The position numbers and the translations under genes were made by a program. A DNA stretch of 64,000 nt from Oscillospiraceae bacterium (GTDB lineage Bacteria; Bacillota; Clostridia; Oscillospirales; Oscillospiraceae): assembly GCA_015067435.1 (NCBI GenBank), contig SVMM01000002.1, positions 1-64,000 of the forward strand, read 5' to 3'. The notes beneath the pieces were generated by a model, which was not told where the DNA came from, did no database searches, and saw only the letters and a list, made by a program, of their open reading frames with translations. How positions within the stretch are numbered: position 1 is the first letter of the stretch; each line of letters opens with the position of its first letter. Shown here piece by piece: positions 1 through 64,000 of the stretch.

Positions 1-83
1 TCAGCTCAATTTCAAGAGGTATCAAATATTGAAAGCCTGATAAACAGACGTTTTCGGGCTTGACAAGAGAGGAAGGTTAACAA

Positions 84-1361
84 ATGGCAAAACAGGGCAT
101 TGGCACGACTTGTGTGCAAAGCGGCTACACGCCGGGAAACGGGGAGCCGCGGCAGATCCCCATCATCCAGAGCACGACTTTCCGCTACGCCAGCGGGGAG
201 GAGATGGCAAAGCTGTTCGATCTGGAGGCGTCCGGCTATTTCTATACGAGGCTCCAGAACCCGACGAATGACTTCGTGGCGGCAAAGATCGCCGCGATGG
301 AGGGCGGCACCGCCGCCATGCTGACCTCGTCCGGACAGGCGGCGAACTTCTACGCGGTGTTCAACATCGCTTCCTGCGGCGACCACGTTGTCAGCTCGTC
401 GAGCATCTACGGCGGCACCTTCAATCTTTTTGCGGTCACGATGAAGCGCATGGGCGTCGAGTTCACCTTCGTACCGCCCGACTGCTCCGAGGAGGAGCTG
501 GATGCGGCGTTCCGCCCGAATACCAAGGCGGTGTTCGGCGAGACGATCGCCAATCCCGCGCTCACGGTGCTGGACATCGAGCGCTTTGCAAAGGCGGCGC
601 ACGCGCACGGCGTCCCGCTGATCGTGGACAACACCTTCGCGACGCCGGTCAACTGCCGTCCGTTCGAGTTCGGCGCGGACATCGTGACCCACTCCACGAC
701 CAAGTATATGGACGGGCACGGTTCCGGCGTCGGCGGCGCCATCGTGGACTCCGGCAAATTTGACTGGACGAAGTATCCGGACAGGTTCCCCGGCCTCTGC
801 ACGCCGGACGAGAGCTACCACGGCGTGACCTATACAGAGCGCTTCGGCCTCGCGGGCGCGTTTATCACAAAGGCGACGGCGCAGCTCATGCGCGACTTCG
901 GCTCGATCCAGTCGCCGCAGAACGCGTTCCTGCTCGGCCTGGGACTGGAGAGCCTGCACGTGCGGATGCAGCGCCACTGTGAAAACGGCCTCGCCGTGGC
1001 GAAGTACCTCAAGGCGAGCGACAAGGTCACATGGGTACAGTATCCGGGCCTTCCGGGCGACAAGTATTATGACCTTGCGCAAAAATATATGCCCAACGGC
1101 ACCTGCGGCGTCGTCAGCTTCGGCGTCAAGGGCGGGCGCGAGGCGGCGAGCCGCTTCATGGGGCGTCTGAAGATCGCCGCCATCGAGACGCACGTTGCCG
1201 ATGCGCGCACCTGCTGCCTGCATCCCGCCAGCACCACGCACCGCCAGATGAACGACGAGGAGCTGGCTGCCGCCGGCGTGTCGCCCGATCTTGTGCGCTA
1301 TTCCTGCGGACTTGAGGATGCCGCAGACCTGATCGCCGACATCGAACAGGCGCTTGCCTGA
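84..1361 (+). CDS. metY: O-acetylhomoserine sulfhydrylase (aminocarboxypropyltransferase)
   Basis: Cytosolic PLP enzyme of the Cys/Met-metabolism family. It should condense O-acetylhomoserine with sulfide to give homocysteine, the direct sulfhydrylation route to methionine. The 425 residues match the family length. The PLP lysine is K207 in the STTKYMDGHG motif, with the substrate/PLP loop SSGQAAN near residues 82-88 and the VDNTFATP strand near 181-188. The start ATG follows a GAGGAAGG ribosome site. metA follows 39 bases later, so the two form a methionine operon. The 83 bases before the gene are too short to show a promoter or a SAM riboswitch. Family is clear; the choice of sulfhydrylase over gamma-lyase rests on length, N-terminus and the neighbour. 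Confidence 0.93.
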   Translation: MAKQGIGTTCVQSGYTPGNGEPRQIPIIQSTTFRYASGEEMAKLFDLEASGYFYTRLQNPTNDFVAAKIAAMEGGTAAMLTSSGQAANFYAVFNIASCGDHVVSSSSIYGGTFNLFAVTMKRMGVEFTFVPPDCSEEELDAAFRPNTKAVFGETIANPALTVLDIERFAKAAHAHGVPLIVDNTFATPVNCRPFEFGADIVTHSTTKYMDGHGSGVGGAIVDSGKFDWTKYPDRFPGLCTPDESYHGVTYTERFGLAGAFITKATAQLMRDFGSIQSPQNAFLLGLGLESLHVRMQRHCENGLAVAKYLKASDKVTWVQYPGLPGDKYYDLAQKYMPNGTCGVVSFGVKGGREAASRFMGRLKIAAIETHVADARTCCLHPASTTHRQMNDEELAAAGVSPDLVRYSCGLEDAADLIADIEQALA

Positions 1362-1400
1362 CGCAGCGCGGCGGAAAACCCGGCAAAAAGGAGATTTCAT

Positions 1401-2324
1401 ATGCCGATCCGGATACCAAACGACCTCCCGGCGACCAAAACGCTCGCGGAGGAGAACATCTTTGTCATGACCGAGACACGCGCCATGACGCAGGACATCC
1501 GCCCCCTGCAGGTGCTGCTGCTCAACCTGATGCCGACCAAGATCGAGACCGAAACGCAGCTGGCGCGGCTTCTGGGCAACACGCCGCTGCAGGTGGAGCT
1601 GGAACTGATGCAGACCAAGAGCTACGAGGCGAAGAACACCGCGCCGGAGCACATGCTCAAGTTCTACACCACCTTCGAGCACGTCCGTGACCGCAATTTC
1701 GACGGCATGATTATCACCGGCGCGCCCGTGGAGAAGATGGCGTTCGAGGATGTCGAATACTGGGACGAGCTGTGCGAGATCATGGAATGGAGCAAGACGC
1801 ACGTACATTCGACCTTTCACATCTGCTGGGGCGCGCAGGCGGCGCTCTACTACCACTACGGCATCCCGAAGTACCTGCTGCCGGAAAAGCTCTCCGGCAT
1901 CTTCCCGCATCGGGTGGAGCGCCGCTCGTCCATGTTGCTGCGCGGCTTTGACGATGTGTTCCCGGCGCCGCACTCCCGTCACACGACGATCCTGCGGGAG
2001 GACGTGGAGAAGTGCGAAAAGCTTCGGATTCTTGCGTCCTCCGAGAAGGCGGGCGTCTACATCATCATGACGGACGGCGGGCGTCAGGTGTTCATCACAG
2101 GACACTCTGAGTACGACGCGGACACGCTGCAAAAGGAGTATCTGCGCGACAAGGGCCTCGGACTGGAGCCGCACGTTCCGGAGGGGTATTTCCCCGACGA
2201 CGACGATACGCGCGCTCCGCTGGTCACATGGCGCAGCCACGCGGCGCTGCTGTACCAGAACTGGCTCAACTACTACGTTTATCAGACCACGCCCTACGAC
2301 ATCAGCGCGATCCGCCCGATCTGA
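1401..2324 (+). CDS. metA: Homoserine O-acetyltransferase, MetA type
   Basis: Acylates homoserine, the first committed step to methionine, in the cytosol. The 307 residues are full length for the MetA fold. Visible catalytic residues are C142 in HICWGAQ and the H235/E237 pair in TGHSEYD. Residue 111 is glutamate (TGAPVE). In studied MetA proteins a glutamate here goes with acetyl-CoA and a glycine with succinyl-CoA, so acetyl specificity is inferred despite the family name homoserine O-succinyltransferase. This fits the MetY gene just upstream, which uses O-acetylhomoserine. The start has an AAGGAG site eight bases before ATG. Confidence 0.93.
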   Translation: MPIRIPNDLPATKTLAEENIFVMTETRAMTQDIRPLQVLLLNLMPTKIETETQLARLLGNTPLQVELELMQTKSYEAKNTAPEHMLKFYTTFEHVRDRNFDGMIITGAPVEKMAFEDVEYWDELCEIMEWSKTHVHSTFHICWGAQAALYYHYGIPKYLLPEKLSGIFPHRVERRSSMLLRGFDDVFPAPHSRHTTILREDVEKCEKLRILASSEKAGVYIIMTDGGRQVFITGHSEYDADTLQKEYLRDKGLGLEPHVPEGYFPDDDDTRAPLVTWRSHAALLYQNWLNYYVYQTTPYDISAIRPI

Positions 2325-2414
2325 GCGAAAACGTAACCCTTGCCTTTTTCCGCGGATGCGGTTATAATACTTTTGCTTGCGTATTTCAACCATTCCGATA
2401 CAAGGAGGCGTCCC

Positions 2415-2972
2415 ATGAATAAGGAAGATTATAAGGTATATACCGACAAGATGAAAAAGAGCATCGACTCCGTCGCGGCCGACTTTGCCGCGGTGCGCGC
2501 CGGCCGTGCCAACGCGGCTGTGCTCGACCGCATCAGCGTCGACTATTACGGCACGCCGACGCCGATCCATCAGATCGCGTCCATCGCGTCTCCCGACCCG
2601 CGCCAGCTTGTCATCACGCCGTGGGATGCGCAGGCGGTCAAGCTGATCGAGCGCGCGATCCAGGAGTCCGACCTCGGCATCAACCCGCAGAACGACGGCA
2701 AGTCCATCCGCCTCTCGTTCCCGCAGCTGACCGAGGAGCGCCGCAAGGAGCTGGTCAAGCAGATCCGGAAGTATGCCGAGGGCGGCAAGGTCGCCATCCG
2801 CAACATCCGCCGCGACGCGATCGAGAACTTTAAAAAGCAGCAGAAGGCGTCCGAGATCACCGAGGACGACTACAAGATCGCCGAAAAGGATCTACAGAAG
2901 CTCACCGACGATATGTGCAAAGAGCTTGACACGCTGCTGGAGAAGAAGGAAAAGGAGCTCATGGCGGTTTGA
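2415..2972 (+). CDS. frr: Ribosome-recycling factor
   Basis: Splits post-termination ribosomes together with EF-G. The ATG at 2415 gives 185 residues, the usual length; the frame is open further upstream but only this start has an AAGGAGG site at a good distance. Conserved parts seen are VRAGRANAAVLDRI near residues 26-39, the TPIHQIASI strand and the C-terminal long helix. Its stop overlaps the next start (TGATG), so frr and uppS are coupled. In many Firmicutes pyrH, tsf and rpsB lie just upstream; here metA does, and rpsB-tsf is about 30 kb away. Confidence 0.97.
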   Translation: MNKEDYKVYTDKMKKSIDSVAADFAAVRAGRANAAVLDRISVDYYGTPTPIHQIASIASPDPRQLVITPWDAQAVKLIERAIQESDLGINPQNDGKSIRLSFPQLTEERRKELVKQIRKYAEGGKVAIRNIRRDAIENFKKQQKASEITEDDYKIAEKDLQKLTDDMCKELDTLLEKKEKELMAV

Positions 2973-3721
2973 TGGCCATTTTCACATCAAAACAAACGGG
3001 GCAGGTTGACATGTCCAACCTGCCTCGTCATGTTGCCGTCATTATGGACGGAAACGGGCGCTGGGCGCAAAAGCGCGGCCTGCCTCGCACGGCTGGGCAC
3101 AAGGCGGGGGCGGAGACCTTCCGCACCATCGCGACCTACTGCAAGGATCTCGGCATCGACTACCTGACGGCCTACGCGTTCTCCACCGAGAACTGGAAGC
3201 GCCCGCCCGCCGAGGTAGACGCGATCATGGGCCTGCTCGACCAGTATCTGCACGAGAGTATCGAAACCATGGCACGGGACAACATCCGCCTGCGCTTTCT
3301 GGGCGACGTGAGCGTTCTGTCGCCCAAGCTGCGCGCGCTGATCGAGGAGACCGACGAGCTGACGCGGCACATCACGGGCTTTCAGGCGAATATCTGTCTC
3401 AACTACGGCGGGCGCGACGAGATCGTGCGCGCTGCGCGGCGCTTTGCGCGCGAGTGCGCGGCGGGGGAGAGGTCGCCCGAGGACATGACCGAGGCGTTGT
3501 TCCCGGATTACCTCTGGTCGGCGGGACTGCCTGACCCCGAGCTGCTGATCCGCCCGGGCGGGGAGATGCGCGTGAGCAATTTCCTGCTGTGGCAGTGCGC
3601 CTACAGCGAGATATACGTCACCGACACGCTCTGGCCGGACTTCGGCAGGGACGAGCTGGACAAGGCGCTTGCGTGGTATCAGACGCGGGATCGCCGCTTC
3701 GGCGGACTGAGTACGAAATAA
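2972..3721 (+). CDS. uppS: Isoprenyl transferase (undecaprenyl diphosphate synthase)
   Basis: Makes the C55 lipid carrier diphosphate used for peptidoglycan, by cis-addition of isopentenyl diphosphate to farnesyl diphosphate. The signature HVAVIMDGNGRWA lies at residues 20-32, followed by GHKAG and the LSTEN-like FSTENW; the C-terminal LLIRPGGEMRVSNFLLWQ and EIYVTDTLWPDF are typical. The ATG at 2972 overlaps the frr stop and gives 249 residues. An internal ATG at 3011 with a nearby GGGGCAGG would give 236. The longer start resembles the short basic N-terminal extension of other clostridial homologues. Confidence 0.95.
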   Translation: MAIFTSKQTGQVDMSNLPRHVAVIMDGNGRWAQKRGLPRTAGHKAGAETFRTIATYCKDLGIDYLTAYAFSTENWKRPPAEVDAIMGLLDQYLHESIETMARDNIRLRFLGDVSVLSPKLRALIEETDELTRHITGFQANICLNYGGRDEIVRAARRFARECAAGERSPEDMTEALFPDYLWSAGLPDPELLIRPGGEMRVSNFLLWQCAYSEIYVTDTLWPDFGRDELDKALAWYQTRDRRFGGLSTK

Positions 3722-3733
3722 GGGACTGGTTTT

Positions 3734-4564
3734 ATGTTACAACGTTGGCTGGTGGCAATCATCGGCCTGCCGCTGCTGCTCGGCGTGCTGCTTGCGTGCC
3801 CCGCTTGGGCGACGATGCTGCTCGTTTGCGCCATCGCGGGCGTCGCGGCATACGAGCTGCTGCACGTCGCGGGGAAGAACGTCACCAAGGCGGTCTACGG
3901 GATCACGGTCCTGTTTGCCGCGGCGCAGGTGATGTGCCTGTACAAATGGGACGCCGGCACGGAACCGATGCAGCTTCTTTTTCGCGGGCCGCTGCCCTTG
4001 GTCGTGTGCCTGTTTTTCGCGGCGGTGCTGACCTACGGAAAGCCGGAAGCCATTCCGTTTTCCACTGTCTCCGCGGGCATTGTCGGCGGCGCGGTATTCC
4101 CGATGATGTACGCCTGTATCCTGCTGCTGCGGATGCAGGAGCCCTACGGCCGCGTCTACGTCCTTGCGCCGTTTGTCATCGCTTTTCTGGGCGACTCGCT
4201 TTCGATGTATTTCGGCATGTGGTTCGGAAAAAAGAAGATGGCGCCGCTCGTCAGCCCGAAAAAAACCTGGGCGGGCTTCTGGGGCGGCCCCCTCGGCTCC
4301 GCGCTGGGGATGCTGCTGCTCGGCTTCATCGGCACGAAATGGCTTGGCTATCCCGCAAACTATCCGCTGCTTGCGCTCGCCGGCGTCGTCGGCAATCTGC
4401 TCGGCCAGCTCGGCGACCTTTCCATGTCGCTCATCAAGCGCGAGGCGGGGATCAAGGACTACAGCCATCTCTTTTTGACGCACGGCGGGATGCTCGACCG
4501 TTTTGACTCGTCGCTGTTCATTGCGCCAGTCGTCTATTTCTTCGTGAGCATAGGAATGATCTGA
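3734..4564 (+). CDS. cdsA: Phosphatidate cytidylyltransferase
   Basis: Integral membrane enzyme that converts phosphatidic acid and CTP to CDP-diacylglycerol, the branch point of phospholipid synthesis. The protein has 276 residues with about eight hydrophobic segments. The family signature is present: GDSLSMYFG near residues 154-162 and SPKKTWAGFWGG near 174-185, and the C-terminal RFDSSLFIAPVVYF. It sits between uppS and dxr with 12- and 1-base gaps, the usual Firmicutes order. Confidence 0.95.
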   Translation: MLQRWLVAIIGLPLLLGVLLACPAWATMLLVCAIAGVAAYELLHVAGKNVTKAVYGITVLFAAAQVMCLYKWDAGTEPMQLLFRGPLPLVVCLFFAAVLTYGKPEAIPFSTVSAGIVGGAVFPMMYACILLLRMQEPYGRVYVLAPFVIAFLGDSLSMYFGMWFGKKKMAPLVSPKKTWAGFWGGPLGSALGMLLLGFIGTKWLGYPANYPLLALAGVVGNLLGQLGDLSMSLIKREAGIKDYSHLFLTHGGMLDRFDSSLFIAPVVYFFVSIGMI

Positions 4565-4565
4565 T

Positions 4566-5717
4566 ATGACAAGGAGTATTGCTTTACTGGGCTCCACGGG
4601 TTCCATTGGCCACCAGACCATCGAGGTCGCGCGCGAACTGGGGCTTTCCGTCGCGGCGCTGACCGCAAATTCAAGCGTCGACCTGATTGAATCGCAGGCG
4701 CGGGAGTTTTCTCCGCGTCTCGCCGTGCTTTACGACGAGGCTGCGGCGCGGGAGCTTCGCGCGCGGCTTGCGGACACCGAAATCGAGGTTATGAGCGGCA
4801 TGGAGGGCCTTCTCGCCGCCGCGACGCTGCCGGAGGCGGACACGGTCGTGACCGCGGTGGTCGGCATGATCGGCTTGAGGCCGACGCTTGCCGCCATCGA
4901 ACAAAAAAAGCGCATCGCGCTCGCCAACAAGGAGACACTGGTGTGCGCGGGCGAGCTTGTGATGGACGCCGTGGATCGGTACGGCGCGGAGCTGGTGCCC
5001 GTGGACAGCGAGCACAGCGCGATCTTTCAGTGCCTGCAGGGCTGCCGTGATCGCGGAGAGATCAGAAGACTGCTTCTGACCTGCTCCGGCGGGCCGTTCT
5101 ACGGGCTGACGCACGACGAGCTGGAGAACAAGACGCGCGCGGACGCGCTCAAGCATCCGAACTGGTCGATGGGCGCAAAGATCACGGTTGACAGCGCGAC
5201 GCTGATGAACAAGGGGCTGGAGATCATCGAGGCGATGCGTCTCTACCGACTGCCGCTTGCGCAGGTCGACGCTGTGATCCACCGCCAGAGCATCGTGCAT
5301 TCGCTCGTCGAGTTCCGGGACGGTGCGCTGCTGGCGCAGCTCGGCACGCCGGACATGAAGCTGCCCATCCGCTACGCCATGACGTATCCATACCGCGCCG
5401 AATCGGGCGCTGAGCCGCTGGATCTGCTCTCCTGCCCGCCGCTGGCGTTTGCGCGCCCGGACGAGGAGGCGTTCCGCTGCCTGCATCTTGCGAAGCGGTG
5501 CGCGGAGAAGGGCGGCGCCGCCTGCGCGGTGCTCAACGGCGCGAACGAGGAGGCTGTGGGCGCGTTTCTGGCGGAGAAAATCGGCTTCAACGACATCGCG
5601 GCGCTGGTCGAAACGGCGCTTTCGGAGGTCGATGTGGTATCAAATCCGGCGCTTCCGGATATTCTGGAAGCAGACCGGCTCGCCCGCGAGAGCGTACGCG
5701 CGCACATCGGGGCATAG
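4566..5717 (+). CDS. dxr: 1-deoxy-D-xylulose 5-phosphate reductoisomerase
   Basis: Second enzyme of the MEP isoprenoid pathway, converting DXP to MEP with NADPH. The N-terminal Rossmann motif LGSTGSIGHQT occupies residues 7-17, the metal/substrate part VDSEHSAIFQCLQG lies near 145-158, and KITVDSATLMNKGLEIIEA near 199-217. Length (383) is normal. Together with ispG downstream and uppS upstream it makes this block a lipid-carrier and isoprenoid operon. Confidence 0.96.
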   Translation: MTRSIALLGSTGSIGHQTIEVARELGLSVAALTANSSVDLIESQAREFSPRLAVLYDEAAARELRARLADTEIEVMSGMEGLLAAATLPEADTVVTAVVGMIGLRPTLAAIEQKKRIALANKETLVCAGELVMDAVDRYGAELVPVDSEHSAIFQCLQGCRDRGEIRRLLLTCSGGPFYGLTHDELENKTRADALKHPNWSMGAKITVDSATLMNKGLEIIEAMRLYRLPLAQVDAVIHRQSIVHSLVEFRDGALLAQLGTPDMKLPIRYAMTYPYRAESGAEPLDLLSCPPLAFARPDEEAFRCLHLAKRCAEKGGAACAVLNGANEEAVGAFLAEKIGFNDIAALVETALSEVDVVSNPALPDILEADRLARESVRAHIGA

Positions 5718-5785
5718 ATTTTGTATGAAATAATGACCAACCGCCGCATCCCGTACCGGGGCGCGGCGGGGAAACGGGTGACGAT

Positions 5786-6850
5786 ATGGTTTATATTATT
5801 CTGGCAATTCTGATTTTCGGCGTGCTGATTGGCCTGCACGAGTTCGGGCACTTTGCCGCGGCGAAGGCGTGCGGCGTGCGCGTGAACGAGTTCTCCATCG
5901 GCATGGGGCCGCTTCTGTTCCAGCGGACAAAGGGCGAGACGGACTATTCGCTGCGTCTGCTGCCCATCGGCGGCTACTGCGCCATGGAGGGCGAGGAGGA
6001 CGACTCCGACGATCCGCACGCGCTCAATAAGCAGAGCTTTTTCAAGCAGCTTTTCATCTTTGTCGCCGGCGCGGCGATGAACTTCCTGACGGGCGTTTTG
6101 ATCCTGATCTGCCTGTATGCGGGCGCGGCCGCCTTCTACACGTCCGAGATCGTCGCGCTGAACCCTGATTTCCCGAACGAGGGCGAGGACGGCATCATGG
6201 TCGGCGACGAGATCTATGCGATCAACGGCGAGCGCATCTATCTGCGTAACGACATCTCGACGATCCTGGAGTACAAGTCCCGCGGCGAGACCATGGAGAT
6301 GGTCGTGCTGCGAAACGGCGAGAAGCTGACGCGCACGCTGCACATGCAGACCTACACGGACGAGAACGGGCAGGAATACCGCGCCTATGGCTTCTCCTAC
6401 GGCGGCATCGTCGAGGCGACGCCGTTGCTCAAGCTCAAGTACAGCTGGTACAACGCGCTGGACTATGTGCGTCTGGTGCGGCTGAGCCTGCAAATGCTCG
6501 TCACCGGCGCGGCGGGCGTCAACGACCTCAGCGGCCCCGTGGGTATCGTTTCGACGATCTCGGAGATGGGGCAGGAGACCGAGGCGGAGGAGGGCTTCGG
6601 CGCGGCGTTTGAGAACGTCATGTTCTTCGGCGCGCTCATCGCGGTCAACCTTGCGGTGATGAACCTTCTGCCGCTCCCGGCGCTGGACGGCGGCAAGGTG
6701 CTGATCCTCGTGATCGACACGATTGCCATGCTGCTCTTCAAGAAAAAGATCCCGCAGAAGTTCGAGACCGTCATCAACGCCGCCGGTTTCGTAGCGCTGA
6801 TGGGGCTGATGCTGTTTGTCACCTTCAACGACGTGCTGAAACTGTTTTAA
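5786..6850 (+). CDS. rseP: RIP metalloprotease RseP/RasP (site-2 protease)
   Basis: Intramembrane zinc protease that clips membrane-bound anti-sigma factors and signal-peptide remnants. The HEFGH zinc motif is at residues 14-18 in the first membrane helix, a PDZ domain follows around 120-200, and the second active-site motif NLLPLPALDGG is near residue 295. 354 residues, about four membrane segments. The 68-base gap from dxr holds a GC-rich hairpin (arms 5741-5747 and 5763-5769) without a T-run. Confidence 0.94.
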   Translation: MVYIILAILIFGVLIGLHEFGHFAAAKACGVRVNEFSIGMGPLLFQRTKGETDYSLRLLPIGGYCAMEGEEDDSDDPHALNKQSFFKQLFIFVAGAAMNFLTGVLILICLYAGAAAFYTSEIVALNPDFPNEGEDGIMVGDEIYAINGERIYLRNDISTILEYKSRGETMEMVVLRNGEKLTRTLHMQTYTDENGQEYRAYGFSYGGIVEATPLLKLKYSWYNALDYVRLVRLSLQMLVTGAAGVNDLSGPVGIVSTISEMGQETEAEEGFGAAFENVMFFGALIAVNLAVMNLLPLPALDGGKVLILVIDTIAMLLFKKKIPQKFETVINAAGFVALMGLMLFVTFNDVLKLF

Positions 6851-6861
6851 GGAGCGTGCCT

Positions 6862-7899
6862 ATGAGCAAGCGCATTTTTGCTGGCTCCGTCGCCATCGGC
6901 GGCGGCGCGCCGGTCAGCATACAGTCCATGTGCAACACCCGCACGGAGGACGCGGAGGCGACGATCCGCCAGATCCACGCGCTGGAGGAGGCGGGCTGCG
7001 AGATCGTCCGCGTCACGGTGCCGAATATGGAGGCCGCCGCCGCGATCGGCACGATCCGGGAGGCGATCCATATCCCGCTGGTGGCGGATATCCATTTCGA
7101 CTACCGCCTCGCGGTGGAGGCCGCCGCGCGCGGCGCGGACAAGATCCGCATCAACCCCGGCAACATCGGCGGCGAGGAGAATGTGCGCGCCGTGGTGGAC
7201 GCCTGCCGCGCGCATCATGTGCCGATCCGCATCGGCGTCAACGGCGGATCGCTGGAAAAGGAGCTGCTGGCGAAGTACGACCGCGTGACGCCGGAGGCGC
7301 TGGTCGAAAGCGCGCTGGGACACGTCCGCTTGCTGGAAAAATACGATTTCACCGACATTTGCGTCAGCGTCAAGTCGAGCGACGTACCGCTCAACATCAA
7401 GGCATACCGCCTGCTGCGTGAAACGGTGGACTATCCGCTGCACCTCGGCGTCACCGAGGCGGGCACGCCGACGATGGGGCTTGTCAAGTCCGCCGTCGGC
7501 ATCGGCGCGCTGCTGTGCGACGGCATCGGCGACACGATCCGCGTCTCGCTGACCGCCGACCCGGTGGAGGAGGTCTATGCCGCCAAGCGCATTTTGCAGG
7601 CGTGCGGACTGCGCCGGTCCGGCGTCAACCTGATCTCCTGCCCGACCTGCGGGCGCACGTCCTACAACATGATCCCGCTGGTGGAGGAGCTGGAGCGCAG
7701 GCTCGCGAACTGCGGCAAGAGCATCACGGTCGCGGTGATGGGCTGCGTCGTCAACGGCCCCGGCGAGGCAAGCGCCGCCGACATCGGCGTTGCGGGCGGC
7801 AAGGGCGAGGGCCTGATTTTCCGCCACGGCACGGTGCTGCGCAAGGTGCCGGAGGAAAAGCTGGTCGAGGCGCTGCTGGACGAAATCGACAAACTGTAG
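6862..7899 (+). CDS. ispG: 4-hydroxy-3-methylbut-2-enyl diphosphate synthase (ferredoxin/flavodoxin)
   Basis: Iron-sulfur enzyme of the MEP pathway that reduces MEcPP to HMBPP. The cluster-binding cysteines are visible in SCPTCGRTSYN and GCVVNGPGEA near the C-terminus. The TIM-barrel N-terminal half has QSMCNTRTED and LVADIHFDYRLA. The ATG at 6862 has an AAGGAG site seven bases upstream; the GTG six bases earlier overlaps that site and is unlikely. 345 residues, the short bacterial form. It lies 11 bases after rseP. Confidence 0.96.
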   Translation: MSKRIFAGSVAIGGGAPVSIQSMCNTRTEDAEATIRQIHALEEAGCEIVRVTVPNMEAAAAIGTIREAIHIPLVADIHFDYRLAVEAAARGADKIRINPGNIGGEENVRAVVDACRAHHVPIRIGVNGGSLEKELLAKYDRVTPEALVESALGHVRLLEKYDFTDICVSVKSSDVPLNIKAYRLLRETVDYPLHLGVTEAGTPTMGLVKSAVGIGALLCDGIGDTIRVSLTADPVEEVYAAKRILQACGLRRSGVNLISCPTCGRTSYNMIPLVEELERRLANCGKSITVAVMGCVVNGPGEASAADIGVAGGKGEGLIFRHGTVLRKVPEEKLVEALLDEIDKL

Positions 7900-7922
7900 A
7901 AAAGAACGGAGGCGGCGTGCCG

Positions 7923-8672
7923 ATGATTACGGATGCGTTCCATCGGGACTGGGAGCCGGTCGTCACGCCGGAGATGATATACGGGGCCAAAAAAGACCTC
8001 AGCGACGTATGCATTGTCACTTTTTCAAAGGTTATCTTTGAGAATGTTTTGCAGCAGTTCTCCTGCGAGAAGGTCGCGGAGATCAACGCCTGCAACGGCA
8101 GCGCGCCCATCTACCGCTTTCTCTGTCAGGGCAGACGGATCACATGCTACCTCTCCGATATCGGCGCTGCCTGCGCGGGAACGGATCTGATCGAGGCGGC
8201 GTGGCTCACCGGCGCGGAAAAATTCGTCATGTTCGGCTCCGCGGGCTGCCTGAACCGCGAGCGTGCGGAGGGCAAATACGTCGTTCCGACGCGCGCGTAC
8301 CGCGACGAGGGGCTTTCCTACCACTTTGCGCCGCCCGCCGATTACATCGACATACCCGGAGCCGCGCGTGTCGCGGCGGAATTTGACGCGCTCGGCGTTC
8401 CTTACGTGACGGGCGGGGCGTGGACGACGGACGCGCTCTACCGTGAGACGCGCCAGCGGATGGAGGCGCGCAGGGCGGAGGGCTGCCTGGCTGTCGATAT
8501 GGAGCTTGCGGGCATTCAGGCGGTGTGCTCGTTTTACGGCTGGGCGCTCTATGATTTTCTGGTGCCCGGCGACGTGCTGGACGCGCCTGTGTGGAGCTAT
8601 GCGACGCTGCGCGAGGCGAACCACAGCCTCGGCAATTTTGACCTGGCGCTGGAGCTTGCAGTTCGGATTTGA
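7923..8672 (+). CDS. Nucleoside phosphorylase-like protein
   Basis: Member of the PNP/UDP phosphorylase superfamily, which swaps phosphate for the base of a nucleoside. Family features are SAPIYRF, the FGSAGCL glycine loop near residue 102, TTDALYRET near 172-180, and VDMELAGIQAVC near 195-206, which matches the ribose/base-binding MExA motif. Length 249 is typical. Substrate (uridine, purine or other) cannot be decided by eye. The ATG at 7923 lies 23 bases after ispG behind a weak GGAGG. In related genomes proS often occupies this spot before polC; it is absent here. Confidence 0.75.
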   Translation: MITDAFHRDWEPVVTPEMIYGAKKDLSDVCIVTFSKVIFENVLQQFSCEKVAEINACNGSAPIYRFLCQGRRITCYLSDIGAACAGTDLIEAAWLTGAEKFVMFGSAGCLNRERAEGKYVVPTRAYRDEGLSYHFAPPADYIDIPGAARVAAEFDALGVPYVTGGAWTTDALYRETRQRMEARRAEGCLAVDMELAGIQAVCSFYGWALYDFLVPGDVLDAPVWSYATLREANHSLGNFDLALELAVRI

Positions 8673-8699
8673 AATCATAAGGGGTTACATCAACGAAAG

Positions 8700-11600
8700 A
8701 TGGCAGAAAAAAAAGCATTTTTTGAAATATTCAGCGACTTTACGCCGGATTTTGCCCTGCGACGGTATTTGAACGACGCCCACATCACCGATATGGTGCT
8801 GGAGGCGTCGGCGCGCACGCTGACGCTGGAGCTGGAAACCGCGCTTGAGCTGCCGGAGACGGCGCGGACGGCGGCGGAGATGCTGTTGGCCGAGCGCTAT
8901 GAGTTGCGCTCGGTCCACTTGCATGCACAGAGCGTTGCGCAGACGACGGGGGAGGGCAAAAGCGCGGAGAAAAAGCCGAAGCCGAAGCGCATCATGGGCG
9001 GCGAGATCAAGGGCCGCGTGACGCCGATCAGCGACCTGACGGCGACCATGGGAAAGGCGGTCATCGAGGGGAAGGTATTCAAGTTTGAGTGCCGCGAGAC
9101 GCGCCGCCCCGGAACATGGGTCGTGGTGATCGAGCTGACGGACTACACCGGCTCCATCGCCGTGCGCCGCAATATGACGGAACGTGAAATGAAGCCGCTG
9201 GAGGAGCAGATCACCGAGGGGATGTGGCTGCGCGTCGGCGGTACGATGGAACTGACCTACGACGGCAAGGACATCCAGCTCAACCCGCGCGACATCAGCT
9301 CGATAACGCACGAGAGCAGGAAGGATGAGGCTCCCGTCAAGCGCGTGGAGCTGCATTTGCACACGAAAATGTCCAACATGGACGCCCTGACCGACACGAA
9401 AAGCGTCGTCAAGCTCGCCGCGTCATGGGGGATGCCCGCCATCGCCATCACCGACCACGGCGTGGCGCAGGCGTTCCCGGATGCCCAGAAAGCAGCGGGG
9501 GATAAAATAAAAATACTTTACGGCTGCGAGGGCTACTACGTCAACAATCTGGATGACCGAATCGCCGTTCACGGCACGGCCGACGGCTCGTTCGACGACG
9601 AGATCGTCTGCTTTGACATCGAGACCACGGGCTTGAACGTTACGCGCGAGGCGATCACGGAGATCGGCGCGGTGCTGATGTGCGGCGGCGAGATCGTCGA
9701 CACATTCCAGACCTTTGTCGACCCCGAACGGCGTCTGACGCCGGAGATCGTCGGACTGACCGGCATCACGGACGAAATGCTGCGCGGCGCGCCGAAGCTT
9801 GGAGATGCGCTGTGCGCGTTTCTCGACTTTGCGGGCGGACGCATCCTTGCGGCGCACAACGCGGAGTTCGACATCGGTTTCATCCGCGCGGGCTGCGCGA
9901 AATGCGGCATCCCGTTCGAGCCGACGTATCTCGACTCGCTGATTTTCGCGCAAAATCTGCTGCCGAACCTCAAAAACCACAAGCTGGACGTGGTGGCGGA
10001 GGCGCTGAAGCTGCCGGTATTCAACCATCACCGCGCCAGCGACGACGCAGTGCCGGTGGCACAGATGCTTGCCAAATTCTTCCCGATGCTGCGCGAGCGC
10101 GGCGTCACGCGGATTCAGGAGATCAACGACGAGATGCGCAAGCTGCGCCCGAACGGCAGCAGGGTGAACCGCCATCTCAAGCACATCATCCTGATCGCGC
10201 GCAACAAGGTGGGCCTCAAGAATCTCTATCAGCTGATCTCCGCGTCGAATCTCCAACACTTCAGGCGCAAGCCCGTCATCCCGAAAAGCGAGCTGGTCGA
10301 GCACCGGGAGGGTCTCATCATCGGCTCGGCATGCGAGGCGGGCGAGCTGTTTCAGGCGGTCGTCGACCACAAGGACTGGGACGAGCTCAAGCGCATCGCG
10401 TCGTTCTACGACTATCTGGAGATCCAGCCGCTTTGCAACAACCGCTTCATGGTGCGCAAGGGCATGGTTCGCGGCGACGAAGACCTCAAGGAGTTCAACC
10501 GCACCATCGTCAGGCTCGGCGAGGAGCTGGGCAAGATGGTCGTCGCCACCGGCGACGTGCATTTTCAGGAGCCCGAAGACGAGGAGTACCGCCACATCAT
10601 CCTTGCCGCGCAGAAGTTCGAGGACGCGGACGAATCGCTGCCGCTCTACTTCCGCACGACGGACGAGATGCTGCGCGAATTCGACTATCTCGGCGAGGAA
10701 AAGGCATACGAGGTCGTCGTGACCAACACCCGTGCCATCGCGGACATGGTGGAGGTCATCGAGTTGCTGCCAAAGGGCAAGCTCTTCCCGCCGCGGCTGG
10801 AAAACTCGGAGGAAGACCTCAACCGCATGGTCTGGGAGAAGGCGCACGAGCTCTACGGCGAAGAGCTCCCGAAGCTGATCGAGGACCGCCTCAACGTCGA
10901 GCTCGGCGGCATCCTCGGCAAGTACGACGTTGTGTACATGAGCGCGCAGAAGCTCGTGCAGCGTTCGCTGGAGAACGGCTACCTCGTCGGCTCGCGCGGA
11001 AGCGTGGGTTCGTCGCTCGTTGCGTATATGGCGGGCATCACCGAGGTCAACTCGCTTCCGCCGCACTACCGCTGCCCCAAGTGCAAAAACGTTGAGTTCA
11101 TCACCGACGGCGGCTACGGCTGTGGCGCGGACATGCCTGATAAAATCTGCCCGAACTGCGGGGAAAAGTACATCAAGGACGGCTTCGACATCCCGTTTGA
11201 GACGTTTTTGGGCTACGGCGGCGGCAAGGTGCCGGACATCGACCTCAATTTCTCCGGTGAGTACCAGTCCCGCGCGCATCGCCACGCCATCGAGATGTTC
11301 GGCGAGACGCAGGTGTTTCGCGCGGGCACGATCGGAACGCTGGCGGACAAGACCGCCTACGGCATGGTTCTCAAGTATCTGGAGGAAAACGGCAGGGAAG
11401 TCACCGCCGCCGAAAAAGACCGCCTGACCGCGGGCTGCGTCGGCGTCAGGCGCACGACGGGACAGCACCCCGGCGGCCTCGTCGTCGTGCCGGATGACAT
11501 GGACGTGGAGGACTTCTGCCCCGTGCAGCACCCCGCGGACGACCCCGACAGCGACATCATCACGACGCATTTCGAGTATCACTGCATGGAGGACAACCTC

Positions 11601-12692
11601 TTAAAGCTCGATATGCTCGGGCACGATGACCCGACCATGATTCGGATGTTAGAGAACCTCACCGGAGTAAACGCGCGTAGAATTCCGCTCGACGATCCGG
11701 ACACGCTGAGCCTGTTCACGTCCTCCAAGGCGCTCGGCTTTGAGGACGACGAAGTCCTCGGCCCGACGGGCGCGGTCGCGATCCCGGAGTTCAACACGCG
11801 CTTTACGCGCCAGATGCTCGTCGACACGCAGCCGAAGGATTTCAACACGCTGCTGCGTTTGTCAGGTTTCTCGCACGGCACGGACGTGTGGCTCGGCAAT
11901 GCGAAAGACCTCATTTTGAGCGGCACGGCAAGCGTTCTGGAGACGGTCGGCTGCCGTGACGACATCATGCTCTACCTGATTTCCAAGGGCTTGGAGCCGA
12001 AGATGAGCTTCAAGATCATGGAGTCCGTCCGCAAGGGCAAGGTCAAAAAGGGCGGCTTCGAGGACGGCTGGGTCGAGGCGATGCACGACCACGACGTGCC
12101 GGAGTGGTACATCGAGTCGCTCGCGAAGATCGGGTATCTCTTCCCGAAGGCGCACGCGGTCGCGTATGTCATGATGGCGTTCCGTATCGCTTGGTTCAAG
12201 GTGCACGAGCCGCTGGCGTTCTACGCGACATACTTCTCCATCCGCGCCAAGGCGTTCGACGCCGCGGAGTGCTGCTTCCCGAACGCGGAGGAGGGCGCGG
12301 AGAAAACGAAGCGCCGCATCCGCGAGCTGGAGGACAAGATCGCGAAGAAGGACGCGACGGCGGTGGAGGAGGAGCTGATGCGGACGCTGGAGGTCTGCTA
12401 CGAGTTCTATCTGCGTGGATTCCACTTCGACAACATCGACGTATTCCATTCGGATGCGACGAAGTTCCTGATCGTTGAGGATGGGCTTCTTCCGCCGCTC
12501 ACGAGCGTTGCCGGCCTCGGCGAGGCGGCGGCGCAGGACACGGTCGAGAAACGCGCGGGCAAGGAGTTTGTCTCCATCGAGGAGTTTGCCATGACCTGCA
12601 ACAAGCTCTCCAAGACGCACATCCAGCAGCTTCGTGAGCTTGGTGCGTTTGCGGGGATGAGCGAGACAAGCCAGATCTCGCTGTTCGGATGA
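8700..12692 (+). CDS. polC: DNA polymerase III PolC-type, alpha subunit
   Basis: Main replicative polymerase of low-GC Gram-positives, with built-in 3'-5' proofreading. Domains in order: a short N-terminal domain (about 1-100), OB fold (100-205), PHP start VELHLHTKMS near 216, the inserted DEDD exonuclease (FDIETTG near 303, AHNAEFD near 385, HRASDDA near 445), the rest of PHP, then the C-family catalytic core (GSRGSVGSSL near 763, zinc CPKCK...CPNCG near 785-820, DIDLNFSGEYQ near 846) and a QISLF clamp-binding end. 1330 residues is about 100 shorter than the Bacillus enzyme, mostly at the N-terminus. comEC starts inside its stop. Confidence 0.97.
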   Translation: MAEKKAFFEIFSDFTPDFALRRYLNDAHITDMVLEASARTLTLELETALELPETARTAAEMLLAERYELRSVHLHAQSVAQTTGEGKSAEKKPKPKRIMGGEIKGRVTPISDLTATMGKAVIEGKVFKFECRETRRPGTWVVVIELTDYTGSIAVRRNMTEREMKPLEEQITEGMWLRVGGTMELTYDGKDIQLNPRDISSITHESRKDEAPVKRVELHLHTKMSNMDALTDTKSVVKLAASWGMPAIAITDHGVAQAFPDAQKAAGDKIKILYGCEGYYVNNLDDRIAVHGTADGSFDDEIVCFDIETTGLNVTREAITEIGAVLMCGGEIVDTFQTFVDPERRLTPEIVGLTGITDEMLRGAPKLGDALCAFLDFAGGRILAAHNAEFDIGFIRAGCAKCGIPFEPTYLDSLIFAQNLLPNLKNHKLDVVAEALKLPVFNHHRASDDAVPVAQMLAKFFPMLRERGVTRIQEINDEMRKLRPNGSRVNRHLKHIILIARNKVGLKNLYQLISASNLQHFRRKPVIPKSELVEHREGLIIGSACEAGELFQAVVDHKDWDELKRIASFYDYLEIQPLCNNRFMVRKGMVRGDEDLKEFNRTIVRLGEELGKMVVATGDVHFQEPEDEEYRHIILAAQKFEDADESLPLYFRTTDEMLREFDYLGEEKAYEVVVTNTRAIADMVEVIELLPKGKLFPPRLENSEEDLNRMVWEKAHELYGEELPKLIEDRLNVELGGILGKYDVVYMSAQKLVQRSLENGYLVGSRGSVGSSLVAYMAGITEVNSLPPHYRCPKCKNVEFITDGGYGCGADMPDKICPNCGEKYIKDGFDIPFETFLGYGGGKVPDIDLNFSGEYQSRAHRHAIEMFGETQVFRAGTIGTLADKTAYGMVLKYLEENGREVTAAEKDRLTAGCVGVRRTTGQHPGGLVVVPDDMDVEDFCPVQHPADDPDSDIITTHFEYHCMEDNLLKLDMLGHDDPTMIRMLENLTGVNARRIPLDDPDTLSLFTSSKALGFEDDEVLGPTGAVAIPEFNTRFTRQMLVDTQPKDFNTLLRLSGFSHGTDVWLGNAKDLILSGTASVLETVGCRDDIMLYLISKGLEPKMSFKIMESVRKGKVKKGGFEDGWVEAMHDHDVPEWYIESLAKIGYLFPKAHAVAYVMMAFRIAWFKVHEPLAFYATYFSIRAKAFDAAECCFPNAEEGAEKTKRRIRELEDKIAKKDATAVEEELMRTLEVCYEFYLRGFHFDNIDVFHSDATKFLIVEDGLLPPLTSVAGLGEAAAQDTVEKRAGKEFVSIEEFAMTCNKLSKTHIQQLRELGAFAGMSETSQISLFG

Positions 12693-14932
12693 GAGTCCTT
12701 GCGGCGTTCTGCATCTCCTTTGCCGCGGGCGTCTTTGCCGCGCAGTATCTGCTGCCGCTGCGGCTTTTGCCGTATGCCGCGCTGGGCTGCGCGGTGCTCG
12801 GCGCGCTGTGGGCGCTTGCGCTGCGGGAAACGTGGCGGAAGCGCGCCGCGCTCATTGGGGCGGGACTCTGCCTCGCATGCCTCTGGTGCCTGTGCTATGC
12901 GAGGCTTGTCTACGCGCCGTTCGAGGCGCTGTTCGGCTCGACCGAAACGCTGACGCTGGAGCTCACCGATTACCCGGTCGAGACGGAGTACGGCTGCCGC
13001 GCCGAGGTGCGGATCGTCGGCCGCTCTCTGCATGGCAAGGCAATATATTATGGCGACACGGAGCTGATGGGCTCGCCGCCGGGCACGCGCGTGACGGGCC
13101 GCGCCGAGGTGCGCTCCGCCGCGGTGATCCGCGGCAAGCCTGTGTCCACATTCACCGCGCGCGGCTGTTACGCTCTTCTCTACGCGAGAGGAGAGATTGC
13201 GGTAACGGACGGTGCGGCCGGTTCGCCGCGTTACGTGCCGCAGCGGCTCGCACAAAGGCTGCTGGGCGTGATCGCCGGCTGCTTTCCGGAGCAGACACGC
13301 CCGTTTATGAACGCGATCCTGCTCGGTGACCGCTACGAGCTCTCGGAGGAGGACGGCACGTACCTCAGCGAGGCGGGGCTCTATCACGTGACGGCGGTTT
13401 CGGGCCTGCACTGCGCGTTTCTTGTCTCTCTGCTCGGCATTTTGATCGGGCGGAGGAAGCGGCTGCTCTCCGCAATCGCCATTCCGGTGCTGCTGGTCTA
13501 CGCGCTTGCCGTGGGGCTGACGCCTTCGGTCGTGCGCGCCTGCATCATGCTGATCCTGACGCTGCTCGCGCCGCTGTTCGGGCGGGAGAGCGATCCGCCG
13601 ACCTCGCTTTCCTTCGCGCTGTTTCTGATTTTGGCGGTCAATCCCTTCGCGGCGAAGAGCATCTCGCTCCAGCTCTCGTTTGCCGCGATGACGGGACTGA
13701 TCCTGCTGACACCGCGCTTCTACGAACGGTGGAGCGGCAAGGGACGCTCCCGTATTGCGCGCTTTATCCGCGGCTCGCTCTGCGCGACGGCGGGCGCGCT
13801 GGTGTTTACGATCCCGCTCAGCGCGGTTTATTTCAACACGCTGGTACTGCTCGCGCCGATCAGCAATCTGCTGTGCCTCTGGGCGGCGACGCTGGTGTTT
13901 GCAACGGGGCTGGTGACTGTGCTTGCCGGGCTTGTGTTTCTGCCGGCGGCGCAGGTTCTCGCCTGTGTGCCGCATTACGGCGCGCTCTATATCCTGACCA
14001 CGGCGCAGCTGCTTACGCAGATACCGTATCACGCGGTCTATTTCACCAACAGTTATCTCAAGCTCTGGCTTGCCTATGTCTACGCCATGTTCGGCGCCTG
14101 CGCCGCTTTGCGTCAGGGAAAGCTGCGCTACGCCGCGGCGTCTGTGCTCGCGGTTTTCGCGCTGGTGTTGACAATTTGGCTGAACATCGCGCCGATGCGC
14201 GGCGGGGCGCTCCACGTCGTCGCTCTGGACGTCGGGCAGGGGCAGTGCGTTGTGCTCAGCTCAGGCGGCGCGACGGCGCTGGTGGACTGCGGCAGCCAGT
14301 CCTACGGCAACGCGGGGGACACGGCGGCGGACTATTTGCAGAGCATCGGCGTGAGGGCGGTCGACTACGTTGTCCTCTCGCATTACCACAGCGACCATTG
14401 CAACGGCCTGCCGGTGCTGCTCTCGCGCGTCCGCGTCAAGCAGCTGATTTTGCCCGACATCGAGGAGACGGACGAGCTGCGCGGCAAGATTCTGGCGCTG
14501 GCGGAGCGGTACGGCGTCCCCGTGAGCTTCGCGCGCAGCGCGGCGCAGTATCCGCTGGGCGAGGCGACGCTGACGGTCTACCCGCCGGTCGCCATGGGCG
14601 ATATGAACGAGGAGTGCCTGACCGCGCTGTGCACGGCGGGCAGCTTTGATGCGCTGTTCACCGGAGACATGGACGCGGACGCCGAGTACGCGCTCATCGC
14701 GACATATGCGCTGCCGGACATCGAGGTGCTGATGGCGGGGCATCACGGCTCGCGCTATTCCACGGGCGGAGATCTGCTCGCCGAGCTGAAACCGGAGACC
14801 GCGCTCATCAGCTGCGGCGCGGAGAACAGCTACGGACACCCGCATCCGGAGGCGCTGCGCAGGCTCTGGCAGGCGGGCGCGGAGGTCTACCGGACGGACT
14901 GGCAGGGCAATATCCATATCACGGTTCATTGA
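12689..14932 (+). CDS. comEC: ComEC/Rec2 family DNA-uptake channel
   Basis: Polytopic inner-membrane protein that would carry single-stranded DNA into the cytosol in natural transformation. Layout: two N-terminal membrane helices and a DUF4131-like part, the central Competence domain (HVTAVSGLHCAFL near 231) with about eight further helices, then a C-terminal metallo-beta-lactamase-like domain with LDVGQGQC near 512 and the metal motif HYHSDH near 567. 747 residues, full length. The start overlaps the polC stop by four bases (ATGA). No other competence gene is in the window, so active transformation is not shown. Confidence 0.93.
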   Translation: MRVLAAFCISFAAGVFAAQYLLPLRLLPYAALGCAVLGALWALALRETWRKRAALIGAGLCLACLWCLCYARLVYAPFEALFGSTETLTLELTDYPVETEYGCRAEVRIVGRSLHGKAIYYGDTELMGSPPGTRVTGRAEVRSAAVIRGKPVSTFTARGCYALLYARGEIAVTDGAAGSPRYVPQRLAQRLLGVIAGCFPEQTRPFMNAILLGDRYELSEEDGTYLSEAGLYHVTAVSGLHCAFLVSLLGILIGRRKRLLSAIAIPVLLVYALAVGLTPSVVRACIMLILTLLAPLFGRESDPPTSLSFALFLILAVNPFAAKSISLQLSFAAMTGLILLTPRFYERWSGKGRSRIARFIRGSLCATAGALVFTIPLSAVYFNTLVLLAPISNLLCLWAATLVFATGLVTVLAGLVFLPAAQVLACVPHYGALYILTTAQLLTQIPYHAVYFTNSYLKLWLAYVYAMFGACAALRQGKLRYAAASVLAVFALVLTIWLNIAPMRGGALHVVALDVGQGQCVVLSSGGATALVDCGSQSYGNAGDTAADYLQSIGVRAVDYVVLSHYHSDHCNGLPVLLSRVRVKQLILPDIEETDELRGKILALAERYGVPVSFARSAAQYPLGEATLTVYPPVAMGDMNEECLTALCTAGSFDALFTGDMDADAEYALIATYALPDIEVLMAGHHGSRYSTGGDLLAELKPETALISCGAENSYGHPHPEALRRLWQAGAEVYRTDWQGNIHITVH

Positions 14933-14946
14933 AGGAGTGATTGGAC

Positions 14947-15987
14947 ATGGCAAAAAGCACGCCCGACAAGGGTTATCAAAAACTGAAAAGCGACCTCTCC
15001 GCCGGCGAGATCGGACAGGCATACCTGCTCTACGGCGAGGAGAGCTATCTGCGGGAATACTATCTCGGTGAGATGAAAAAAGCACTGGTGCCCGCGGGCT
15101 TTGAGGAGTTCAACTACCATCGGCTGGACGGACGCGAGATCTCCATGGCGGAGCTGTCCGAGGCAGTGGAGGCGATGCCGATGATGGCGGAGCGCACCAT
15201 GGTCGTGGTGACGGACTGCGACCTCTTCAAGTTGGGCGAGGACGCGCGCACGATGCTGATCGGCATCCTCAACGACATTCCGGAGTACTGCTGCCTCATA
15301 TTTGTCTACGATCTGCTGGAATACAAGCCGAACAAGACGCAAAAAAAGCTCTGCGCCGCGCTGGACGCGCACGTGCTGGCGGTGGAATTTCGCATTCAGG
15401 ACAAAAGCGACCTCATCAACTGGCTGCGGCGCCGGTTCCGCGCACTGAACAAGGATATCGACGCACAGACGGCGGAGCATCTGATCTTTACCTGCGGCAG
15501 CCTGATGACCGGACTGATCCCGGAGATTGAGAAGATCGGCGCCTACGCGAAGGGAAAAGCGGTCACTGTCGCGGACGTCGACGCCGTCGCGGACCCCGTG
15601 CTCGACGCCGTGGTGTTCAACATGACCAACGCCATCACCCGCGGCGACTACAACGGCGCGAGCGAAATACTCGGCCAGCTGCTCAAAAAGCAGGAGGAGC
15701 CGATCATGATCCTCTCCGTCATCGGCAAGGAACTGCGCAGGCTCTACACAGCGCGCATCGCGCTGGACGAGGGGCGCGACAAGCTGTGGCTGATGGAGCA
15801 GTGGGGGATGCGCTCGGACTATCCGGCGCGGCTGCTGCTCGACGCCGCGCGCCGCACGACGCGCGAGTGGTGCGCGAACGCGAACAAGCTGTGCCAAAAG
15901 CTGGACCGGCGGCTGAAAAGCGAGAGGGGCGTCGACGACGAGGGCGAGCTCAAGCTGCTGCTGATGGAGCTGGCGCAGCGCGTGTAA
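14947..15987 (+). CDS. holA: DNA polymerase III delta subunit
   Basis: Clamp-loader subunit that opens the beta clamp. The protein has 346 residues with the AAA-like N-terminal part (QAYLLYGEESYLREYY near 23-38) but no Walker motifs, as usual for delta, and a helical C-terminal collar. The ATG at 14947 lies eight bases from an AAGGAG; a TTG six bases earlier is too close to it. It follows comEC by 14 bases, a common clostridial arrangement in which rpsT usually comes next, but no S20 gene is seen here. Confidence 0.9.
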   Translation: MAKSTPDKGYQKLKSDLSAGEIGQAYLLYGEESYLREYYLGEMKKALVPAGFEEFNYHRLDGREISMAELSEAVEAMPMMAERTMVVVTDCDLFKLGEDARTMLIGILNDIPEYCCLIFVYDLLEYKPNKTQKKLCAALDAHVLAVEFRIQDKSDLINWLRRRFRALNKDIDAQTAEHLIFTCGSLMTGLIPEIEKIGAYAKGKAVTVADVDAVADPVLDAVVFNMTNAITRGDYNGASEILGQLLKKQEEPIMILSVIGKELRRLYTARIALDEGRDKLWLMEQWGMRSDYPARLLLDAARRTTREWCANANKLCQKLDRRLKSERGVDDEGELKLLLMELAQRV

Positions 15988-15994
15988 GAGTGCG

Positions 15995-16603
15995 ATGAGA
16001 GAGAAACCGAAAATCGAAGAGGTCATCGTCGTCGAGGGGCGCTATGACAAAAATACGCTCTCGCAGGTCGTCGACGCGACGATCATTGACGTCGGCGGCT
16101 TCGGCGTGTTCAACGACCGGCAGAAGCTCGCGCTGCTGCGGCGACTGGCGGAGACGCGCGGCGTCGTGATCTTCACGGACCCTGACGGCGCGGGATTTGT
16201 CATCCGCAACCATCTCAAAGGCGCGCTTCCGAAGGACAAGGTCCGTCACGCCTATGTGCCGGACGTCTACGGCAAGGAAAAGCGCAAACGCAAGGGCGGC
16301 CGCGAGGGCAAGCTCGGCGTCGAGGGGATGGAGCCGGAAGTCCTGCTCGAAGCGCTGCGTCGCTCCGGCGCGACGTTTGCGGGAGAAAATGCGGCGGAAC
16401 GCGTTCAGCACATCACAAAAGCGGATCTGCTGGACGCCGGACTGATCGGAGACGGCAGCACGGCAAGAAGAGCAGCACTTGTAAAGGAACTTGACTTGCC
16501 GGAGCATCTGCGCCCAAACGCGCTGCTGGACGTGCTGAATTTGCTGTTTTCACGGCAGAGCTTTTTGGAAACATATTGCCAAAAGGCAGAAAAAGAGATA
16601 TAA
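15995..16603 (+). CDS. TOPRIM protein, RNase M5-like (DUF4093 type)
   Basis: Small TOPRIM protein related to RNase M5 (RnmV), the 5S rRNA maturase. The catalytic glutamate sits in VVEGRYDKNTL near residue 13, and the DxD-like metal motif is FTDPDGAGFVIR near 60-71. The C-terminal part after residue about 115 matches the clostridial RnmV-like type as I remember it rather than the Bacillus form. 202 residues. It starts seven bases after holA. The family is confident; the exact RNA target is an inference. Confidence 0.78.
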   Translation: MREKPKIEEVIVVEGRYDKNTLSQVVDATIIDVGGFGVFNDRQKLALLRRLAETRGVVIFTDPDGAGFVIRNHLKGALPKDKVRHAYVPDVYGKEKRKRKGGREGKLGVEGMEPEVLLEALRRSGATFAGENAAERVQHITKADLLDAGLIGDGSTARRAALVKELDLPEHLRPNALLDVLNLLFSRQSFLETYCQKAEKEI

Positions 16604-16640
16604 TACTGCATTATTTTGATGGAGAGGCGAGGGCAACACT

Positions 16641-18380
16641 ATGGCTGACGAAGTCAAAACCATTACCGACGAGAGTGCGGAGAGCGAGAGCAAAAACTTT
16701 ATCCACGCGTTTGTGGAGGAGGACATCGCCCCCGGCGGACAGTTTGCGGGGATGCAGGTGCACACGCGCTTTCCGCCCGAACCGAACGGCTATTTGCACA
16801 TCGGGCACTGCAAGGCGCTGATTATCGACTTCGGCACGGCGGAAAAGTTCGGCGGCCTGTGCAACCTGCGCATGGACGACACGAACCCCGCGAAGGAGGA
16901 CACCGAGTTCGTCGACGCCATCAAGGAGGACATCCACTGGCTCGGTTTCGACTGGGGCGACCGCTTCTTCTACGGCAGCGACTACTTTGAAAAGACCTAC
17001 GAGTACGCCATCGAGCTCATCAAGAAGGGGCTCGCTTACGTCTGCGACCTGTCGCCGGAGGAGTTCAAGGCGAACCGCGGCGACATCGGCAAGCCCGCCG
17101 TTTCGCCCTACCGCGACCGCGACATCGAGGAGAACCTCGACCTCTTCGAGCGCATGAAGAACGGCGAGTTCCCGGAGGGCAGCCGCACGCTGCGCGCGAA
17201 GATCGACCTCGCGTCCGGCAACTTCAACATGCGCGACCCGGTCATGTACCGCATCCGCTACATCGACCACCACCGACAGGGCACGAAGTGGTGCATCTTC
17301 CCGATGTATGACTTCGCCCACCCGATCCAGGATGCGCTGGAGGGCATCACGCATTCGCTGTGCTCGCTGGAATACGAGGAGCACCGCCCGCTTTACGACT
17401 GGGTGGTGACGAATGTCTCCATCCCGTACCACAAGCCCCGCCAGATCGAGTTTGCACGCCTCGGCATCAATTATACGGTCATGTCGAAGCGCAAGCTGCG
17501 CCAGCTGGTCGAGCAGCACTATGTCTCCGGCTGGGACGATCCGCGGATGCCGACTCTCTGCGGTCTGCGCCGCCGCGGCTTCACGCCCGCGGCTATCCGC
17601 AGCTTCTGCGAGCGCATCGGCGTCGCCAAAGCGCCGTCCACCATTGAATACAGCTTTCTGGAGCATTGCCTGCGCGAGGATCTCAACGAGCATGCCGAGC
17701 GCACGATGGCGGTGCTGCATCCGGTCAAGCTGGTCGTTACCAACTATCCCGAGGGCCAGAGCGAAAGCTTCGAGATCGAGAACAACCCCACCGATCCCGC
17801 CGCCGGCACGCACACGATCACGTTCAGCCGCGAGCTGTGGATCGAAGCGGACGACTTTATGGAGACGCCGGTGCCCAAGTACAAGCGCCTGACGCCGAAC
17901 GGCCCGGAGTGCCGCCTCAAGGGCGCGTACCTCGTGCAGTGCACCGACTGCAAGAAGGATGAAAACGGAAATGTCGTCGAGGTCTACGCGACCTACGATC
18001 CCGATTCCCGCGGCGGCGATCCCGCCGACGGGCGCAAGGTCAAGGGCGCGACGCTGCACTGGGTCGACGCGGCTGCCGCGGTCGACGCGGAGGTGCGCCT
18101 CTACGACTATCTGTTCAACGATCCCGCGCCGGACGGCCCGGACAAGAACTTCCTGGAGTGCCTGAACCCCGACTCACTGGAGGTCCTGCAGGGCTGCAAG
18201 ATCGAACCGGAGCTTGCGAAGATCGCCGCGGAGTACGACAAGAGCGAGAAGGCGGGCAAAACCGCGCCGACGTTCCAGTTCATGCGCCTCGGTTACTTCT
18301 GCCTCGACAACAAGGATTCCACGGCGGATCATATCGTGTTTAATCGCAGCGTTTCCCTCAAGGACAGCTTCAAGAAGTGA
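16641..18380 (+). CDS. glnS: Glutaminyl-tRNA synthetase
   Basis: Charges tRNA-Gln directly with glutamine. Class I motifs are plain: HIGH at residues 53-56 within FPPEPNGYLHIGH, and VMSKRKL (KMSKS) near 280-286; the EEHRPLYDWVV segment supports GlnRS over GluRS. 579 residues including the C-terminal beta-barrel anticodon domain. Many Firmicutes lack this enzyme and use GatCAB instead, so its presence is informative for taxonomy. It stands behind a GAGGCGAGGGC ribosome site, 37 bases after the TOPRIM gene. Confidence 0.96.
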   Translation: MADEVKTITDESAESESKNFIHAFVEEDIAPGGQFAGMQVHTRFPPEPNGYLHIGHCKALIIDFGTAEKFGGLCNLRMDDTNPAKEDTEFVDAIKEDIHWLGFDWGDRFFYGSDYFEKTYEYAIELIKKGLAYVCDLSPEEFKANRGDIGKPAVSPYRDRDIEENLDLFERMKNGEFPEGSRTLRAKIDLASGNFNMRDPVMYRIRYIDHHRQGTKWCIFPMYDFAHPIQDALEGITHSLCSLEYEEHRPLYDWVVTNVSIPYHKPRQIEFARLGINYTVMSKRKLRQLVEQHYVSGWDDPRMPTLCGLRRRGFTPAAIRSFCERIGVAKAPSTIEYSFLEHCLREDLNEHAERTMAVLHPVKLVVTNYPEGQSESFEIENNPTDPAAGTHTITFSRELWIEADDFMETPVPKYKRLTPNGPECRLKGAYLVQCTDCKKDENGNVVEVYATYDPDSRGGDPADGRKVKGATLHWVDAAAAVDAEVRLYDYLFNDPAPDGPDKNFLECLNPDSLEVLQGCKIEPELAKIAAEYDKSEKAGKTAPTFQFMRLGYFCLDNKDSTADHIVFNRSVSLKDSFKK

Positions 18381-18463
18381 GTTCCCTTTAAGTCCGACAT
18401 TCATATGGGTATTTGCGGCTTAGCTGCGCAAACTATGCATGATACCGACGGAAAGGAGAAACC

Positions 18464-18793
18464 ATGGATTTGAAATCGATCAAGAACAAGGTGCAGGAGA
18501 CGCTGGACAAGACCGATCTGGACGAGAAGGTCGGCGCCGCGGCGAAGAAGATGAAGGGCAAGGTTCAGGACGTCATGGAAAAGACGGATCTGGACGAGAA
18601 AATCAAGGCGGGCACGACGAAGCTGCGCGAAAAGGCTGCGGACGTCGACACCGACGCGCTCAAGGCGCAGGCGAAGGAAAACGCCGGCAAGCTGAAGGCC
18701 AAGGTGCAGGAGGCGCTGGACAAAACCGACATCGACGAAAAGGTCAAGGCCGGAGCCGAAAAGCTCAAGAGCAAGATCGAAGACAAGATGTAA
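18464..18793 (+). CDS. Lys/Asp/Glu-rich helical repeat protein
   Basis: A 109-residue charged protein without a signal peptide or membrane segment. It consists of four tandem units of 23-24 residues starting at residues 9, 33, 57 and 80. Units 1, 2 and 4 share KVQ-x3-(D/E)KTD-x-DEK; unit 3 is degenerate. The pattern predicts amphipathic helices like those of LEA or CsbD-like stress proteins, but I recognise no named family. An AAGGAGAAACC site precedes ATG and a strong terminator follows, so it is likely a single-gene unit. Stress protection is a guess from composition only. Confidence 0.75.
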   Translation: MDLKSIKNKVQETLDKTDLDEKVGAAAKKMKGKVQDVMEKTDLDEKIKAGTTKLREKAADVDTDALKAQAKENAGKLKAKVQEALDKTDIDEKVKAGAEKLKSKIEDKM

Positions 18794-18802
18794 GCGACAA
18801 AT

Positions 18803-18853
18803 ACGCCGACGGCGCACGATGCGAAATGCTCGAGCGCCGTCGGTGTTTTTTTT
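18803..18853 (+). terminator. Rho-independent terminator
   Basis: A 13-base-pair stem (18803-18815 with 18834-18846, one G-U pair) is followed by a run of T to 18853. It ends the repeat-protein transcript. Confidence 0.9.
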
Positions 18854-18889
18854 ATGAATCAGCGGCGCAAAGATTTTTCAAAATACCTC

Positions 18890-18929
18890 TTGACAAACTG
18901 TAGCTACTGTATATACTGTGTATAGACAG
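18890..18929 (+). promoter_or_regulatory. Promoter and dyad operator of the GntR/ABC cassette
   Basis: The sigma-A -35 TTGACA is at 18890-18895 and the -10 TATACT at 18912-18917 with a 16-base spacer. A dyad at 18907-18929 covers the -10: the left half is CTGT-A-TATAC and the right half GTATA-G-ACAG, with three bases between. Nine of the eleven base pairs of the two arms match. Placement and symmetry fit repression by the GntR protein encoded immediately downstream. Confidence 0.72.
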
Positions 18930-18948
18930 CAAGAGAGGAGTGTACAGC

Positions 18949-19320
18949 TTGAACATCCTGATCGACAACAAAAGCGGCGCGCCGATCTACGACCAGATCT
19001 ATAGTCAGATCAAGGCGCAGATCGTAAACGGCGCGGTGCGCGAGGACGAAGCGCTGCCGTCGATCCGCAATCTCGCCAAGGATCTGCGCGTGAGCGTTAT
19101 CACGACCAAGCGCGCCTACGACGAGCTGGAGCGCGAGGGCTTCATCTACACGGTGGCGGGGAAGGGCTGCTTCGTCGCGCCGAAGAATCTGGAGCTGCTG
19201 CGCGAGGAGAACCTCAAGGCGATCGAGGGGCACCTGGAAGAGGCGGCGCGTCTGGCGGCAAGCTGCGATATCGGCAAAGAAGAGCTTATTGACATGCTTC
19301 GGCTTTTTATGGAGGAATAG
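18949..19320 (+). CDS. GntR-family regulator, YtrA type
   Basis: A 123-residue transcription factor: winged helix-turn-helix (PIYDQIYSQIKAQIVNGAV near 12-30, LPSIRNLAKDLRVSVITTKRAY near 37-58) with a short helical tail for dimerisation, typical of the YtrA subfamily that controls ABC exporters. The TTG at 18949 is the best start because it lies eight bases from GAGGAG; a GTG at 18940 overlaps that site. The ABC genes follow with 3- and 1-base gaps, and a dyad sits on its own promoter, so it is probably an autorepressor released by a small molecule such as a cell-wall drug. Confidence 0.87.
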   Translation: MNILIDNKSGAPIYDQIYSQIKAQIVNGAVREDEALPSIRNLAKDLRVSVITTKRAYDELEREGFIYTVAGKGCFVAPKNLELLREENLKAIEGHLEEAARLAASCDIGKEELIDMLRLFMEE

Positions 19321-19323
19321 AGA

Positions 19324-20166
19324 ATGAACGCATTGGAATTGAGGGGGCTGCAAAAGAACTACGGCGATTTTATGCTTGGCCCGTTGGATCTGACGCTGCC
19401 CGCGGGCTGCATCATGGGCCTGGTCGGCGAGAACGGCGCGGGCAAGACCACGACCATCAAGCTGATCCTCGACATGATATCGCGCGACGGCGGCACGGTG
19501 TCGCTCTATGGGAAGGACGCGAAAGAGAGCTATCCGCTCGGCAAGGAGGAGATCGGCGTTGTGCTCGACGAGGTGGGTTTTTCCGCCTGTCTGAACGCGC
19601 TGGAGGTCGGCAAGATCATGCGCGGCGTCTACCGCAACTGGGATCAGGCGGTATATGAGGGATACCTCCGCCGCTTCGAGCTGCCGGAGAAAAAGAAGTT
19701 CAAGGACTACTCGCTCGGCATGAAGAAAAAGCTCGGCATCGCCGCGGCGCTCTCGCACAACGCGCGGCTGCTGGTGCTCGACGAGCCGACGGGCGGTCTC
19801 GATCCCGTGGTGCGGGACGAGGTGGTTGACATCTTCTCCGAGTTTACGCGGGACGAGAGCCACGCGGTGCTGATCTCGTCGCACATCGTCAGCGACCTCG
19901 AAAAGCTCTGCGACTACATCGCGTTTCTGCACAGGGGAAAACTGATGCTGTGCGAGGAAAAGGACGAGCTGTGCGAGGAATACGGCGTCGCGCGCTGCTC
20001 GCTCGAAGATTTTGCGGCAATCGAGCCGTCTGCTGTGCTCGGCAAACGCGAAACGCCCTACGGCATCGAAGCGCTGCTCCGCCGCGCGGACGCGCCGGCG
20101 GGCATGGAGTTGGGCCGTATCGACATCGAGGACCTGTTTGTGCTGATGGTAAAGGAGGCAAAGTGA
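19324..20166 (+). CDS. ABC transporter ATP-binding protein
   Basis: 280-residue nucleotide-binding subunit of an ABC-2 type exporter. Walker A GENGAGKT is at residues 35-42, the signature is YSLGMKKKLGIAAAL near 136-150, and Walker B LLVLDEPTGGLDP near 154-166; the switch histidine is in LISSHIVSDLE. It pairs with the permease that begins one base after its stop. Substrate unknown; YtrA-linked exporters often respond to peptide antibiotics. Confidence 0.9.
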   Translation: MNALELRGLQKNYGDFMLGPLDLTLPAGCIMGLVGENGAGKTTTIKLILDMISRDGGTVSLYGKDAKESYPLGKEEIGVVLDEVGFSACLNALEVGKIMRGVYRNWDQAVYEGYLRRFELPEKKKFKDYSLGMKKKLGIAAALSHNARLLVLDEPTGGLDPVVRDEVVDIFSEFTRDESHAVLISSHIVSDLEKLCDYIAFLHRGKLMLCEEKDELCEEYGVARCSLEDFAAIEPSAVLGKRETPYGIEALLRRADAPAGMELGRIDIEDLFVLMVKEAK

Positions 20167-20167
20167 A

Positions 20168-20779
20168 ATGAAGGGACTGCTGCTCAAGGATTGGTATTTA
20201 TCGGTCAAGTACGCACGCACGCTGCTGCTGGTCTCCGTTGTGTTTCTGGTGTTGAGCCCGTTTGCCGGTGATAATTGGTTTTTTCGCCTGTATCCCAGCA
20301 TCATGATCGGGATGCTTCCCTCGACGCTGTACAGCTATGACGAGCGGGAGAAGTGGACGGAGTATGTGCAGTCGATGCCGGTTTCCCGCGCGCTGTACGT
20401 GACGGAGAAATACGTCTACGGCGCGCTGACCATCGCCGCCTACCTAGCGGTGATGACGATTCTGCACTTGATTTTCGGCACCGGGAGCCTCGTCGCATCG
20501 CTTGAGATCTCGCTCTCGATCGGTCTTGTGGCGCCCGCACTGCTGCTGCCGCTGCTTTTCAAGTTTGGTGCGGAGAAAGGCCGCATTGCGTATTTGGTTC
20601 TCATGGGCGGCTTGTTTGCGGCAACGCTCATTTTAACCAACAGCGCCGGGGAAGCCTCTCTCAATCCGGGTTTCCGCTTCGCGGGTCTCCCCGTCTGGCT
20701 GCTGTTCGCTGCCGTGGCGGTGATCTACGTGCTCTCGTGGCGCCTTTCGGTGGCGCTGTATCAAAAGCGTGAGCTCTGA
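20168..20779 (+). CDS. ABC-2 type permease
   Basis: 203-residue membrane protein with about six hydrophobic segments. The cytosolic patch DEREKWTEYVQSMPVSRALYV near 56-76 is typical of ABC2_membrane_5/YtrC-like subunits that partner GntR-YtrA cassettes. It is the last gene of the regulator-ATPase-permease operon. Substrate cannot be read from sequence. Confidence 0.85.
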   Translation: MKGLLLKDWYLSVKYARTLLLVSVVFLVLSPFAGDNWFFRLYPSIMIGMLPSTLYSYDEREKWTEYVQSMPVSRALYVTEKYVYGALTIAAYLAVMTILHLIFGTGSLVASLEISLSIGLVAPALLLPLLFKFGAEKGRIAYLVLMGGLFAATLILTNSAGEASLNPGFRFAGLPVWLLFAAVAVIYVLSWRLSVALYQKREL

Positions 20780-20788
20780 TATGTGACA

Positions 20789-20817
20789 AGGAAGCGGGGC
20801 CGCGCGCCCCGCTTCCT
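20789..20817. terminator. Hairpin between convergent operons
   Basis: A perfect 12-base-pair stem (20789-20800 with 20806-20817) with a five-base loop lies between the permease stop and the sigG stop. T-runs on both sides are short, so termination may be weak, but the position fits a shared terminator. Confidence 0.65.
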
Positions 20818-21588
20818 CTATATTTGTCGTTTGATTGCCTTGATGGCATTTTTTTCCAGCCGCGACACCTGCGCCTGCGAGATGCCGATCTCACTTGACA
20901 CCTCCATCTGTGTCTTGCCGTCGGAGAAGCGCAGGGCAAGGATGTGCCGTTCCCGCGGCGTGAGCTTTGCCATCGCCTCCTTGAGCGCGATGCGCTCCAG
21001 CCAGTCCTCGTCGGTGTTCTTCGTGTCGCGCACCTGATCCATGACCGTCACGGCGTCGCCGCCGTCGGAGTAGATCGGGTCGAAGAGCGACACCGGGTCG
21101 ACAACCGCGTCCATCGCCATGACGACGTCCTCGCGGGGAATGTCCAGCTCGCGGGCGATCTGCTCCACCGTCGGGTCGCGCTGCTGCTCGCGCTGGAGCT
21201 TTTCCCGCGCCTGCAAAACGCGGTACGCCGTGTCGCGCATACTGCGGCTGACGCGGATGGCGCTGTTGTCGCGCAGATAACGCCGGATTTCGCCGATGAT
21301 CATCGGGACGCCGTAGGTTGAAAAACGGACGTTCTGGCTGACGTCGAAGTTATCGATCGCCTTGATGAGCCCCACGCAGCCGACCTGAAACAGGTCGTCG
21401 GCATTTTCCCCGCGTCCGGCAAAGCGCTGGATGACGGAGAGCACGAGCCGCAGATTGCCCTCCACCAGCCGCTCCCGCGCCGCCTTGTCGCCGGATTTGG
21501 CGCGCAGAAACAGCTCGTCCGTCTCCTCGGAGGAGATCACCGGCAGCTTTGCCGTATTCACGCCGCACAGTTCCACTTTTTCAAGCAT
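20818..21588 (-). CDS. sigG: RNA polymerase sporulation sigma factor SigG
   Basis: Late forespore sigma factor. The ATG at 21588 gives 256 residues and has a GGGAGG site seven bases away; the frame is open further upstream but without support. Region 2 is visible (GNLRLVLSVIQRFAGRGE, then DDLFQVGCVGLIKAIDNFD, RFSTYGVPMIIGEIRRYLRD), then region 3, then region 4 with the HTH EVSSEIGISQAQVSRLEK. The N-terminal VELCGVNTAKLPVI is the SigG hallmark that separates it from SigF. A SigF-like promoter lies just upstream, as expected for sigG. It stands alone between two convergent or divergent units. Confidence 0.93.
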   Translation of the reverse strand: MLEKVELCGVNTAKLPVISSEETDELFLRAKSGDKAARERLVEGNLRLVLSVIQRFAGRGENADDLFQVGCVGLIKAIDNFDVSQNVRFSTYGVPMIIGEIRRYLRDNSAIRVSRSMRDTAYRVLQAREKLQREQQRDPTVEQIARELDIPREDVVMAMDAVVDPVSLFDPIYSDGGDAVTVMDQVRDTKNTDEDWLERIALKEAMAKLTPRERHILALRFSDGKTQMEVSSEIGISQAQVSRLEKNAIKAIKRQI

Positions 21589-21614
21589 ACGAAAGCCTCC
21601 CTCGTCGATGCTTC

Positions 21615-21643
21615 TATTCTTTCCGCGGGGAAAGGAATCATAC
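21615..21643 (-). promoter_or_regulatory. SigF-like promoter of sigG
   Basis: On the minus strand the -10 GGAAAGAATA (21624 to 21615) fits the known SigF consensus GGNRANAMTW at every position. A -35-like GTATG lies at 21643 to 21639, giving a 14-base spacer, slightly short of the usual 15-16. sigG is a known SigF target in Bacillus. This is a reading by eye, not a scored hit. Confidence 0.5.
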
Positions 21644-21760
21644 GACGCCGGAGGCGATATATTTTTTACTTTTCGCGCTGTTTCGATGGACTTTTTCATC
21701 GAAAACGGGGTATTGCGCCGGCAAAGCCGGCGGGAATTGCCAAATGCCAAATCGAGGTTG

Positions 21761-21789
21761 TTGCTATTTGCCAACGGCTGTGGTATATT
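21761..21789 (+). promoter_or_regulatory. Sigma-A promoter of the MATE gene
   Basis: -35 TTGCTA (21761-21766), 17-base spacer, -10 TATATT (21784-21789), about 85 bases before the start. Upstream is a small hairpin (CGCCGGC-AAA-GCCGGCG, about 21717-21733) and GCCAAAT-like repeats of unknown meaning. Confidence 0.5.
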
Positions 21790-21872
21790 GTAAAAGGAGT
21801 ATTGGAAATTGCCGTATCTGAGCGCAGGGCGGAAGTATGTGAAATCCGCAGGTTGAAAAGGAGGCGAGCCGT

Positions 21873-23249
21873 TTGCGGCAGGTCGTGCGGGACAGACACC
21901 GATACCTGACCGAAACGCCGATCCCAACGCTGATCTGGCAGCTCTCCGCGCCCGCCATCATCAGTATGCTGGTGACGGGAATCTACAACTCCGCCGACAC
22001 GTATTTTGTCGGGCGCATCTCCACGCAGGCCACGGCGGCGGTGGGACTTGTTTTCACCGTCATGGCGATCATTCAGGCGCTCGGCTTCTTCTGCGGCCAC
22101 GGCTCCGGCAATCTGCTCTCGCGCCTGCTCGGCGCGGGGGAGACGGAAAAGGCGAACGAGATCGCGGCGACCGGCTTCGCGCTGGCGCTGCTGATCGGGC
22201 TTGCGGTCGCCGGCGCGGGGAACCGGTACGCGACGGAGCTTGCCGATTTCCTCGGCGCGACGGATTCGGCGCGGGAGGACACGATCGCCTATATGCGCAT
22301 CATCCTGCTCGGCGCGCCGTTCATGACGGGGCAGTTTGTCATCAACAACCAGCTCCGCTTTCAGGGCAGCGCGTTCTACGCGATGCTCGGGCTGATGTGC
22401 GGCGCGGTCATCAACATCGGGCTCGATCCGCTGCTGATGTTTGTCTGCGGGCTTGGCATCCGCGGCGCGGCGATCGCCACCGTCAGCGGACAGATGGTGA
22501 GCTTCGCGGCGCTGCTGGTTGGGAGCAGCCGCGGGCAGAACATCCGCCTGCACCTTAAAAACGTCCGCCTGACCGGTGAGAATCTTGCGCAGATCGTCAA
22601 CGGCGGCATGCCGTCCCTGATGCGTCAGGGTATGGCGGCGGTCTCGACGCTGCTGCTCAATCGTTTCGCCAAGCTGTACGGCGGGGACGCCGCCATCGCC
22701 GGAATGTCCATCGTTTCGCGCATCCTGATGCTGCAGGTCTCGGCGCTCATCGGCTTCGGACAGGGCTACCAGCCGGTGTGCTCGTACAACTACGGCGCGG
22801 GGCTGTACGCACGCGTGAAGGAGGGCTACCGCTTCTGTGTCCGGTACGGTACGGTCATGCTGACGGTCAGCGGCGCGGTGTGCCTTCTTGCGGCGAGACC
22901 CATCGTCGGCTGGTTCCGCGACGATCCGGAGGTCGTCGCGGTCGGTACGGCGGCGCTGCGCTGGCAGGCGGCGGTGCTGCCGCTGCTTGCCGCATCGATC
23001 CTGACCAATATGATGCTGCAGGCGAGCGGGAAGGGGCTCAAGGCGTCGATCACCTCGTCCGCGCGCAACGGGATCTTCTTTATTCCGCTCATCCTGATCC
23101 TGCCGCGCTGCTTCGGTCTGGCGGGCGTTGAGATGACGCAGGCGTGGGCGGATGTTCTGACCTTTATTCTGTGCGTGCCCATCGCACGCGCAGAGCTGCG
23201 CGCCATGGACGGCGGCACGGAAAATGAGACGGGGAGGGTCGCGTTGTGA
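21873..23249 (+). CDS. MATE family multidrug/metabolite exporter
   Basis: 458-residue membrane protein with about twelve hydrophobic helices and the MATE pattern: IPTLIWQLSAPAIISML at the N-terminus, NSADTYFVGR near residue 41, and the second half starting GGMPSLMRQGMAAVSTLLLN near 243. It would export drugs or metabolites using Na+ or H+. The start is TTG at 21873, chosen because AAAAGGAGG lies eight bases before it. Its stop overlaps the GTG of the next gene by four bases, so the two proteins are probably made together. Confidence 0.88.
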   Translation: MRQVVRDRHRYLTETPIPTLIWQLSAPAIISMLVTGIYNSADTYFVGRISTQATAAVGLVFTVMAIIQALGFFCGHGSGNLLSRLLGAGETEKANEIAATGFALALLIGLAVAGAGNRYATELADFLGATDSAREDTIAYMRIILLGAPFMTGQFVINNQLRFQGSAFYAMLGLMCGAVINIGLDPLLMFVCGLGIRGAAIATVSGQMVSFAALLVGSSRGQNIRLHLKNVRLTGENLAQIVNGGMPSLMRQGMAAVSTLLLNRFAKLYGGDAAIAGMSIVSRILMLQVSALIGFGQGYQPVCSYNYGAGLYARVKEGYRFCVRYGTVMLTVSGAVCLLAARPIVGWFRDDPEVVAVGTAALRWQAAVLPLLAASILTNMMLQASGKGLKASITSSARNGIFFIPLILILPRCFGLAGVEMTQAWADVLTFILCVPIARAELRAMDGGTENETGRVAL

Positions 23250-24220
23250 ATAAGCAGATATTCAGCTTGCTCAGCGCCATCTGCGCGAGCCCGTATATGA
23301 CCGGCGACAACCGGCTGAACTCGCAGTATGCGCGCGTGGAGATGTTCTATGACCGCGGCGATTATTATGACTGCGTCGCCGCGTGCAGCGCGCTGTTTGA
23401 GCAGCTGATGGTCGGGCTGTACCGCAGCGTCACAGGCGTGGACGAGAAGCTGCCGGTCATCCTCAGCGACATCGACTTCTGGAAAATCGTTGACAACAAG
23501 CCGTTCTGCGACACCGCCGGGATGCTGCAATATGCGTGCTACCGCCTCATTGAGGAAGGGGGCGGCGATACGGAGCCGGAAAAAGCGGCAAATCTTGCGC
23601 GCTCCGGACTGGACGACGTCATCAGCTTTGCAGACGGCTTTCTCGCAGAGTACGGGCAGGAGAAGTGCCTTGATCCCATCGTGCTGGACCATGCGGACGT
23701 CCGCGCGCGCATCGTCCGCCAGACGGAATCGCTGCGCGAGCAGCTGGAGGGGGCGGGATGTCGGGACGGAATGTCCATGCAGCCGCCGCACATGAACGCG
23801 TGCCTGCTGGACGCGACGGAGCGGGAGACAAGGCTCTGGGCGGAGTTTTTTGCCGGACAGCTCCGCAGGGCGGGGCTTCTGTCGTCGTCTGAGCTGCGCG
23901 TTTTGGACGCCGATCAGGTCGTGACCGAGCGCGTGGGTATGACAAATGAGTTCATCCGCCGCGCGGCGGCGGGCGCGAACGGCGCGGCGCTGCTCATCGA
24001 GCAGATGGAGATGTTCGACATGCCCTGTGTGGGCGGCAGCCTGATAGACCGCGCGCTGCGCACGATCCTCTCTGCCGCGGAGATTTACCGCGGTTCGCTC
24101 TGCATCATCCTTGCGGCACAGGGCGACAGCCTGACGAAAGCGATGCGCCGCGACGAGCGGAGCGAGGAATACTTCCCCCTGACGCTGTCCTTCGGCAAGC
24201 AGGGCGCAAAGCGCCGCTGA
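23246..24220 (+). CDS. Degenerate AAA protein of CbbX/SpoVK type (predicted pseudo-ATPase)
   Basis: 324 residues. Residues 1-180 are helical and unrecognised. Residues 181-316 follow the CbbX/CfxQ/SpoVK AAA core in register: HMNACLL (usual HMxFxGN), DATERETR where GTGKTT should be, RRAGLLSSSELRVLDADQVVTERVG (usual LG-L-E-R-DLV-YVG), then AALLIEQM in place of LFIDEA, IDRALRTIL, SLCIILAAQGD (usual VIxAGYPD) and EEYFPLTLSF. The P-loop lysine and Walker B DE are gone, so ATP hydrolysis is unlikely; a binding or scaffold role is inferred. It is translationally coupled to the MATE exporter. The alignment is from memory of the family. Confidence 0.6.
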   Translation: MNKQIFSLLSAICASPYMTGDNRLNSQYARVEMFYDRGDYYDCVAACSALFEQLMVGLYRSVTGVDEKLPVILSDIDFWKIVDNKPFCDTAGMLQYACYRLIEEGGGDTEPEKAANLARSGLDDVISFADGFLAEYGQEKCLDPIVLDHADVRARIVRQTESLREQLEGAGCRDGMSMQPPHMNACLLDATERETRLWAEFFAGQLRRAGLLSSSELRVLDADQVVTERVGMTNEFIRRAAAGANGAALLIEQMEMFDMPCVGGSLIDRALRTILSAAEIYRGSLCIILAAQGDSLTKAMRRDERSEEYFPLTLSFGKQGAKRR

Positions 24221-24260
24221 CGCAGGGGAAAGATATCTGCATATCCATTTTTGACACGAA

Positions 24261-24300
24261 AAACGCCCGTCTTGCTCTGAATGGAACAAGACAGGCGTTT
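24261..24300. terminator. Bidirectional terminator
   Basis: Stem 24261-24274 with 24287-24300 (14 positions, one mismatch), with T-rich ends on both strands. It serves the pseudo-AAA gene on the plus strand and the end of the T-box operon on the minus strand. Confidence 0.85.
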
Positions 24301-24343
24301 CTTATGTTGTTGATATCAACTCACAGTGGCAATCGCCAGTCGT

Positions 24344-25414
24344 TCAGCATACCGGAACGATCCAGCCGTGCGGATCGGCGACACGGCCCCACTGGATGCC
24401 GGTCAACTCGTTGTAGAGCGCCTGCGTGAGCGGGCCGATGCTGCCGTCGCCGATCTGGTACTCCTTGCCCTGATAGATCAGCTTGCCGATGGGGGAGACG
24501 ACCGCGGCGGTGCCGCAGCCCCACGCCTCCTCAATGGCGCCGGCTTCGACCGCCTTGACAAACTCGTCGACGGAGAACAGGCGTTCGCTGACGCTCTGCC
24601 CCTTGTCGCGCAGCAGCTGGAGAATAGAGCGGCGCGTGACGCCCGGGAGCACCGTGCCGGTCTCCAGCGTGGGCGTGACGACCTCGCCGTTGATCTTGAA
24701 CATGACGTTCATGCTGCCGACTTCCTCGATATACTGCTTCGACGCGCCGTCCAGCCACAGCACCTGCGAGATGCCCTTCTCCTCGGCGCGCATTCCGGCG
24801 CGCTGCGCCGCGGCGTAGTTGCCGCCGCATTTTGCGAAGCCCGTGCCGCCGCGCACCGTGCGCGCGTCCTCGGTTTCGATGGCGATGCTCACCGGCTTGA
24901 GACCGGTTTTGTAGTAGCAGCCGACAGGGGAGAGGATCACGACGAACAGGCAGCGGTCGGTGCAGTGCAGCGAGACGTCAGGCTCCACAGACATGACGAT
25001 CGGGCGGATGTAAAGGGATTCTCCCTCACCGGACGGAACCCAGTCTTTGTCCAGCTCGACCAGCGTTTTGATCGCCTGCAGCGCGTCGTCGGGATCGAGA
25101 CGGGGCAGCGCCAGACGGTCGGCGGAGTTGTTGATGCGCTCGATGTTGCAGTCGGGACGGAACAGCTGGATATGCCCCTCCGCCGTGCGGTACGCCTTGA
25201 GCCCCTCAAACACGTCCATGGCGTAGTTGAGCACCGCGGCGCTCGGCTCGATGGGCAGCGGGCCGTAGGGGACGATGCGGGGATCGTGCCAGCCCTCGGC
25301 GGAGTTGAAATCCATGAGGAACATATGGTCGGTAAACGTGGTGCCAAAGGATACCTTCGACATATCGGGCTTCGCCTTGGGCGCGGTCGTCTTTTCGATG
25401 CGAATGTTCAGCAT
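24344..25414 (-). CDS. ilvE: Branched-chain amino acid aminotransferase
   Basis: PLP enzyme interconverting Ile, Leu or Val with their 2-oxoacids, with glutamate as amino donor. 356 residues, the type II BCAT length. Fold class IV features: DVFEGLKAYRT near residue 69, the PLP lysine in FAKCGGNYAAAQ near 193-204, EVGSMNVMF near 230, and the GTGTAAVVSPIG-like CGTAAVVSPIG near 315. Start ATG has AGGAGG six bases upstream. It is the last gene of the T-box operon, ten bases after the oxidoreductase gamma subunit. In this setting it should run from 2-oxoacid to amino acid. Confidence 0.94.
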   Translation of the reverse strand: MLNIRIEKTTAPKAKPDMSKVSFGTTFTDHMFLMDFNSAEGWHDPRIVPYGPLPIEPSAAVLNYAMDVFEGLKAYRTAEGHIQLFRPDCNIERINNSADRLALPRLDPDDALQAIKTLVELDKDWVPSGEGESLYIRPIVMSVEPDVSLHCTDRCLFVVILSPVGCYYKTGLKPVSIAIETEDARTVRGGTGFAKCGGNYAAAQRAGMRAEEKGISQVLWLDGASKQYIEEVGSMNVMFKINGEVVTPTLETGTVLPGVTRRSILQLLRDKGQSVSERLFSVDEFVKAVEAGAIEEAWGCGTAAVVSPIGKLIYQGKEYQIGDGSIGPLTQALYNELTGIQWGRVADPHGWIVPVC

Positions 25415-25424
25415 GATATCCTCC

Positions 25425-25955
25425 TTATTTACTCAAATACAAATCAACAGCCTTGCGGTTCGGTGCGAGGAACTTTTCCTTGCGGCCGGAGAACATGTGC
25501 TCCAGCTCCGCGTAGACCGTCTCGTACTTCACGACGCCGGTCTCCTTGAGGATCGCGCCGAGCATGACCATGTTGGCGGCGCGGTCGACGCCGAGCTTCT
25601 GTGCCTCCTCGTTCGCCGGGACCTCGATGACGCGGATGTCGCTCCGCTTCGCCTTTTCAGGGATCAGCGAGCTGTTCATGAACAGCAGCCCGCTGGGCTT
25701 GACCATCGGCTCAAAGCGCGTGAGGCTGGGGAGGTTCATCACCACCAGCACGTCGCACTCGTTGATGAGCGGGCAGCTGATGGGCTTGTCGGAGATCACG
25801 ACCGTGGCGTTGGCGGTGCCGCCGCGCATTTCGGGGCCGTAGGAGGGAAGAAACGTGACCTCGTTGCCCTCCTCCATGGAGGCCTTGGCGATGAGCTGGC
25901 CGATGGCGAGGGCGCCCTGGCCGCCGCTGCCGGCAAAAAACATCTTTTTCAGCAT
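25425..25955 (-). CDS. 2-oxoacid:ferredoxin oxidoreductase gamma subunit (VorC/KorC type)
   Basis: 176-residue pyruvate-ferredoxin oxidoreductase gamma domain: FAGSGGQGALAIGQLIAKA near 7-25 and SYGPEMRGGTANATVVIS near 39-56. The family binds CoA and helps join subunits. Start ATG follows GAGGTGA. It lies 15 bases after the beta gene and ten before ilvE. Confidence 0.92.
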   Translation of the reverse strand: MLKKMFFAGSGGQGALAIGQLIAKASMEEGNEVTFLPSYGPEMRGGTANATVVISDKPISCPLINECDVLVVMNLPSLTRFEPMVKPSGLLFMNSSLIPEKAKRSDIRVIEVPANEEAQKLGVDRAANMVMLGAILKETGVVKYETVYAELEHMFSGRKEKFLAPNRKAVDLYLSK

Positions 25956-25970
25956 TTCACGTCACCTCGC

Positions 25971-26714
25971 TCAATAGCCTTCCGGGCGCTTGAAGTTCTT
26001 CACGGGATAGTACGCCGCCATCTCCGTCTCGACCCACTTGAGCGCGTCCGCCGGTGCAAGCCCCCAGTTGGTGGGGCAGGCGGAGAGGAATTCGACAAAG
26101 GTGAAGCCGAGGCCCGCCGCCTGAATGTCGAGCGCGGTCTGGATCGCCTTCTTTGCCTTGCGGACGTTCGCGGGGTTGTTGAGCATGACGCGCTCGACAA
26201 ACACGGCGCAGTCGATGGTGGCGAGCATCTCGCACACGCGCAGCGGCATACCTGCCTGCTCGACGGTGCGTCCGTTCACGGCGGTGGTCGCCTTCTGGCC
26301 GATCAGCGTGGTGGGTGCCATCTGTCCGCCGGTCATGCCGTAGATGGCGTTGTTGATGAAAAACGTCGTGAACTTCTCACCGCGGTGCGCCGCGTGGACG
26401 ATCTCGCCCGCGCCGATGGAGGCGAGGTCGCCGTCGCCCTGATAGGTAAACACGACCTTGTCCGGATGGACGCGGCGGATGCCCGAAGCGATGGCGGGCG
26501 CGCGTCCGTGTGTGGATTCGCACATGTCGACGTTCATGAAGTGATGGGCGTTGATGGCGCAGCCGATGGGCACGACGCCGATGGCGCGGCCCAGATCGCC
26601 GCGCTCCTCCAGACACTCCATGATAAGCCGGTGCGCGATGCCGTGGGAGCAGCCGGGGCAGTAGCTGGTGTCGATGGGCACCATGCCCGCGGTGGGCTTG
26701 AATACGGTTTTCAC
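25971..26714 (-). CDS. 2-oxoacid:ferredoxin oxidoreductase beta subunit (TPP-binding)
   Basis: Thiamine diphosphate subunit of the four-part oxidoreductase. The start is GTG at 26714, overlapping the alpha stop (GTGA) and preceded by a perfect AGGAGGTGA; the frame open further upstream belongs to antisense noise. 247 residues. YCPGCSHGIAHRL near 18-30 carries a cluster-type CxxC, and the TPP/Mg motif is GDGDLASIGAGE ... NNAIYGMTGGQMAPT near 93-132. Confidence 0.93.
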   Translation of the reverse strand: MKTVFKPTAGMVPIDTSYCPGCSHGIAHRLIMECLEERGDLGRAIGVVPIGCAINAHHFMNVDMCESTHGRAPAIASGIRRVHPDKVVFTYQGDGDLASIGAGEIVHAAHRGEKFTTFFINNAIYGMTGGQMAPTTLIGQKATTAVNGRTVEQAGMPLRVCEMLATIDCAVFVERVMLNNPANVRKAKKAIQTALDIQAAGLGFTFVEFLSACPTNWGLAPADALKWVETEMAAYYPVKNFKRPEGY

Positions 26715-27793
26715 TGCGCCTTCACCTCCTCCAGAAGCTTCATCGCCCGGTCGGCGATCTCGATGGACGACGGCACGATGCCGCCGGTGCGGTGGATCAG
26801 CTTGACAGGCCAGCGGTTTTTCGCCGCGACCTTGACGTCGTAGATCATCTGGCCCATGGAAAGCTCGGTGGAGATCACGAGCTTCGTCTTCGGACCGATC
26901 TCGTCGAACGCCTTGTCGGGGAAGGGCCACAGGCTGATGGGCCGGATCAGGCCGGCCTTGACGCCGCGCTCGGCAAGCAGATCCATCGTCTCGACGCACA
27001 GGCGGGACATGGTGCCAAAGGCGACGAACACGACCTCTGCGTCCTCCAGACCGATCGACTTGTAGCGCACCAACTCTTTCTCCGCCTCGGCGTACTTTTC
27101 AAACATTTTCTCGACGTGCGCTTCCAGCACGTCCGGCTGCATCCGCAGCGAGTAGATCACGTTGCGGCCCTCGTGCTGGCCGGTGCCGGTGATTGCCCAC
27201 GGCTTGATCTTCGGAATGTCCGCAACGGGCGTGATCTCCTTTTTCGGGGGCAGCTCGACGGGCTCCATCATCTGGCCCATCATGGCATCCGCAAGGATCA
27301 GGACGGGGTTGCGGTACTTTTCCGCGATGTCGAAGCACTCGTAGATCAGGTCGACGCACTCCTGAATGCCCGCGGGGGCAAAGACGGGGATCTTTGCGTC
27401 GCCGTTGTAGCCGCCGCGCGTGACCTGTAAATAGTCCGCCTGTCCGGGCTGGATGCCGCCGACGCCGGGACCGCCGCGGGACACGTTCATCGCGACGAGC
27501 GGCACCTCGGTCGAGCAGATAAAGCCGAGGCCCTCCTGCATCAGCGCGAGACCGGGGGAGCTGGTGGAGATGAACACGCGCCCGCCCGCCGCCGCAGCGC
27601 CGAACGCCATATTGACCGCTGCGAGCTCGCTCTCCGCCTGCAAAAACGCGCCGCCTGCCTTCGGCAGCTCATGGCTCATGTACTCGGGAATCTCGTTCTG
27701 CGGAGTGATTGGGTAGCCGAAGTAGCACTTGACGCCCGCGCGGATGGCGGCCTCGCCGAACGCCTCGTTGCCTTTCATCAAAATCCTGCTCAT
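26711..27793 (-). CDS. vorB: 2-oxoacid:ferredoxin oxidoreductase alpha subunit, VorB type
   Basis: 360-residue alpha subunit. The N-terminus ILMKGNEAFGEAAIRAGVKCYFGYPITPQNEIPEY is split across residues 4-38 and matches the 3-methyl-2-oxobutanoate (2-oxoisovalerate) ferredoxin oxidoreductase VorB as I remember it, rather than KorA or PorA. With beta, gamma and the ferredoxin-like subunit it would interconvert a branched 2-oxoacid and acyl-CoA plus CO2 with ferredoxin. The reaction is reversible; the T-box in front of the operon argues for reductive carboxylation. It overlaps the ferredoxin subunit by four bases. Confidence 0.9.
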   Translation of the reverse strand: MSRILMKGNEAFGEAAIRAGVKCYFGYPITPQNEIPEYMSHELPKAGGAFLQAESELAAVNMAFGAAAAGGRVFISTSSPGLALMQEGLGFICSTEVPLVAMNVSRGGPGVGGIQPGQADYLQVTRGGYNGDAKIPVFAPAGIQECVDLIYECFDIAEKYRNPVLILADAMMGQMMEPVELPPKKEITPVADIPKIKPWAITGTGQHEGRNVIYSLRMQPDVLEAHVEKMFEKYAEAEKELVRYKSIGLEDAEVVFVAFGTMSRLCVETMDLLAERGVKAGLIRPISLWPFPDKAFDEIGPKTKLVISTELSMGQMIYDVKVAAKNRWPVKLIHRTGGIVPSSIEIADRAMKLLEEVKAQ

Positions 27794-28020
27794 GTTTCGC
27801 CCTCCTCCAGTTCATAGATCGTGATGCAGCAGTCGGGGCACATCAGCGCGCAGCTTGTGCAGCCGATGCACTGCGTCTCGTCCGTGCAGCAGGCGGGGTG
27901 ATAGCCCTTGGCGTTCACTGATGCGTCCATGGCGAGGATGTGCTTCGGACACACGCTGACGCAGAGCTCACAGCCCTTGCATTTGTCGGCGTTGAAGGAA
28001 AGCCGGAATCGTCTGTTCAT
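27790..28020 (-). CDS. 4Fe-4S ferredoxin-like subunit of the oxidoreductase (VorD/KorD type)
   Basis: Small protein with two 4Fe-4S motifs: CKGCELCVSVCP and CIGCTSCALMCP. It passes electrons between ferredoxin and the TPP subunit. ATG at 28020 gives 76 residues and sits eight bases from GGAG; an ATG six bases earlier (28026) is only three bases from it. It overlaps the alpha gene by four bases and follows the acyl-CoA synthetase fusion by 15 bases. Confidence 0.92.
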   Translation of the reverse strand: MNRRFRLSFNADKCKGCELCVSVCPKHILAMDASVNAKGYHPACCTDETQCIGCTSCALMCPDCCITIYELEEGET

Positions 28021-28035
28021 GGTCATATCTCCTAT

Positions 28036-30327
28036 TTATAATTTGTTCCTGATGATCTTGCCGGAGATCGTCTTGGGCAGCTCGTCGCGGAATTCGACGA
28101 TGCGCGGGTACTTGTACGGCGCGGTGCGCTTCTTGACGTAGTCCTGAATCTCCTTCTTGAGCTCGTCCGTGCCCTCGGTGCCCTTCGTCAGCGTGATGCA
28201 CGCCTTGACCACCTGACCGCGGATCTCGTCCGGCGCGGCGCAGACGCCGCACTCCAGCACGTAGGGAAGCTCCATGATGACGCTCTCGATCTCGAACGGC
28301 CCGATGCGGTAGCCGGAGGACTTGATGACGTCGTCCGCGCGGCCGACGTACCAGAAGTAGCCGTCCTCGTCCTGCCAAGCGAGGTCGCCGGTGTGGTAGT
28401 ATTCGTCGTGCCAGCTCGCGGCGGTCGCCTCCGGCGCCTCATAATAGCCCTTGAACAGGCCGCAGGGGTCGCCCGCGCCGGTGTAGATGACGATCTCGCC
28501 GGTGTCGCCGGTGTTCACGGGCTTGCCGTCCGCGTCCATCAGCTCCACGGAGTACATGGGGTTCGGCTTGCCCATGGAGCCGGGCTTCGGCGTGGTGCCG
28601 ACAAAGTTGCCAATGACCAGCGTGGTTTCGGTCTGGCCGAAACCCTCCATGATGGAAAGACCCGTGATCTTCTTGAACTGCTCGTAGACCTCCGGGTTCA
28701 TCGCCTCACCCGCGATGCTCGCGTGGCGGATGGAGGTGAGATCGTACTTTGAGAGATCTTCCTTAATGAAAAAGCGGTACATCGTCGGCGGCGCGCAGAA
28801 GGTCGTGATCTGGTACTTCGCGAACAGCGGCAGGATGTCGTCGGCGGCGAAGCGGTCGAAGTCATAGACGAAGGTCGCCGCGCCGTTCATCCACTGGCCG
28901 TAGAGCTTGCCCCACAGCGCCTTCCCCCATCCGGTGTCGGAGATCGTGAGATGGATGCCGTCGGGATCGACGCAGTGCCAGTAGCGCGCCGTAACGTAGT
29001 GCCCGAGCGGATACTTGCAGCTGTGCTCCACCGCCTTGGGGTAGCCGGACGTGCCGGAGGAGAAGAGCATGAGCATCGTGTCGCTGCCCTGAATGCTGTC
29101 CTCCGTGCGGTGGAAGCGGCTGGAATACATCTCATACTCGTCGTCGAAGCTGTGCCAGCCCTCGCGCCGGCCGCCGCTGATGACACGCAGACGTACGGTG
29201 GGGCAGCGCTGCATCGCCTTTTCCGCCTCCGCCGCGCAGCCGCCGTGGGCGGAGCAGACGATGGCGGAGACGCCGGCAGTCTGGAAGCGGTACTCGAAGT
29301 CCTTCTCCACCAGCTGGTCGGTGGCGGGGATAGCGACGGCGCCCAGCTTGTGCAGACCCACGATCACCGGCCAGAACTCCCAGTTGCGCCGCATGACCAG
29401 CATCACACGGTCGCCGCGGTTGATGCCGAGCGCGCGGAAGTAGTTCGCCGCGCGGGCGCTCATCTTCTTCATCTGCTCGAAGGTGAAGCGGCGCTCGTTC
29501 TTCTCGCGGTCGAGGTGCACCATGGCGAGGCGGTTCGGCTCTTTCTCCGCAATGGCGTCGACCACGTCGAAGGCGAAGTTGAAGCGTTCGGTGTTGTGGA
29601 ACTCGACGGAGAGGGGATAGCCGGTCGCATCCTCGACGGTGCTGACGAACTCGGACATGAAGGCGGGGGCGGGCTTGAGCGGGGAGGAGAGCAGCTTTGC
29701 AGCCTCCTCGCCGGGCTGGACAATGTGTCCGTGCTCCCACTGCACCTCCTCCTCGGCGAGAATGACCGCGAGGAATACGCAGTCCTCGCCGTCAACGGCG
29801 ATGATGCCGTGGGGCTTGGAAGAGTCGTAGTAGATGCAGTCGCCGGGGCCGAGGGTTTCGGTGTGCTCCCCGATCTTGATCTTCATGCGCCCCTCGATGA
29901 CGAGGTCGAACTCCTGTCCCTTGTGCGAGACCTGATGGATGGGCTTATGCTGCTCCTCCTCGGAGTACTCGTAGCGCACCCAGTAGGGGTCCGCCTTGCG
30001 GTTCTTGAACAGCGGCGCGATGCTGCTGATCTCGATACCCGGCTCCTTGGCGGTGAGCTGGCCCTTGCCGCGGCGCGTGACCGAATAACCGGTCAGGCGC
30101 GGCGTGCTGCCCTCCATCAGCTCCATGATCTCAACGCCGAAGGTCAGCGCGCACTTATGAATAAAGGTGAAAGGCAGATCGGCCTCGCCGGCCTCATAGA
30201 TGCGGTAGTCCTCCGGTTCCACGCCCGTGAACCGTGCCATTTCCTGTTCGGTGTAACCGCTGAGGATGCGCAGCTCGCGGATGCGCTCCGCGACCTCCAG
30301 CAGCGCGCCGGTCGTCGTGTTTACCAT
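28036..30327 (-). CDS. XRE-cupin-acyl-CoA synthetase fusion protein
   Basis: 763 residues in three parts. Residues about 8-75 are an XRE helix-turn-helix (VAERIRELRILSGYTEQEMARFTGV). Residues about 110-185 are a cupin (HKGQEFDLVIEGRMKIKIG, GDCIYYDSSKPHGI). Residues about 235-763 are an AMP-forming acyl-CoA synthetase: FSSGTSGYPKAVEH, the YHTGDLAWQDEDGYFWYVGR hinge region, RADDVIKSSGYRIGPFEIE and the C-terminal acylating lysine in PKTISGKIIRNK. XRE-cupin proteins (PuuR-like) are one-component regulators; here one is joined to an enzyme, with no stop or frameshift between. It is the first gene after the T-box leader and would activate a branched acid to acyl-CoA for the VOR enzyme. Substrate is inferred. 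Confidence 0.88.
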   Translation of the reverse strand: MVNTTTGALLEVAERIRELRILSGYTEQEMARFTGVEPEDYRIYEAGEADLPFTFIHKCALTFGVEIMELMEGSTPRLTGYSVTRRGKGQLTAKEPGIEISSIAPLFKNRKADPYWVRYEYSEEEQHKPIHQVSHKGQEFDLVIEGRMKIKIGEHTETLGPGDCIYYDSSKPHGIIAVDGEDCVFLAVILAEEEVQWEHGHIVQPGEEAAKLLSSPLKPAPAFMSEFVSTVEDATGYPLSVEFHNTERFNFAFDVVDAIAEKEPNRLAMVHLDREKNERRFTFEQMKKMSARAANYFRALGINRGDRVMLVMRRNWEFWPVIVGLHKLGAVAIPATDQLVEKDFEYRFQTAGVSAIVCSAHGGCAAEAEKAMQRCPTVRLRVISGGRREGWHSFDDEYEMYSSRFHRTEDSIQGSDTMLMLFSSGTSGYPKAVEHSCKYPLGHYVTARYWHCVDPDGIHLTISDTGWGKALWGKLYGQWMNGAATFVYDFDRFAADDILPLFAKYQITTFCAPPTMYRFFIKEDLSKYDLTSIRHASIAGEAMNPEVYEQFKKITGLSIMEGFGQTETTLVIGNFVGTTPKPGSMGKPNPMYSVELMDADGKPVNTGDTGEIVIYTGAGDPCGLFKGYYEAPEATAASWHDEYYHTGDLAWQDEDGYFWYVGRADDVIKSSGYRIGPFEIESVIMELPYVLECGVCAAPDEIRGQVVKACITLTKGTEGTDELKKEIQDYVKKRTAPYKYPRIVEFRDELPKTISGKIIRNKL

Positions 30328-30381
30328 GGTCGTTTTCCTCCTGTTTCAGCTTTACCATAGGCGAGACGTGGTGGAAAAAAG

Positions 30382-30683
30382 AAAAACACCCGTCTCAAAT
30401 CTTCCTTTGAGACGAGTGCTGATGCACACCCGCGGTACCACTCAAATTGCGCTTTCGCGCCGCTCTGCGGGCTCTAACAAGCCCTTGGCCTTCACGCAGC
30501 CTTCACGTGGAGCCTTACCCGACCGTCGCCCCGTATACGTGGCTCCGTTCGCTCGGACTCCCGACTCGGAAGTGATGGGTCATAAGGGAAGCGCTTTGCT
30601 CCGGCTCTCAGCAGCCGCCGGCTCTCTGTCGTCAAAAGCGATCCCGACCGTCTTCGTCACAGTCTTTTTTGCTTTTCGATTGT
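30382..30683 (-). promoter_or_regulatory. T-box leader, isoleucine specifier likely
   Basis: Minus-strand leader RNA of the six-gene operon. The T-box sequence AGTGGTACCGCGGGTG lies at 30442 to 30427. It is followed by a terminator with a 13-base-pair stem (30418-30406 with 30399-30387) and a T-run. Stem I shows the AGAGAGCCGG...GAGAGCCGG distal part and a GA-rich k-turn. Counting up from the k-turn (CCGAGTC), the helix CTTC/GAAG and the usual A, the specifier is AUC at 30576-30574 (Ile). Uncharged tRNA-Ile would then allow read-through. A CUU (Leu) reading nearby fits less well. T-box identity is strong; the codon is moderate. Confidence 0.88.
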
Positions 30684-30689
30684 ACTGTA

Positions 30690-30719
30690 ATTTTACGCGT
30701 TAAAGCGTGTATTCGTCAA
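30690..30719 (-). promoter_or_regulatory. Promoter of the T-box operon
   Basis: Minus strand -35 TTGACG (30719 to 30714), 18-base spacer, -10 TAAAAT (30695 to 30690), a few bases before the leader. Confidence 0.6.
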
Positions 30720-30825
30720 TAGTGCTGTTTCTACAAAATTTCGCTCTGCGGCAGGGCGGTAATCGGCAGTTCTGCGCAAACGGCGTAAAAACGGGAGCTT
30801 TCTCCCCGGATTGCTCCGCTCCGAC

Positions 30826-30855
30826 TTGACGGAAAGCACCTATCAAATGTAAAAT
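30826..30855 (+). promoter_or_regulatory. Divergent promoter of the P-loop gene
   Basis: -35 TTGACG (30826-30831), 18-base spacer, -10 TAAAAT (30850-30855). It has the same hexamers and spacing as the divergent T-box promoter. The -10 covers an ATG at 30854, so translation must begin later, at 30896. Confidence 0.55.
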
Positions 30856-30895
30856 GGTCGCGCCCGCAAGGGACAAACGCAGAGACAGGTGGATT

Positions 30896-31636
30896 ATGAG
30901 CACTTTTTTGGAACAGATGGCACAGGGACCGCGCATCATCGCGGTCACCGGGCATTTCGGCAGCGGAAAAACGGAGTTTTGCGTTTCGCTGGCATTTGCG
31001 CTCGCGGCGCGCGCGGCAAAGCTGCGTGCGGATGGCACGGCAGGCGGGCAGGAACGGCTCGCTGTCGCGGATCTGGACATCGAAAACCCGTTTTTCCGTT
31101 CCCGCGAGCGGCAGGACGCGCTGGAGGCGGCAGGCGTCCGCGTTTACTCCGATCCCTTCAACGGGCGCAACGGTTCCGAGCTGCAAACGATCTCCGGCGC
31201 CATCCGCGCGCCGCTGGAGGACGAGGGCTGCCGCGTGCTGCTGGACACCGGCGGCGATTTCACCGGCGCGATGATACTCAACCAGTTCGGGAAATATTTT
31301 CATGATGGCGCGTACCGCCTGCTGTGCGTCGTCAACCCCTTCCGTCCCGGCAGCGACACCGTGGACAAGGCGGTGGAGCACATTCGCGGCATCGAACGCG
31401 CAACGGGGCTTCGCGTGACCGGACTGGTGGCGAACGGGCATCTGATCCGGCAGACGACCGCGGAGGAGGTGCGCCGCGGCTGGGAATTTACGGCGGAGAC
31501 CGCGGAGAAGGCCGGCATTCCCGCGCTGTGTGCCTGCTGCATGGAATCGCTCGTCCCGGAGGCGAAGGGCCTTGGCTTTGAGGTGTTTCCCATCGGTATG
31601 TATATGAGGGACAGCTATCTCGACCGTCCGGTGTGA
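30896..31636 (+). CDS. P-loop ATP-binding protein (SIMIBI-like), function unknown
   Basis: 246-residue protein with Walker A GHFGSGKTEF near residues 17-26, a DLDIENPFFRSRE segment near 61-73 that may bind metal or the partner, and LLDTGGDFTGAM near 112-123 as the Walker B/switch region. It resembles the MinD/CobB-like nucleotide-binding proteins found near energy-metabolism genes in Clostridia, but I cannot name a function. The start follows AGGTGG. It is divergent from the T-box operon with a matching promoter, which suggests but does not prove a link. Confidence 0.7.
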   Translation: MSTFLEQMAQGPRIIAVTGHFGSGKTEFCVSLAFALAARAAKLRADGTAGGQERLAVADLDIENPFFRSRERQDALEAAGVRVYSDPFNGRNGSELQTISGAIRAPLEDEGCRVLLDTGGDFTGAMILNQFGKYFHDGAYRLLCVVNPFRPGSDTVDKAVEHIRGIERATGLRVTGLVANGHLIRQTTAEEVRRGWEFTAETAEKAGIPALCACCMESLVPEAKGLGFEVFPIGMYMRDSYLDRPV

Positions 31637-31698
31637 CGAAGCGGGGGGCATCGGACTTCCTCTCCGTCGCATAGGATGGAGGGAAAGCAGGTGATACC

Positions 31699-31986
31699 AT
31701 GGATCAACGCTTTACCGAGCTGCGCTGCCGGGAGGTCATCAACATCTGCGACGGCTGCCGCCTCGGCTACGTCGGCGACCTTGAGCTGCGGATACCGGAA
31801 GGCGAGATCACTGCGCTCATCGTACCGGGGCCGCTGCGTTTTTTCGGCCTGTTCGGGCGCGGAGAGGAATATTACATCCCGTGGCGCTGTATCAAGCGCA
31901 TCGGGGACGACGTGATCCTGATCGAGCATACCTTCCCGCGCCGCGAGGGCGAAGCGCCGCCGCGTGGGAGGAAGCGCCGGTTCTGA
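31699..31986 (+). CDS. YlmC/YmxH family sporulation protein (PRC-barrel)
   Basis: 95-residue PRC-barrel protein. MDQRFTELRCREVINICDGCRLGYVGDLEL is the typical opening (split at residues 1-30), followed by the RFFGLFGRGEEYYIPWRCIKRIGDDVILIE strands. Family members are sporulation-linked small proteins of unclear role. It follows the P-loop gene by 62 bases behind GGAAAGCAGGTG. Confidence 0.88.
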   Translation: MDQRFTELRCREVINICDGCRLGYVGDLELRIPEGEITALIVPGPLRFFGLFGRGEEYYIPWRCIKRIGDDVILIEHTFPRREGEAPPRGRKRRF

Positions 31987-32017
31987 CAAAAAATTTGCAA
32001 GAAACGCGAAAAAACTC

Positions 32018-32046
32018 TTGCAATCCGGAAAGCTGTATGCTATTCT
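32018..32046 (+). promoter_or_regulatory. Promoter of rpsB-tsf
   Basis: -35 TTGCAA (32018-32023), 17-base spacer, -10 TATTCT (32041-32046). The leader of about 100 bases to rpsB contains a CTGCC...GGCAG hairpin near 32080-32104 that could be a site for S2 autoregulation; this is unproven. Confidence 0.6.
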
Positions 32047-32156
32047 ATCAGGGCATTCCGCACGGAGACGGACTTTCTGCCTGTGCCCGCAAGGGTCGGC
32101 AGGAGGGTTGAGGTCTTCGGAGGCAACAACAAAAACAAAAGGAGAAACAAAGCAAA

Positions 32157-32900
32157 ATGGCAAACGTCGTATCCATGAAAGCCCTGCTGGAAGCAGGCGT
32201 CCACTTCGGTCATCAGACCCGTCGCTGGAACCCCAAGATGGCTCCCTATATCTATACGGAGCGCAACGGCATCTACATCATTGACCTGCAGAAGACGGTC
32301 AAGAAGCTCGAAGAGGCGTACAGCTTCGTGCGCGGCATCTCCGAGGAGGGCAAGACCCTGCTGTTCGTCGGCACGAAGAAGCAGGCGCAGGAGGCCATCC
32401 GCGACGAGGCGCTTCGCTGCAACATGTACTATGTCAACGCCCGCTGGCTCGGCGGCATGATGACCAACTTCAAGACCATGCGTACCCGCATCGACCGTCT
32501 CACCCAGCTCAAGCGCATGCAGGAGGACGGCACGTTCGATATGCTGCCCAAGAAGGAAGTCATGAAGCACCTTGGCGAGATCGAGAAGCTGGAGAAGTAT
32601 CTCGGCGGCGTCAAGGAGATGAACCGTCTCCCCGGCGCGCTGTTCATCGTCGACACCCGCAAGGAGCGCAACGCCATCGCCGAGGCGCACAAGCTCGGCA
32701 TTCCCGTCGTCGCCATCGCCGACACCAACTGCGATCCCGACGAGATCGATTATCCCATCCCCGGCAACGACGACGCCATCCGCGCCATCAAGCTGATCGC
32801 TTCCGTCATGGCGAACGCCATGATCGAGGGCAAGCAGGGCGAGGTCATGGAGGACGCCGTGGCGGAAAAGGCCGAGGGCGAGGCCGAGGCGGAAGCCTGA
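32157..32900 (+). CDS. rpsB: Small ribosomal subunit protein uS2
   Basis: Component of the 30S head. 247 residues. The opening [20 protein letters not shown] and [36 protein letters not shown] and [21 protein letters not shown] motifs are all present. The last dozen residues are an acidic Ala/Glu tail. AAAAGGAG lies upstream. It is co-transcribed with tsf, with an attenuator-like hairpin between. Confidence 0.98.
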
Positions 32901-32912
32901 TAGAGAACCTTT

Positions 32913-32942
32913 ACGGGGCGGGGCAGAGCCTCGCTCCGTTTT
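32913..32942 (+). terminator. Attenuator-like hairpin between rpsB and tsf
   Basis: A 12-pair stem including two G-U pairs (32913-32924 with 32928-32939), three-base loop, then four T. It looks like an intrinsic terminator inside the operon and may reduce tsf transcription relative to rpsB. Confidence 0.55.
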
Positions 32943-32975
32943 CACAAAACTGATAATAATTGGGAGGACAGAAAT

Positions 32976-33896
32976 ATGGCATTTACCGCTCAGGATGTTA
33001 AGACGCTGCGCGAGATGACCGGCGTCGGCATGATGGACTGCAAGAAGGCGCTGACCGAGTCGAACGGCGATATGGACAAGGCGGTCGAGTGGCTGCGTGA
33101 AAAGGGCATGGCGGCCTCCGCCAAGAAGGCTGGCCGCATCGCCGCCGAGGGCATGGCTTACGCCGCCGTGATCGACGGCATCGGCGTCGCGGTCGAGGTC
33201 AACGCCGAGACCGACTTCGTCGGCAAGAACGAGAAGTTCCAGGATTTCGTCAAGGGCGTCGCGGCGACCGTCGCGAAGGAGAACCCCGCCGATCTCGACG
33301 CGCTGTTCGCGCTCAAGTTCAACGGCGGCGAGCGCACCGTGCTTGAGCAGCAGAACGAGATGGTGCTCGTCATCGGCGAGAACATCAAGGTTCGCCGCTT
33401 CCAGCGTTTCGCTGAGAACACCTCCGTCCCGTATATCCACGCCGGCGGCAAGATCGGCGTCATCGTCAACCTCAAGGTCGAGGGCGGCATCGACGCCACC
33501 GAGATCGGCAAGGACCTCGCGATGCAGATCGCGGCGCTGAACCCGCGCTTCTGGGACAAGGCCCAGGTCACGGACGAAGTGATTGAGGAAGAGAAGAAGA
33601 TCATGCTCGCCCAGATGGACAACGACCCGAAGATGGCTGCGAAGCCCCAGCAGGTCAAGGAGAACATCGTCAAGGGCAAGCTCAACAAGTTCTACTCCGA
33701 GAACTGCCTCCTCCAGCAGGCGTTCGTCAAGGACGGCGACGTCACGGTCGAGCAGTATATGGAGAAGGCTGCCAAGGCGCTCGGCGGCAAGGTGAGCTTC
33801 GTCGACGCCGTTCGTTTCGAGAAGGGCGAGGGCATCGAGAAGAAGCAGGAGGACGTCGCCTCTGAGATCGCGACGCTCGCCGGCCTGAAGAAGTAA
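32976..33896 (+). CDS. tsf: Elongation factor Ts
   Basis: Guanine-nucleotide exchange factor for EF-Tu. 306 residues: UBA-like N-terminus VKTLREMTGVGMMDCKKAL near 8-26, the NAETDFVGKNEKF segment near 76-88 that contacts EF-Tu, and the two EF-Ts domains. GGGAGGAC precedes ATG. It ends at a strong terminator, so the unit is rpsB-tsf only, without pyrH and frr. Confidence 0.97.
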   Translation: MAFTAQDVKTLREMTGVGMMDCKKALTESNGDMDKAVEWLREKGMAASAKKAGRIAAEGMAYAAVIDGIGVAVEVNAETDFVGKNEKFQDFVKGVAATVAKENPADLDALFALKFNGGERTVLEQQNEMVLVIGENIKVRRFQRFAENTSVPYIHAGGKIGVIVNLKVEGGIDATEIGKDLAMQIAALNPRFWDKAQVTDEVIEEEKKIMLAQMDNDPKMAAKPQQVKENIVKGKLNKFYSENCLLQQAFVKDGDVTVEQYMEKAAKALGGKVSFVDAVRFEKGEGIEKKQEDVASEIATLAGLKK

Positions 33897-33909
33897 AAAT
33901 CGCACAACG

Positions 33910-33945
33910 GCAGGCTTCGGACGTTTGCTCCGGAGCCTGCTTTTA
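33910..33945 (+). terminator. Terminator after tsf
   Basis: Stem 33910-33921 with 33929-33940 (one mismatch), followed by TTTT. Confidence 0.85.
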
Positions 33946-33994
33946 CGTGCGCGAAACGAAATGCAAAAAAGAATAGAAAAACCGCAAAAAACAC

Positions 33995-34024
33995 TTGACA
34001 GAACCTAACGTTCTATGCTATAAT
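33995..34024 (+). promoter_or_regulatory. Strong sigma-A promoter of the tRNA gene
   Basis: Consensus -35 TTGACA (33995-34000), 18-base spacer, consensus -10 TATAAT (34019-34024), 21 bases before the tRNA. Confidence 0.88.
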
Positions 34025-34045
34025 CTCATTCGTTCCGAGCGGTTT

Positions 34046-34121
34046 GGGGGTTTAGCTCAGCTGGGAGAGCGCTTGACTGGCAGTCAAGAGGTCAGCGGTT
34101 CGATCCCGCTAATCTCCACCA
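34046..34121 (+). tRNA. tRNA-Ala (anticodon GGC)
   Basis: 76 bases with encoded CCA. The cloverleaf pairs fully: acceptor 34046-34052 with 34112-34118 region, D arm with AGCTCAGCTGGGAGAGC, anticodon stem CTTGA/TCAAG, loop CTGGCAG with anticodon GGC at 34079-34081, and T arm with GGTTCGATCCC. The G3-U70 wobble pair, the alanine identity element, is present. It reads GCC/GCU codons. Own promoter and terminator make it monocistronic. Confidence 0.97.
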
Positions 34122-34125
34122 AAAA

Positions 34126-34159
34126 GAAGAACATCCTGTTTCGGATGTTCTTCTTTTTT
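34126..34159 (+). terminator. Terminator after tRNA-Ala
   Basis: Perfect 11-pair stem (34126-34136 with 34143-34153), six-base loop, then six T. Confidence 0.93.
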
Positions 34160-34188
34160 AATTCATTTTGACACTTATGAGGCAAAAC

Positions 34189-34602
34189 ATGACCGATTAC
34201 TTTAACGTTACCGTGGACGACGACGCGATCTGCGCCATCAGCAGCATTGGCCTTGCTCATCTGGGCGACGCCGTGTATGAGCTGCTGGTCCGCACGTGGC
34301 TCTGCGTCCACGGCAAGGCGACGGGGAAGGGGCTGCACCGCGCGACGATCGCGCTGGTCTGCGCGGCGAAGCAGGCGGAGCTGTCCGAAAGGCTGCTGCC
34401 GCTCCTGAGCGAGGCGGAGCAGGACGTCTTCCGCCGCGGGCGGAACGCCAACGTGCACACCGTCCCGCACAGCTCCGACCTTGCGACCTACCGGAAGGCG
34501 ACGGCGCTGGAGGCGCTGTTCGGCTGGCTGTATTTACGAGGCGAAAAGGATCGGATCAACGAGCTGTTTGCCGTGATGATGGAGGGTCAGGATGTCACTT
34601 GA
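34189..34602 (+). CDS. mrnC: Mini-ribonuclease 3
   Basis: Double-strand RNase that matures 23S rRNA in Gram-positives. 137 residues from ATG 34189, which has GAGG just upstream; ATG/TTG codons before it lack support. The RNase III catalytic strip LAHLGDAVYELLVR is at residues 17-30, FRRGRNANVHT near 83-93 and KATALEALFGWLYL near 103-116. No dsRBD, as expected. It overlaps rqcH by 11 bases. Confidence 0.92.
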   Translation: MTDYFNVTVDDDAICAISSIGLAHLGDAVYELLVRTWLCVHGKATGKGLHRATIALVCAAKQAELSERLLPLLSEAEQDVFRRGRNANVHTVPHSSDLATYRKATALEALFGWLYLRGEKDRINELFAVMMEGQDVT

Positions 34603-36328
34603 CGCGATTTGTCTGCGCGCCGTGGTCAGTGAGCTGCAAGGCGTGCTGACAGGCGAGCGGATCGACAGGGTCCAGCAGCCGACGCGGGACCAGATCATTC
34701 TGCTCCTGCGCGGAAACAGGCGCGTACTGCTCAGCGCGAACCCCAATCAGCCGCGCATCCAGCTCACGCAGCAGACGTACGACAACCCCGCGCAGCCGCC
34801 GATGTTCTGCATGCTGCTGCGCAAGCATCTGGTCGGCGCGCGCATCGAGTCGATCGAGCAGCCGGATCTGGAGCGCGTCGTCATCCTGACGCTACGCGCC
34901 ACTGACGAGCTGGGAAACGCAGGACGGCGGCAGCTGGTGCTGGAGGCGATGGGACGGCGCGCGAATCTGGCGCTGCTGGACGCCGAGGGGCGTATCCTCG
35001 ACTGTATGCGCCGCATCACGTTTGAACCCAATAGCGACCGCGCGCTGCTGCCGGGGCTTTTCTACCATCTGCCGACGCCGCTTGACAAGCTGTCCCTGCT
35101 GTCGGCGAGTGAAGAATCGCTTGCGCTGCTCGCGCGCGGCGGAGCCCCGGAGGAGCCGGTCGACCGCTGGCTGGTCGACCACTTTGCCGGTATCTCGCCG
35201 CTGGTGGCGCGCGAGCTGGTTTCCCGCGCCTCGGGCATGACCGACGCACGCTTTATGGAGATGGACAATGGCAAAAAGCAGCGCCTGACCCGTGAAGTAG
35301 AATCGCTTGTCGGATTGCTTAACAACAGCAGTTATCTGCCGACGATGTTGGCGCGTGACGGAGGTCCGGCGGATTTCACCTATCTTCCGGTCACGCAGTA
35401 CGGCGCGGAGACGGAGGTGCAGACGTTCGAGACGTTTTCCGCCATGCTGGACGCGTTTTACGGCCTGCGCGAGCGCCGCGAGATCGCCGCGCGCCGCGGG
35501 AAGGAGCTGCTGCGCACGGCGACGGTGGCGAGGGATCGCGCCGCGCGAAAGTGCGAGACGCTGAAAAAGGAGTATGCCGCGACGCAGGATCGGGACAGGC
35601 TGCGGCTTTACGGCGACCTTATCACGGCGAACCTGTACCGGATGGAGCGCGGCATGGCCGCGTTGACGACGGAGAACTATTATGACGAGGCGATGTCCAG
35701 CGTGACAATCGCGCTTGATCCGCTGCTCACGCCGCAGCAGAACGCGGCGAAGTATTACAAACGCTACAACAAGGCGAAAAGCGCCGAAATCCATCTGCGC
35801 GAGCAGATCGAGAAGACGGAGGCGGAGCGCGTCTATCTGGACAGCGTTTTGCAGGAGATCGACCAGTCGGAGGCGGAGCAGGAGTTTGCCGAGATCCGGC
35901 GGGAACTGCAGGACGCGGGCTATCTGCGCCGCGGGAAGGAGAAAAAGGAGCAGAAGCGGAGCTTTGCGCCGCGGGAGTACCGCTCCAGCGCCGGACTTCG
36001 CATTCTGGTGGGGCGGAGCAACACGCAGAACGATCAGCTGACGCTCAAGAAGGCGGACAAGCGCGACATATGGTTCCACGCGCAGAAGATCCACGGCTCG
36101 CACGTGATCCTGTGCACGAACGGCGCGGAGCCGGACGAGCGGAGTATCGCCGAGGCTGCGTCACTCGCGGCGTACTATTCGCAGGCGCGCGGCGGTACGA
36201 ACGTGCCGGTGGACTACACAAACGTCAAATTCGTCAAGAAGCCGGCGGGCGCCAGGCCGGGCATGGTGGTCTACGAGACGTACCGCACGCTGTACGTAAC
36301 GCCGAGGGAGCCGTCGGGCAGCGTATGA
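34592..36328 (+). CDS. rqcH: Rqc2-homologue RqcH (NFACT protein)
   Basis: Binds stalled 50S subunits and adds alanine tails to trapped peptides for proteolysis. 578 residues: NFACT-N domain (LDAICLRAVVSEL near 3-15, LEAMGRRANLALLD and NSDRALLPG), a long coiled coil around 270-450, and NFACT-R near 465-565 with KADKRDIWFHAQKIHGSHVI. Earlier annotations call it a fibronectin-binding protein. The start lies within the end of mrnC. No membrane or signal segment, in line with a cytosolic quality-control factor. tRNA-Ala, its substrate, happens to lie just upstream. Confidence 0.92.
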   Translation: MSLDAICLRAVVSELQGVLTGERIDRVQQPTRDQIILLLRGNRRVLLSANPNQPRIQLTQQTYDNPAQPPMFCMLLRKHLVGARIESIEQPDLERVVILTLRATDELGNAGRRQLVLEAMGRRANLALLDAEGRILDCMRRITFEPNSDRALLPGLFYHLPTPLDKLSLLSASEESLALLARGGAPEEPVDRWLVDHFAGISPLVARELVSRASGMTDARFMEMDNGKKQRLTREVESLVGLLNNSSYLPTMLARDGGPADFTYLPVTQYGAETEVQTFETFSAMLDAFYGLRERREIAARRGKELLRTATVARDRAARKCETLKKEYAATQDRDRLRLYGDLITANLYRMERGMAALTTENYYDEAMSSVTIALDPLLTPQQNAAKYYKRYNKAKSAEIHLREQIEKTEAERVYLDSVLQEIDQSEAEQEFAEIRRELQDAGYLRRGKEKKEQKRSFAPREYRSSAGLRILVGRSNTQNDQLTLKKADKRDIWFHAQKIHGSHVILCTNGAEPDERSIAEAASLAAYYSQARGGTNVPVDYTNVKFVKKPAGARPGMVVYETYRTLYVTPREPSGSV

Positions 36329-36363
36329 TGTACTGTTGGGCAAAAAAATCGAAAATGCAAAAA

Positions 36364-36423
36364 TGCGCCGCAAAAGCGGCGCACAACAAAAGAGAGAGCC
36401 GCGGTGACGCAGCTCTCTCTTTT
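36364..36423 (-). terminator. Two hairpins between rqcH and rpmB
   Basis: Hairpin A: 36388-36399 with 36412-36423, which ends in TTTT on both strands and so can serve rqcH and rpmB. Hairpin B: 36364-36371 with 36376-36383, followed on the minus strand by a T-rich tract, a second terminator for rpmB. Confidence 0.8.
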
Positions 36424-36429
36424 GAGTCC

Positions 36430-36618
36430 TTAGATCGCGCGGGTAACTTTACCCGAACGCAGACAGCGGGTACAAACATACACATGGCGGGGCGTACCGT
36501 CGACGATCGCCTTGACGCGCTTGACATTGGGCTTCCACGCGCGATTCGAGCGGCGATGGGAATGGGAAACCTTAATACCAAAGGTCACGCCCTTGTCGCA
36601 AAACTCGCACTTTGCCAT
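36430..36618 (-). CDS. rpmB: Large ribosomal subunit protein bL28
   Basis: 62 residues: MAKCEFCDKGVTFGIKVSHS opening, SNRAWKPNVKRV, VCTRCLRSGKV. The CxxC pairs (CEFC, CTRC) show the zinc-binding form. The start ATG at 36618 follows a GGAGGTGC ribosome site; the open frame further upstream is not used. It is divergent from hprK. Confidence 0.96.
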   Translation of the reverse strand: MAKCEFCDKGVTFGIKVSHSHRRSNRAWKPNVKRVKAIVDGTPRHVYVCTRCLRSGKVTRAI

Positions 36619-36687
36619 CCGTTGCACCTCCTTGCTGTAATGAGAATCAATGCCGTTCTTCGGTTTTCTCCCGAACAAGCAGTTGAT

Positions 36688-36716
36688 ATAATAACAGATA
36701 GAATCGTAAAATGCAA
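36688..36716 (-). promoter_or_regulatory. Promoter of rpmB
   Basis: Minus strand -35 TTGCAT (36716 to 36711), 17-base spacer, -10 TATTAT (36693 to 36688). Confidence 0.6.
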
Positions 36717-36783
36717 GGGAAAATTTCAAAAAAACGCAAAATATTTTCTGACCGCCACGGCGGGGGAAAAATCCGCGTTTTGC

Positions 36784-36812
36784 TTGTAAAAGGACCGGAT
36801 AGCGATTATAAT
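36784..36812 (+). promoter_or_regulatory. Promoter of hprK
   Basis: -35 TTGTAA (36784-36789), 17-base spacer, -10 TATAAT (36807-36812), 35 bases before the start codon. Confidence 0.7.
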
Positions 36813-36847
36813 GTGAAAGGAAAAGAAAGAGAAACGGAGGATGCACC

Positions 36848-37783
36848 ATGAAGACCAACCGTTCCGTCAAGGTCATGGACATTGTCGATAAGTTCCAGAT
36901 GGAGGTCGTGCACAAGGGACCAAACTACGACGAAGAGATCCTCACCATTACGGATGTCAACCGCCCCGGCCTGCAATTCGCCGGTTTTTTTGATTATTTC
37001 GATCCCGCGCGCCTGCAGATCATCGGCAAGTCGGAGGTGGAGTATCTGCGCGGCTTTTCCTCCGACGAGCGGCGCAAGCGCTTTTCCGACCTGTTCAGCT
37101 ATGAGATCCCCGCGTTCATCATCTCGCGCAATCTGGAGGTCTTTCCGGAGTGCATGGAGATGGCGCAGCACTGCGGGCGGACGCTGCTGCGCACGAAATA
37201 CACGGCGGTGGAGTTCACCAGCCTGACCATCGACTACCTCAACCATGAGCTCGCGCCCATGATCACGCGCCACGGCGTATTGCTGGACGTCTACGGCGAG
37301 GGCGTGTTTATCATGGGCGATTCCGGCATCGGCAAGAGCGAAACCGCCATCGAGCTCATCAAGCGCGGGCACCGTCTGGTCGCCGACGACGCCGTGGAGA
37401 TCCGCCGCATCGGCAATTCCCTGATTGGCAGCGCGCCGGAGCTGATCCGCGACTATCTGGAGGTGCGCGGCGTCGGCGTCATCGACATCCAGAAGATCTT
37501 CGGCATGGGCGCGGTGCAGGAGAGCACACAGATCGATCTGGTCATCAAATTCGAGGAGTGGACGGACGGCTACGTCTACGACCGCCTCGGTCTGGATGAC
37601 GACTACATGCAGATTCTCGACACCTCGGTGCCCTGCGTGACGATCCCTGTGCGCGCGGGACGAAACCTCGCCGGTATCGCGGAGATCGCGGCAATGAACA
37701 ACCGCCAGAAGAAATACGGTTTCAATTCCGCGCAGGCGTTTGTCGCGAAGATCGACAGCCACGTGGACGCCAATTCCAAATAG
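36848..37783 (+). CDS. hprK: HPr kinase/phosphorylase
   Basis: Phosphorylates or dephosphorylates Ser46 of HPr, the carbon-catabolite switch of Firmicutes. 311 residues. Walker A GDSGIGKSE is near 157-165, followed by GHRLVADDAVEI; the HPrK signature LEVRGVGVIDIQKIFGMGAV is near 206-226. GAAACGGAGG precedes ATG. It heads hprK-murB-rapZ-whiA with gaps of 15, 11 and 143 bases. No ptsH is in the window. Confidence 0.95.
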   Translation: MKTNRSVKVMDIVDKFQMEVVHKGPNYDEEILTITDVNRPGLQFAGFFDYFDPARLQIIGKSEVEYLRGFSSDERRKRFSDLFSYEIPAFIISRNLEVFPECMEMAQHCGRTLLRTKYTAVEFTSLTIDYLNHELAPMITRHGVLLDVYGEGVFIMGDSGIGKSETAIELIKRGHRLVADDAVEIRRIGNSLIGSAPELIRDYLEVRGVGVIDIQKIFGMGAVQESTQIDLVIKFEEWTDGYVYDRLGLDDDYMQILDTSVPCVTIPVRAGRNLAGIAEIAAMNNRQKKYGFNSAQAFVAKIDSHVDANSK

Positions 37784-37798
37784 GAAAGGAACAATGCT

Positions 37799-38710
37799 AT
37801 GTCGTGGGAAACGGCACTTGACGAAAAAATCGCGGCGTATCTGCCGGAACTGAAATGGGTGAAGGACGAGCCGCTTTCGAAACACACGTCGTTTCGCATC
37901 GGCGGCCCTGCGCGGCGCATGGCGTTTCCGCGGAGCACGGAGGAGGCGGTCATCCTCTCCGGCTTTTTGCAGGAGCTGGGCGTGCGGACTTTTGTGCTCG
38001 GCAACGGAACGAACGTTCTCTGCCCTGACGAGGGGCTGGATGCCGTCGTGATCGTCACGGGCGAGATGGACGGGATCGATCGCCTCGACGGGGATGAGAT
38101 CGCCGCGGAGGCGGGCGTGTCGCTTGCGCGGCTCGCGACGTTCGCGTGGAAGGAGGGGCTCACGGGGCTGGAATTCGCCCACGGCATCCCCGGCAGCCTC
38201 GGCGGCGGCGTCGTGATGAACGCGGGCGCCTACGACGGCTCGCTCTCCGACGTGCTGACCGAGGTCACGGCGCTCTGGCCCGACGGCGTGCGCACGCTGC
38301 AAACGCCGGAGCTGAAGCTCTCCTACCGCCACAGCATCTTCACCGAGGAGCCGGAGGCGGTGGTTCTGCGCGCGCGGCTCAAGCTCCAGGGCGGCGACGG
38401 CGCGGCGATCAAGGCGCGCATGGACGAGCTGATGGAACGGCGCAAGGCGTCGCAGCCGCTGGAATACCCCAGCGCGGGCAGCACGTTCAAGCGTCCCGCG
38501 GGGCACTTTGCCGGCGGGCTGATCGAGCAGTGCGGGCTCAAGGGGACGCGCGTCGGCGGGGCGGAGGTCTCCGTCAAGCACGCGGGTTTTGTCATCAACA
38601 CCGGCGGCGCGACCTGTGCCGACGTGCTCAAGCTGATCGAGACCATACAGAAAACGGTGCTGGACGCCACGGGCGTCACGCTGGAGCCGGAGGTCAAGAT
38701 CCTCCGCTAA
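37799..38710 (+). CDS. murB: UDP-N-acetylenolpyruvoylglucosamine reductase
   Basis: FAD enzyme that reduces UDP-GlcNAc-enolpyruvate to UDP-MurNAc in peptidoglycan synthesis. 303 residues, type II form. Features: SKHTSFRIGGPA near 24-35, GNGTNVL near 68, GLEFAHGIPGSLGGGVVMNAGAYDG near 121-145, SYRHSIF near 176 and the catalytic serine in PSAGSTFKRP near 222-231. GGAAAGGA precedes ATG; a second ATG five bases earlier is out of frame. Confidence 0.95.
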   Translation: MSWETALDEKIAAYLPELKWVKDEPLSKHTSFRIGGPARRMAFPRSTEEAVILSGFLQELGVRTFVLGNGTNVLCPDEGLDAVVIVTGEMDGIDRLDGDEIAAEAGVSLARLATFAWKEGLTGLEFAHGIPGSLGGGVVMNAGAYDGSLSDVLTEVTALWPDGVRTLQTPELKLSYRHSIFTEEPEAVVLRARLKLQGGDGAAIKARMDELMERRKASQPLEYPSAGSTFKRPAGHFAGGLIEQCGLKGTRVGGAEVSVKHAGFVINTGGATCADVLKLIETIQKTVLDATGVTLEPEVKILR

Positions 38711-38721
38711 AGGGGTAGACG

Positions 38722-39600
38722 ATGGAAATTCTGCTGATTTCGGGGCTTTCCGGCGCGGGAAAGAGCCGCGCGGCAAAATACTTGGAGGATATGGGGTATT
38801 ATACGGTGGACAACATGCCCGCCGAGATGATCCTCCGCTTTGCCGCGTTCTGCGCGGAGAACGGCTCGCGCTTTGACCGCGTGGCGCTCGTGAGTGACAT
38901 TCGCGGCGGCAGCGAGGGCTTCCCGTCCATGCTGCAAACGATCCAGCGCCTGCGTGAGAAGGGAATCAGCTGCCACCTGCTGTTTCTCGGCGCGGACACC
39001 GAGACGATCATCCGCCGCTATAAGGAGACGCGCCGGATGCACCCGCTGATGCGGAGGGGTGACACCATAGAGGACGCCGCCCGCCGCGAGGAGGAGCTGC
39101 TCCGCCCCCTGCGCGAGCACGCGGACTTTGTGATCGACACCACGCAGATGCCGTCGTCCAAGCTGCGCAGCGAGCTGTACAGCCTGTTCGGCGATCGCAC
39201 GACAGAGAACAAACTGACCGTCAGCGTCGTTTCCTTCGGCTACAAGCACGGCATCCCGCCGGAGGCGGATCTGGTGTTTGACGTGCGCTTTATGCCCAAC
39301 CCGTTCTACATCCCGGAGCTGCGCGAGCAGACCGGTCTGGACGCGCCCGTGCGGGATTATGTCTTTTCCTTCGAGCAGACGACCGCGTTTCTGGACAAGA
39401 TCGAGGAGCTGTTTGCCTTCCTGCTCCCGCGCTACAGCGAGGAGGGCAAGACGATGCTCATTGTAGCCATCGGCTGCACGGGAGGCCGGCACAGGAGCGT
39501 CGCAATCACGCGTGCGCTGGCGGAGCGCATCGCGAACATGGGCTATCCGACCTCGGAAAATCACCGCGATATGACGCGGAGGGATATGTCGCACGGATAA
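38722..39600 (+). CDS. rapZ: RNase adapter/nucleotide-binding protein RapZ (YvcJ)
   Basis: 292 residues. Walker A GLSGAGKS is at residues 8-15; the conserved YTVDNMP (30-36) and the C-terminal GCTGGRHRSV near 252-261 define the family. In Gram-negatives RapZ senses GlcN6P and guides RNase E; in Firmicutes YvcJ binds nucleotides and affects competence and c-di-AMP-linked functions, less well defined. The last codons form one arm of a perfect 15-base-pair hairpin. Confidence 0.93.
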   Translation: MEILLISGLSGAGKSRAAKYLEDMGYYTVDNMPAEMILRFAAFCAENGSRFDRVALVSDIRGGSEGFPSMLQTIQRLREKGISCHLLFLGADTETIIRRYKETRRMHPLMRRGDTIEDAARREEELLRPLREHADFVIDTTQMPSSKLRSELYSLFGDRTTENKLTVSVVSFGYKHGIPPEADLVFDVRFMPNPFYIPELREQTGLDAPVRDYVFSFEQTTAFLDKIEELFAFLLPRYSEEGKTMLIVAIGCTGGRHRSVAITRALAERIANMGYPTSENHRDMTRRDMSHG

Positions 39601-39697
39601 CACGGCAAAGCCGTGTTATCCGTGTAAGGATTGCCATTTCGCTCGCCGCTTGCGCGGCAGCCGCGAAATAGGGCTGTGTCCCGCGCACGCGCGGGAC
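39592..39697 (+). repeat. Array of three hairpins in the rapZ-whiA gap
   Basis: Perfect 15-pair stem with AAA loop (39592-39606 with 39610-39624) overlapping the rapZ stop; a nested stem with ATTTCGC/GCGAAAT outer arms and GCCGC/GCGGC inner arms (about 39634-39668); and GTCCCGCGC/GCGCGGGAC (39678-39686 with 39689-39697). No T-runs, so not ordinary terminators. It may be an intergenic palindromic repeat. yvcK, which usually stands here, is missing. Confidence 0.6.
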
Positions 39698-39743
39698 GAG
39701 CTGCCGACTTGCACTTTGTTGATGTTGAAGGCGGGTGAGGACG

Positions 39744-40652
39744 GTGTCTTTCTCCGGAGAAGTGAAAAAGGAGCTGTGCCGCGCGCCGATGCAGCGGCAA
39801 TGCTGCGCGCTTGCCGAGAGCTGCGGCGTGTTGCTCTATGCCGGCGGCTTCTCCTCCGGCGAGGTGCGCATCGTCACCGAGAGCGAGGAATTCGCCGAGC
39901 GGCTGCCCAAGCTGTTCAAAAAGGCGTTCTCGGTAACATTTGACGTCGTTCCGGAGGAAAACGAGTCCGGAAAACACATTTTCCGCATCATTGAGCCGGA
40001 GAAGCTGGAGCGTATCTGGCAGGCGCTGGGTTATGACCGGACGCAGCATTTCGCGCTGCACCTGAACTTTGCGCTGCTGGAGGAGGAGCACTGCCGCAGC
40101 GCCTTCCTGCGGGGCGCGTTTCTCGCCGGAGGCAGCGTGACCGACCCGCATAAGCGCTACCATCTGGAGCTTGCGACCTCACACTTGCAGGCGGGGCGCG
40201 AGACGGAGGCGTTGCTGCGGGACATGGGCTTCGAGCCGAAGAACGTGATGCGCGGCGGCAATACCGTCACATACTTCAAAAGCAGCGGAAACGTCGAGGA
40301 TCTGCTCACGCTGCTCGGTGCGCCGTCGGCGGCGATGGAGATCATGTCCGCCAAGGTCGAAAAATCGATGCGCAACATCGTCAACCGCCGCGTCAACTGC
40401 GACGCCGCCAATCTGGACAAGTCGGTGGAGGCGTCGCGCGTACAGGTGGAGGCGCTGACGCGTCTGACGGACGCTGGCATACTCAAAACGCTGCCGGTCG
40501 CGCTGCAGGAGGTCGCCGTCGCGCGGCTGCTGCAGCCCGAACTCTCGCTCAGCGAACTGGCGCAGTCCTTTGACCCGCCGCTGACCAAATCCTGTCTGAA
40601 CCATCGGATGAGAAAACTGATGCAACTTGCAAATGAGGAGAAAAGTGTATGA
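39744..40652 (+). CDS. whiA: DNA-binding protein WhiA
   Basis: 302 residues from GTG 39744, which gives the usual MSFSGEVKKELC opening; a GTG nine bases earlier is less likely. The N-terminal LAGLIDADG-like fold (SAFLRGAFLAGGSVTDPHKRYHLEL) has lost nuclease residues, and the C-terminal HTH has LSLSELAQSFDPPLTKSCLNHR-type helices near 270-290. WhiA affects cell division, sporulation or competence depending on the host. It overlaps the next gene by four bases. Confidence 0.93.
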   Translation: MSFSGEVKKELCRAPMQRQCCALAESCGVLLYAGGFSSGEVRIVTESEEFAERLPKLFKKAFSVTFDVVPEENESGKHIFRIIEPEKLERIWQALGYDRTQHFALHLNFALLEEEHCRSAFLRGAFLAGGSVTDPHKRYHLELATSHLQAGRETEALLRDMGFEPKNVMRGGNTVTYFKSSGNVEDLLTLLGAPSAAMEIMSAKVEKSMRNIVNRRVNCDAANLDKSVEASRVQVEALTRLTDAGILKTLPVALQEVAVARLLQPELSLSELAQSFDPPLTKSCLNHRMRKLMQLANEEKSV

Positions 40653-41089
40653 ATCGTATGGAAAAAGCCAACAGCTATCACGAAAAGGGCTTCAACTGCT
40701 GCCAATGCGTGCTGGCCGCGTTCAGCGACCGCTTTGATATCCCGGAGGAAACGGCGCTCCGCATCGGCGCGGGCTTCGGCAGCGGCGCCGGAACGGGCGA
40801 GCTGTGCGGCGCGGTCACCGGCGCCGTCATGTCGCTTGACTTGATCTTGGGCGGTGACGTGACGAGCGAGCCCGTCGCCGCCAAGCGCAAGGCGGTCGGA
40901 CGCGCAAAGGAGCTGCAAAAGCGCTTTACCGAGCAGTTCGGCGCGCTGCGCTGCCGCGAGCTGCTGAAAAACGAGAAGGAAGAGCCGAGCGAAGCGGTGC
41001 GGGCGCTGGGGATCACGAACCATTGCGGCGTGATGATTGCCTCGGCGGTGGAGCTCGTGGAACAGCTGCTGAAAGAGGAAGAGGCGTAA
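40649..41089 (+). CDS. C_GCAxxG_C_C family redox protein
   Basis: 146 residues with the family cysteine pattern: FNCCQCVLAAF near 15-25, GAGFGSGAGTGELCGAVTGAVM near 43-64, and a C-terminal NHCGVMIASAVELV. Members are thought to be membrane-near or redox-active proteins, but no function is proven. ATG overlaps the whiA stop, and dnaE begins two bases after its stop, so it is translated with both. Confidence 0.82.
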   Translation: MNRMEKANSYHEKGFNCCQCVLAAFSDRFDIPEETALRIGAGFGSGAGTGELCGAVTGAVMSLDLILGGDVTSEPVAAKRKAVGRAKELQKRFTEQFGALRCRELLKNEKEEPSEAVRALGITNHCGVMIASAVELVEQLLKEEEA

Positions 41090-41090
41090 G

Positions 41091-44000
41091 ATGTCATTTG
41101 CCCATCTCCATGTGCATACGGAGTTCAGCCTGCTCGACGGCGCATGCCGCATCAAGGACCTGCCGAAGCTGGTAAAGTCCATGGGGCAGGAGGCCTGCGC
41201 AATCACCGATCACGGCGTCATGTACGGCGTGATCGACTTTTATCGCGCCTGTAAGGCGGAGGGCGTCAAGCCGATCATCGGCTGCGAGGTCTACGTCGCG
41301 CCGCGCACGCGCTTCGACAAACAGCACGAGTTCGACGCAGAGGCGCGGCATCTGGTACTGCTGTGCGAAAACGAGACGGGCTACCGCAACCTCTCCTATA
41401 TGGTCTCCATGGCGCACGTCGAGGGCTTCTACATCAAGCCGCGCATCGACCTCGATCTGCTGCGGAGCCATCACGAGGGGCTCATTGCACTGTCCGCCTG
41501 CCTCGCCGGAGAAATACCGAGGCGCTTAAGAGGCGGCAATTATGATGGTGCAAAGGAATATGCCTTAACACTATCTGAAATCTTTGGGCCCGACCATTTC
41601 TACCTCGAATTGCAGGATCACGGCATCCGCGAGCAGGCGATCGTCAACAAGGGCATCCTGCGCCTGCATGAGGAGACGGGGCTGCCGCTGGTCGTGACAA
41701 ATGACGCGCACTATCTCCGGAAGGAGGACGCCGCTGCGCACGACGTGCTGCTGTGCATCCAGACGGGGCGCACTGTCGACGACGAGAACCGGCTGCGCTA
41801 CGAGCCCCAGAACTTCTATCTGCGCTCCACCGAGGAGATGGCGGCGCTGTTCCCGGAGTATCCCGAGGCGGTGGAGAACACCGGCAGGATCGCCGACATG
41901 TGCAACGTTGAGTTTACCTTCGGCAAGTACCACCTGCCGGAATTCAAGCTGCCCGAGGGCTACGACAGCTTTACGTATCTCAAAAAGCTCTGCGACGAGG
42001 GCTTTGCCGAGCGCTACGGCGAGGGTAAGCCTGAATACCGCGAGCAGCTTAAATATGAGCAGGACATGATCGAGAAGATGGGCTTCACGGACTACTTCCT
42101 CATCGTCTCTGACTTTGTCCGCTACGCCAAAAGCGTCGGTATCCCCGTCGGCCCGGGGCGCGGCAGCGCCGCGGGCAGCATGGTGTCCTACTGCCTGCAC
42201 ATCACGGACATCGACCCGATGCAGTACGCGCTGTACTTTGAGCGCTTCTTGAACCCGGAGCGCGTTTCCATGCCGGATATCGACATGGACTTCGGCGACA
42301 CGCGCCGCGGCGAGGTCGTGGACTACGTGCGGCGCAAGTACGGCGACGACCACGTCGCGCAGATCGTCACCTTCGGCACGATGGCGGCGCGCGGCGTCAT
42401 CCGCGACGTGGGGCGCGCGCTCAACATGACCTACGCCGACTGCGACGTGATCGCCAAGCTGGTTCCGAGCGCGCTGCACATTACGCTCGACGACGCGCTG
42501 CGCCTCTCGCGTGATCTGCGGGACAAGTATGAGAGCGACGAGAACATCAAAAAGCTCATCGACACGGCGAAGGCGCTGGAGGGGATGCCGCGCCACGCCT
42601 CAACGCACGCCGCGGGCGTCGTCATCACGAAGGAGCCGGTCGTAAATTATGTGCCGCTGGCGCGGAACGACGAGACCATCGTCTGCCAGTACACGATGGT
42701 CACGCTGGAGGAACTGGGGCTTCTCAAGATGGACTTCCTCGGATTGCGGAACCTGACCATCCTCGACGACGCCGTGAAGATGATCCGCGAACGGGAGCCG
42801 GATTTCTCGCTGGAGAACATCCCGGAGAATGACCCCGCAACGTATGAAATGCTTCAGCAGGGCAGGACGGCGGGCGTGTTCCAGCTGGAATCCTCCGGCA
42901 TGACGGGCGTGTGCGTGGGGCTCAAGCCGGAAAACGTGGAGGATCTGACGGCGATCATCGCGCTCTACCGTCCCGGCCCCATGGACTCCATCCCGCGCTT
43001 TATCGCGAGCAAGCACGACCCCAAGCTCGTGACCTATCTGCACCCGGCGCTGGAGCCGATCCTCAGCGTGACCTACGGCTGCATCGTCTATCAGGAGCAG
43101 GTCATCGAGATTTTCCGCCGCCTCGCGGGCTACTCGCTGGGGCAGGCGGACATGATCCGCCGAGCCATGAGCAAGAAAAAGGCGAAGGACGTGGAAAAGG
43201 AGCGCGCGACCTTCCTGCACGGCGATCCGGAACGCGGCATCGTCGGCTGCGTTGCCAACGGCATCCCGGAGGAGACGGCACAGGCGATCTATCAGGACAT
43301 TTACGATTTTGCCAACTACGCGTTCAACAAGGCGCACGCCGTCTCCTACGCGGTGGTCGCGTACCAGACGGCGTACTGCAAGCGGCACTATACCAAGGAG
43401 TACATGGCGGCGCTGCTGTCCAGCGTGCTGGACTCCTCGGAGAAGGTCAACGAGTATTTCAGCGAGTGCAAGGAGAACGGCATCGCCCTGCTGCCGCCGG
43501 ACGTCAACCACTCGCAGGGAGGCTTCTCCGTCGAGGAGGACGGCATCCGGTTCGGTCTGGTCGCCATCAAGAACATCGGCCGCGGCCTGATCGCCCGCAT
43601 GACCGCCGAGCGGGAGCGAAACGGCCCATTCGTTGATTTTCAGGATTTTTGCAGCCGCATGGACGGCGTGGACATGAACAAGCGCGCGGTGGAAAACCTG
43701 ATCCGCGCGGGCGCGTTCGACTCCATGGGCTATAAGCGCTCGCAGCTTATTCAGGTCTACGAGCGCGTGATGGACGGCATCGCCAACACCAACCGCGCCA
43801 ATATCGAGGGGCAGATCGGCTTTTTCAACATGGGCGCGGAGACGCAGAAGCACACGGAGCTGCAATTGCCCGATATCCCGGAGTTTTCGGCGGGCGAGCT
43901 CATGGCGATGGAAAAGGAGACGACGGGGCTCTACCTCTCCGGCCATCCGATGGACGCCTACCGCGCCGCGGCGCGAAAGGCGCAGGCTGTGCCCATCGGC

Positions 44001-44561
44001 AGGATACGGGATGACTTTGCGCAGGAGGGCGGGCCGACCGTCTTCTCAGACGATCAGAAGCTGATGATCGCGGGCGTCGTCACGTCCAGCAAGACCAAGA
44101 CGACCAAGAAGAACACGCTGATGGACTATGTCACGGTGGAGGACGACACGGGCTCCATGGAGATGCTCTGCTTCGCGAAATGCCTCGAAAGCTACGGCAG
44201 CTATCTGCGGGAGGGGCAGGTCATCGCCGCGTCGGGACGCCTGTCCGTGCGCGACGAGAAGGCGCCGCAGCTGATGTGCGACTATGCGCGCCCGCTCGCG
44301 GAGGGCGCTGCGCCGCCCGTTTCCGCGACGGAGGACGCGGCGGAGGGCGTCAAGACGCTCTATCTGCGCCTCCCGTCCATGGAATGTCCGGAAATGGAGC
44401 ATTTCCGCCGCGTGATCTACATGTTCGAGGGGAAGCGCAACCCGGTCAGAATTCGCCTTGCCGACACAGGGAAGCTGATCGGCACGACCTGCGACCTGCG
44501 CGATTCTCTGGTGCGCGAGATGCGGGAGAAGCTGGGCGAGGAAAACGTCGTGGTCAAGTGA
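41091..44561 (+). CDS. dnaE: DNA polymerase III alpha subunit, DnaE type
   Basis: Second replicative polymerase, used with PolC for lagging-strand or error-prone synthesis in Firmicutes. 1156 residues: PHP domain (HLHVHTEFSLLDG at 5-17), catalytic core with GPGRGSAAGSMVSYCL near 351 and the aspartates in PDIDMDFGD near 395-403, helix-hairpin-helix tail, and C-terminal OB fold (LMIAGVVTSSKTK near 988). Internal PHP residues look intact. Length is near the Bacillus DnaE (about 1115). Confidence 0.97.
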   Translation: MSFAHLHVHTEFSLLDGACRIKDLPKLVKSMGQEACAITDHGVMYGVIDFYRACKAEGVKPIIGCEVYVAPRTRFDKQHEFDAEARHLVLLCENETGYRNLSYMVSMAHVEGFYIKPRIDLDLLRSHHEGLIALSACLAGEIPRRLRGGNYDGAKEYALTLSEIFGPDHFYLELQDHGIREQAIVNKGILRLHEETGLPLVVTNDAHYLRKEDAAAHDVLLCIQTGRTVDDENRLRYEPQNFYLRSTEEMAALFPEYPEAVENTGRIADMCNVEFTFGKYHLPEFKLPEGYDSFTYLKKLCDEGFAERYGEGKPEYREQLKYEQDMIEKMGFTDYFLIVSDFVRYAKSVGIPVGPGRGSAAGSMVSYCLHITDIDPMQYALYFERFLNPERVSMPDIDMDFGDTRRGEVVDYVRRKYGDDHVAQIVTFGTMAARGVIRDVGRALNMTYADCDVIAKLVPSALHITLDDALRLSRDLRDKYESDENIKKLIDTAKALEGMPRHASTHAAGVVITKEPVVNYVPLARNDETIVCQYTMVTLEELGLLKMDFLGLRNLTILDDAVKMIREREPDFSLENIPENDPATYEMLQQGRTAGVFQLESSGMTGVCVGLKPENVEDLTAIIALYRPGPMDSIPRFIASKHDPKLVTYLHPALEPILSVTYGCIVYQEQVIEIFRRLAGYSLGQADMIRRAMSKKKAKDVEKERATFLHGDPERGIVGCVANGIPEETAQAIYQDIYDFANYAFNKAHAVSYAVVAYQTAYCKRHYTKEYMAALLSSVLDSSEKVNEYFSECKENGIALLPPDVNHSQGGFSVEEDGIRFGLVAIKNIGRGLIARMTAERERNGPFVDFQDFCSRMDGVDMNKRAVENLIRAGAFDSMGYKRSQLIQVYERVMDGIANTNRANIEGQIGFFNMGAETQKHTELQLPDIPEFSAGELMAMEKETTGLYLSGHPMDAYRAAARKAQAVPIGRIRDDFAQEGGPTVFSDDQKLMIAGVVTSSKTKTTKKNTLMDYVTVEDDTGSMEMLCFAKCLESYGSYLREGQVIAASGRLSVRDEKAPQLMCDYARPLAEGAAPPVSATEDAAEGVKTLYLRLPSMECPEMEHFRRVIYMFEGKRNPVRIRLADTGKLIGTTCDLRDSLVREMREKLGEENVVVK

Positions 44562-44573
44562 ACAAGACAGAAA

Positions 44574-44599
44574 ATGAGGAAGGGGAGACCCTTCCTCAT
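44574..44599. terminator. Hairpin between convergent dnaE and the DUF4364 gene
   Basis: Perfect 11-pair stem (44574-44584 with 44589-44599), GAGA loop. The minus strand then has ATTTTC. The stem includes the stop codon of the minus-strand gene. Confidence 0.75.
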
Positions 44600-45129
44600 G
44601 CTTCTTCTTCGGGGAACAGCAGCTCGATCAGCTCGCCGTACAGCTTTTCCGGCGCGTCCTGAAAGCGTTTGACCAGCGCCTTGGCTTTTTCCTCGTCGGG
44701 GACGGTGAGCTCCATGCGCCAAAACGGCTCGCCCGCGTCGTCATTGAAGCTGAGCAGGACGCGGAAGCCGCCGCCGTCCGGCGTGACGGTCGACTGCACC
44801 TGCCGCGCGCGCTTGATGCGCTGGTTCTGCTCCTCCGCCAGACGGTCGGCGGTCAGCCGGACGGAGTAGGGGATCTCATCGACGCAGGCGCGCCCGTTCT
44901 GGATGCCCTTCTCGGTGACGGCGTACAAATCGCTCTCGGAGCAGGTCATGTGTCCGGTGTCGACCAGATAGTTCAGGCACTCGGAGAAGTCAAAGAAGTC
45001 GATGGCGGGATCGCACATGGTCAGCTCCTGCATCACCTCGAACGGTACGGGTGCGATCAGCCGTTCGGCAATGTAGAGGATGAGGAACTTGATCTCCTGC
45101 TTGTTGCGGATAAATCCAACCTGAGGCAT
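44596..45129 (-). CDS. DUF4364 family protein
   Basis: 177 residues from ATG 45129, which has GGAGG six bases upstream. IRNKQEIKFLILYIAERLIAPVPFEVMQEL at residues 7-36 is split helices of a winged-helix-like N-terminus, then DFFDFSECLNYLVDTGHM, ending in an acidic tail. The family is found in Clostridia and looks like a transcription regulator, function unknown. It has its own promoter and terminator. Confidence 0.83.
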   Translation of the reverse strand: MPQVGFIRNKQEIKFLILYIAERLIAPVPFEVMQELTMCDPAIDFFDFSECLNYLVDTGHMTCSESDLYAVTEKGIQNGRACVDEIPYSVRLTADRLAEEQNQRIKRARQVQSTVTPDGGGFRVLLSFNDDAGEPFWRMELTVPDEEKAKALVKRFQDAPEKLYGELIELLFPEEEA

Positions 45130-45164
45130 GGCGCGCCTCCTTATCGTTCTTGAGAGATAGATAC

Positions 45165-45193
45165 AGTATAACGGATACCGGCGGATTTGTACA
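45165..45193 (-). promoter_or_regulatory. Promoter of the DUF4364 gene
   Basis: Minus strand -35 TGTACA (45193 to 45188), 17-base spacer, -10 TATACT (45170 to 45165). Confidence 0.5.
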
Positions 45194-45283
45194 GCCTCAT
45201 TTCCGCACCTCCCGCGCCGCGGGGCATATATTGGACTGAAAGGCTTCTCTTTCAAAGTACTTAAATCAGGAGGTATCCGAAAC

Positions 45284-46120
45284 ATGGCTGAAAAAGTGGC
45301 GGCCGGGCCGATCAGCGGCGCAAACGGCGTCCGTGAGGCTGTTTGTATCCATACCAAGAAGATATTCTCATCGTGCCGGGATAAGGACTGCATCGAGGAT
45401 CTGCGGTTTTATCCTACCCAGTCGGCGCAGCAGGTGCTTGCCGGCGCACAGGGCATCCGCGGCGGCAGCGCGGAGCTGCTGTACACCTTCGTCGACGTCG
45501 AGCCGGTCAACTTCAACCGCGGCTTCTTCACCGTCGATATGCGCTTTTACTACAAGATCACGCTGCAGGCACTCAGCGGCAGCACGCGCTACACCGAGGT
45601 GGAGGGCCTTGCGACCTTCGGCAAGCGCGTCATCCTCTGCGGCGGAGAGAGCGGACCGAAGATCTTCTCGTCCGAGCCGGTCGCCGACGAGCTGGACGTC
45701 CAGCTCGACCTGACGGCGGATCTGCCCACGGCCTATGTCGAGGTTATCGATCCGCTGCTGCTCAGCGCGGGCTTCGTCGACAACTGCCACTATGTGCCCG
45801 GCGTGCTCACGGGCGTGCCGGAGGGCATTCTCTCCGCGTTCGACGAGCCGCTGATCCTCGACGAGTCGCAGAGCCGCCGCGTCTGCGTCTCTCTCGGTCA
45901 GTTCTCCATCGTCCGTCTGGAGCGCGACACGCAGCTTCTCATCCCCGTGTTCGACTACTGCATCCCGACGGACGAGTGCACCGTCGCCGGCATCGGCAGC
46001 GCCGAGGACCCTTGCACCGTCTTCGCGGATGTTGATTTCCCGGTCGATTCGTTCTTCCCGACCGGTGCGGTTTGCGATTCGGCAGAGGGGAACGGCTCCT
46101 CCTGCGGCTGCAGCCGCTGA
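45284..46120 (+). CDS. Conserved-looking protein of unknown function with scattered cysteines
   Basis: 278 residues, no signal peptide or membrane helix. CIHTKKIFSSCRDKDCIEDLRFYPTQ runs over residues 21-46 and looks like a conserved cysteine site; the middle is beta-rich (FTVDMRFYYKITLQAL), and the tail ends SSCGCSR. I think similar proteins occur in spore-forming Clostridia, and a spore-coat or surface role is possible, but I do not recognise a named family. CATATATT at 45225-45232 upstream faintly resembles a SigE/SigK -10. AGGAGG precedes ATG, and a strong terminator follows: a single-gene unit. Confidence 0.7.
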   Translation: MAEKVAAGPISGANGVREAVCIHTKKIFSSCRDKDCIEDLRFYPTQSAQQVLAGAQGIRGGSAELLYTFVDVEPVNFNRGFFTVDMRFYYKITLQALSGSTRYTEVEGLATFGKRVILCGGESGPKIFSSEPVADELDVQLDLTADLPTAYVEVIDPLLLSAGFVDNCHYVPGVLTGVPEGILSAFDEPLILDESQSRRVCVSLGQFSIVRLERDTQLLIPVFDYCIPTDECTVAGIGSAEDPCTVFADVDFPVDSFFPTGAVCDSAEGNGSSCGCSR

Positions 46121-46140
46121 CTCCATAGCGGCTTGCCCAC

Positions 46141-46172
46141 AAAAACGACCGGCGGATCGCCGGTCGTTTTTT
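46141..46172 (+). terminator. Terminator
   Basis: Stem 46145-46154 with 46158-46167 extended by A/T pairs, three-base loop, then six T. Confidence 0.93.
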
Positions 46173-46237
46173 GGGGACGTTTGACAAATTTTTAGGATAA
46201 TCCTTGGATTTTTTGCCGATTTTTTATCTTTTTTGAC

Positions 46238-46266
46238 TTGCGTTTTCGATGCGGTTTGCATATAAT
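46238..46266 (+). promoter_or_regulatory. Promoter of the aminotransferase gene
   Basis: -35 TTGCGT (46238-46243), 17-base spacer, -10 TATAAT (46261-46266), in an AT-rich stretch. Confidence 0.65.
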
Positions 46267-46318
46267 ATAGAATAATCTATATGAAATTTGCGAATAGGAC
46301 GCAAGGAGAACAATATTT

Positions 46319-47485
46319 ATGCAGGAAATGAGCAGAAAAAACGCGCTTTTCACCGATTCCGTCATTCGCCGCATGACGCGCATCGCCATTGCGAACAATG
46401 CGATCAATCTGGCGCAGGGGTTCCCGGATTTTGACCCGCCCAAGGCGATCACCGACCGTCTCGCCGAGATCGCGCCCATCGGACCGCACCAGTATCCCAT
46501 CACCATGGGCGCACCGAACTTCCGTCAGGCGGTCGCCCGCAAGTGCGGGCGCTGCATGGGCCGCACGATCGATCCGGAGACGGAGATCGTCGTGACCATC
46601 GGCTCCACCGAGGCGATGGTGGACTCCATCTTCGCGCTCACCAATCCGGGTGACAAGGTCATCCTGTTCAGCCCGTATTTCGAGAACTATCACGCGCAGC
46701 TGATCCTCGCGGACTGCCAGCCGATCTATGTTCCGCTGGTTCCGCCCGCGTTCAACTTTGACCCCAACGTTCTGGAGGACGCGTTCAAGCAGGGCGTCAA
46801 GGCGATCCTGATCTGCAATCCGTCGAACCCCAGCGGCAAGGTCTTTACCCGCGAGGAGATGGAGCTGATCGCGTCGCTCTGCGTTAAGTACGACGCCTAT
46901 GCCATCATGGACGAGGTGTACGAGCACATCGTCTACGACGACAACAAGCACCTGTACATGAACTCCATGCCCGGCATGTGGGAGCGCACGATCAGCTGCT
47001 CCAGCCTGTCGAAGACTTATTCCATCACCGGCTGGCGTCTGGGCTATGCCATCGCGCCGAAGCCGATCATGGACCGCATCAAGCAGTACCACGACTTCAA
47101 CGCCGTCGGCGCGCCCGCGCCGCTGATGGAGGCCGCGGTCGTCGGTCTTGATATGCCGGAGAGCTACTATGTGGAGTTTCAGGCGCACTACGCGCACATG
47201 AAGAAGCTGTTTACGGACGGCCTGAAGAACCTTGGCATCCCGTTTACCGACCCGCAGGGCACCTACTTCACGCTGGTGGACATCGGGCCGTACATGAAGA
47301 AGGGGCAGACCGACGTGGAGTTCTGCGAGGAGATGGCCGTCAAGGTCGGCGTCGCCTGCGTGCCCGGCACCTCCTTCTTCATGGAGGATGTGCAGAACAT
47401 CGTGCGCGTCCACTTCGCGAAGAAGGACGAGACGCTCAACGAGGCGCTCAACCGTCTCGGCGATCTGAAAACCAAGATGGCGTAA
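46319..47485 (+). CDS. Class I/II PLP aminotransferase
   Basis: 388 residues, fold type I aminotransferase. NLAQGFPDFDPPKAI near 28-42, NPSNPSGKVF near 163-172, DEVYEHIVYDD near 198-208, and the PLP lysine in SSLSKTYSITGWRLGYAIAP near 222-241. It is closest by eye to the YbdL/kynurenine aminotransferase-like group that handles Met, aromatic or Cys-conjugate substrates; a plain aspartate aminotransferase is possible. AAGGAG precedes ATG. The SprA-like gene follows by 39 bases. Confidence 0.85.
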   Translation: MQEMSRKNALFTDSVIRRMTRIAIANNAINLAQGFPDFDPPKAITDRLAEIAPIGPHQYPITMGAPNFRQAVARKCGRCMGRTIDPETEIVVTIGSTEAMVDSIFALTNPGDKVILFSPYFENYHAQLILADCQPIYVPLVPPAFNFDPNVLEDAFKQGVKAILICNPSNPSGKVFTREEMELIASLCVKYDAYAIMDEVYEHIVYDDNKHLYMNSMPGMWERTISCSSLSKTYSITGWRLGYAIAPKPIMDRIKQYHDFNAVGAPAPLMEAAVVGLDMPESYYVEFQAHYAHMKKLFTDGLKNLGIPFTDPQGTYFTLVDIGPYMKKGQTDVEFCEEMAVKVGVACVPGTSFFMEDVQNIVRVHFAKKDETLNEALNRLGDLKTKMA

Positions 47486-47524
47486 ACCGCTGAATCGACC
47501 TGACGCGGAAAGGAGGAGTGCGAT

Positions 47525-48433
47525 ATGTTCGGTGCCGTGAGCTACGGCGCGTCTTCACTGCTGATGCGGCAGTCTGCCTATACGATGCAGCATGCGCGCG
47601 GTGCGACGGCTGTTTCTGCCGTGTCCGGACAAGAGCGTACCGCACCCTCGACAGCCGCTGCTACGGCTGGAACTGCGGCGGGTGCGTCCGTTGGGTACGG
47701 TCCGTCCGAGATGCCCTATATTCCGAACGGTTACGGCCCGACGGAGCTTGCAAACCGCGCGCGGGTGCAGTATCCGGAGGACAGGGCGGCGAAGGACAAG
47801 GATTTTGACATCATGCCGTTCCGAACGAGCCAGAAAGCGGAAAGAGCAGAAGTTCCCGGTTTCAAACCGCTGGGCGTCGAAAACGAGGAGAACAACGGCG
47901 AGCTGCCCGGTTTTCACCCCTTGGGAGCCGAGGACGAAGAGAAGAATGACGAATCGCTTGGGTTCAGACCCTTGGGCGCTGAGGACGATGATGAAAAAAA
48001 GGCCATTCCCGGCACGGATGACGACGAAGAAACGGACGTTCCGGGTGTGAAGGACGCCAAATCCCCCGCGGAGGTGACGGACGAAGCCAAGTGTGAAACG
48101 TGCGCCAAGCGCAAGTATCAGGACGGCTCCGACGATCCGGGCGTCTCGTTCAAGATGCCGACCAGCGTGGACCCGAGGGTAGCGGCCTCCGCCGTGCGCG
48201 GACATGAGATGGAGCACGTCGTCCGCGAGCGCGCCAAGGCGCAGCAGGAGGGGCGCAGGGTCGTCAGTCAGAGCGTGACCTACCACACCGGTATTTGCCC
48301 GGAGTGCGGCAAATTCTACGTTTCCGGCGGCACGACGCGTACCGTCACGGCGGCGGACAACACCAAGGATTTCCTCGAACAGGTGGCAGAGAGAAGCGAA
48401 AAGGTCAAACTAAAGCTGAACATCACCGCGTAA
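47525..48433 (+). CDS. SprA-related putative metalloprotease with internal repeats
   Basis: 302 residues. Residues 1-60 are Ala/Ser/Thr/Gly-rich. Three 17-residue tandem repeats (111-127, 128-144, 145-161) share (P/L)GFxPLG followed by an acidic stretch. The C-terminal half has CETCAKRKYQDGSDDPGVSF from C190, an HEMEH zinc-type motif at 227-231 and a second CPECGKFYVSGG from C258, the layout of the SprA-related family. No signal peptide is seen. The substrate and role are unknown. Confidence 0.72.
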   Translation: MFGAVSYGASSLLMRQSAYTMQHARGATAVSAVSGQERTAPSTAAATAGTAAGASVGYGPSEMPYIPNGYGPTELANRARVQYPEDRAAKDKDFDIMPFRTSQKAERAEVPGFKPLGVENEENNGELPGFHPLGAEDEEKNDESLGFRPLGAEDDDEKKAIPGTDDDEETDVPGVKDAKSPAEVTDEAKCETCAKRKYQDGSDDPGVSFKMPTSVDPRVAASAVRGHEMEHVVRERAKAQQEGRRVVSQSVTYHTGICPECGKFYVSGGTTRTVTAADNTKDFLEQVAERSEKVKLKLNITA

Positions 48434-48460
48434 GGGCGCGAAAACGCGCCCTTCTTGTCT
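48432..48460 (+). terminator. Weak terminator
   Basis: Perfect 9-pair stem (48432-48440 with 48445-48453), AAAA loop, then CTTGTCTTT. Confidence 0.65.
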
Positions 48461-48517
48461 TTGCCAATAATGGTTGCAATAAATATGATTGGCAAAAATG
48501 CATCAAAATGGTATCAT
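48461..48517 (+). promoter_or_regulatory. Promoter and inverted repeat ahead of the polyamine operon
   Basis: -35 TTGGCA (48489-48494), 17-base spacer, -10 TATCAT (48512-48517). The arms TTGCCAAT (48461-48468) and ATTGGCAA (48488-48495) form an inverted repeat 19 bases apart; the second arm covers the -35. A regulator binding both arms would block or loop the promoter. Confidence 0.5.
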
Positions 48518-48557
48518 ACGGCGATCAACCATAAGGCTGATCACAACGGAGAAGACT

Positions 48558-49652
48558 ATGGAAAATTACGGAACCGGCGCGATGTTGGAGCTGAAAAACA
48601 TATCAAAATGCTATGATTCCATCAGCGTGCTCAAAGGGATCGATCTCAGCATCCGCGAGGGCGAGTTTGTCACGCTGCTCGGTTCCTCCGGCTGCGGCAA
48701 GACCACGATCCTGCGCATCATCGCCGGTCTGACGGAGCCGGACGGCGGACAGGTGCTGCTGGAGGGCAGGGATATGACCGGCCAGCCGCCGGAAAAGCGC
48801 AACGTCAACACGGTGTTTCAGAGCTATGCGCTGTTTCCGCACATGACGGTCGCGCAAAACATTGCCTACGCGCTCAAGATCCGGCATGTGGATAAGGCGG
48901 AAACGGAACGCCGCGTGCGTGACGCACTGGAAATGGTGCAGATGTCCGGCAGCGAGAAGAAGACGCCCGCGCAATTGAGCGGCGGTCAGAGACAGCGCAT
49001 TGCTATCGCGCGCTCGCTCATCAACCGCCCGAAGGTGCTGCTGCTCGACGAGCCGCTCGGCGCCTTGGACTTGCAGCTTCGCCGCCAGATGCAGTATGAG
49101 CTGAAAAAGCTCCAGCAGCAGGTCGGCATCACGTTCGTCTATGTGACGCACGATCAGGAAGAAGCCATCAACATGTCCGACCGCATCGTGCTTTTACACA
49201 ACGGCGGGATCGAACAGCAGGGGGCTCCGAATGAGATCTACGACCGGCCGCGCACCAGCTATGCCGCGCAGTTTGTCGGCAGCGCCAACGTGCTGCATGG
49301 TGTCGCCGAGCGTATCAAGGACGGCGCCGTGGTGCTCAAGAGCGACTGCGGCACGATGCTCGCCGACGCGGATGGCATCGACGTGCGCGCGGGCGAACCG
49401 CTGACGCTGGCGGTTCGCGGCGAGAACATCGCCATCGCGCGCGAGCCGGACAGCGTCGCCAGCATCTGCGGCGTCGTCGAGGCGAACACCTTCGCCGGCG
49501 GGATGCTGCGCATTCCCGTGCGGCTGTGCGACGGGGCGGAGGTCGTCATCACGCGGCAGGGCATCCACTTCGATTTCGCCGCGGGCGAGACGGTGTATCT
49601 GCACTGGGACGCGCGCGCCGCGGTACTGGTCGACAGGGAGGCGGCGCCATGA
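48558..49652 (+). CDS. potA: Spermidine/putrescine ABC transporter ATPase
   Basis: 364 residues from ATG 48558 (GGAG upstream); the promoter lies between earlier in-frame ATGs and this start. Walker A GSSGCGKT 42-49, Q-loop NTVFQSYALFPHMTV, signature LSGGQRQRIAIARS near 138-151, Walker B VLLLDEPLGALD near 158-169, and a C-terminal TOBE domain. Order potA-B-C-D with overlaps (ATGA, TGATG) and a 24-base gap before potD marks one import operon. Confidence 0.93.
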   Translation: MENYGTGAMLELKNISKCYDSISVLKGIDLSIREGEFVTLLGSSGCGKTTILRIIAGLTEPDGGQVLLEGRDMTGQPPEKRNVNTVFQSYALFPHMTVAQNIAYALKIRHVDKAETERRVRDALEMVQMSGSEKKTPAQLSGGQRQRIAIARSLINRPKVLLLDEPLGALDLQLRRQMQYELKKLQQQVGITFVYVTHDQEEAINMSDRIVLLHNGGIEQQGAPNEIYDRPRTSYAAQFVGSANVLHGVAERIKDGAVVLKSDCGTMLADADGIDVRAGEPLTLAVRGENIAIAREPDSVASICGVVEANTFAGGMLRIPVRLCDGAEVVITRQGIHFDFAAGETVYLHWDARAAVLVDREAAP

Positions 49653-50566
49653 AGCATCTGCGCACGTCGGAGAGTGCTCTGCCGGAGGTGCAGTCTGCTC
49701 CGGAAGCCGCTTCTCGTGTCAAACGCGACCGCTGGTGGCTCTGTATCGCGCCGCTCTATGCGTTTACGCTGGTCTTTGTGCTCGGCCCCGCGCTCTACAT
49801 GGTCGCCGTCAGCTTTGCCGAGAATACGGCGGGGACCGGCTTCCGCTGGGCGTTCACGCTGGACAACTTCTTAAAGCTGCGCGATCCGGTATATCTGAAC
49901 TGCTTCCGCGAATCGTTCCGTCTTGCCGTATCGACGACGATCCTCAACGTGCTTATCGGGTATCCATTCGGCTACTTCATGGGACGCCTCAGCGTGCGCG
50001 GCAAGCGCGTGATGATGTTCCTCGTCATGGTGCCGTTCTGGACAAGCTCGCTGATCCGGTTGTACGGCTGGCTGATTATTCTACAAGTTAAGGGCGTTTT
50101 CAACAATCTGCTGATCGCCCTTGGGCTGATCGATGAGCCGCTGAAGATCCTCTACAGCTATCCCGCGGTGCTCATCGGCATGGTGTACGCGCTGCTGCCG
50201 TTCATGATCCTCGCGGTGTACACCAGCGTGGAGAAGATGGACTGGACGCTGGTCGAGGCCGCGCGCGACCTCGGCGCGACCCGTGCAAAGGCGTTTTTTA
50301 CCATCACGCTGCGCATGACGCTGCCCGGACTGATGAGCGGCGTCATCCTGACCTTTGTGCCGTCGATGGGTCTCTTTTTCATCGCGGACATTCTGGGCGG
50401 CAACAAGATCGTTCTGGTCGGCAGCCTGATCCAGGATCAGATGACCCGCGGCGGAAACCAGCCCTTCGCCGCGGCGCTGGCGCTGGTGCTCGCGGTGATG
50501 ACGACGCTGATGCTGTGGCTCTACCGCAAGGTGACGCACACGTCTGAATTGGAGGGGATGTTCTGA
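49649..50566 (+). CDS. potB: Spermidine/putrescine ABC permease PotB
   Basis: 305 residues with six membrane segments. The EAA loop EAARDLGATRAKAFFTITLRMTLPG (split near 203-227) contacts PotA. The ATG overlaps the potA stop; the open frame before it lies within potA. Confidence 0.9.
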   Translation: MKHLRTSESALPEVQSAPEAASRVKRDRWWLCIAPLYAFTLVFVLGPALYMVAVSFAENTAGTGFRWAFTLDNFLKLRDPVYLNCFRESFRLAVSTTILNVLIGYPFGYFMGRLSVRGKRVMMFLVMVPFWTSSLIRLYGWLIILQVKGVFNNLLIALGLIDEPLKILYSYPAVLIGMVYALLPFMILAVYTSVEKMDWTLVEAARDLGATRAKAFFTITLRMTLPGLMSGVILTFVPSMGLFFIADILGGNKIVLVGSLIQDQMTRGGNQPFAAALALVLAVMTTLMLWLYRKVTHTSELEGMF

Positions 50567-51351
50567 TGAGACGGAAGCATTTCTCCTTTTCAGCGCTGTA
50601 TCTGGCGCTTGTCACGCTGATAACCTACCTGCCCATCGCGGTCGTCATCGTGTTCTCGTTTAACGACGCAAAGCTGCCCGTCGCGTGGAAGGGCTTCAGC
50701 CTGCGCTGGTATGAGACCCTGCTGCATGACGCCGCGCTGATGGAGGCGCTGCGGAACAGTCTGGTGCTCGGCGTCGCCAGCAGCGCCTTTGCCGCGGTGA
50801 TCGGGACGCTGGGTGCCATCGGCATGGCGCGCGTCCACTATAAGAGCAAGGGCATGATGGCATACCTCTCCACGCTGCCGATCATGCTGCCGGAGATCAT
50901 CCTCGGCATGGTGTTCATGGCGTTTTTCTCGCTTCTTCACCTGCCGTTCGGCTGGCCGACGCTCATCATCGCGCATACCTCATTCTGTATTCCATATGTT
51001 TTCCTGATGGTCAAGGCGCGGCTGGTCGGTATCGACAAGTCAATCGAGGAGGCGGCGCGCGACCTCGGTGCGACGCCCGTTCGCGCGTTCTTCGACATCA
51101 CGCTGCCGCTCATCCTGCCCGCCGTGGCGTCGGGCTGTATCCTGTCGTTCGCCATGAGCTTTGACGATGTGGTCATCAGCATCTTTGTCAACGGCCCCAC
51201 GCTTTCCACGCTGCCGATCAAGGTCTACACGCAGATGCGCACCGGCGTCACGCCGGAGATCAACGCGCTGTGTACGATCCTACTGATCGCCGTCATTTTG
51301 ATTCTGCTGCTTTCTTCCGCTCTGCGGCGCAAAGCAGATGATCGCCAATAA
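50566..51351 (+). CDS. potC: Spermidine/putrescine ABC permease PotC
   Basis: 261 residues, six membrane segments, EAA loop EAARDLGATPVRAFFDITLPLILP (split near 162-186) and LPIMLPEIILGMV near 105-117. Start overlaps the potB stop as TGATG. Confidence 0.9.
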   Translation: MRRKHFSFSALYLALVTLITYLPIAVVIVFSFNDAKLPVAWKGFSLRWYETLLHDAALMEALRNSLVLGVASSAFAAVIGTLGAIGMARVHYKSKGMMAYLSTLPIMLPEIILGMVFMAFFSLLHLPFGWPTLIIAHTSFCIPYVFLMVKARLVGIDKSIEEAARDLGATPVRAFFDITLPLILPAVASGCILSFAMSFDDVVISIFVNGPTLSTLPIKVYTQMRTGVTPEINALCTILLIAVILILLLSSALRRKADDRQ

Positions 51352-51375
51352 GATTTGCGAAAAAGGAGAATGGAT

Positions 51376-52416
51376 ATGAAAAGAAAACTGTTTGCGCTGC
51401 TGCTGACGGCGGCGACGCTGCTTGCTCTGACTGGCTGCGGCGGTGGGCAGAGCAAGTCCGGCGGGGAGCTGGTGCTCTACACATGGGAGGGCATGTTCCC
51501 GCAGGAGGTGCTCGACGGTTTCACCGAGCGCACGGGCACGAAGATCGTCTATTCCAACTTCGACTACGATGAAACGATGCTGGAAAAGCTGACGCAGGCG
51601 AAGGGCGGCGACTATGACGTCGTCATCGCCGACGACTACATCATCGAGCAGGCGGTGCAGGCCGGACTGGTGGGTGAGCTGGACAAGAGCATCATCACCA
51701 ACTTCGGCAACATCAACCCGCGCTATCAGGGCCAGTTCTACGACCCGTCGGACAAGTACACCGTGCCGTATGGCTGCGGCATCCCGCTGATCGTCTATGA
51801 CCCCGCGGCGGTGGACTTTGAGATCAAGGGCTACAACGACCTGTGGAACCCCGCGCTCAAGGACGCGGTCGCCATCACGGCGAACTATCGCGTCATCAAC
51901 GGCATCACGCTGCTCTCCATGGGCAAGAGCATGAACGAGGAGGATTTGGAAGTGATCGCGCAAGCGGGCGAAAAGCTGCTTGCGCTTGCGCCGAACATCC
52001 GTCTCATTCAGGACGACAACACGCAGGACGCGCTGCTCAACGGCGAGGCCGCCGCCGCGTTCCTCTACACCTCGCAGGTCACGCAGGTCATGGCGGAGAA
52101 TCCCAACCTCAAGGTCGTGTATCCGGAGGAGGGTCTGGGCTACGGCATCATGGCGGCGTTCGTGCCCGTCAAGGCGCCAAACGCCAAGGCGGCGAACGAG
52201 TTTTTGAACTATCTGCTGGAGCCGGAGATCAGCAAGGCGTGCTTTGAGTACATCGGCTACGTCAACACCACCGGCGCGGCGGACAGCATTGTCGATCCGT
52301 CGCTCGTTGCGCCCGCGTCCGCCGGTACGGGCGAGTTCATCATGAACGTGTCCGAGGAGGCGAACGACGCGTACAACCGCAACTGGACGGAGTTCCGCGC
52401 CGCCTGCGGCCAGTAA
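51376..52416 (+). CDS. potD: Polyamine-binding lipoprotein PotD
   Basis: 346 residues from ATG 51376, eight bases after AAAGGAG; two earlier in-frame starts are too close. The signal peptide MKRKLFALLLTAATLLALTG ends at lipobox LTGC with C21 as the lipidated residue. The mature part has VLYTWEGMFPQEVLDGF and the YDVVIADDYII and PYGCGIPLIVYD motifs of the spermidine/putrescine-binding type. It is anchored outside the membrane and feeds PotBC. Whether it prefers spermidine or putrescine is not visible. Confidence 0.92.
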   Translation: MKRKLFALLLTAATLLALTGCGGGQSKSGGELVLYTWEGMFPQEVLDGFTERTGTKIVYSNFDYDETMLEKLTQAKGGDYDVVIADDYIIEQAVQAGLVGELDKSIITNFGNINPRYQGQFYDPSDKYTVPYGCGIPLIVYDPAAVDFEIKGYNDLWNPALKDAVAITANYRVINGITLLSMGKSMNEEDLEVIAQAGEKLLALAPNIRLIQDDNTQDALLNGEAAAAFLYTSQVTQVMAENPNLKVVYPEEGLGYGIMAAFVPVKAPNAKAANEFLNYLLEPEISKACFEYIGYVNTTGAADSIVDPSLVAPASAGTGEFIMNVSEEANDAYNRNWTEFRAACGQ

Positions 52417-52427
52417 GAAGTACGAAG

Positions 52428-54263
52428 GTGAGTATCATCCGAAAGGAACAACTGCTCAAGCAATATTTCGGTCACGGTGCGTTCCGGCCCGGACAGGAGG
52501 CGTTGATCGACGCACTTCTGGACGGGCGGGACGTGCTGGGCGTGATGCCGACCGGCGCGGGGAAATCTGTGTGCTATCAGATCCCCGCGCTGATGCTGTC
52601 CGGGATCACACTGGTGATCTCGCCGCTGATCTCGCTGATGAAGGATCAGGTTGCCGCGCTCAAGCAGGCGGGCGTCGCCGCGGCGTACATCAATTCGTCA
52701 CTGAGCTATGCGCAGTATCTGGAGGTGTTGCGCCGCGCCAAAAATGGGGCGTACAAGATCATCTACGTCGCGCCGGAGCGCCTTTCGACCGAAGGCTTCC
52801 TTGCCTTTGCCGAGAGCGCCGAGATTTCGCTTCTTGCCGTGGATGAGGCGCACTGCGTGTCCCAATGGGGACAGGATTTCCGGCCAAGCTATCTGAAGAT
52901 CGCAGAATTCTGCGCCGCGCTGTCCAAACGTCCGACCGTCGGCGCGTTTACCGCCACAGCGACGGACGAGGTCAAGCGCGATATCGTCAAGCTGCTCGCG
53001 TTGAATGAGCCGCTGGAGCTGACAACTGGCTTCGACCGTCCGAATCTCTGCTTTTCCGTCGAGACGCCCGGCAGCAAGGACGTCTGGCTGAACGCCTTTG
53101 TCGCCGAGCGTGCCGAGCAGAGCGGCATCGTCTACTGCGCCACGCGAAAGAACGTGGAGACGGTCTGCGAGAATCTGAAAAGCCGCGGCTTTGCGGCAAC
53201 GCGCTACCACGCTGGGCTGGATGCCGAGGAGCGCCGCGCCAATCAGGAGGATTTCCTCTACGACCGCGCGCGCATCATGGTCGCCACCAACGCCTTCGGC
53301 ATGGGGATTGACAAGTCGAATGTAAGCTATGTCGTACATTACAACATGCCGAAGAACATCGAAAGCTACTATCAGGAGGCGGGCCGTGCCGGACGCGACG
53401 GGTCAAGGGCGGAGTGCGTTCTTCTGTATGCCGCAAACGATGTCCGTACCGCGAAATACCTGATTGAAAACAGCGAAGACAATGTGGAGCTCACCGAGGA
53501 GGAGCGCGCATTCATCCGGGAACGCGACCTTTCGCGGCTCGTGCGTATGGCGGGCTACGGCAAGACCTCCGACTGCCTGCGCCGGTATATCCTGCACTAT
53601 TTCGGGGAGCAGGCGCCGCTGCATTGCGGCAACTGCGGAAATTGCTGCGGCAAGCTGGAGGAGATCGACATCACGACGGAGGCGCAGAAGATCCTCTCCG
53701 GCGTGACGCGCGTGGAGCGGAGATTTCGCAGCGGCTTGGGCGTGACGGCGCTTGTTCGGATGCTCCACGGCAGTAAGGAGCAGAGGATCATGGCGATGAA
53801 GCTCAACGAGCTGCCCACTTACGGCATCATGGGAGATGTGGATCGATCGACGATCCGCAGCTATATCGACTGTCTGATTGAAAAAGGATATCTGTATGTG
53901 ACGGAAGGGGACTATCCTGTGCTCCGCACGACGGAACAGGCGAAAAACGTACTGTTTGGCGGCGAGCAGGTCGTCTGCCTCGGAAAGAAGCGGGAAAAAA
54001 CAAAGAAGAAGAAAGCCGGAACGATTCAGCCCGCGGACAACAGTCTGTACGCGGCGCTTCGCGATCTGCGAAGCGAAATCGCAAAGCGCGAAAGCGTGCC
54101 CGCCTATGTCGTGTTTACCAACGCCGCGCTGCAGGACATGGCGGCAAGACAGCCGGAGACAATGACGGAGTTTCTGGATATCAACGGCGTCGGCAACCGC
54201 AGGGCAGAGCGGTACGGGGAAGCGTTTATGGACTGCATTCGCGCATGGAAGGAGAACAACTGA
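52428..54263 (+). CDS. recQ: ATP-dependent DNA helicase RecQ
   Basis: 3'-5' helicase for recombination and fork repair. 611 residues from GTG 52428. Walker A GVMPTGAGKSVCY near 40-52, DEAH box AVDEAHCVSQWGQDFRP near 139-155, motif V/VI ATNAFGMGIDKSNV and YQEAGRAGRDG, zinc cysteines in LHCGNCGNCCG near 396-406, winged helix, and a C-terminal HRDC domain (LYAALRDLRSEIAK near 540). It is 11 bases after potD without a clear promoter of its own. Confidence 0.96.
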   Translation: MSIIRKEQLLKQYFGHGAFRPGQEALIDALLDGRDVLGVMPTGAGKSVCYQIPALMLSGITLVISPLISLMKDQVAALKQAGVAAAYINSSLSYAQYLEVLRRAKNGAYKIIYVAPERLSTEGFLAFAESAEISLLAVDEAHCVSQWGQDFRPSYLKIAEFCAALSKRPTVGAFTATATDEVKRDIVKLLALNEPLELTTGFDRPNLCFSVETPGSKDVWLNAFVAERAEQSGIVYCATRKNVETVCENLKSRGFAATRYHAGLDAEERRANQEDFLYDRARIMVATNAFGMGIDKSNVSYVVHYNMPKNIESYYQEAGRAGRDGSRAECVLLYAANDVRTAKYLIENSEDNVELTEEERAFIRERDLSRLVRMAGYGKTSDCLRRYILHYFGEQAPLHCGNCGNCCGKLEEIDITTEAQKILSGVTRVERRFRSGLGVTALVRMLHGSKEQRIMAMKLNELPTYGIMGDVDRSTIRSYIDCLIEKGYLYVTEGDYPVLRTTEQAKNVLFGGEQVVCLGKKREKTKKKKAGTIQPADNSLYAALRDLRSEIAKRESVPAYVVFTNAALQDMAARQPETMTEFLDINGVGNRRAERYGEAFMDCIRAWKENN

Positions 54264-54283
54264 CCAGCGACGCTGAATTCATA

Positions 54284-54324
54284 ATGCAAAGGGACGGAGC
54301 CTGCGCGGCTCCGTCCCTTTGCAT
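54284..54324. terminator. Strong bidirectional hairpin
   Basis: Perfect 18-pair stem (54284-54301 with 54307-54324), five-base loop, between recQ and the cotJC remnant. T-runs are short. Confidence 0.75.
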
Positions 54325-54342
54325 AGGTTGATGGGAAAACGT

Positions 54343-54757
54343 TCAGTCGAAGCTGGGATTGACGTAGTAGACGTTCTTCTGATCCATCTTCTCTCGCGCA
54401 AGGCGCAGTCCCTCGCCGAAGCGCTGGAAGTGCACGATCTCTCGCGCGCGCAGAAACTTGATGACGTCGTTGACGTCGGGATCGTCAGAAAGCCGCAGGA
54501 TGTTGTCGTAGGTAACGCGCGCTTTCTGCTCCGCGGCAAGGTCTTCGGTCAGATCGGCGATCACGTCGCCCTTGACGCCGATCCCGGCGGCGCTCCACGG
54601 GAAGCCGGACGCCGCGGTAGGGTAGACGCCTGCTGTGTGGTCGACAAAATAGGCATCGAAGCCCGCGGTTTTGATCTGCTCGTCGCTGAGGTCGCGTGTG
54701 AGTTGGTGCACGATCGTGCCGACCATCTCAAGGTGGCCGAGTTCCTCAGTGCCTAAC
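54343..54757 (-). pseudogene. 5'-truncated CotJC-like manganese catalase gene
   Basis: About 135 codons matching the last two thirds of CotJC, a spore-coat manganese catalase: GTEELGHLEMVGTIVHQL, GVKGDVIADLTEDLAAEQKAR with the metal ligands, and LSDDPDVNDVIKFLRAREIVHFQRFGE. The first 55-60 residues, which carry the other metal ligands, are missing. Upstream of GTEEL near 54755 the frame runs into unrelated island DNA. So the gene is broken at the island edge and should not be functional. The missing 5' part is not found elsewhere in the window. Confidence 0.82.
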
Positions 54758-54955
54758 GAGGAGCAGCCGCGGCGCAAAAGTCCGGAAAGCCTTTATCCAT
54801 GCGCCTTTGCGGGTTCGGAAAGCGTCGAAAACGCGAATGTGCGAAAATGCGGCTGGCTCTTTTCCTTTGAACAGGACTACCATCACCGCGCGTCGGACAA
54901 GCACTACCATGTGGATGTGCTGGCCGCGCTCCCGGAAGGGAGGGCGTCGGTGTGA
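54757..54955 (+). pseudogene. 3' fragment of an unidentified island gene
   Basis: A plus-strand frame from the cotJC break to a TGA at 54953-54955 encodes about 65 residues ending in FSFEQDYHHRASDKHYHVDV and then LAALPEGRASV. It has no start of its own inside the island and looks like the end of a gene cut by the same event that truncated cotJC. It abuts the ParB-like gene. Family not recognised. Confidence 0.45.
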
Positions 54956-55797
54956 AGGAGTATGTGCAGTCCCTCGCGCCGGACAAGCTGACGCCGTTCG
55001 CGGGTCATCCGTTCCGGATACGCGACGACGCCTCGATGGACGAGCTGACAGAGAGCATCCGTGCTTATGGCGTCCTTTCGCCGCTGCTGGCGCGCCCGAA
55101 GGGCGAGGGGTACGAGCTGGTGTCCGGGCATCGACGCCGTGCCGCGGCAATCAAGCTGGGTTTGGCGACGGTTCCCGTGCTGGTGCGCGAGATGAGCGAC
55201 GACGAAGCGGTCATATTGATGGTGGACAGCAACCTCCAGCGGGAAAACCTGCTGCCGAGCGAGAAAGCGTTTGCCTACAAGATGAAGCTGGACGCGCTGA
55301 AGCATCAGGGAAAGGTAAAAACGGGACAACTTGTCCCGAAGTCAGATTCGCACCCAACGGCAGCGATAATCGGGCAGCAATCAGATGAAAGTTATAAAAC
55401 AGTTCAACGCTACATTCGCCTCACGAACCTCGTCAAGCCGCTGCTGGACATGGTGGACGAAGGCCGCATCGCGTTCTCGCCCGCGGTCGAGCTGTCCTAT
55501 CTCACGAAGGAGCAGCAAGCGTATCTGCTCGATTCCATCGGACAGGAGGACGCCACGCCCTCGCTCTCGCAGGCGATCCGCATGAAAAAGCTCTCACAGC
55601 TTGGCAAGCTGACGCCGGAGGTCATCTACGCCGTGCTGACCGAGGAAAAGCCCAACCAGAAGGAGCAGGTGCGCATCAAAACGGAATCGCTGCGCAAATA
55701 CTTTCCGAGCGGCTACTCCGCCGAACAGATGGAGCGGGCAATTTTGAAGCTGCTGGAGGAGCGGTATCGCGCGAGACACCGCGGGCAGGAGAGATAG
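54952..55797 (+). CDS. ParB/RepB/Spo0J family partition protein
   Basis: 281 residues from GTG 54952 behind GGGAGGG. N-terminal ParB/Srx fold with HPFRIRDDASMDELTESI near 18-35 and the nucleotide motif SGHRRRAAAIKLG near 58-70; VDSNLQRENLLPSEKAFAYK near 84-103; a HTH around 130-165 (SDESYKTVQRYIRLTNL). It is the type carried by clostridial integrative conjugative elements. No parA is seen. It would bind element DNA for segregation or regulation. Confidence 0.88.
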   Translation: MKEYVQSLAPDKLTPFAGHPFRIRDDASMDELTESIRAYGVLSPLLARPKGEGYELVSGHRRRAAAIKLGLATVPVLVREMSDDEAVILMVDSNLQRENLLPSEKAFAYKMKLDALKHQGKVKTGQLVPKSDSHPTAAIIGQQSDESYKTVQRYIRLTNLVKPLLDMVDEGRIAFSPAVELSYLTKEQQAYLLDSIGQEDATPSLSQAIRMKKLSQLGKLTPEVIYAVLTEEKPNQKEQVRIKTESLRKYFPSGYSAEQMERAILKLLEERYRARHRGQER

Positions 55798-55856
55798 CGC
55801 CGCACAGTGGCGCTATACGGTCTGTCCCCGTAAAATGAAGTCGAAAGGGGGACAGG
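55794..55856 (+). promoter_or_regulatory. Two hairpins over the parB stop and the next ribosome site
   Basis: Hairpin 1: 55794-55801 with 55809-55816, at the parB stop. Hairpin 2: CTGTCCCC (55822-55829) with GGGGACAG (55848-55855), which would hide the GGGGG ribosome site of the DUF6809 gene starting at 55860. Translational control is inferred. Confidence 0.5.
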
Positions 55857-55859
55857 CCG

Positions 55860-56162
55860 ATGGGCAACGATGTGATCGAACAGCTCTATTTCGGAAATCT
55901 GATCATCAACGAACGGGATATCCGGCGCGGCTCGCCTCTGGACAAGGCTTACAAAGCCTTTGCGGAGGCCGAGGAGCTTTTGACGAGGAAGCTGACCGGA
56001 GAAGAGAAACGGGCGCTGCTGACGCTGCTTGACGCCCACAGCGAGATTCTCGGTACGTCCGAGTGTGAGGGCTTCTGCCGGGGTTTTCGGCTGGGCACGC
56101 TGCTCCTGATGGACGTTCTTGCGGGGGCAGACGAACTGTTTGAAGGAGGTGTCAAACCATGA
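55860..56162 (+). CDS. DUF6809 family protein
   Basis: 100 residues. LYFGNLIINERDIRRGSPLDKAY near 9-31 and a helical rest (LLTLLDAHSEILGTSECEGFCRGFRLG) match a small protein typical of clostridial mobile elements; function unknown. Overlaps the TnpV-like gene by four bases. Confidence 0.78.
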   Translation: MGNDVIEQLYFGNLIINERDIRRGSPLDKAYKAFAEAEELLTRKLTGEEKRALLTLLDAHSEILGTSECEGFCRGFRLGTLLLMDVLAGADELFEGGVKP

Positions 56163-56389
56163 AACCCGTGATCTATGAGCGGGGCATCCGCTACGAGCTG
56201 CGCGGCGAGCAGTATTATCCCTGCTTCGCGCCGCCGGAGCCGGACAACGAGCGGGAAACCTACGACCTGATCGTCCGGCAGATGGCGGCGGCGCAGGGCA
56301 TCGACGAGGAGCTGAAGGCGCGCGACCAGATGGCGTGGGTGGGTGCGATGAACAACATCCGAAGCGCCGCAAAAGAGTTTTTTCGGTAA
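56159..56389 (+). CDS. TnpV-like transposon-encoded protein
   Basis: 76 residues. IRYELRGEQYYPCF near 10-23 and the end IDEELKARDQMAWVGAMNNI then RSAAKEFF match TnpV proteins of Tn1549-like elements. Role unknown. It is coupled to the DUF6809 gene (ATGA). Confidence 0.75.
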   Translation: MKPVIYERGIRYELRGEQYYPCFAPPEPDNERETYDLIVRQMAAAQGIDEELKARDQMAWVGAMNNIRSAAKEFFR

Positions 56390-56464
56390 CTGAATCACGA
56401 TTTGAAGGCGGAGAACAGTCCAAAAAGCTGTTCTCCGCCTATTTTTTATGCAAAGAGGGACGCC

Positions 56465-56809
56465 ATGAATTATTTTTACGGTCGGGAAGCCGACCTGTTC
56501 TCATTCTACCGCATACCAAAGATGCTGATTGCAGACAAACGCTTTGCGGAAATGAAATGTGAAGCGAAGCTGCTTTACGGAATTATGCTGGATCGCATGC
56601 AACTTTCCACCAAAAACCATTGGCTGGATGAACGGGGCCGCGTCTATATCTACTACACCATCGAGAGGATCATGGCGGATTTGGGCTGCAAGCACGAGAA
56701 GGCGGGCAAGCTGCTCGCCGAGCTGGAGCGCTTCGGCTTGATCGAGCGTGTGCGGCAGGGCATGGGCAGACCGGATCGAATCTATGTCTGCAAATTTACA
56801 GAAATCTGA
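56465..56809 (+). CDS. RepA-N replication initiator, probably truncated
   Basis: 114 residues from ATG 56465 inside GGGACGCC context. YFYGREADLFSFYRIPKMLI, then AKLLYGIMLDRMQLSTKNHWLDERGRVYIYYTIERIMADLGC, the RepA N-terminal winged helix, ending at VCKFTEI. Family members usually continue for 100-200 residues. After the stop another frame reads KSDFRMSCPLKNRCK, like the continuation seen in intact homologues, so a frameshift or decay is likely. Confidence 0.75.
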   Translation: MNYFYGREADLFSFYRIPKMLIADKRFAEMKCEAKLLYGIMLDRMQLSTKNHWLDERGRVYIYYTIERIMADLGCKHEKAGKLLAELERFGLIERVRQGMGRPDRIYVCKFTEI

Positions 56810-56917
56810 TTTTCGGATGTCTTGTCCTCTGAAAAACAGATGCAAGTAAGACTGAGTATAAGCAATCAAAACCAACCGAGAAAAGAATAGACAGGGGAAA
56901 CCCGGAAAGGAACGAAC

Positions 56918-57082
56918 ATGGAGGCAAGGATTTTTCAAATCAACATTCGACTTAACGAGGAGGAATACCGGCAGCTCACCCGCGCCGCGGCGCGGCGAGC
57001 AATGGGGCGCGCCACCTATGTGCGGATGCTGCTGTCGGAAAAGTGGCACGAAGAGGCGGAGCAGGAGGCCGGGAAGTGCTGA
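56918..57082 (+). CDS. Small ribbon-helix-helix-like protein
   Basis: 54 residues, too short for most gene finders. INIRLNEEEYRQLTRAAARR and ATYVRMLLSEKW form a beta strand plus two helices like MobC/CopG-type DNA binders. GGAAAGGAACGAAC precedes ATG. It resembles the small protein found before mobC in Tn1549-like elements; function unproven. Confidence 0.62.
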   Translation: MEARIFQINIRLNEEEYRQLTRAAARRAMGRATYVRMLLSEKWHEEAEQEAGKC

Positions 57083-57190
57083 TTTCTTTCTTCGGCAGGT
57101 GAGGGCAGCATTGCTGTGCGATGTTGCCCTCGCAAGCATAGCATTTGGATAGCCAAATGCGCTTGTTAAGGGGCGCAGCCCCTTAAAATC
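57083..57190 (+). repeat. Three tandem hairpins before mobC (possible oriT region)
   Basis: Stems 57101-57111/57121-57131 (one G-U), 57141-57148/57153-57160 and 57166-57174/57178-57186. They fill the 134-base gap between the RHH-like gene and mobC. Such structured gaps before mobC often hold the transfer origin, but no nick site can be assigned by eye. Confidence 0.5.
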
Positions 57191-57216
57191 CCCAACAAAT
57201 CAAGGAGGACACAGCT

Positions 57217-57552
57217 ATGAGAAGCAGACCAATTATGATCACGGTTCGGTTCAACGAAGAAGAGTACAAGTGGCTGATGGATAACGTGAACAAGAGCTGC
57301 CTGCGCCGCGAGCCGTACATCCGCGCGCTGATTGCCGGCGAGGAAATCTATCCCGGCCCGACCGAGGAATGGATCGCGCTGTTCCGCCTGCTCAGTGGCA
57401 TGGGAAACAACCTGAATCAGATCGCCGCGCGGGCACATTGGAGTCACAGCTTATCACAGCAGGATTTCGAGCGTCTTGTGGAGATGCGCAAAGAGTTCTG
57501 GAATGCCGTGGAAAGAGTAAAACGAAATAAGTCTATCGCAGGGGAGGATTGA
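57217..57552 (+). CDS. MobC-like relaxosome protein
   Basis: 111 residues. ITVRFNEEEYKWLMDNVNKS near 8-27 is a ribbon-helix-helix strand-helix, and the conserved MGNNLNQIAARAH near 82-94 is the MobC/bacterial mobilisation hallmark. AAGGAGG precedes ATG. The relaxase gene that normally overlaps its end is absent; an unrelated convergent gene starts instead. Confidence 0.84.
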   Translation: MRSRPIMITVRFNEEEYKWLMDNVNKSCLRREPYIRALIAGEEIYPGPTEEWIALFRLLSGMGNNLNQIAARAHWSHSLSQQDFERLVEMRKEFWNAVERVKRNKSIAGED

Positions 57553-57556
57553 GCGC

Positions 57557-58204
57557 CTACGCCATCGGGTCTTCCAGAAGATCCTCCACGTTGCAGCCAA
57601 TCACGCGCGCCAGCTTATAGACGGTATGCGCCTGCGCTTTGTCGATGTCGTTTTCCTGCTGCTCGTACATCTGAATAGACCGCTTGTTGACGCCGGAGGC
57701 TCTTGCGAGCTCCGACTGCGAAAGCCCCCTGCTTTCCCGAAGACGCTTGAGTCTGGATTCGCGGGGGGCTTTCCGCGCCCTTTCCTCCATCGCGTCGATG
57801 AACTTGGTGATATCCATCTCATGATAGACCGAATACATCGCTATAATCTCGGAGAGCCGCGTGCTCCGAAAGATGTCTTGGAACCGCTTCCCGCTGTACC
57901 ATTGATACTCGGCAAGCGCCCAGCCCGCCCAGTATTCGGGGGAAAGGCCCTCCGAGTATCCGGGCTCCGGCGCGGTTTTGCTCTGATACGTCTTTTTCAG
58001 GATGTTTCTTGCCAGCTCAACGCCCGACATCCCCGCGAGCACGGCGGGGTTGCCGCGCTCGAACTGCTGCGCGTACCCGGAGGACAGGAAGATCGACGCC
58101 GTCCAATCGGGTGGCAAGAGGCAATCGTTGATCAGGTAGTCGAAGCACTGCGACAGCGTGCCTTTCGCGTCACTCAAGTAAGATTCGCTGTATGCGCGGG
58201 TCAT
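57557..58204 (-). CDS. HTH protein, likely antitoxin of the DUF3990 pair
   Basis: 215 residues. The N-terminal two thirds are helical and include a GYSEGLSPEYWAGWALAEYQ segment (near 82-101); residues about 150-210 are an XRE HTH (RLKRLRESRGLSQSELARASGVNKRSIQMYEQ). It overlaps the end of the DUF3990 gene by 35 bases, with GAGGAG upstream of ATG. Overlap, order and HTH suggest a toxin-antitoxin or regulatory pair in which this protein neutralises the partner and binds the upstream palindromes. Confidence 0.72.
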   Translation of the reverse strand: MTRAYSESYLSDAKGTLSQCFDYLINDCLLPPDWTASIFLSSGYAQQFERGNPAVLAGMSGVELARNILKKTYQSKTAPEPGYSEGLSPEYWAGWALAEYQWYSGKRFQDIFRSTRLSEIIAMYSVYHEMDITKFIDAMEERARKAPRESRLKRLRESRGLSQSELARASGVNKRSIQMYEQQENDIDKAQAHTVYKLARVIGCNVEDLLEDPMA

Positions 58205-58862
58205 CGTTGCTCATCTCCTCTCGCAGAATGTCCATGACGAAGATGTCGTCCTTGAATACGTTGGCTTTCCCGATCTCCTCCCGATAGGTCTTTCGCGCTT
58301 GGGAGTCCCGCGCAACGAATTTCGGATAGTAGATGTTCTTATCCACCGGCACCGCGTCCACAAAGCGAATGCGCTCAAACGCCTTCGGAGAGACGAGTAC
58401 CGTCTGCAAGCCGAGCTTGCCGAGCGACAACGCCTTGTTGAGCCCGCGCAGCGGCAGCGTGTTCTCGACGAACGCCTCCGCGTAGCGGAAGTAGGAATCA
58501 TCCGCGCGGTATCCGGTTATCAGGTCATACTCGCTCGTGTCGATCGCATAGTGCGCGATGATGTATTCTCTCGCGTCAATGGCGATGGGGGAGGCAAGCG
58601 AGAACGTGCGGTGCGCCAGCAGAATGGCAATCCAGTTCAGCACGGTATGCCGCCCGTCTGAAAGGTTGAGGTGCCGGAGACCGCCGTTCTCCAGCGTATA
58701 ACGGTTCACAAAACCGTCCGCACCGTCCTTGCAGGCCCATTCCTTCGCCATCTCTTCCTGTTCCGTGCAGTAGAACCCGCGCCCGTAGTCATTGTGCTCG
58801 CTGCCGCGTGAGATATCCGGCTTTTCAACGATCTGCCCGCTCCCGTGCAAAAGATTCAGCAT
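58170..58862 (-). CDS. DUF3990 protein, putative ADP-ribosyltransferase toxin
   Basis: 230 residues from ATG 58862, chosen for the GAGGTG site 6-7 bases upstream; the frame is open for 23 more codons but those cover the operators. LLHGSGQIVEKPDIS near 4-18 and NDYGRGFYCTEQEEMAKEWA near 24-43 match the DUF3990 H-G-S ... GxGFYxT core, related to ADP-ribosyltransferases. Then FAVDAREYI-like and HYAIDTSEYDLITGYRADDSYF segments follow. Toxicity is inferred from family and gene arrangement. Confidence 0.72.
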   Translation of the reverse strand: MLNLLHGSGQIVEKPDISRGSEHNDYGRGFYCTEQEEMAKEWACKDGADGFVNRYTLENGGLRHLNLSDGRHTVLNWIAILLAHRTFSLASPIAIDAREYIIAHYAIDTSEYDLITGYRADDSYFRYAEAFVENTLPLRGLNKALSLGKLGLQTVLVSPKAFERIRFVDAVPVDKNIYYPKFVARDSQARKTYREEIGKANVFKDDIFVMDILREEMSNDDPRIQRILLE

Positions 58863-58877
58863 GAACATCACCTCGTC

Positions 58878-58924
58878 CATATCATTCTGATGATATGGAT
58901 ATACTATATCATTGGAATGATAGT
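58878..58924 (-). promoter_or_regulatory. Two palindromic operators before the DUF3990 gene
   Basis: Palindrome 1: CATATCAT-TCTG-ATGATATG at 58878-58897, perfect. Palindrome 2: 58903-58924, ACTATATCATT/AATGATAGT with a two-base insertion in one arm. Both lie where the promoter must be and fit autoregulation by the HTH protein. Confidence 0.65.
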
Positions 58925-59061
58925 ATGTCAAATGAAATGTGTCGAAAATGCGTTTGCATCCTGACAGCGCGCGGAAATCTGGTTGCGATTATGGGGAAAA
59001 TGGTGTAAAATGCAAATATGTATGCAGTAACACGAGAATGTAATTTGACGGAGGTGCGACC

Positions 59062-59991
59062 ATGACGCCCGAGGCGAAAGCGCGAGAGGCAATCGACAAG
59101 CGGTTGGAACAGTCCGGCTGGATCATTCAGGATATGCGCCAAGTTAATCCAATGGCGGCACTCGGCGTTGCGGTGCGGGAGTACCCCACCAGCACCGGAC
59201 CGGTGGACTATGCGCTTTTCGTGGAGGGTAAGCCGGTTGGCGTGGTCGAGGCAAAGCGCGACGACGAGGGCGAGAATATCACCACGGTCGAGACACAGTC
59301 CGGCCGCTACGCAAGCAGCACCTTCAAATACGTCAGCGTTGATTACAGCATCCGCTTTGCCTATGAAGCGACGGGGAAGTTGATGCGCTTCACCGACTAC
59401 GATGATGTCAAGTTTCGCTCGCGCGATGTGTTCTCCTTCCACCGCCCGGAGACGTTGCGCTATTTGTTGGCACAGCCGGATACGGTGCGCAACAACCTGA
59501 AGCGTTTGCCGACGCTGGATACGACTGGTTTCCGTGACTGCCAGATCAAGGCAATGCTTTGTAGTCCCCAAAAAGCCAACGATTATACCTATTATGCAAT
59601 ATTTGTACTTGAGATAAATAATATTGGCTCCGGGTCGGCAAAAGAAATTGCATACTTGTGGAAACATGACAAGGAGATATATGGGAAAGGACATTTTCCT
59701 CGGCCTGCTGTATTTCCAAAAGAAAGCTGCACGATAGTTGTTGAAGTCTGCATTGCGCCAGAGGATGTTGGCGATGAAGACTCTGTGCAGCTCAGAACAC
59801 TAAACTTGACTTATAAGGATTTGCTCAACAACACTTACGAACAAAAAGTAGAGTTGTCTTTTTACGTCTATGGCGAAAAATCTTACCGCGAAGGGACTGC
59901 CATGCGCATTACAAAATGCATAACATATCCTGCTGAATTAAAGACTAATAATGAGGAGACCACCAATGACCTACATCCTCAAACAATTTGA
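59062..59991 (+). pseudogene. Chimeric frame: HsdR N-terminus joined to an unrelated tail
   Basis: 309 residues. Residues 1-164 are the type I restriction HsdR N-terminal nuclease domain with D49, E63 and K65 (VEAKR) and end at the conserved GFRDCQIKA just before the helicase should begin. From residue 165 (about 59554) the sequence becomes AT-richer and reads a beta-rich tail (YYAIFVLEINNIGSGSAKEI) with no link to HsdR. No helicase, hsdM or hsdS is present, so the restriction system is a relic. The fused frame has GGAGGTGCGACC before ATG and may still be translated. Confidence 0.72.
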
Positions 59992-61102
59992 TACGCCACT
60001 GGTCAAGTTTACCGCCACGGAGGACACTGCCTCGCCGGAGGTCAACATCCTCTGGGTAAACGAGGACAGGCGCGCGCTGCTACCGCTTGACCTCGACCTG
60101 ACGCCGGACGGCCTGAACAGTTGGCTGCGCCACCGCACGATTCCCAAGAACCGTGCCTATGTTCATGCGCTCCTGTCCAAGTGCGGGCTGAATCTGAACC
60201 GTCCGATGAGCATCATCAACGTCTGCAAGGGCTTATCACTGAATGACAGTTATTGGGTGGTTGAGGAAGAATTTGAGGGAAAATTTTCTGATTATAACCT
60301 CTATGGCAACAGATTTAGCAACATTTTGGCGTTGATTGCCTTTACAGGCTATGGGAGCAGCCTGCGGTCGTCGCTCAATTCCAGCCCGGAGTTTACCACG
60401 AACGGTATGCTGCCGAAGTGCTGGCGGCGTGTGGACGGCAGGATCATGCTATATAAGGGCGGGACTTCCGGTGCGTCCAACACCGGCTTTGAGCCGTATT
60501 CCGAGTTTTACGCCGCGCAGGTTGCGGAAGCAATGGGAATCCATGCGATTTCCTACAATTTGTCCCGCTGGAAGGACAACCTTTGCTCGACCTGCGAGCT
60601 GTTCACAAGCAAGGATCGTTCTTTCATGCCGGTGGGCCGGATCGTCAAAACCGGCGGTTTCAAGGCGGTGGAGGACTATTATCGCGGGCTTGATGCCGAG
60701 TACCAGCGCGCATTTGGCGATATGCTGCTGTTCGACGCCGTAATCTGCAACACAGACCGGCACCTCGGCAACTTCGGCTTTCTGATCGACAACGCGGCCA
60801 ATCAGATCGTCGCGCCCGCGCCGCTGTTCGACCACGGCAATTCCTTATTCAACTTCGCCGGAAGCGACTGCTGGACGTCCGCTGACGCCTTGCAGGAGTA
60901 CGCGGACACGCTGCTGCCGAACGTCTACGATGATTTCTTCGGCACGGCAAAGGCGCACATGGACAGGGGAGATACGGAAAAAGTGCGTCGGCTGCTGGAT
61001 TTCCGCTTCAAGCGTCACAGCCGGTACAATCTGCCTCCCAAACGACTGAAAATGATTGAAGATCAGATACACAAGAGGGCAAGGATGCTGCTAATTCAAT
61101 AA
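59966..61102 (+). CDS. HipA-like kinase domain protein
   Basis: 378 residues from ATG 59966, behind GAGGAG; it overlaps the end of the chimeric frame by 26 bases. The C-terminal kinase fold is seen in KGGTSGASNTGFEPYSEFYA near 171-190, the catalytic loop VICNTDRHLGNFGFLIDN near 258-275, and the metal-binding APLFDHGNSLF near 284-294. HipA kinases phosphorylate tRNA synthetases or other targets as toxins. The upstream HipB-type HTH partner is not present; the N-terminal HipA subdomain looks divergent. Confidence 0.75.
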   Translation: MTYILKQFDTPLVKFTATEDTASPEVNILWVNEDRRALLPLDLDLTPDGLNSWLRHRTIPKNRAYVHALLSKCGLNLNRPMSIINVCKGLSLNDSYWVVEEEFEGKFSDYNLYGNRFSNILALIAFTGYGSSLRSSLNSSPEFTTNGMLPKCWRRVDGRIMLYKGGTSGASNTGFEPYSEFYAAQVAEAMGIHAISYNLSRWKDNLCSTCELFTSKDRSFMPVGRIVKTGGFKAVEDYYRGLDAEYQRAFGDMLLFDAVICNTDRHLGNFGFLIDNAANQIVAPAPLFDHGNSLFNFAGSDCWTSADALQEYADTLLPNVYDDFFGTAKAHMDRGDTEKVRRLLDFRFKRHSRYNLPPKRLKMIEDQIHKRARMLLIQ

Positions 61103-61227
61103 CTATGATGTATTATCAGGCCGGGAAAGAAGCTGAAAGGTGAAAAAAGGAGTAGTGTGGTAGCGTTTGGCCGGTATTATACTTCTCCCTAATCATTTTT
61201 CTCTGCCCCGCGCATCATAAATATCTC

Positions 61228-62346
61228 ATGGTGGTGATTCCATTGAACTATAAAGGCCCGTATCATGACAAAGAACTAAATATTACACAGTCAATGCGTG
61301 AACGCATCTACGAGGATATTTGGTCGGAAGCGCTTTACAAAGTGGCGCAGAAATACAATTTAACGAGTGCTCCGCTTAAACGACGTTGCAAAGAATGCTG
61401 GGATATCCCCGTTCCGGATTCGAGTTACTGGGCAAGAGTTCACGCTGGGAAAAAGGAAAAACGGCCTGAATTGCCGATGCCTCCGGCAGAGTTTGCACGC
61501 CCGTACTTATCTGAGTACGCTGTCTCATATATTCAGCTTAATGATGTCCCCGAAGCTGATCTATATACCAAAGAGCCGATGTCCGTGTTTTCGGAAAAAA
61601 CGAAACAATTAGTCGCAGAGGCGGAAAAGAATCTGAAAACGCCGACAACCATAATCAAGCCGACATATGATTTTGCAAGAACGATCGAATCCGAAAAGAT
61701 AGAAGCCGGCTCAACGCAGTACCGGGGGCTTTGTATTCTTTATGCGCTCTCTGCAAAAGCAAGAGAGTTTGAAGGGGAAGGATATCTGGGCGACGCCAAT
61801 ACGCATGGCCACCTGTTTTCCGGACATATAACCCTGTGTCGGCAGAACTGGTGTTATCACATGAATTGCGATCCGAATACCGAAATGCTGTCACTGTCTT
61901 TCTACTGGTCAGAGTGGGCATATGAATACGATAAAGATGTTGCTGCGTACCGGATGATCTTTGTTGAAAAAGAGAACCTTCCGCTAGACCAGCAAATTGG
62001 CGCTGTTTTTCATGCGCTGATGGTCGAGTCAGGGAGAAAAGTCCAAGAAGATGAGTTAGCAAGAAGAGCAGACATCATCAAAAAAGCGAATGCCGAGAGA
62101 GCAAAAAAGCTGAAACCTTTCATTGATGAAGAAAATAAAAAAGCAGAAAAAGCGCTGAATGACGCGAATGCCTATTTAGATGCACAGAAAATCAGAGCAT
62201 TTGCAGCAGCATTCTACGAGAAGAACAGCCCGCTGTTTGAAAGCCATCCAGGGCTGAAAGAACGTTATGAGTGGCTGCAAAAACGAGCTGACTGGCTTGA
62301 TCCGCTGATAGAAAATGATTATGATCGTTTTCTTTCTCCAGAATAA
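61228..62346 (+). CDS. Unknown protein with HTH-like N-terminus
   Basis: 372 residues, AT-richer than the rest of the window and so probably acquired. Residues 25-80 (ERIYEDIWSEALYKVAQKYN, RRCKECWDIPVPDSSYWARV, HAGKKEKRPELP) match a motif I recall at the start of many unnamed bacterial proteins, L-Y-x-VW ... IPVPxxxYWAxxxAGK, which looks like a helix-turn-helix. The middle is beta-rich, and residues about 270-340 form a Lys/Glu coiled coil. No catalytic motif is visible. A preceding 125-base gap holds nothing I can name. Confidence 0.6.
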   Translation: MVVIPLNYKGPYHDKELNITQSMRERIYEDIWSEALYKVAQKYNLTSAPLKRRCKECWDIPVPDSSYWARVHAGKKEKRPELPMPPAEFARPYLSEYAVSYIQLNDVPEADLYTKEPMSVFSEKTKQLVAEAEKNLKTPTTIIKPTYDFARTIESEKIEAGSTQYRGLCILYALSAKAREFEGEGYLGDANTHGHLFSGHITLCRQNWCYHMNCDPNTEMLSLSFYWSEWAYEYDKDVAAYRMIFVEKENLPLDQQIGAVFHALMVESGRKVQEDELARRADIIKKANAERAKKLKPFIDEENKKAEKALNDANAYLDAQKIRAFAAAFYEKNSPLFESHPGLKERYEWLQKRADWLDPLIENDYDRFLSPE

Positions 62347-62375
62347 AAAAGACCATACCAGCGTGCGTAATTATC

Positions 62376-62429
62376 TTGACATTGACATGAATAATGGCTA
62401 ATATAAAGTTACACTTTATATTAGCCATT
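62376..62429 (+). promoter_or_regulatory. Promoter overlapped by a 37-base perfect palindrome
   Basis: -35 TTGACA (62376-62381), 17-base spacer, -10 TAATAT (62399-62404). A palindrome with 17-base arms (62393-62409 and 62413-62429) and a TAC centre covers the -10 and the likely transcription start. It is either a strong operator or a transcript hairpin near the 5' end. Confidence 0.78.
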
Positions 62430-62450
62430 ACCTTTTGCTGGAGGTTTGCC

Positions 62451-63716
62451 ATGTATGCCATCAAACGCCATATTGAGCCCATTGTTGAGCGGCGGGCGCG
62501 GAACAGCAAGGCAATTCTGCTGACGGGGCCGCGGCAGGTCGGCAAATCCACGTTGTTCCAGCACCTTTTCCATGACGCCAATCAGGTGACCTTCGACGAC
62601 GACCTTCTACTGGCGCAGGCTGCGGAAGACCCGGGGCTGTTCCTACTGAACAATCCCTGCCCGCTGATGATCGACGAGGTGCAGAAATGCCCGTCGATCT
62701 TCAACCGCGTCAAGATTGAGCTGGACAAGACGGACGAAAAGGCCAACTTTTTCTTCACCGGCTCACAGAAGCTCCAGCTCATGGAGCAGGTCAGCGAGTC
62801 CCTGTCGGGCCGCGTCTCCGTTGTGGAGCTGGACGGGCTTTCGCTGCGCGAGATCCACGAGGTCGACTTCAACCAGCATTTTGTGCCGTCCGAGGAGTAC
62901 CTTACCGCGCGCGAGAAGGCGAGAAAGCCCTATGAGCGTGATATCTGGAAGATCATCCACCGCGGCAGCTACCCGGAGCTGTACGTCAACGAGGGCAAGG
63001 AGTGGATCGACTTCTATCAGTCCTACGTCAAGACGTATCTGGAGCGCGACGTCAACCGCGTTATCAAGGTCACGAACCACCTGACCTTTGTGAAGTTTAT
63101 GACCTCGGTCGCGGCGCGGACGGGGCAGATCGTGAACTATGCGAGCATCGCCTCGGAGGTCGGCGTATCCGAGCCGACCGTCAAGGAATGGCTCTCCATC
63201 TTGGAGCGCAGCGGGCTGGTCTATATCCTCAAGCCCTACACGCCGAGCGTCCTGTCGCGGGCGATCCGGACGCCAAAGCTCTACTTCCGCGACACCGGCC
63301 TTGCCTGCTACCTCACGCGCTGGTTGACGCCAGAAACGCTGAAAAACGGCGCGATGGCGGGCGCAATGTTCGAAACCTTTGTGCTCAATGAAATCTTAAA
63401 ATCGTACTCCAACGAGGGGTTAGAGTACGATTTCAGCGTGTTTTATTACAACGGAAAGGGCAAAAAGAAGCGCCGCGAGAATGGGAAAGAAGTCGAGGTC
63501 GATGGTGAGATCGACCTTATTATCCTTGAAAACGGCATTTTGTACCCCATCGAGATCAAGCTCTCGGCAAATCCAAAGGCGGATATGACGTCCGAGTTCG
63601 ACGTGCTGGACAAGGTCAAGGAGTACAGGCGCGGCATGGGCGCAATTCTCTGCCTCTACGACCGCAAGCTCTATCTGCGGGAGAATCTTGTCGCGCTGCC
63701 GATCGACTATATCTGA
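62451..63716 (+). CDS. AAA ATPase with DUF4143 domain
   Basis: 421 residues from ATG 62451, seven bases after GGAGG. N-terminal AAA_14 domain: Walker A LTGPRQVGKSTL near 24-35, Walker B PLMIDEVQKCP near 73-83, sensor FFFTGSQKL near 101-109. Then DUF4143 (LERDVNRVIKVTN near 197-209, a winged helix ASIASEVGVSEPTVKEWLS and the nuclease-like EVDGEIDLIILENGILYPIEIKLS near 350-375 with D/E-ExK residues). These proteins are common on accessory DNA; their role is unclear. GC content is high, like the core genome. Confidence 0.88.
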   Translation: MYAIKRHIEPIVERRARNSKAILLTGPRQVGKSTLFQHLFHDANQVTFDDDLLLAQAAEDPGLFLLNNPCPLMIDEVQKCPSIFNRVKIELDKTDEKANFFFTGSQKLQLMEQVSESLSGRVSVVELDGLSLREIHEVDFNQHFVPSEEYLTAREKARKPYERDIWKIIHRGSYPELYVNEGKEWIDFYQSYVKTYLERDVNRVIKVTNHLTFVKFMTSVAARTGQIVNYASIASEVGVSEPTVKEWLSILERSGLVYILKPYTPSVLSRAIRTPKLYFRDTGLACYLTRWLTPETLKNGAMAGAMFETFVLNEILKSYSNEGLEYDFSVFYYNGKGKKKRRENGKEVEVDGEIDLIILENGILYPIEIKLSANPKADMTSEFDVLDKVKEYRRGMGAILCLYDRKLYLRENLVALPIDYI

Positions 63717-63729
63717 CAGGAGAAACGAC

Positions 63730-64000
63730 ATGAACGTATTGGACGCAATTTACAGCCGGCACAGCTACCGCGGGGCGTACAAGCCCGCGCCCGTGCCGCG
63801 CGAGGACTTGATGAAGATCATGCAGGCGGGGCTGGACGCGCCCTCCGCCTGCAACAGACAGACGACGAGCCTGATCGCGGTGGACGATCCCGCGCTGCTG
63901 AAGCGGCTCCTTCATGTGAGAAAGCCGCCGATCGGGGAGACCGCGCCTGCCGCGATCTTTGTGCTCACGCAGCGGGTCATCGCCTACCGAAACACCTGTT
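63730..64000 (+). CDS. Nitroreductase family protein (partial)
   Basis: First 90 residues; the gene runs off the window. MNVLDAIYSRHSYRGAYKPA followed by PVPREDLMKIMQAGLDAPSACNRQ is the FMN-binding opening of nitroreductases (the R-x-S-x-R segment). AGGAG lies nine bases upstream. It may mark the return to core genome after the island. Confidence 0.82.
   Translation, partial: MNVLDAIYSRHSYRGAYKPAPVPREDLMKIMQAGLDAPSACNRQTTSLIAVDDPALLKRLLHVRKPPIGETAPAAIFVLTQRVIAYRNTC

Follow-up and report, generated by a model that had tools for sequence, protein, structure and literature searches.

A T-box operon predicted to make isoleucine from 2-methylbutyrate in an Oscillospiraceae bacterium, with apparent joint switching of codon and enzyme residue in its relatives

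Introduction

A T-box switches its genes on when its amino acid becomes scarce. The T-box amino-acid operons that have been surveyed share with the locus described here a tRNA-sensing leader and its codon logic (PMC2494555), but the present T-box controls genes for scavenging and carboxylation, unlike those operons as the survey describes them, and its main text contains no occurrence of acyl-CoA, ferredoxin or ilvE. The chemistry that we propose is itself already known in rumen bacteria, where Allison and co-workers (1966-1971, as cited in PMC7356843) found branched-chain amino acids to be made from isovalerate, isobutyrate and 2-methylbutyrate. In rumen fermentation, Ile derives from 2-methylbutyrate, Val from isobutyrate and Leu from isovalerate (PMC7356843). 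Precursors, products and niche agree with those of the proposed operon. That route differs in being known from tracer biochemistry, with no genes named and no T-box control in the available text of the same source. Methanogens, which are archaea, likewise use 2-methylbutyrate and isovalerate for isoleucine and leucine, so that precursor use again matches, with no T-box mentioned in the accessible part of that report (PMC10658910).

Two acyl-CoA synthetases offer the closest comparisons at the enzyme level. MacsMa from Methanosarcina acetivorans (PDB 3ETC) prefers 2-methylbutyrate and has Trp259 in its acyl pocket (PMC10455477), while MbcS from Staphylococcus aureus channels 2-methylbutyrate and isobutyrate into fatty acids and handles isovalerate poorly (PMC10026030). 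A third comparison is 2-oxoisovalerate:ferredoxin oxidoreductase (VOR), and some VOR-like enzymes favour aromatic 2-oxoacids (PMC13290082). Among the open-licence papers listed, none dealt with the present operon, with control of it by a T-box, or with the joint switch of codon and residue described below.

Results

Layout of the operon

The window, the whole stretch of 64,000 nucleotides that was analysed, holds one unit at 30719-24261(-), in which six closely spaced genes follow a promoter-like site and a T-box leader and are closed by a terminator. The features, in order of transcription, are as follows.

30690..30719 (-): sigma-70-type promoter-like site, TTGACG - 18 nt - TAAAAT (consensus scan, 10/12 matches)
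30405..30669 (-): T-box leader (relaxed RF00230 match, Stem I covariation, folding)
30385..30420 (-): intrinsic terminator competing with the antiterminator (folding)
28036..30327 (-): fusion of an HTH-cupin part (about residues 1-225) and an AMP-forming acyl-CoA synthetase (about residues 241-763) (domain matches)
27790..28026 (-): ferredoxin-type delta subunit with two 4Fe-4S motifs (domain search); gap of 9 to the fusion gene
26711..27793 (-): VorB-type 2-oxoacid:ferredoxin oxidoreductase alpha subunit (NF005507); overlap of 4 with the ferredoxin gene
25971..26714 (-): beta subunit, TPP-binding (TPP_enzyme_C), GTG start at 26714; overlap of 4 with the alpha gene
25425..25955 (-): gamma subunit (PF01558 and TIGR02175, both over cut-off); gap of 15 to the beta gene
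24344..25414 (-): branched-chain aminotransferase, IlvE type II (TIGR01123); gap of 10 to the gamma gene
24261..24300 (-): intrinsic terminator 3' of ilvE (fold -33.3 kcal/mol, z -7.5)

The promoter-like site is weak when taken alone, as the scan gave 2 sites against 1.3 expected. The first-pass annotation had described six minus-strand genes separated by no more than 15 bases or overlapping, with a terminator at the end, and the ORF coordinates (24344-30327(-); gaps up to 15 bases, overlaps of 4 bases), domains and folds all agree with it.

In the fusion protein, AMP-binding, AMP-binding_C and Cupin_2 all score over their cut-offs, and HTH_19 falls under its own (20.1 vs 30.2). Curated cut-offs are exceeded by the alpha subunit with the VorB model NF005507 (459.6 bits vs 399) and by IlvE with TIGR01123 (369 vs 250), and the gamma subunit passes TIGR02175 (86.3 vs 81.1). 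The beta subunit reaches no NCBIfam cut-off, its best model being TIGR02177 (107.4 vs 261.9). This set of alpha, beta, gamma and ferredoxin-type genes is like that of VOR; the difference is that carboxylation is the predicted direction of the present enzyme.

The nearest NCBIfam model to the fusion is the MbcS equivalog NF047394, against which it scores 444.1, below the curated cut-off of 850, and we therefore describe the synthetase as related to MbcS rather than as a member. The two are alike in that MbcS accepts 2-methylbutyrate and isobutyrate, and differ in that MbcS feeds fatty acids. The nearest PDB chain is 3etc (643.5 bits, 53.7% identity over 514 residues), the archaeal MacsMa, whose matched chain region lacks an HTH-cupin domain. 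The acyl-pocket Trp is common to MacsMa and the fusion synthetase, and in relatives it is kept in 69/69 copies of the Ile class and 21/21 of the Val class, as defined by codon below.

A T-box leader with an isoleucine specifier

At the gathering threshold, Rfam gave no match in the window except a tRNA. At a relaxed threshold, RF00230 matched 30669-30405(-) over the full length of the model, with 58.4 bits against a gathering score of 93 (E 3.5e-12). Of seven T-boxes found in the source genome, five fall short of that gathering score, including those upstream of tyrS and of a TrpX-like gene. The T-box core UGGUACCGCG lies at 30440-30431(-). The competing terminator folds at -21.8 kcal/mol (z -5.5 vs shuffles). 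The predicted fold of the antiterminator stretch shows the 7-nt UGGUACC bulge expected of a T-box, but, folded by themselves, neither this stretch (z -1.5) nor Stem I (z -0.7) goes beyond shuffles. The case for a T-box rests on covariation. Across 40 relatives, pairing is intact in 94.1% of Stem I cells and falls to 25-46% once the partners are slid; double changes number 105, where shuffles give 26.4.

Our own Stem I covariance model was built from these 40 sequences, chosen among 66 that a regex readout had already assigned an Ile, Val or Leu codon. Other codons could stay hidden because of this preselection, but the model still recovers the glyS and valS T-boxes (GGC and GUC). The T-box of the first-pass annotation is thus found by covariance-model search, using the relaxed threshold and our own model, and missed at the strict Rfam threshold. 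On these comparative grounds we consider it confirmed that the predicted tRNA-sensing leader upstream of the operon is a T-box.

A regex readout of the specifier picked false matches, and the covariance-model alignment was used instead. This gives AUC (Ile) at 30576-30574(-), the amino acid that had been proposed for this leader. The same method yields the right codons elsewhere in the source genome: GGC at glyS, GUC at valS, UAC at tyrS and UGG at the TrpX-like gene, where the TrpX match is itself below cut-off. The source genome has two UGG (Trp) T-boxes, at L093:2325(+) and L094:3264-3551(+), one of them upstream of this TrpX-like ABC transporter gene.

Occurrence of the operon and of the usual ilv genes

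The first-pass annotation had raised the possible absence of ilv and leu genes. Searches of the source genome (96% complete) found no ilvC, no ilvD and no member of the aconitase family, with 14/14 controls found in each search, and so no leuC; no ilvA scored over a cut-off that only 5/14 controls pass. By the ilvC, ilvD and aconitase-family searches, the usual ilv route is not available in this genome. A second genome with the operon, rated 100% complete (G004), also gave no ilvC, ilvD or aconitases. Both ilvC and ilvD are present in G007 and G010, which belong to the same genus as the source.

We surveyed 393 class-level genomes, scoring the best two candidates per genome with matches listed down to about 664 bits, so that weak fusions may be missed. 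A full-length fusion is present in at least 68 of the 393; the lists of fusion genomes, ilvC and VorB were compiled manually from tables. Among the matches listed, and with kinship ignored, ilvC occurs in 19/68 fusion genomes against 205/325 others (p 1.6e-7), and VorB in 65/68 against 173/325 (p 8e-13). By genus, with the same limits, ilvC in any genome gives 10/34 with fusion against 123/186 (p 9e-5), and scoring ilvC in fusion-bearing genomes only gives 8/34 (p 2.5e-6). The 60 nearest genomes show a weak trend, with ilvC in 6/26 against 15/34 (p 0.11) if G019 is counted as a fusion, or 5/25 against 16/35 (p 0.06) if it is reclassed as a two-gene form.

Specifier codons in relatives

Searching 111 sources with the Stem I model gave 113 matches, of which 93 (92 different sequences) lie 164-402 nt upstream of a fusion gene. 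All 93 have branched-chain codons: 70 Ile (AUC 70), 22 Val (GUA 21, GUC 1) and 1 Leu (CUC 1), many of them from close kin. Among the 67 genomes with a read fusion codon, 11 have ilvC and 21 have two read copies. Two different codons are carried by 20 of these 21, comprising 18 Ile+Val(GUA), 1 Ile+Val(GUC) and 1 Ile+Leu, with the remaining genome Ile+Ile; for one of the 21, G381, the second copy is broken and its codon was entered manually. Many relatives have the synthetase apart from VOR, and lone synthetase copies occur.

Fusions without a Stem I match were seen at L174, L193, L195 and L196 (G192, G383, G227 and G278). As three of these four genomes possess ilvC (all except G383), control or role may differ there.

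Of the 17 loci with record titles, ruminant gut is named for 6 and a RUG number is given for 5, which we take to denote rumen; the kin are largely ruminant-gut MAGs.

Codon and synthetase residue switch together

In a tree built from 110 synthetase domains, 19 of which have no read codon, the codon class needs five changes, against a shuffled mean of 20. A careful tree of 92 rows, with candidate columns left out, again needs five; here, four Val changes are forced by supported branches, and four are found in bootstraps too. The change count gives no direction, but the Ile state looks to be the older because it is found on most branches.

Only 2 of 522 alignment columns have no residue common to the Ile rows and the Val/Leu rows, and these correspond to positions 278 and 281 of the 3etc chain. 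Position 278 is Gly in 69/69 Ile copies and Ala in 22/22 Val/Leu copies, while position 281 is Leu (67) or Val (2) in Ile copies vs Met (18), Ala (3) or Ser (1) in Val/Leu copies. In the fusion protein of the window these are G468 and L471, both of the Ile type. Residue 278 likewise needs five changes, matching the codon switch each time. All five independent pairs agree at this residue, giving a sign-test p of 0.0625, the lowest that five pairs allow, and in random draws of five like-sized clades, 0/1000 yield even one such separating column. These data suggest that codon and enzyme residue switch together in relatives, apparently to serve valine instead of isoleucine.

MacsMa has the Ile-type Gly at 278, which, together with its preference for 2-methylbutyrate, agrees with the Ile label. 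Residue 278 would line the acyl pocket, and the changes from Gly to Ala and from Leu/Val to Met/Ala/Ser probably re-tune the Val/Leu copies from 2-methylbutyrate to another acid, for example isobutyrate. As codon and residue switch together, the T-box codon is expected to predict the substrate of the synthetase. This would be a case of the codon of a product-sensing RNA and a residue of the producing enzyme switching jointly, in five places on a tree. An AlphaFold model of the fusion (pLDDT 53, pTM 0.37) was too poor to place the switching residue and was set aside.

Proposed pathway and alternatives

We think it likely, judging from sequence, that the operon makes isoleucine by scavenging at times of isoleucine shortage. 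Uncharged tRNA-Ile would pair both with the AUC specifier and with the bulge of the T-box, allowing the antiterminator to form and the operon to be transcribed. The synthetase would then convert 2-methylbutyrate, ATP and CoA to 2-methylbutyryl-CoA; AMP-forming synthetases work in the direction of the CoA ester. The VorB-type enzyme, driven by reduced ferredoxin, would add CO2 to give 3-methyl-2-oxopentanoate, from which IlvE would form isoleucine by transamination. A second switch may be provided by the HTH-cupin part, as a sensor of the acid or its CoA ester. The first-pass annotation had proposed that one operon turns branched acids into all three branched-chain amino acids; for this operon the evidence favours the route from 2-methylbutyrate to isoleucine over the extension to all three, and valine and leucine appear to have their own codon-matched genes in relatives.

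The same genes could in principle run the other way, as VOR does in Clostridium sporogenes and gut acetogens, with IlvE and VOR oxidising branched-chain amino acids, acyl-CoA and reduced ferredoxin as the products, and the synthetase recapturing acids. The VOR reaction is reversible, and other gut Clostridia use the enzyme in catabolism of branched-chain amino acids, which induce expression of one VOR operon (PMC13290082). A catabolic role is nevertheless improbable here, as a T-box activates genes at amino-acid scarcity, its codon tracks a synthetase residue, and ilvC and ilvD were not found in the source genome. An annotation as 'VOR' need not mean catabolic.

Membrane lipids are another possible destination: the synthetase might mainly make branched acyl-CoA primers for fatty acids, with the T-box as a proxy for precursor shortage. 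MbcS, the nearest NCBIfam model (444 vs a cut-off of 850), does turn 2-methylbutyrate and isobutyrate to fatty-acid use (PMC10026030), and lone synthetase copies with no adjacent VOR exist in relatives. We give this little credence as the main function, given that VOR and IlvE lie on the same predicted transcript here and that VorB is present in 65/68 fusion genomes among the matches listed, but supply of lipid precursors may be a side role of the synthetase.

Carboxylation of propionyl-CoA to 2-oxobutyrate is known in anaerobes. A start from propionate by this reaction, followed by the usual ilv steps to isoleucine, would fit an Ile T-box too, but is hardly credible when neither ilvC nor ilvD was found in the source genome or in G004 (rated 100% complete) and the nearest characterised enzyme, MacsMa, prefers 2-methylbutyrate (PMC10455477).

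Isoleucine synthesis from scavenged 2-methylbutyrate would supply genes for a biochemistry that tracer studies established in the rumen, and suggests how bacteria that lack ilvC and ilvD can live on branched volatile acids.

A possible leucine arm

In the source genome, L092:10365-6005(-) (G000:C27) has a CUG T-box followed by a LeuA-like gene and then a fusion of a TIM-barrel domain (AP_endonuc_2) with an AMP-ligase. The same order is seen behind CUC or CUG T-boxes, on the same stretch as Ile or Val fusion copies, at L038, L096, L097, L150 and L190. At L049, where the stretch ends, the LeuA-like gene is found alone, alongside Ile or Val copies. The loci assigned to this arm are listed here.

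L038:10162-
L096:2738-
L097:3239-
L150:10723-
L190:5446-
L175:3725- (codon incomplete)

It would be reasonable for leucine to have a ligase of its own, since MbcS handles isovalerate poorly (PMC10026030). We tentatively put forward, while leaning slightly against it, a three-arm, tRNA-decoded system in anaerobic Clostridia. Its Ile and Val arms would have arisen by repeated duplication of the HTH-cupin-synthetase gene, the T-box codon and a substrate-setting residue changing jointly as a code that relates codon to acid, and its Leu arm would work without LeuCD, as CUC/CUG T-boxes drive the LeuA-like enzyme, the TIM-barrel domain and the different AMP-ligase towards leucine.

Tandem fusion pairs, with no T-box detected, were also observed at L106:8254- and L107:9001-, in Lachnospiraceae MAGs from horse feces. 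In these pairs the first copy has Gly and the second Ala at the switch position, which is what one Ile and one Val copy would be predicted to carry, and LeuA-like, TIM-barrel and ligase genes lie nearby. At G000:C14:107166-109581, an AMP-binding protein with 27% identity to the synthetase adjoins an opposite-strand frame of 595 residues with POR_N, possibly an aromatic counterpart.
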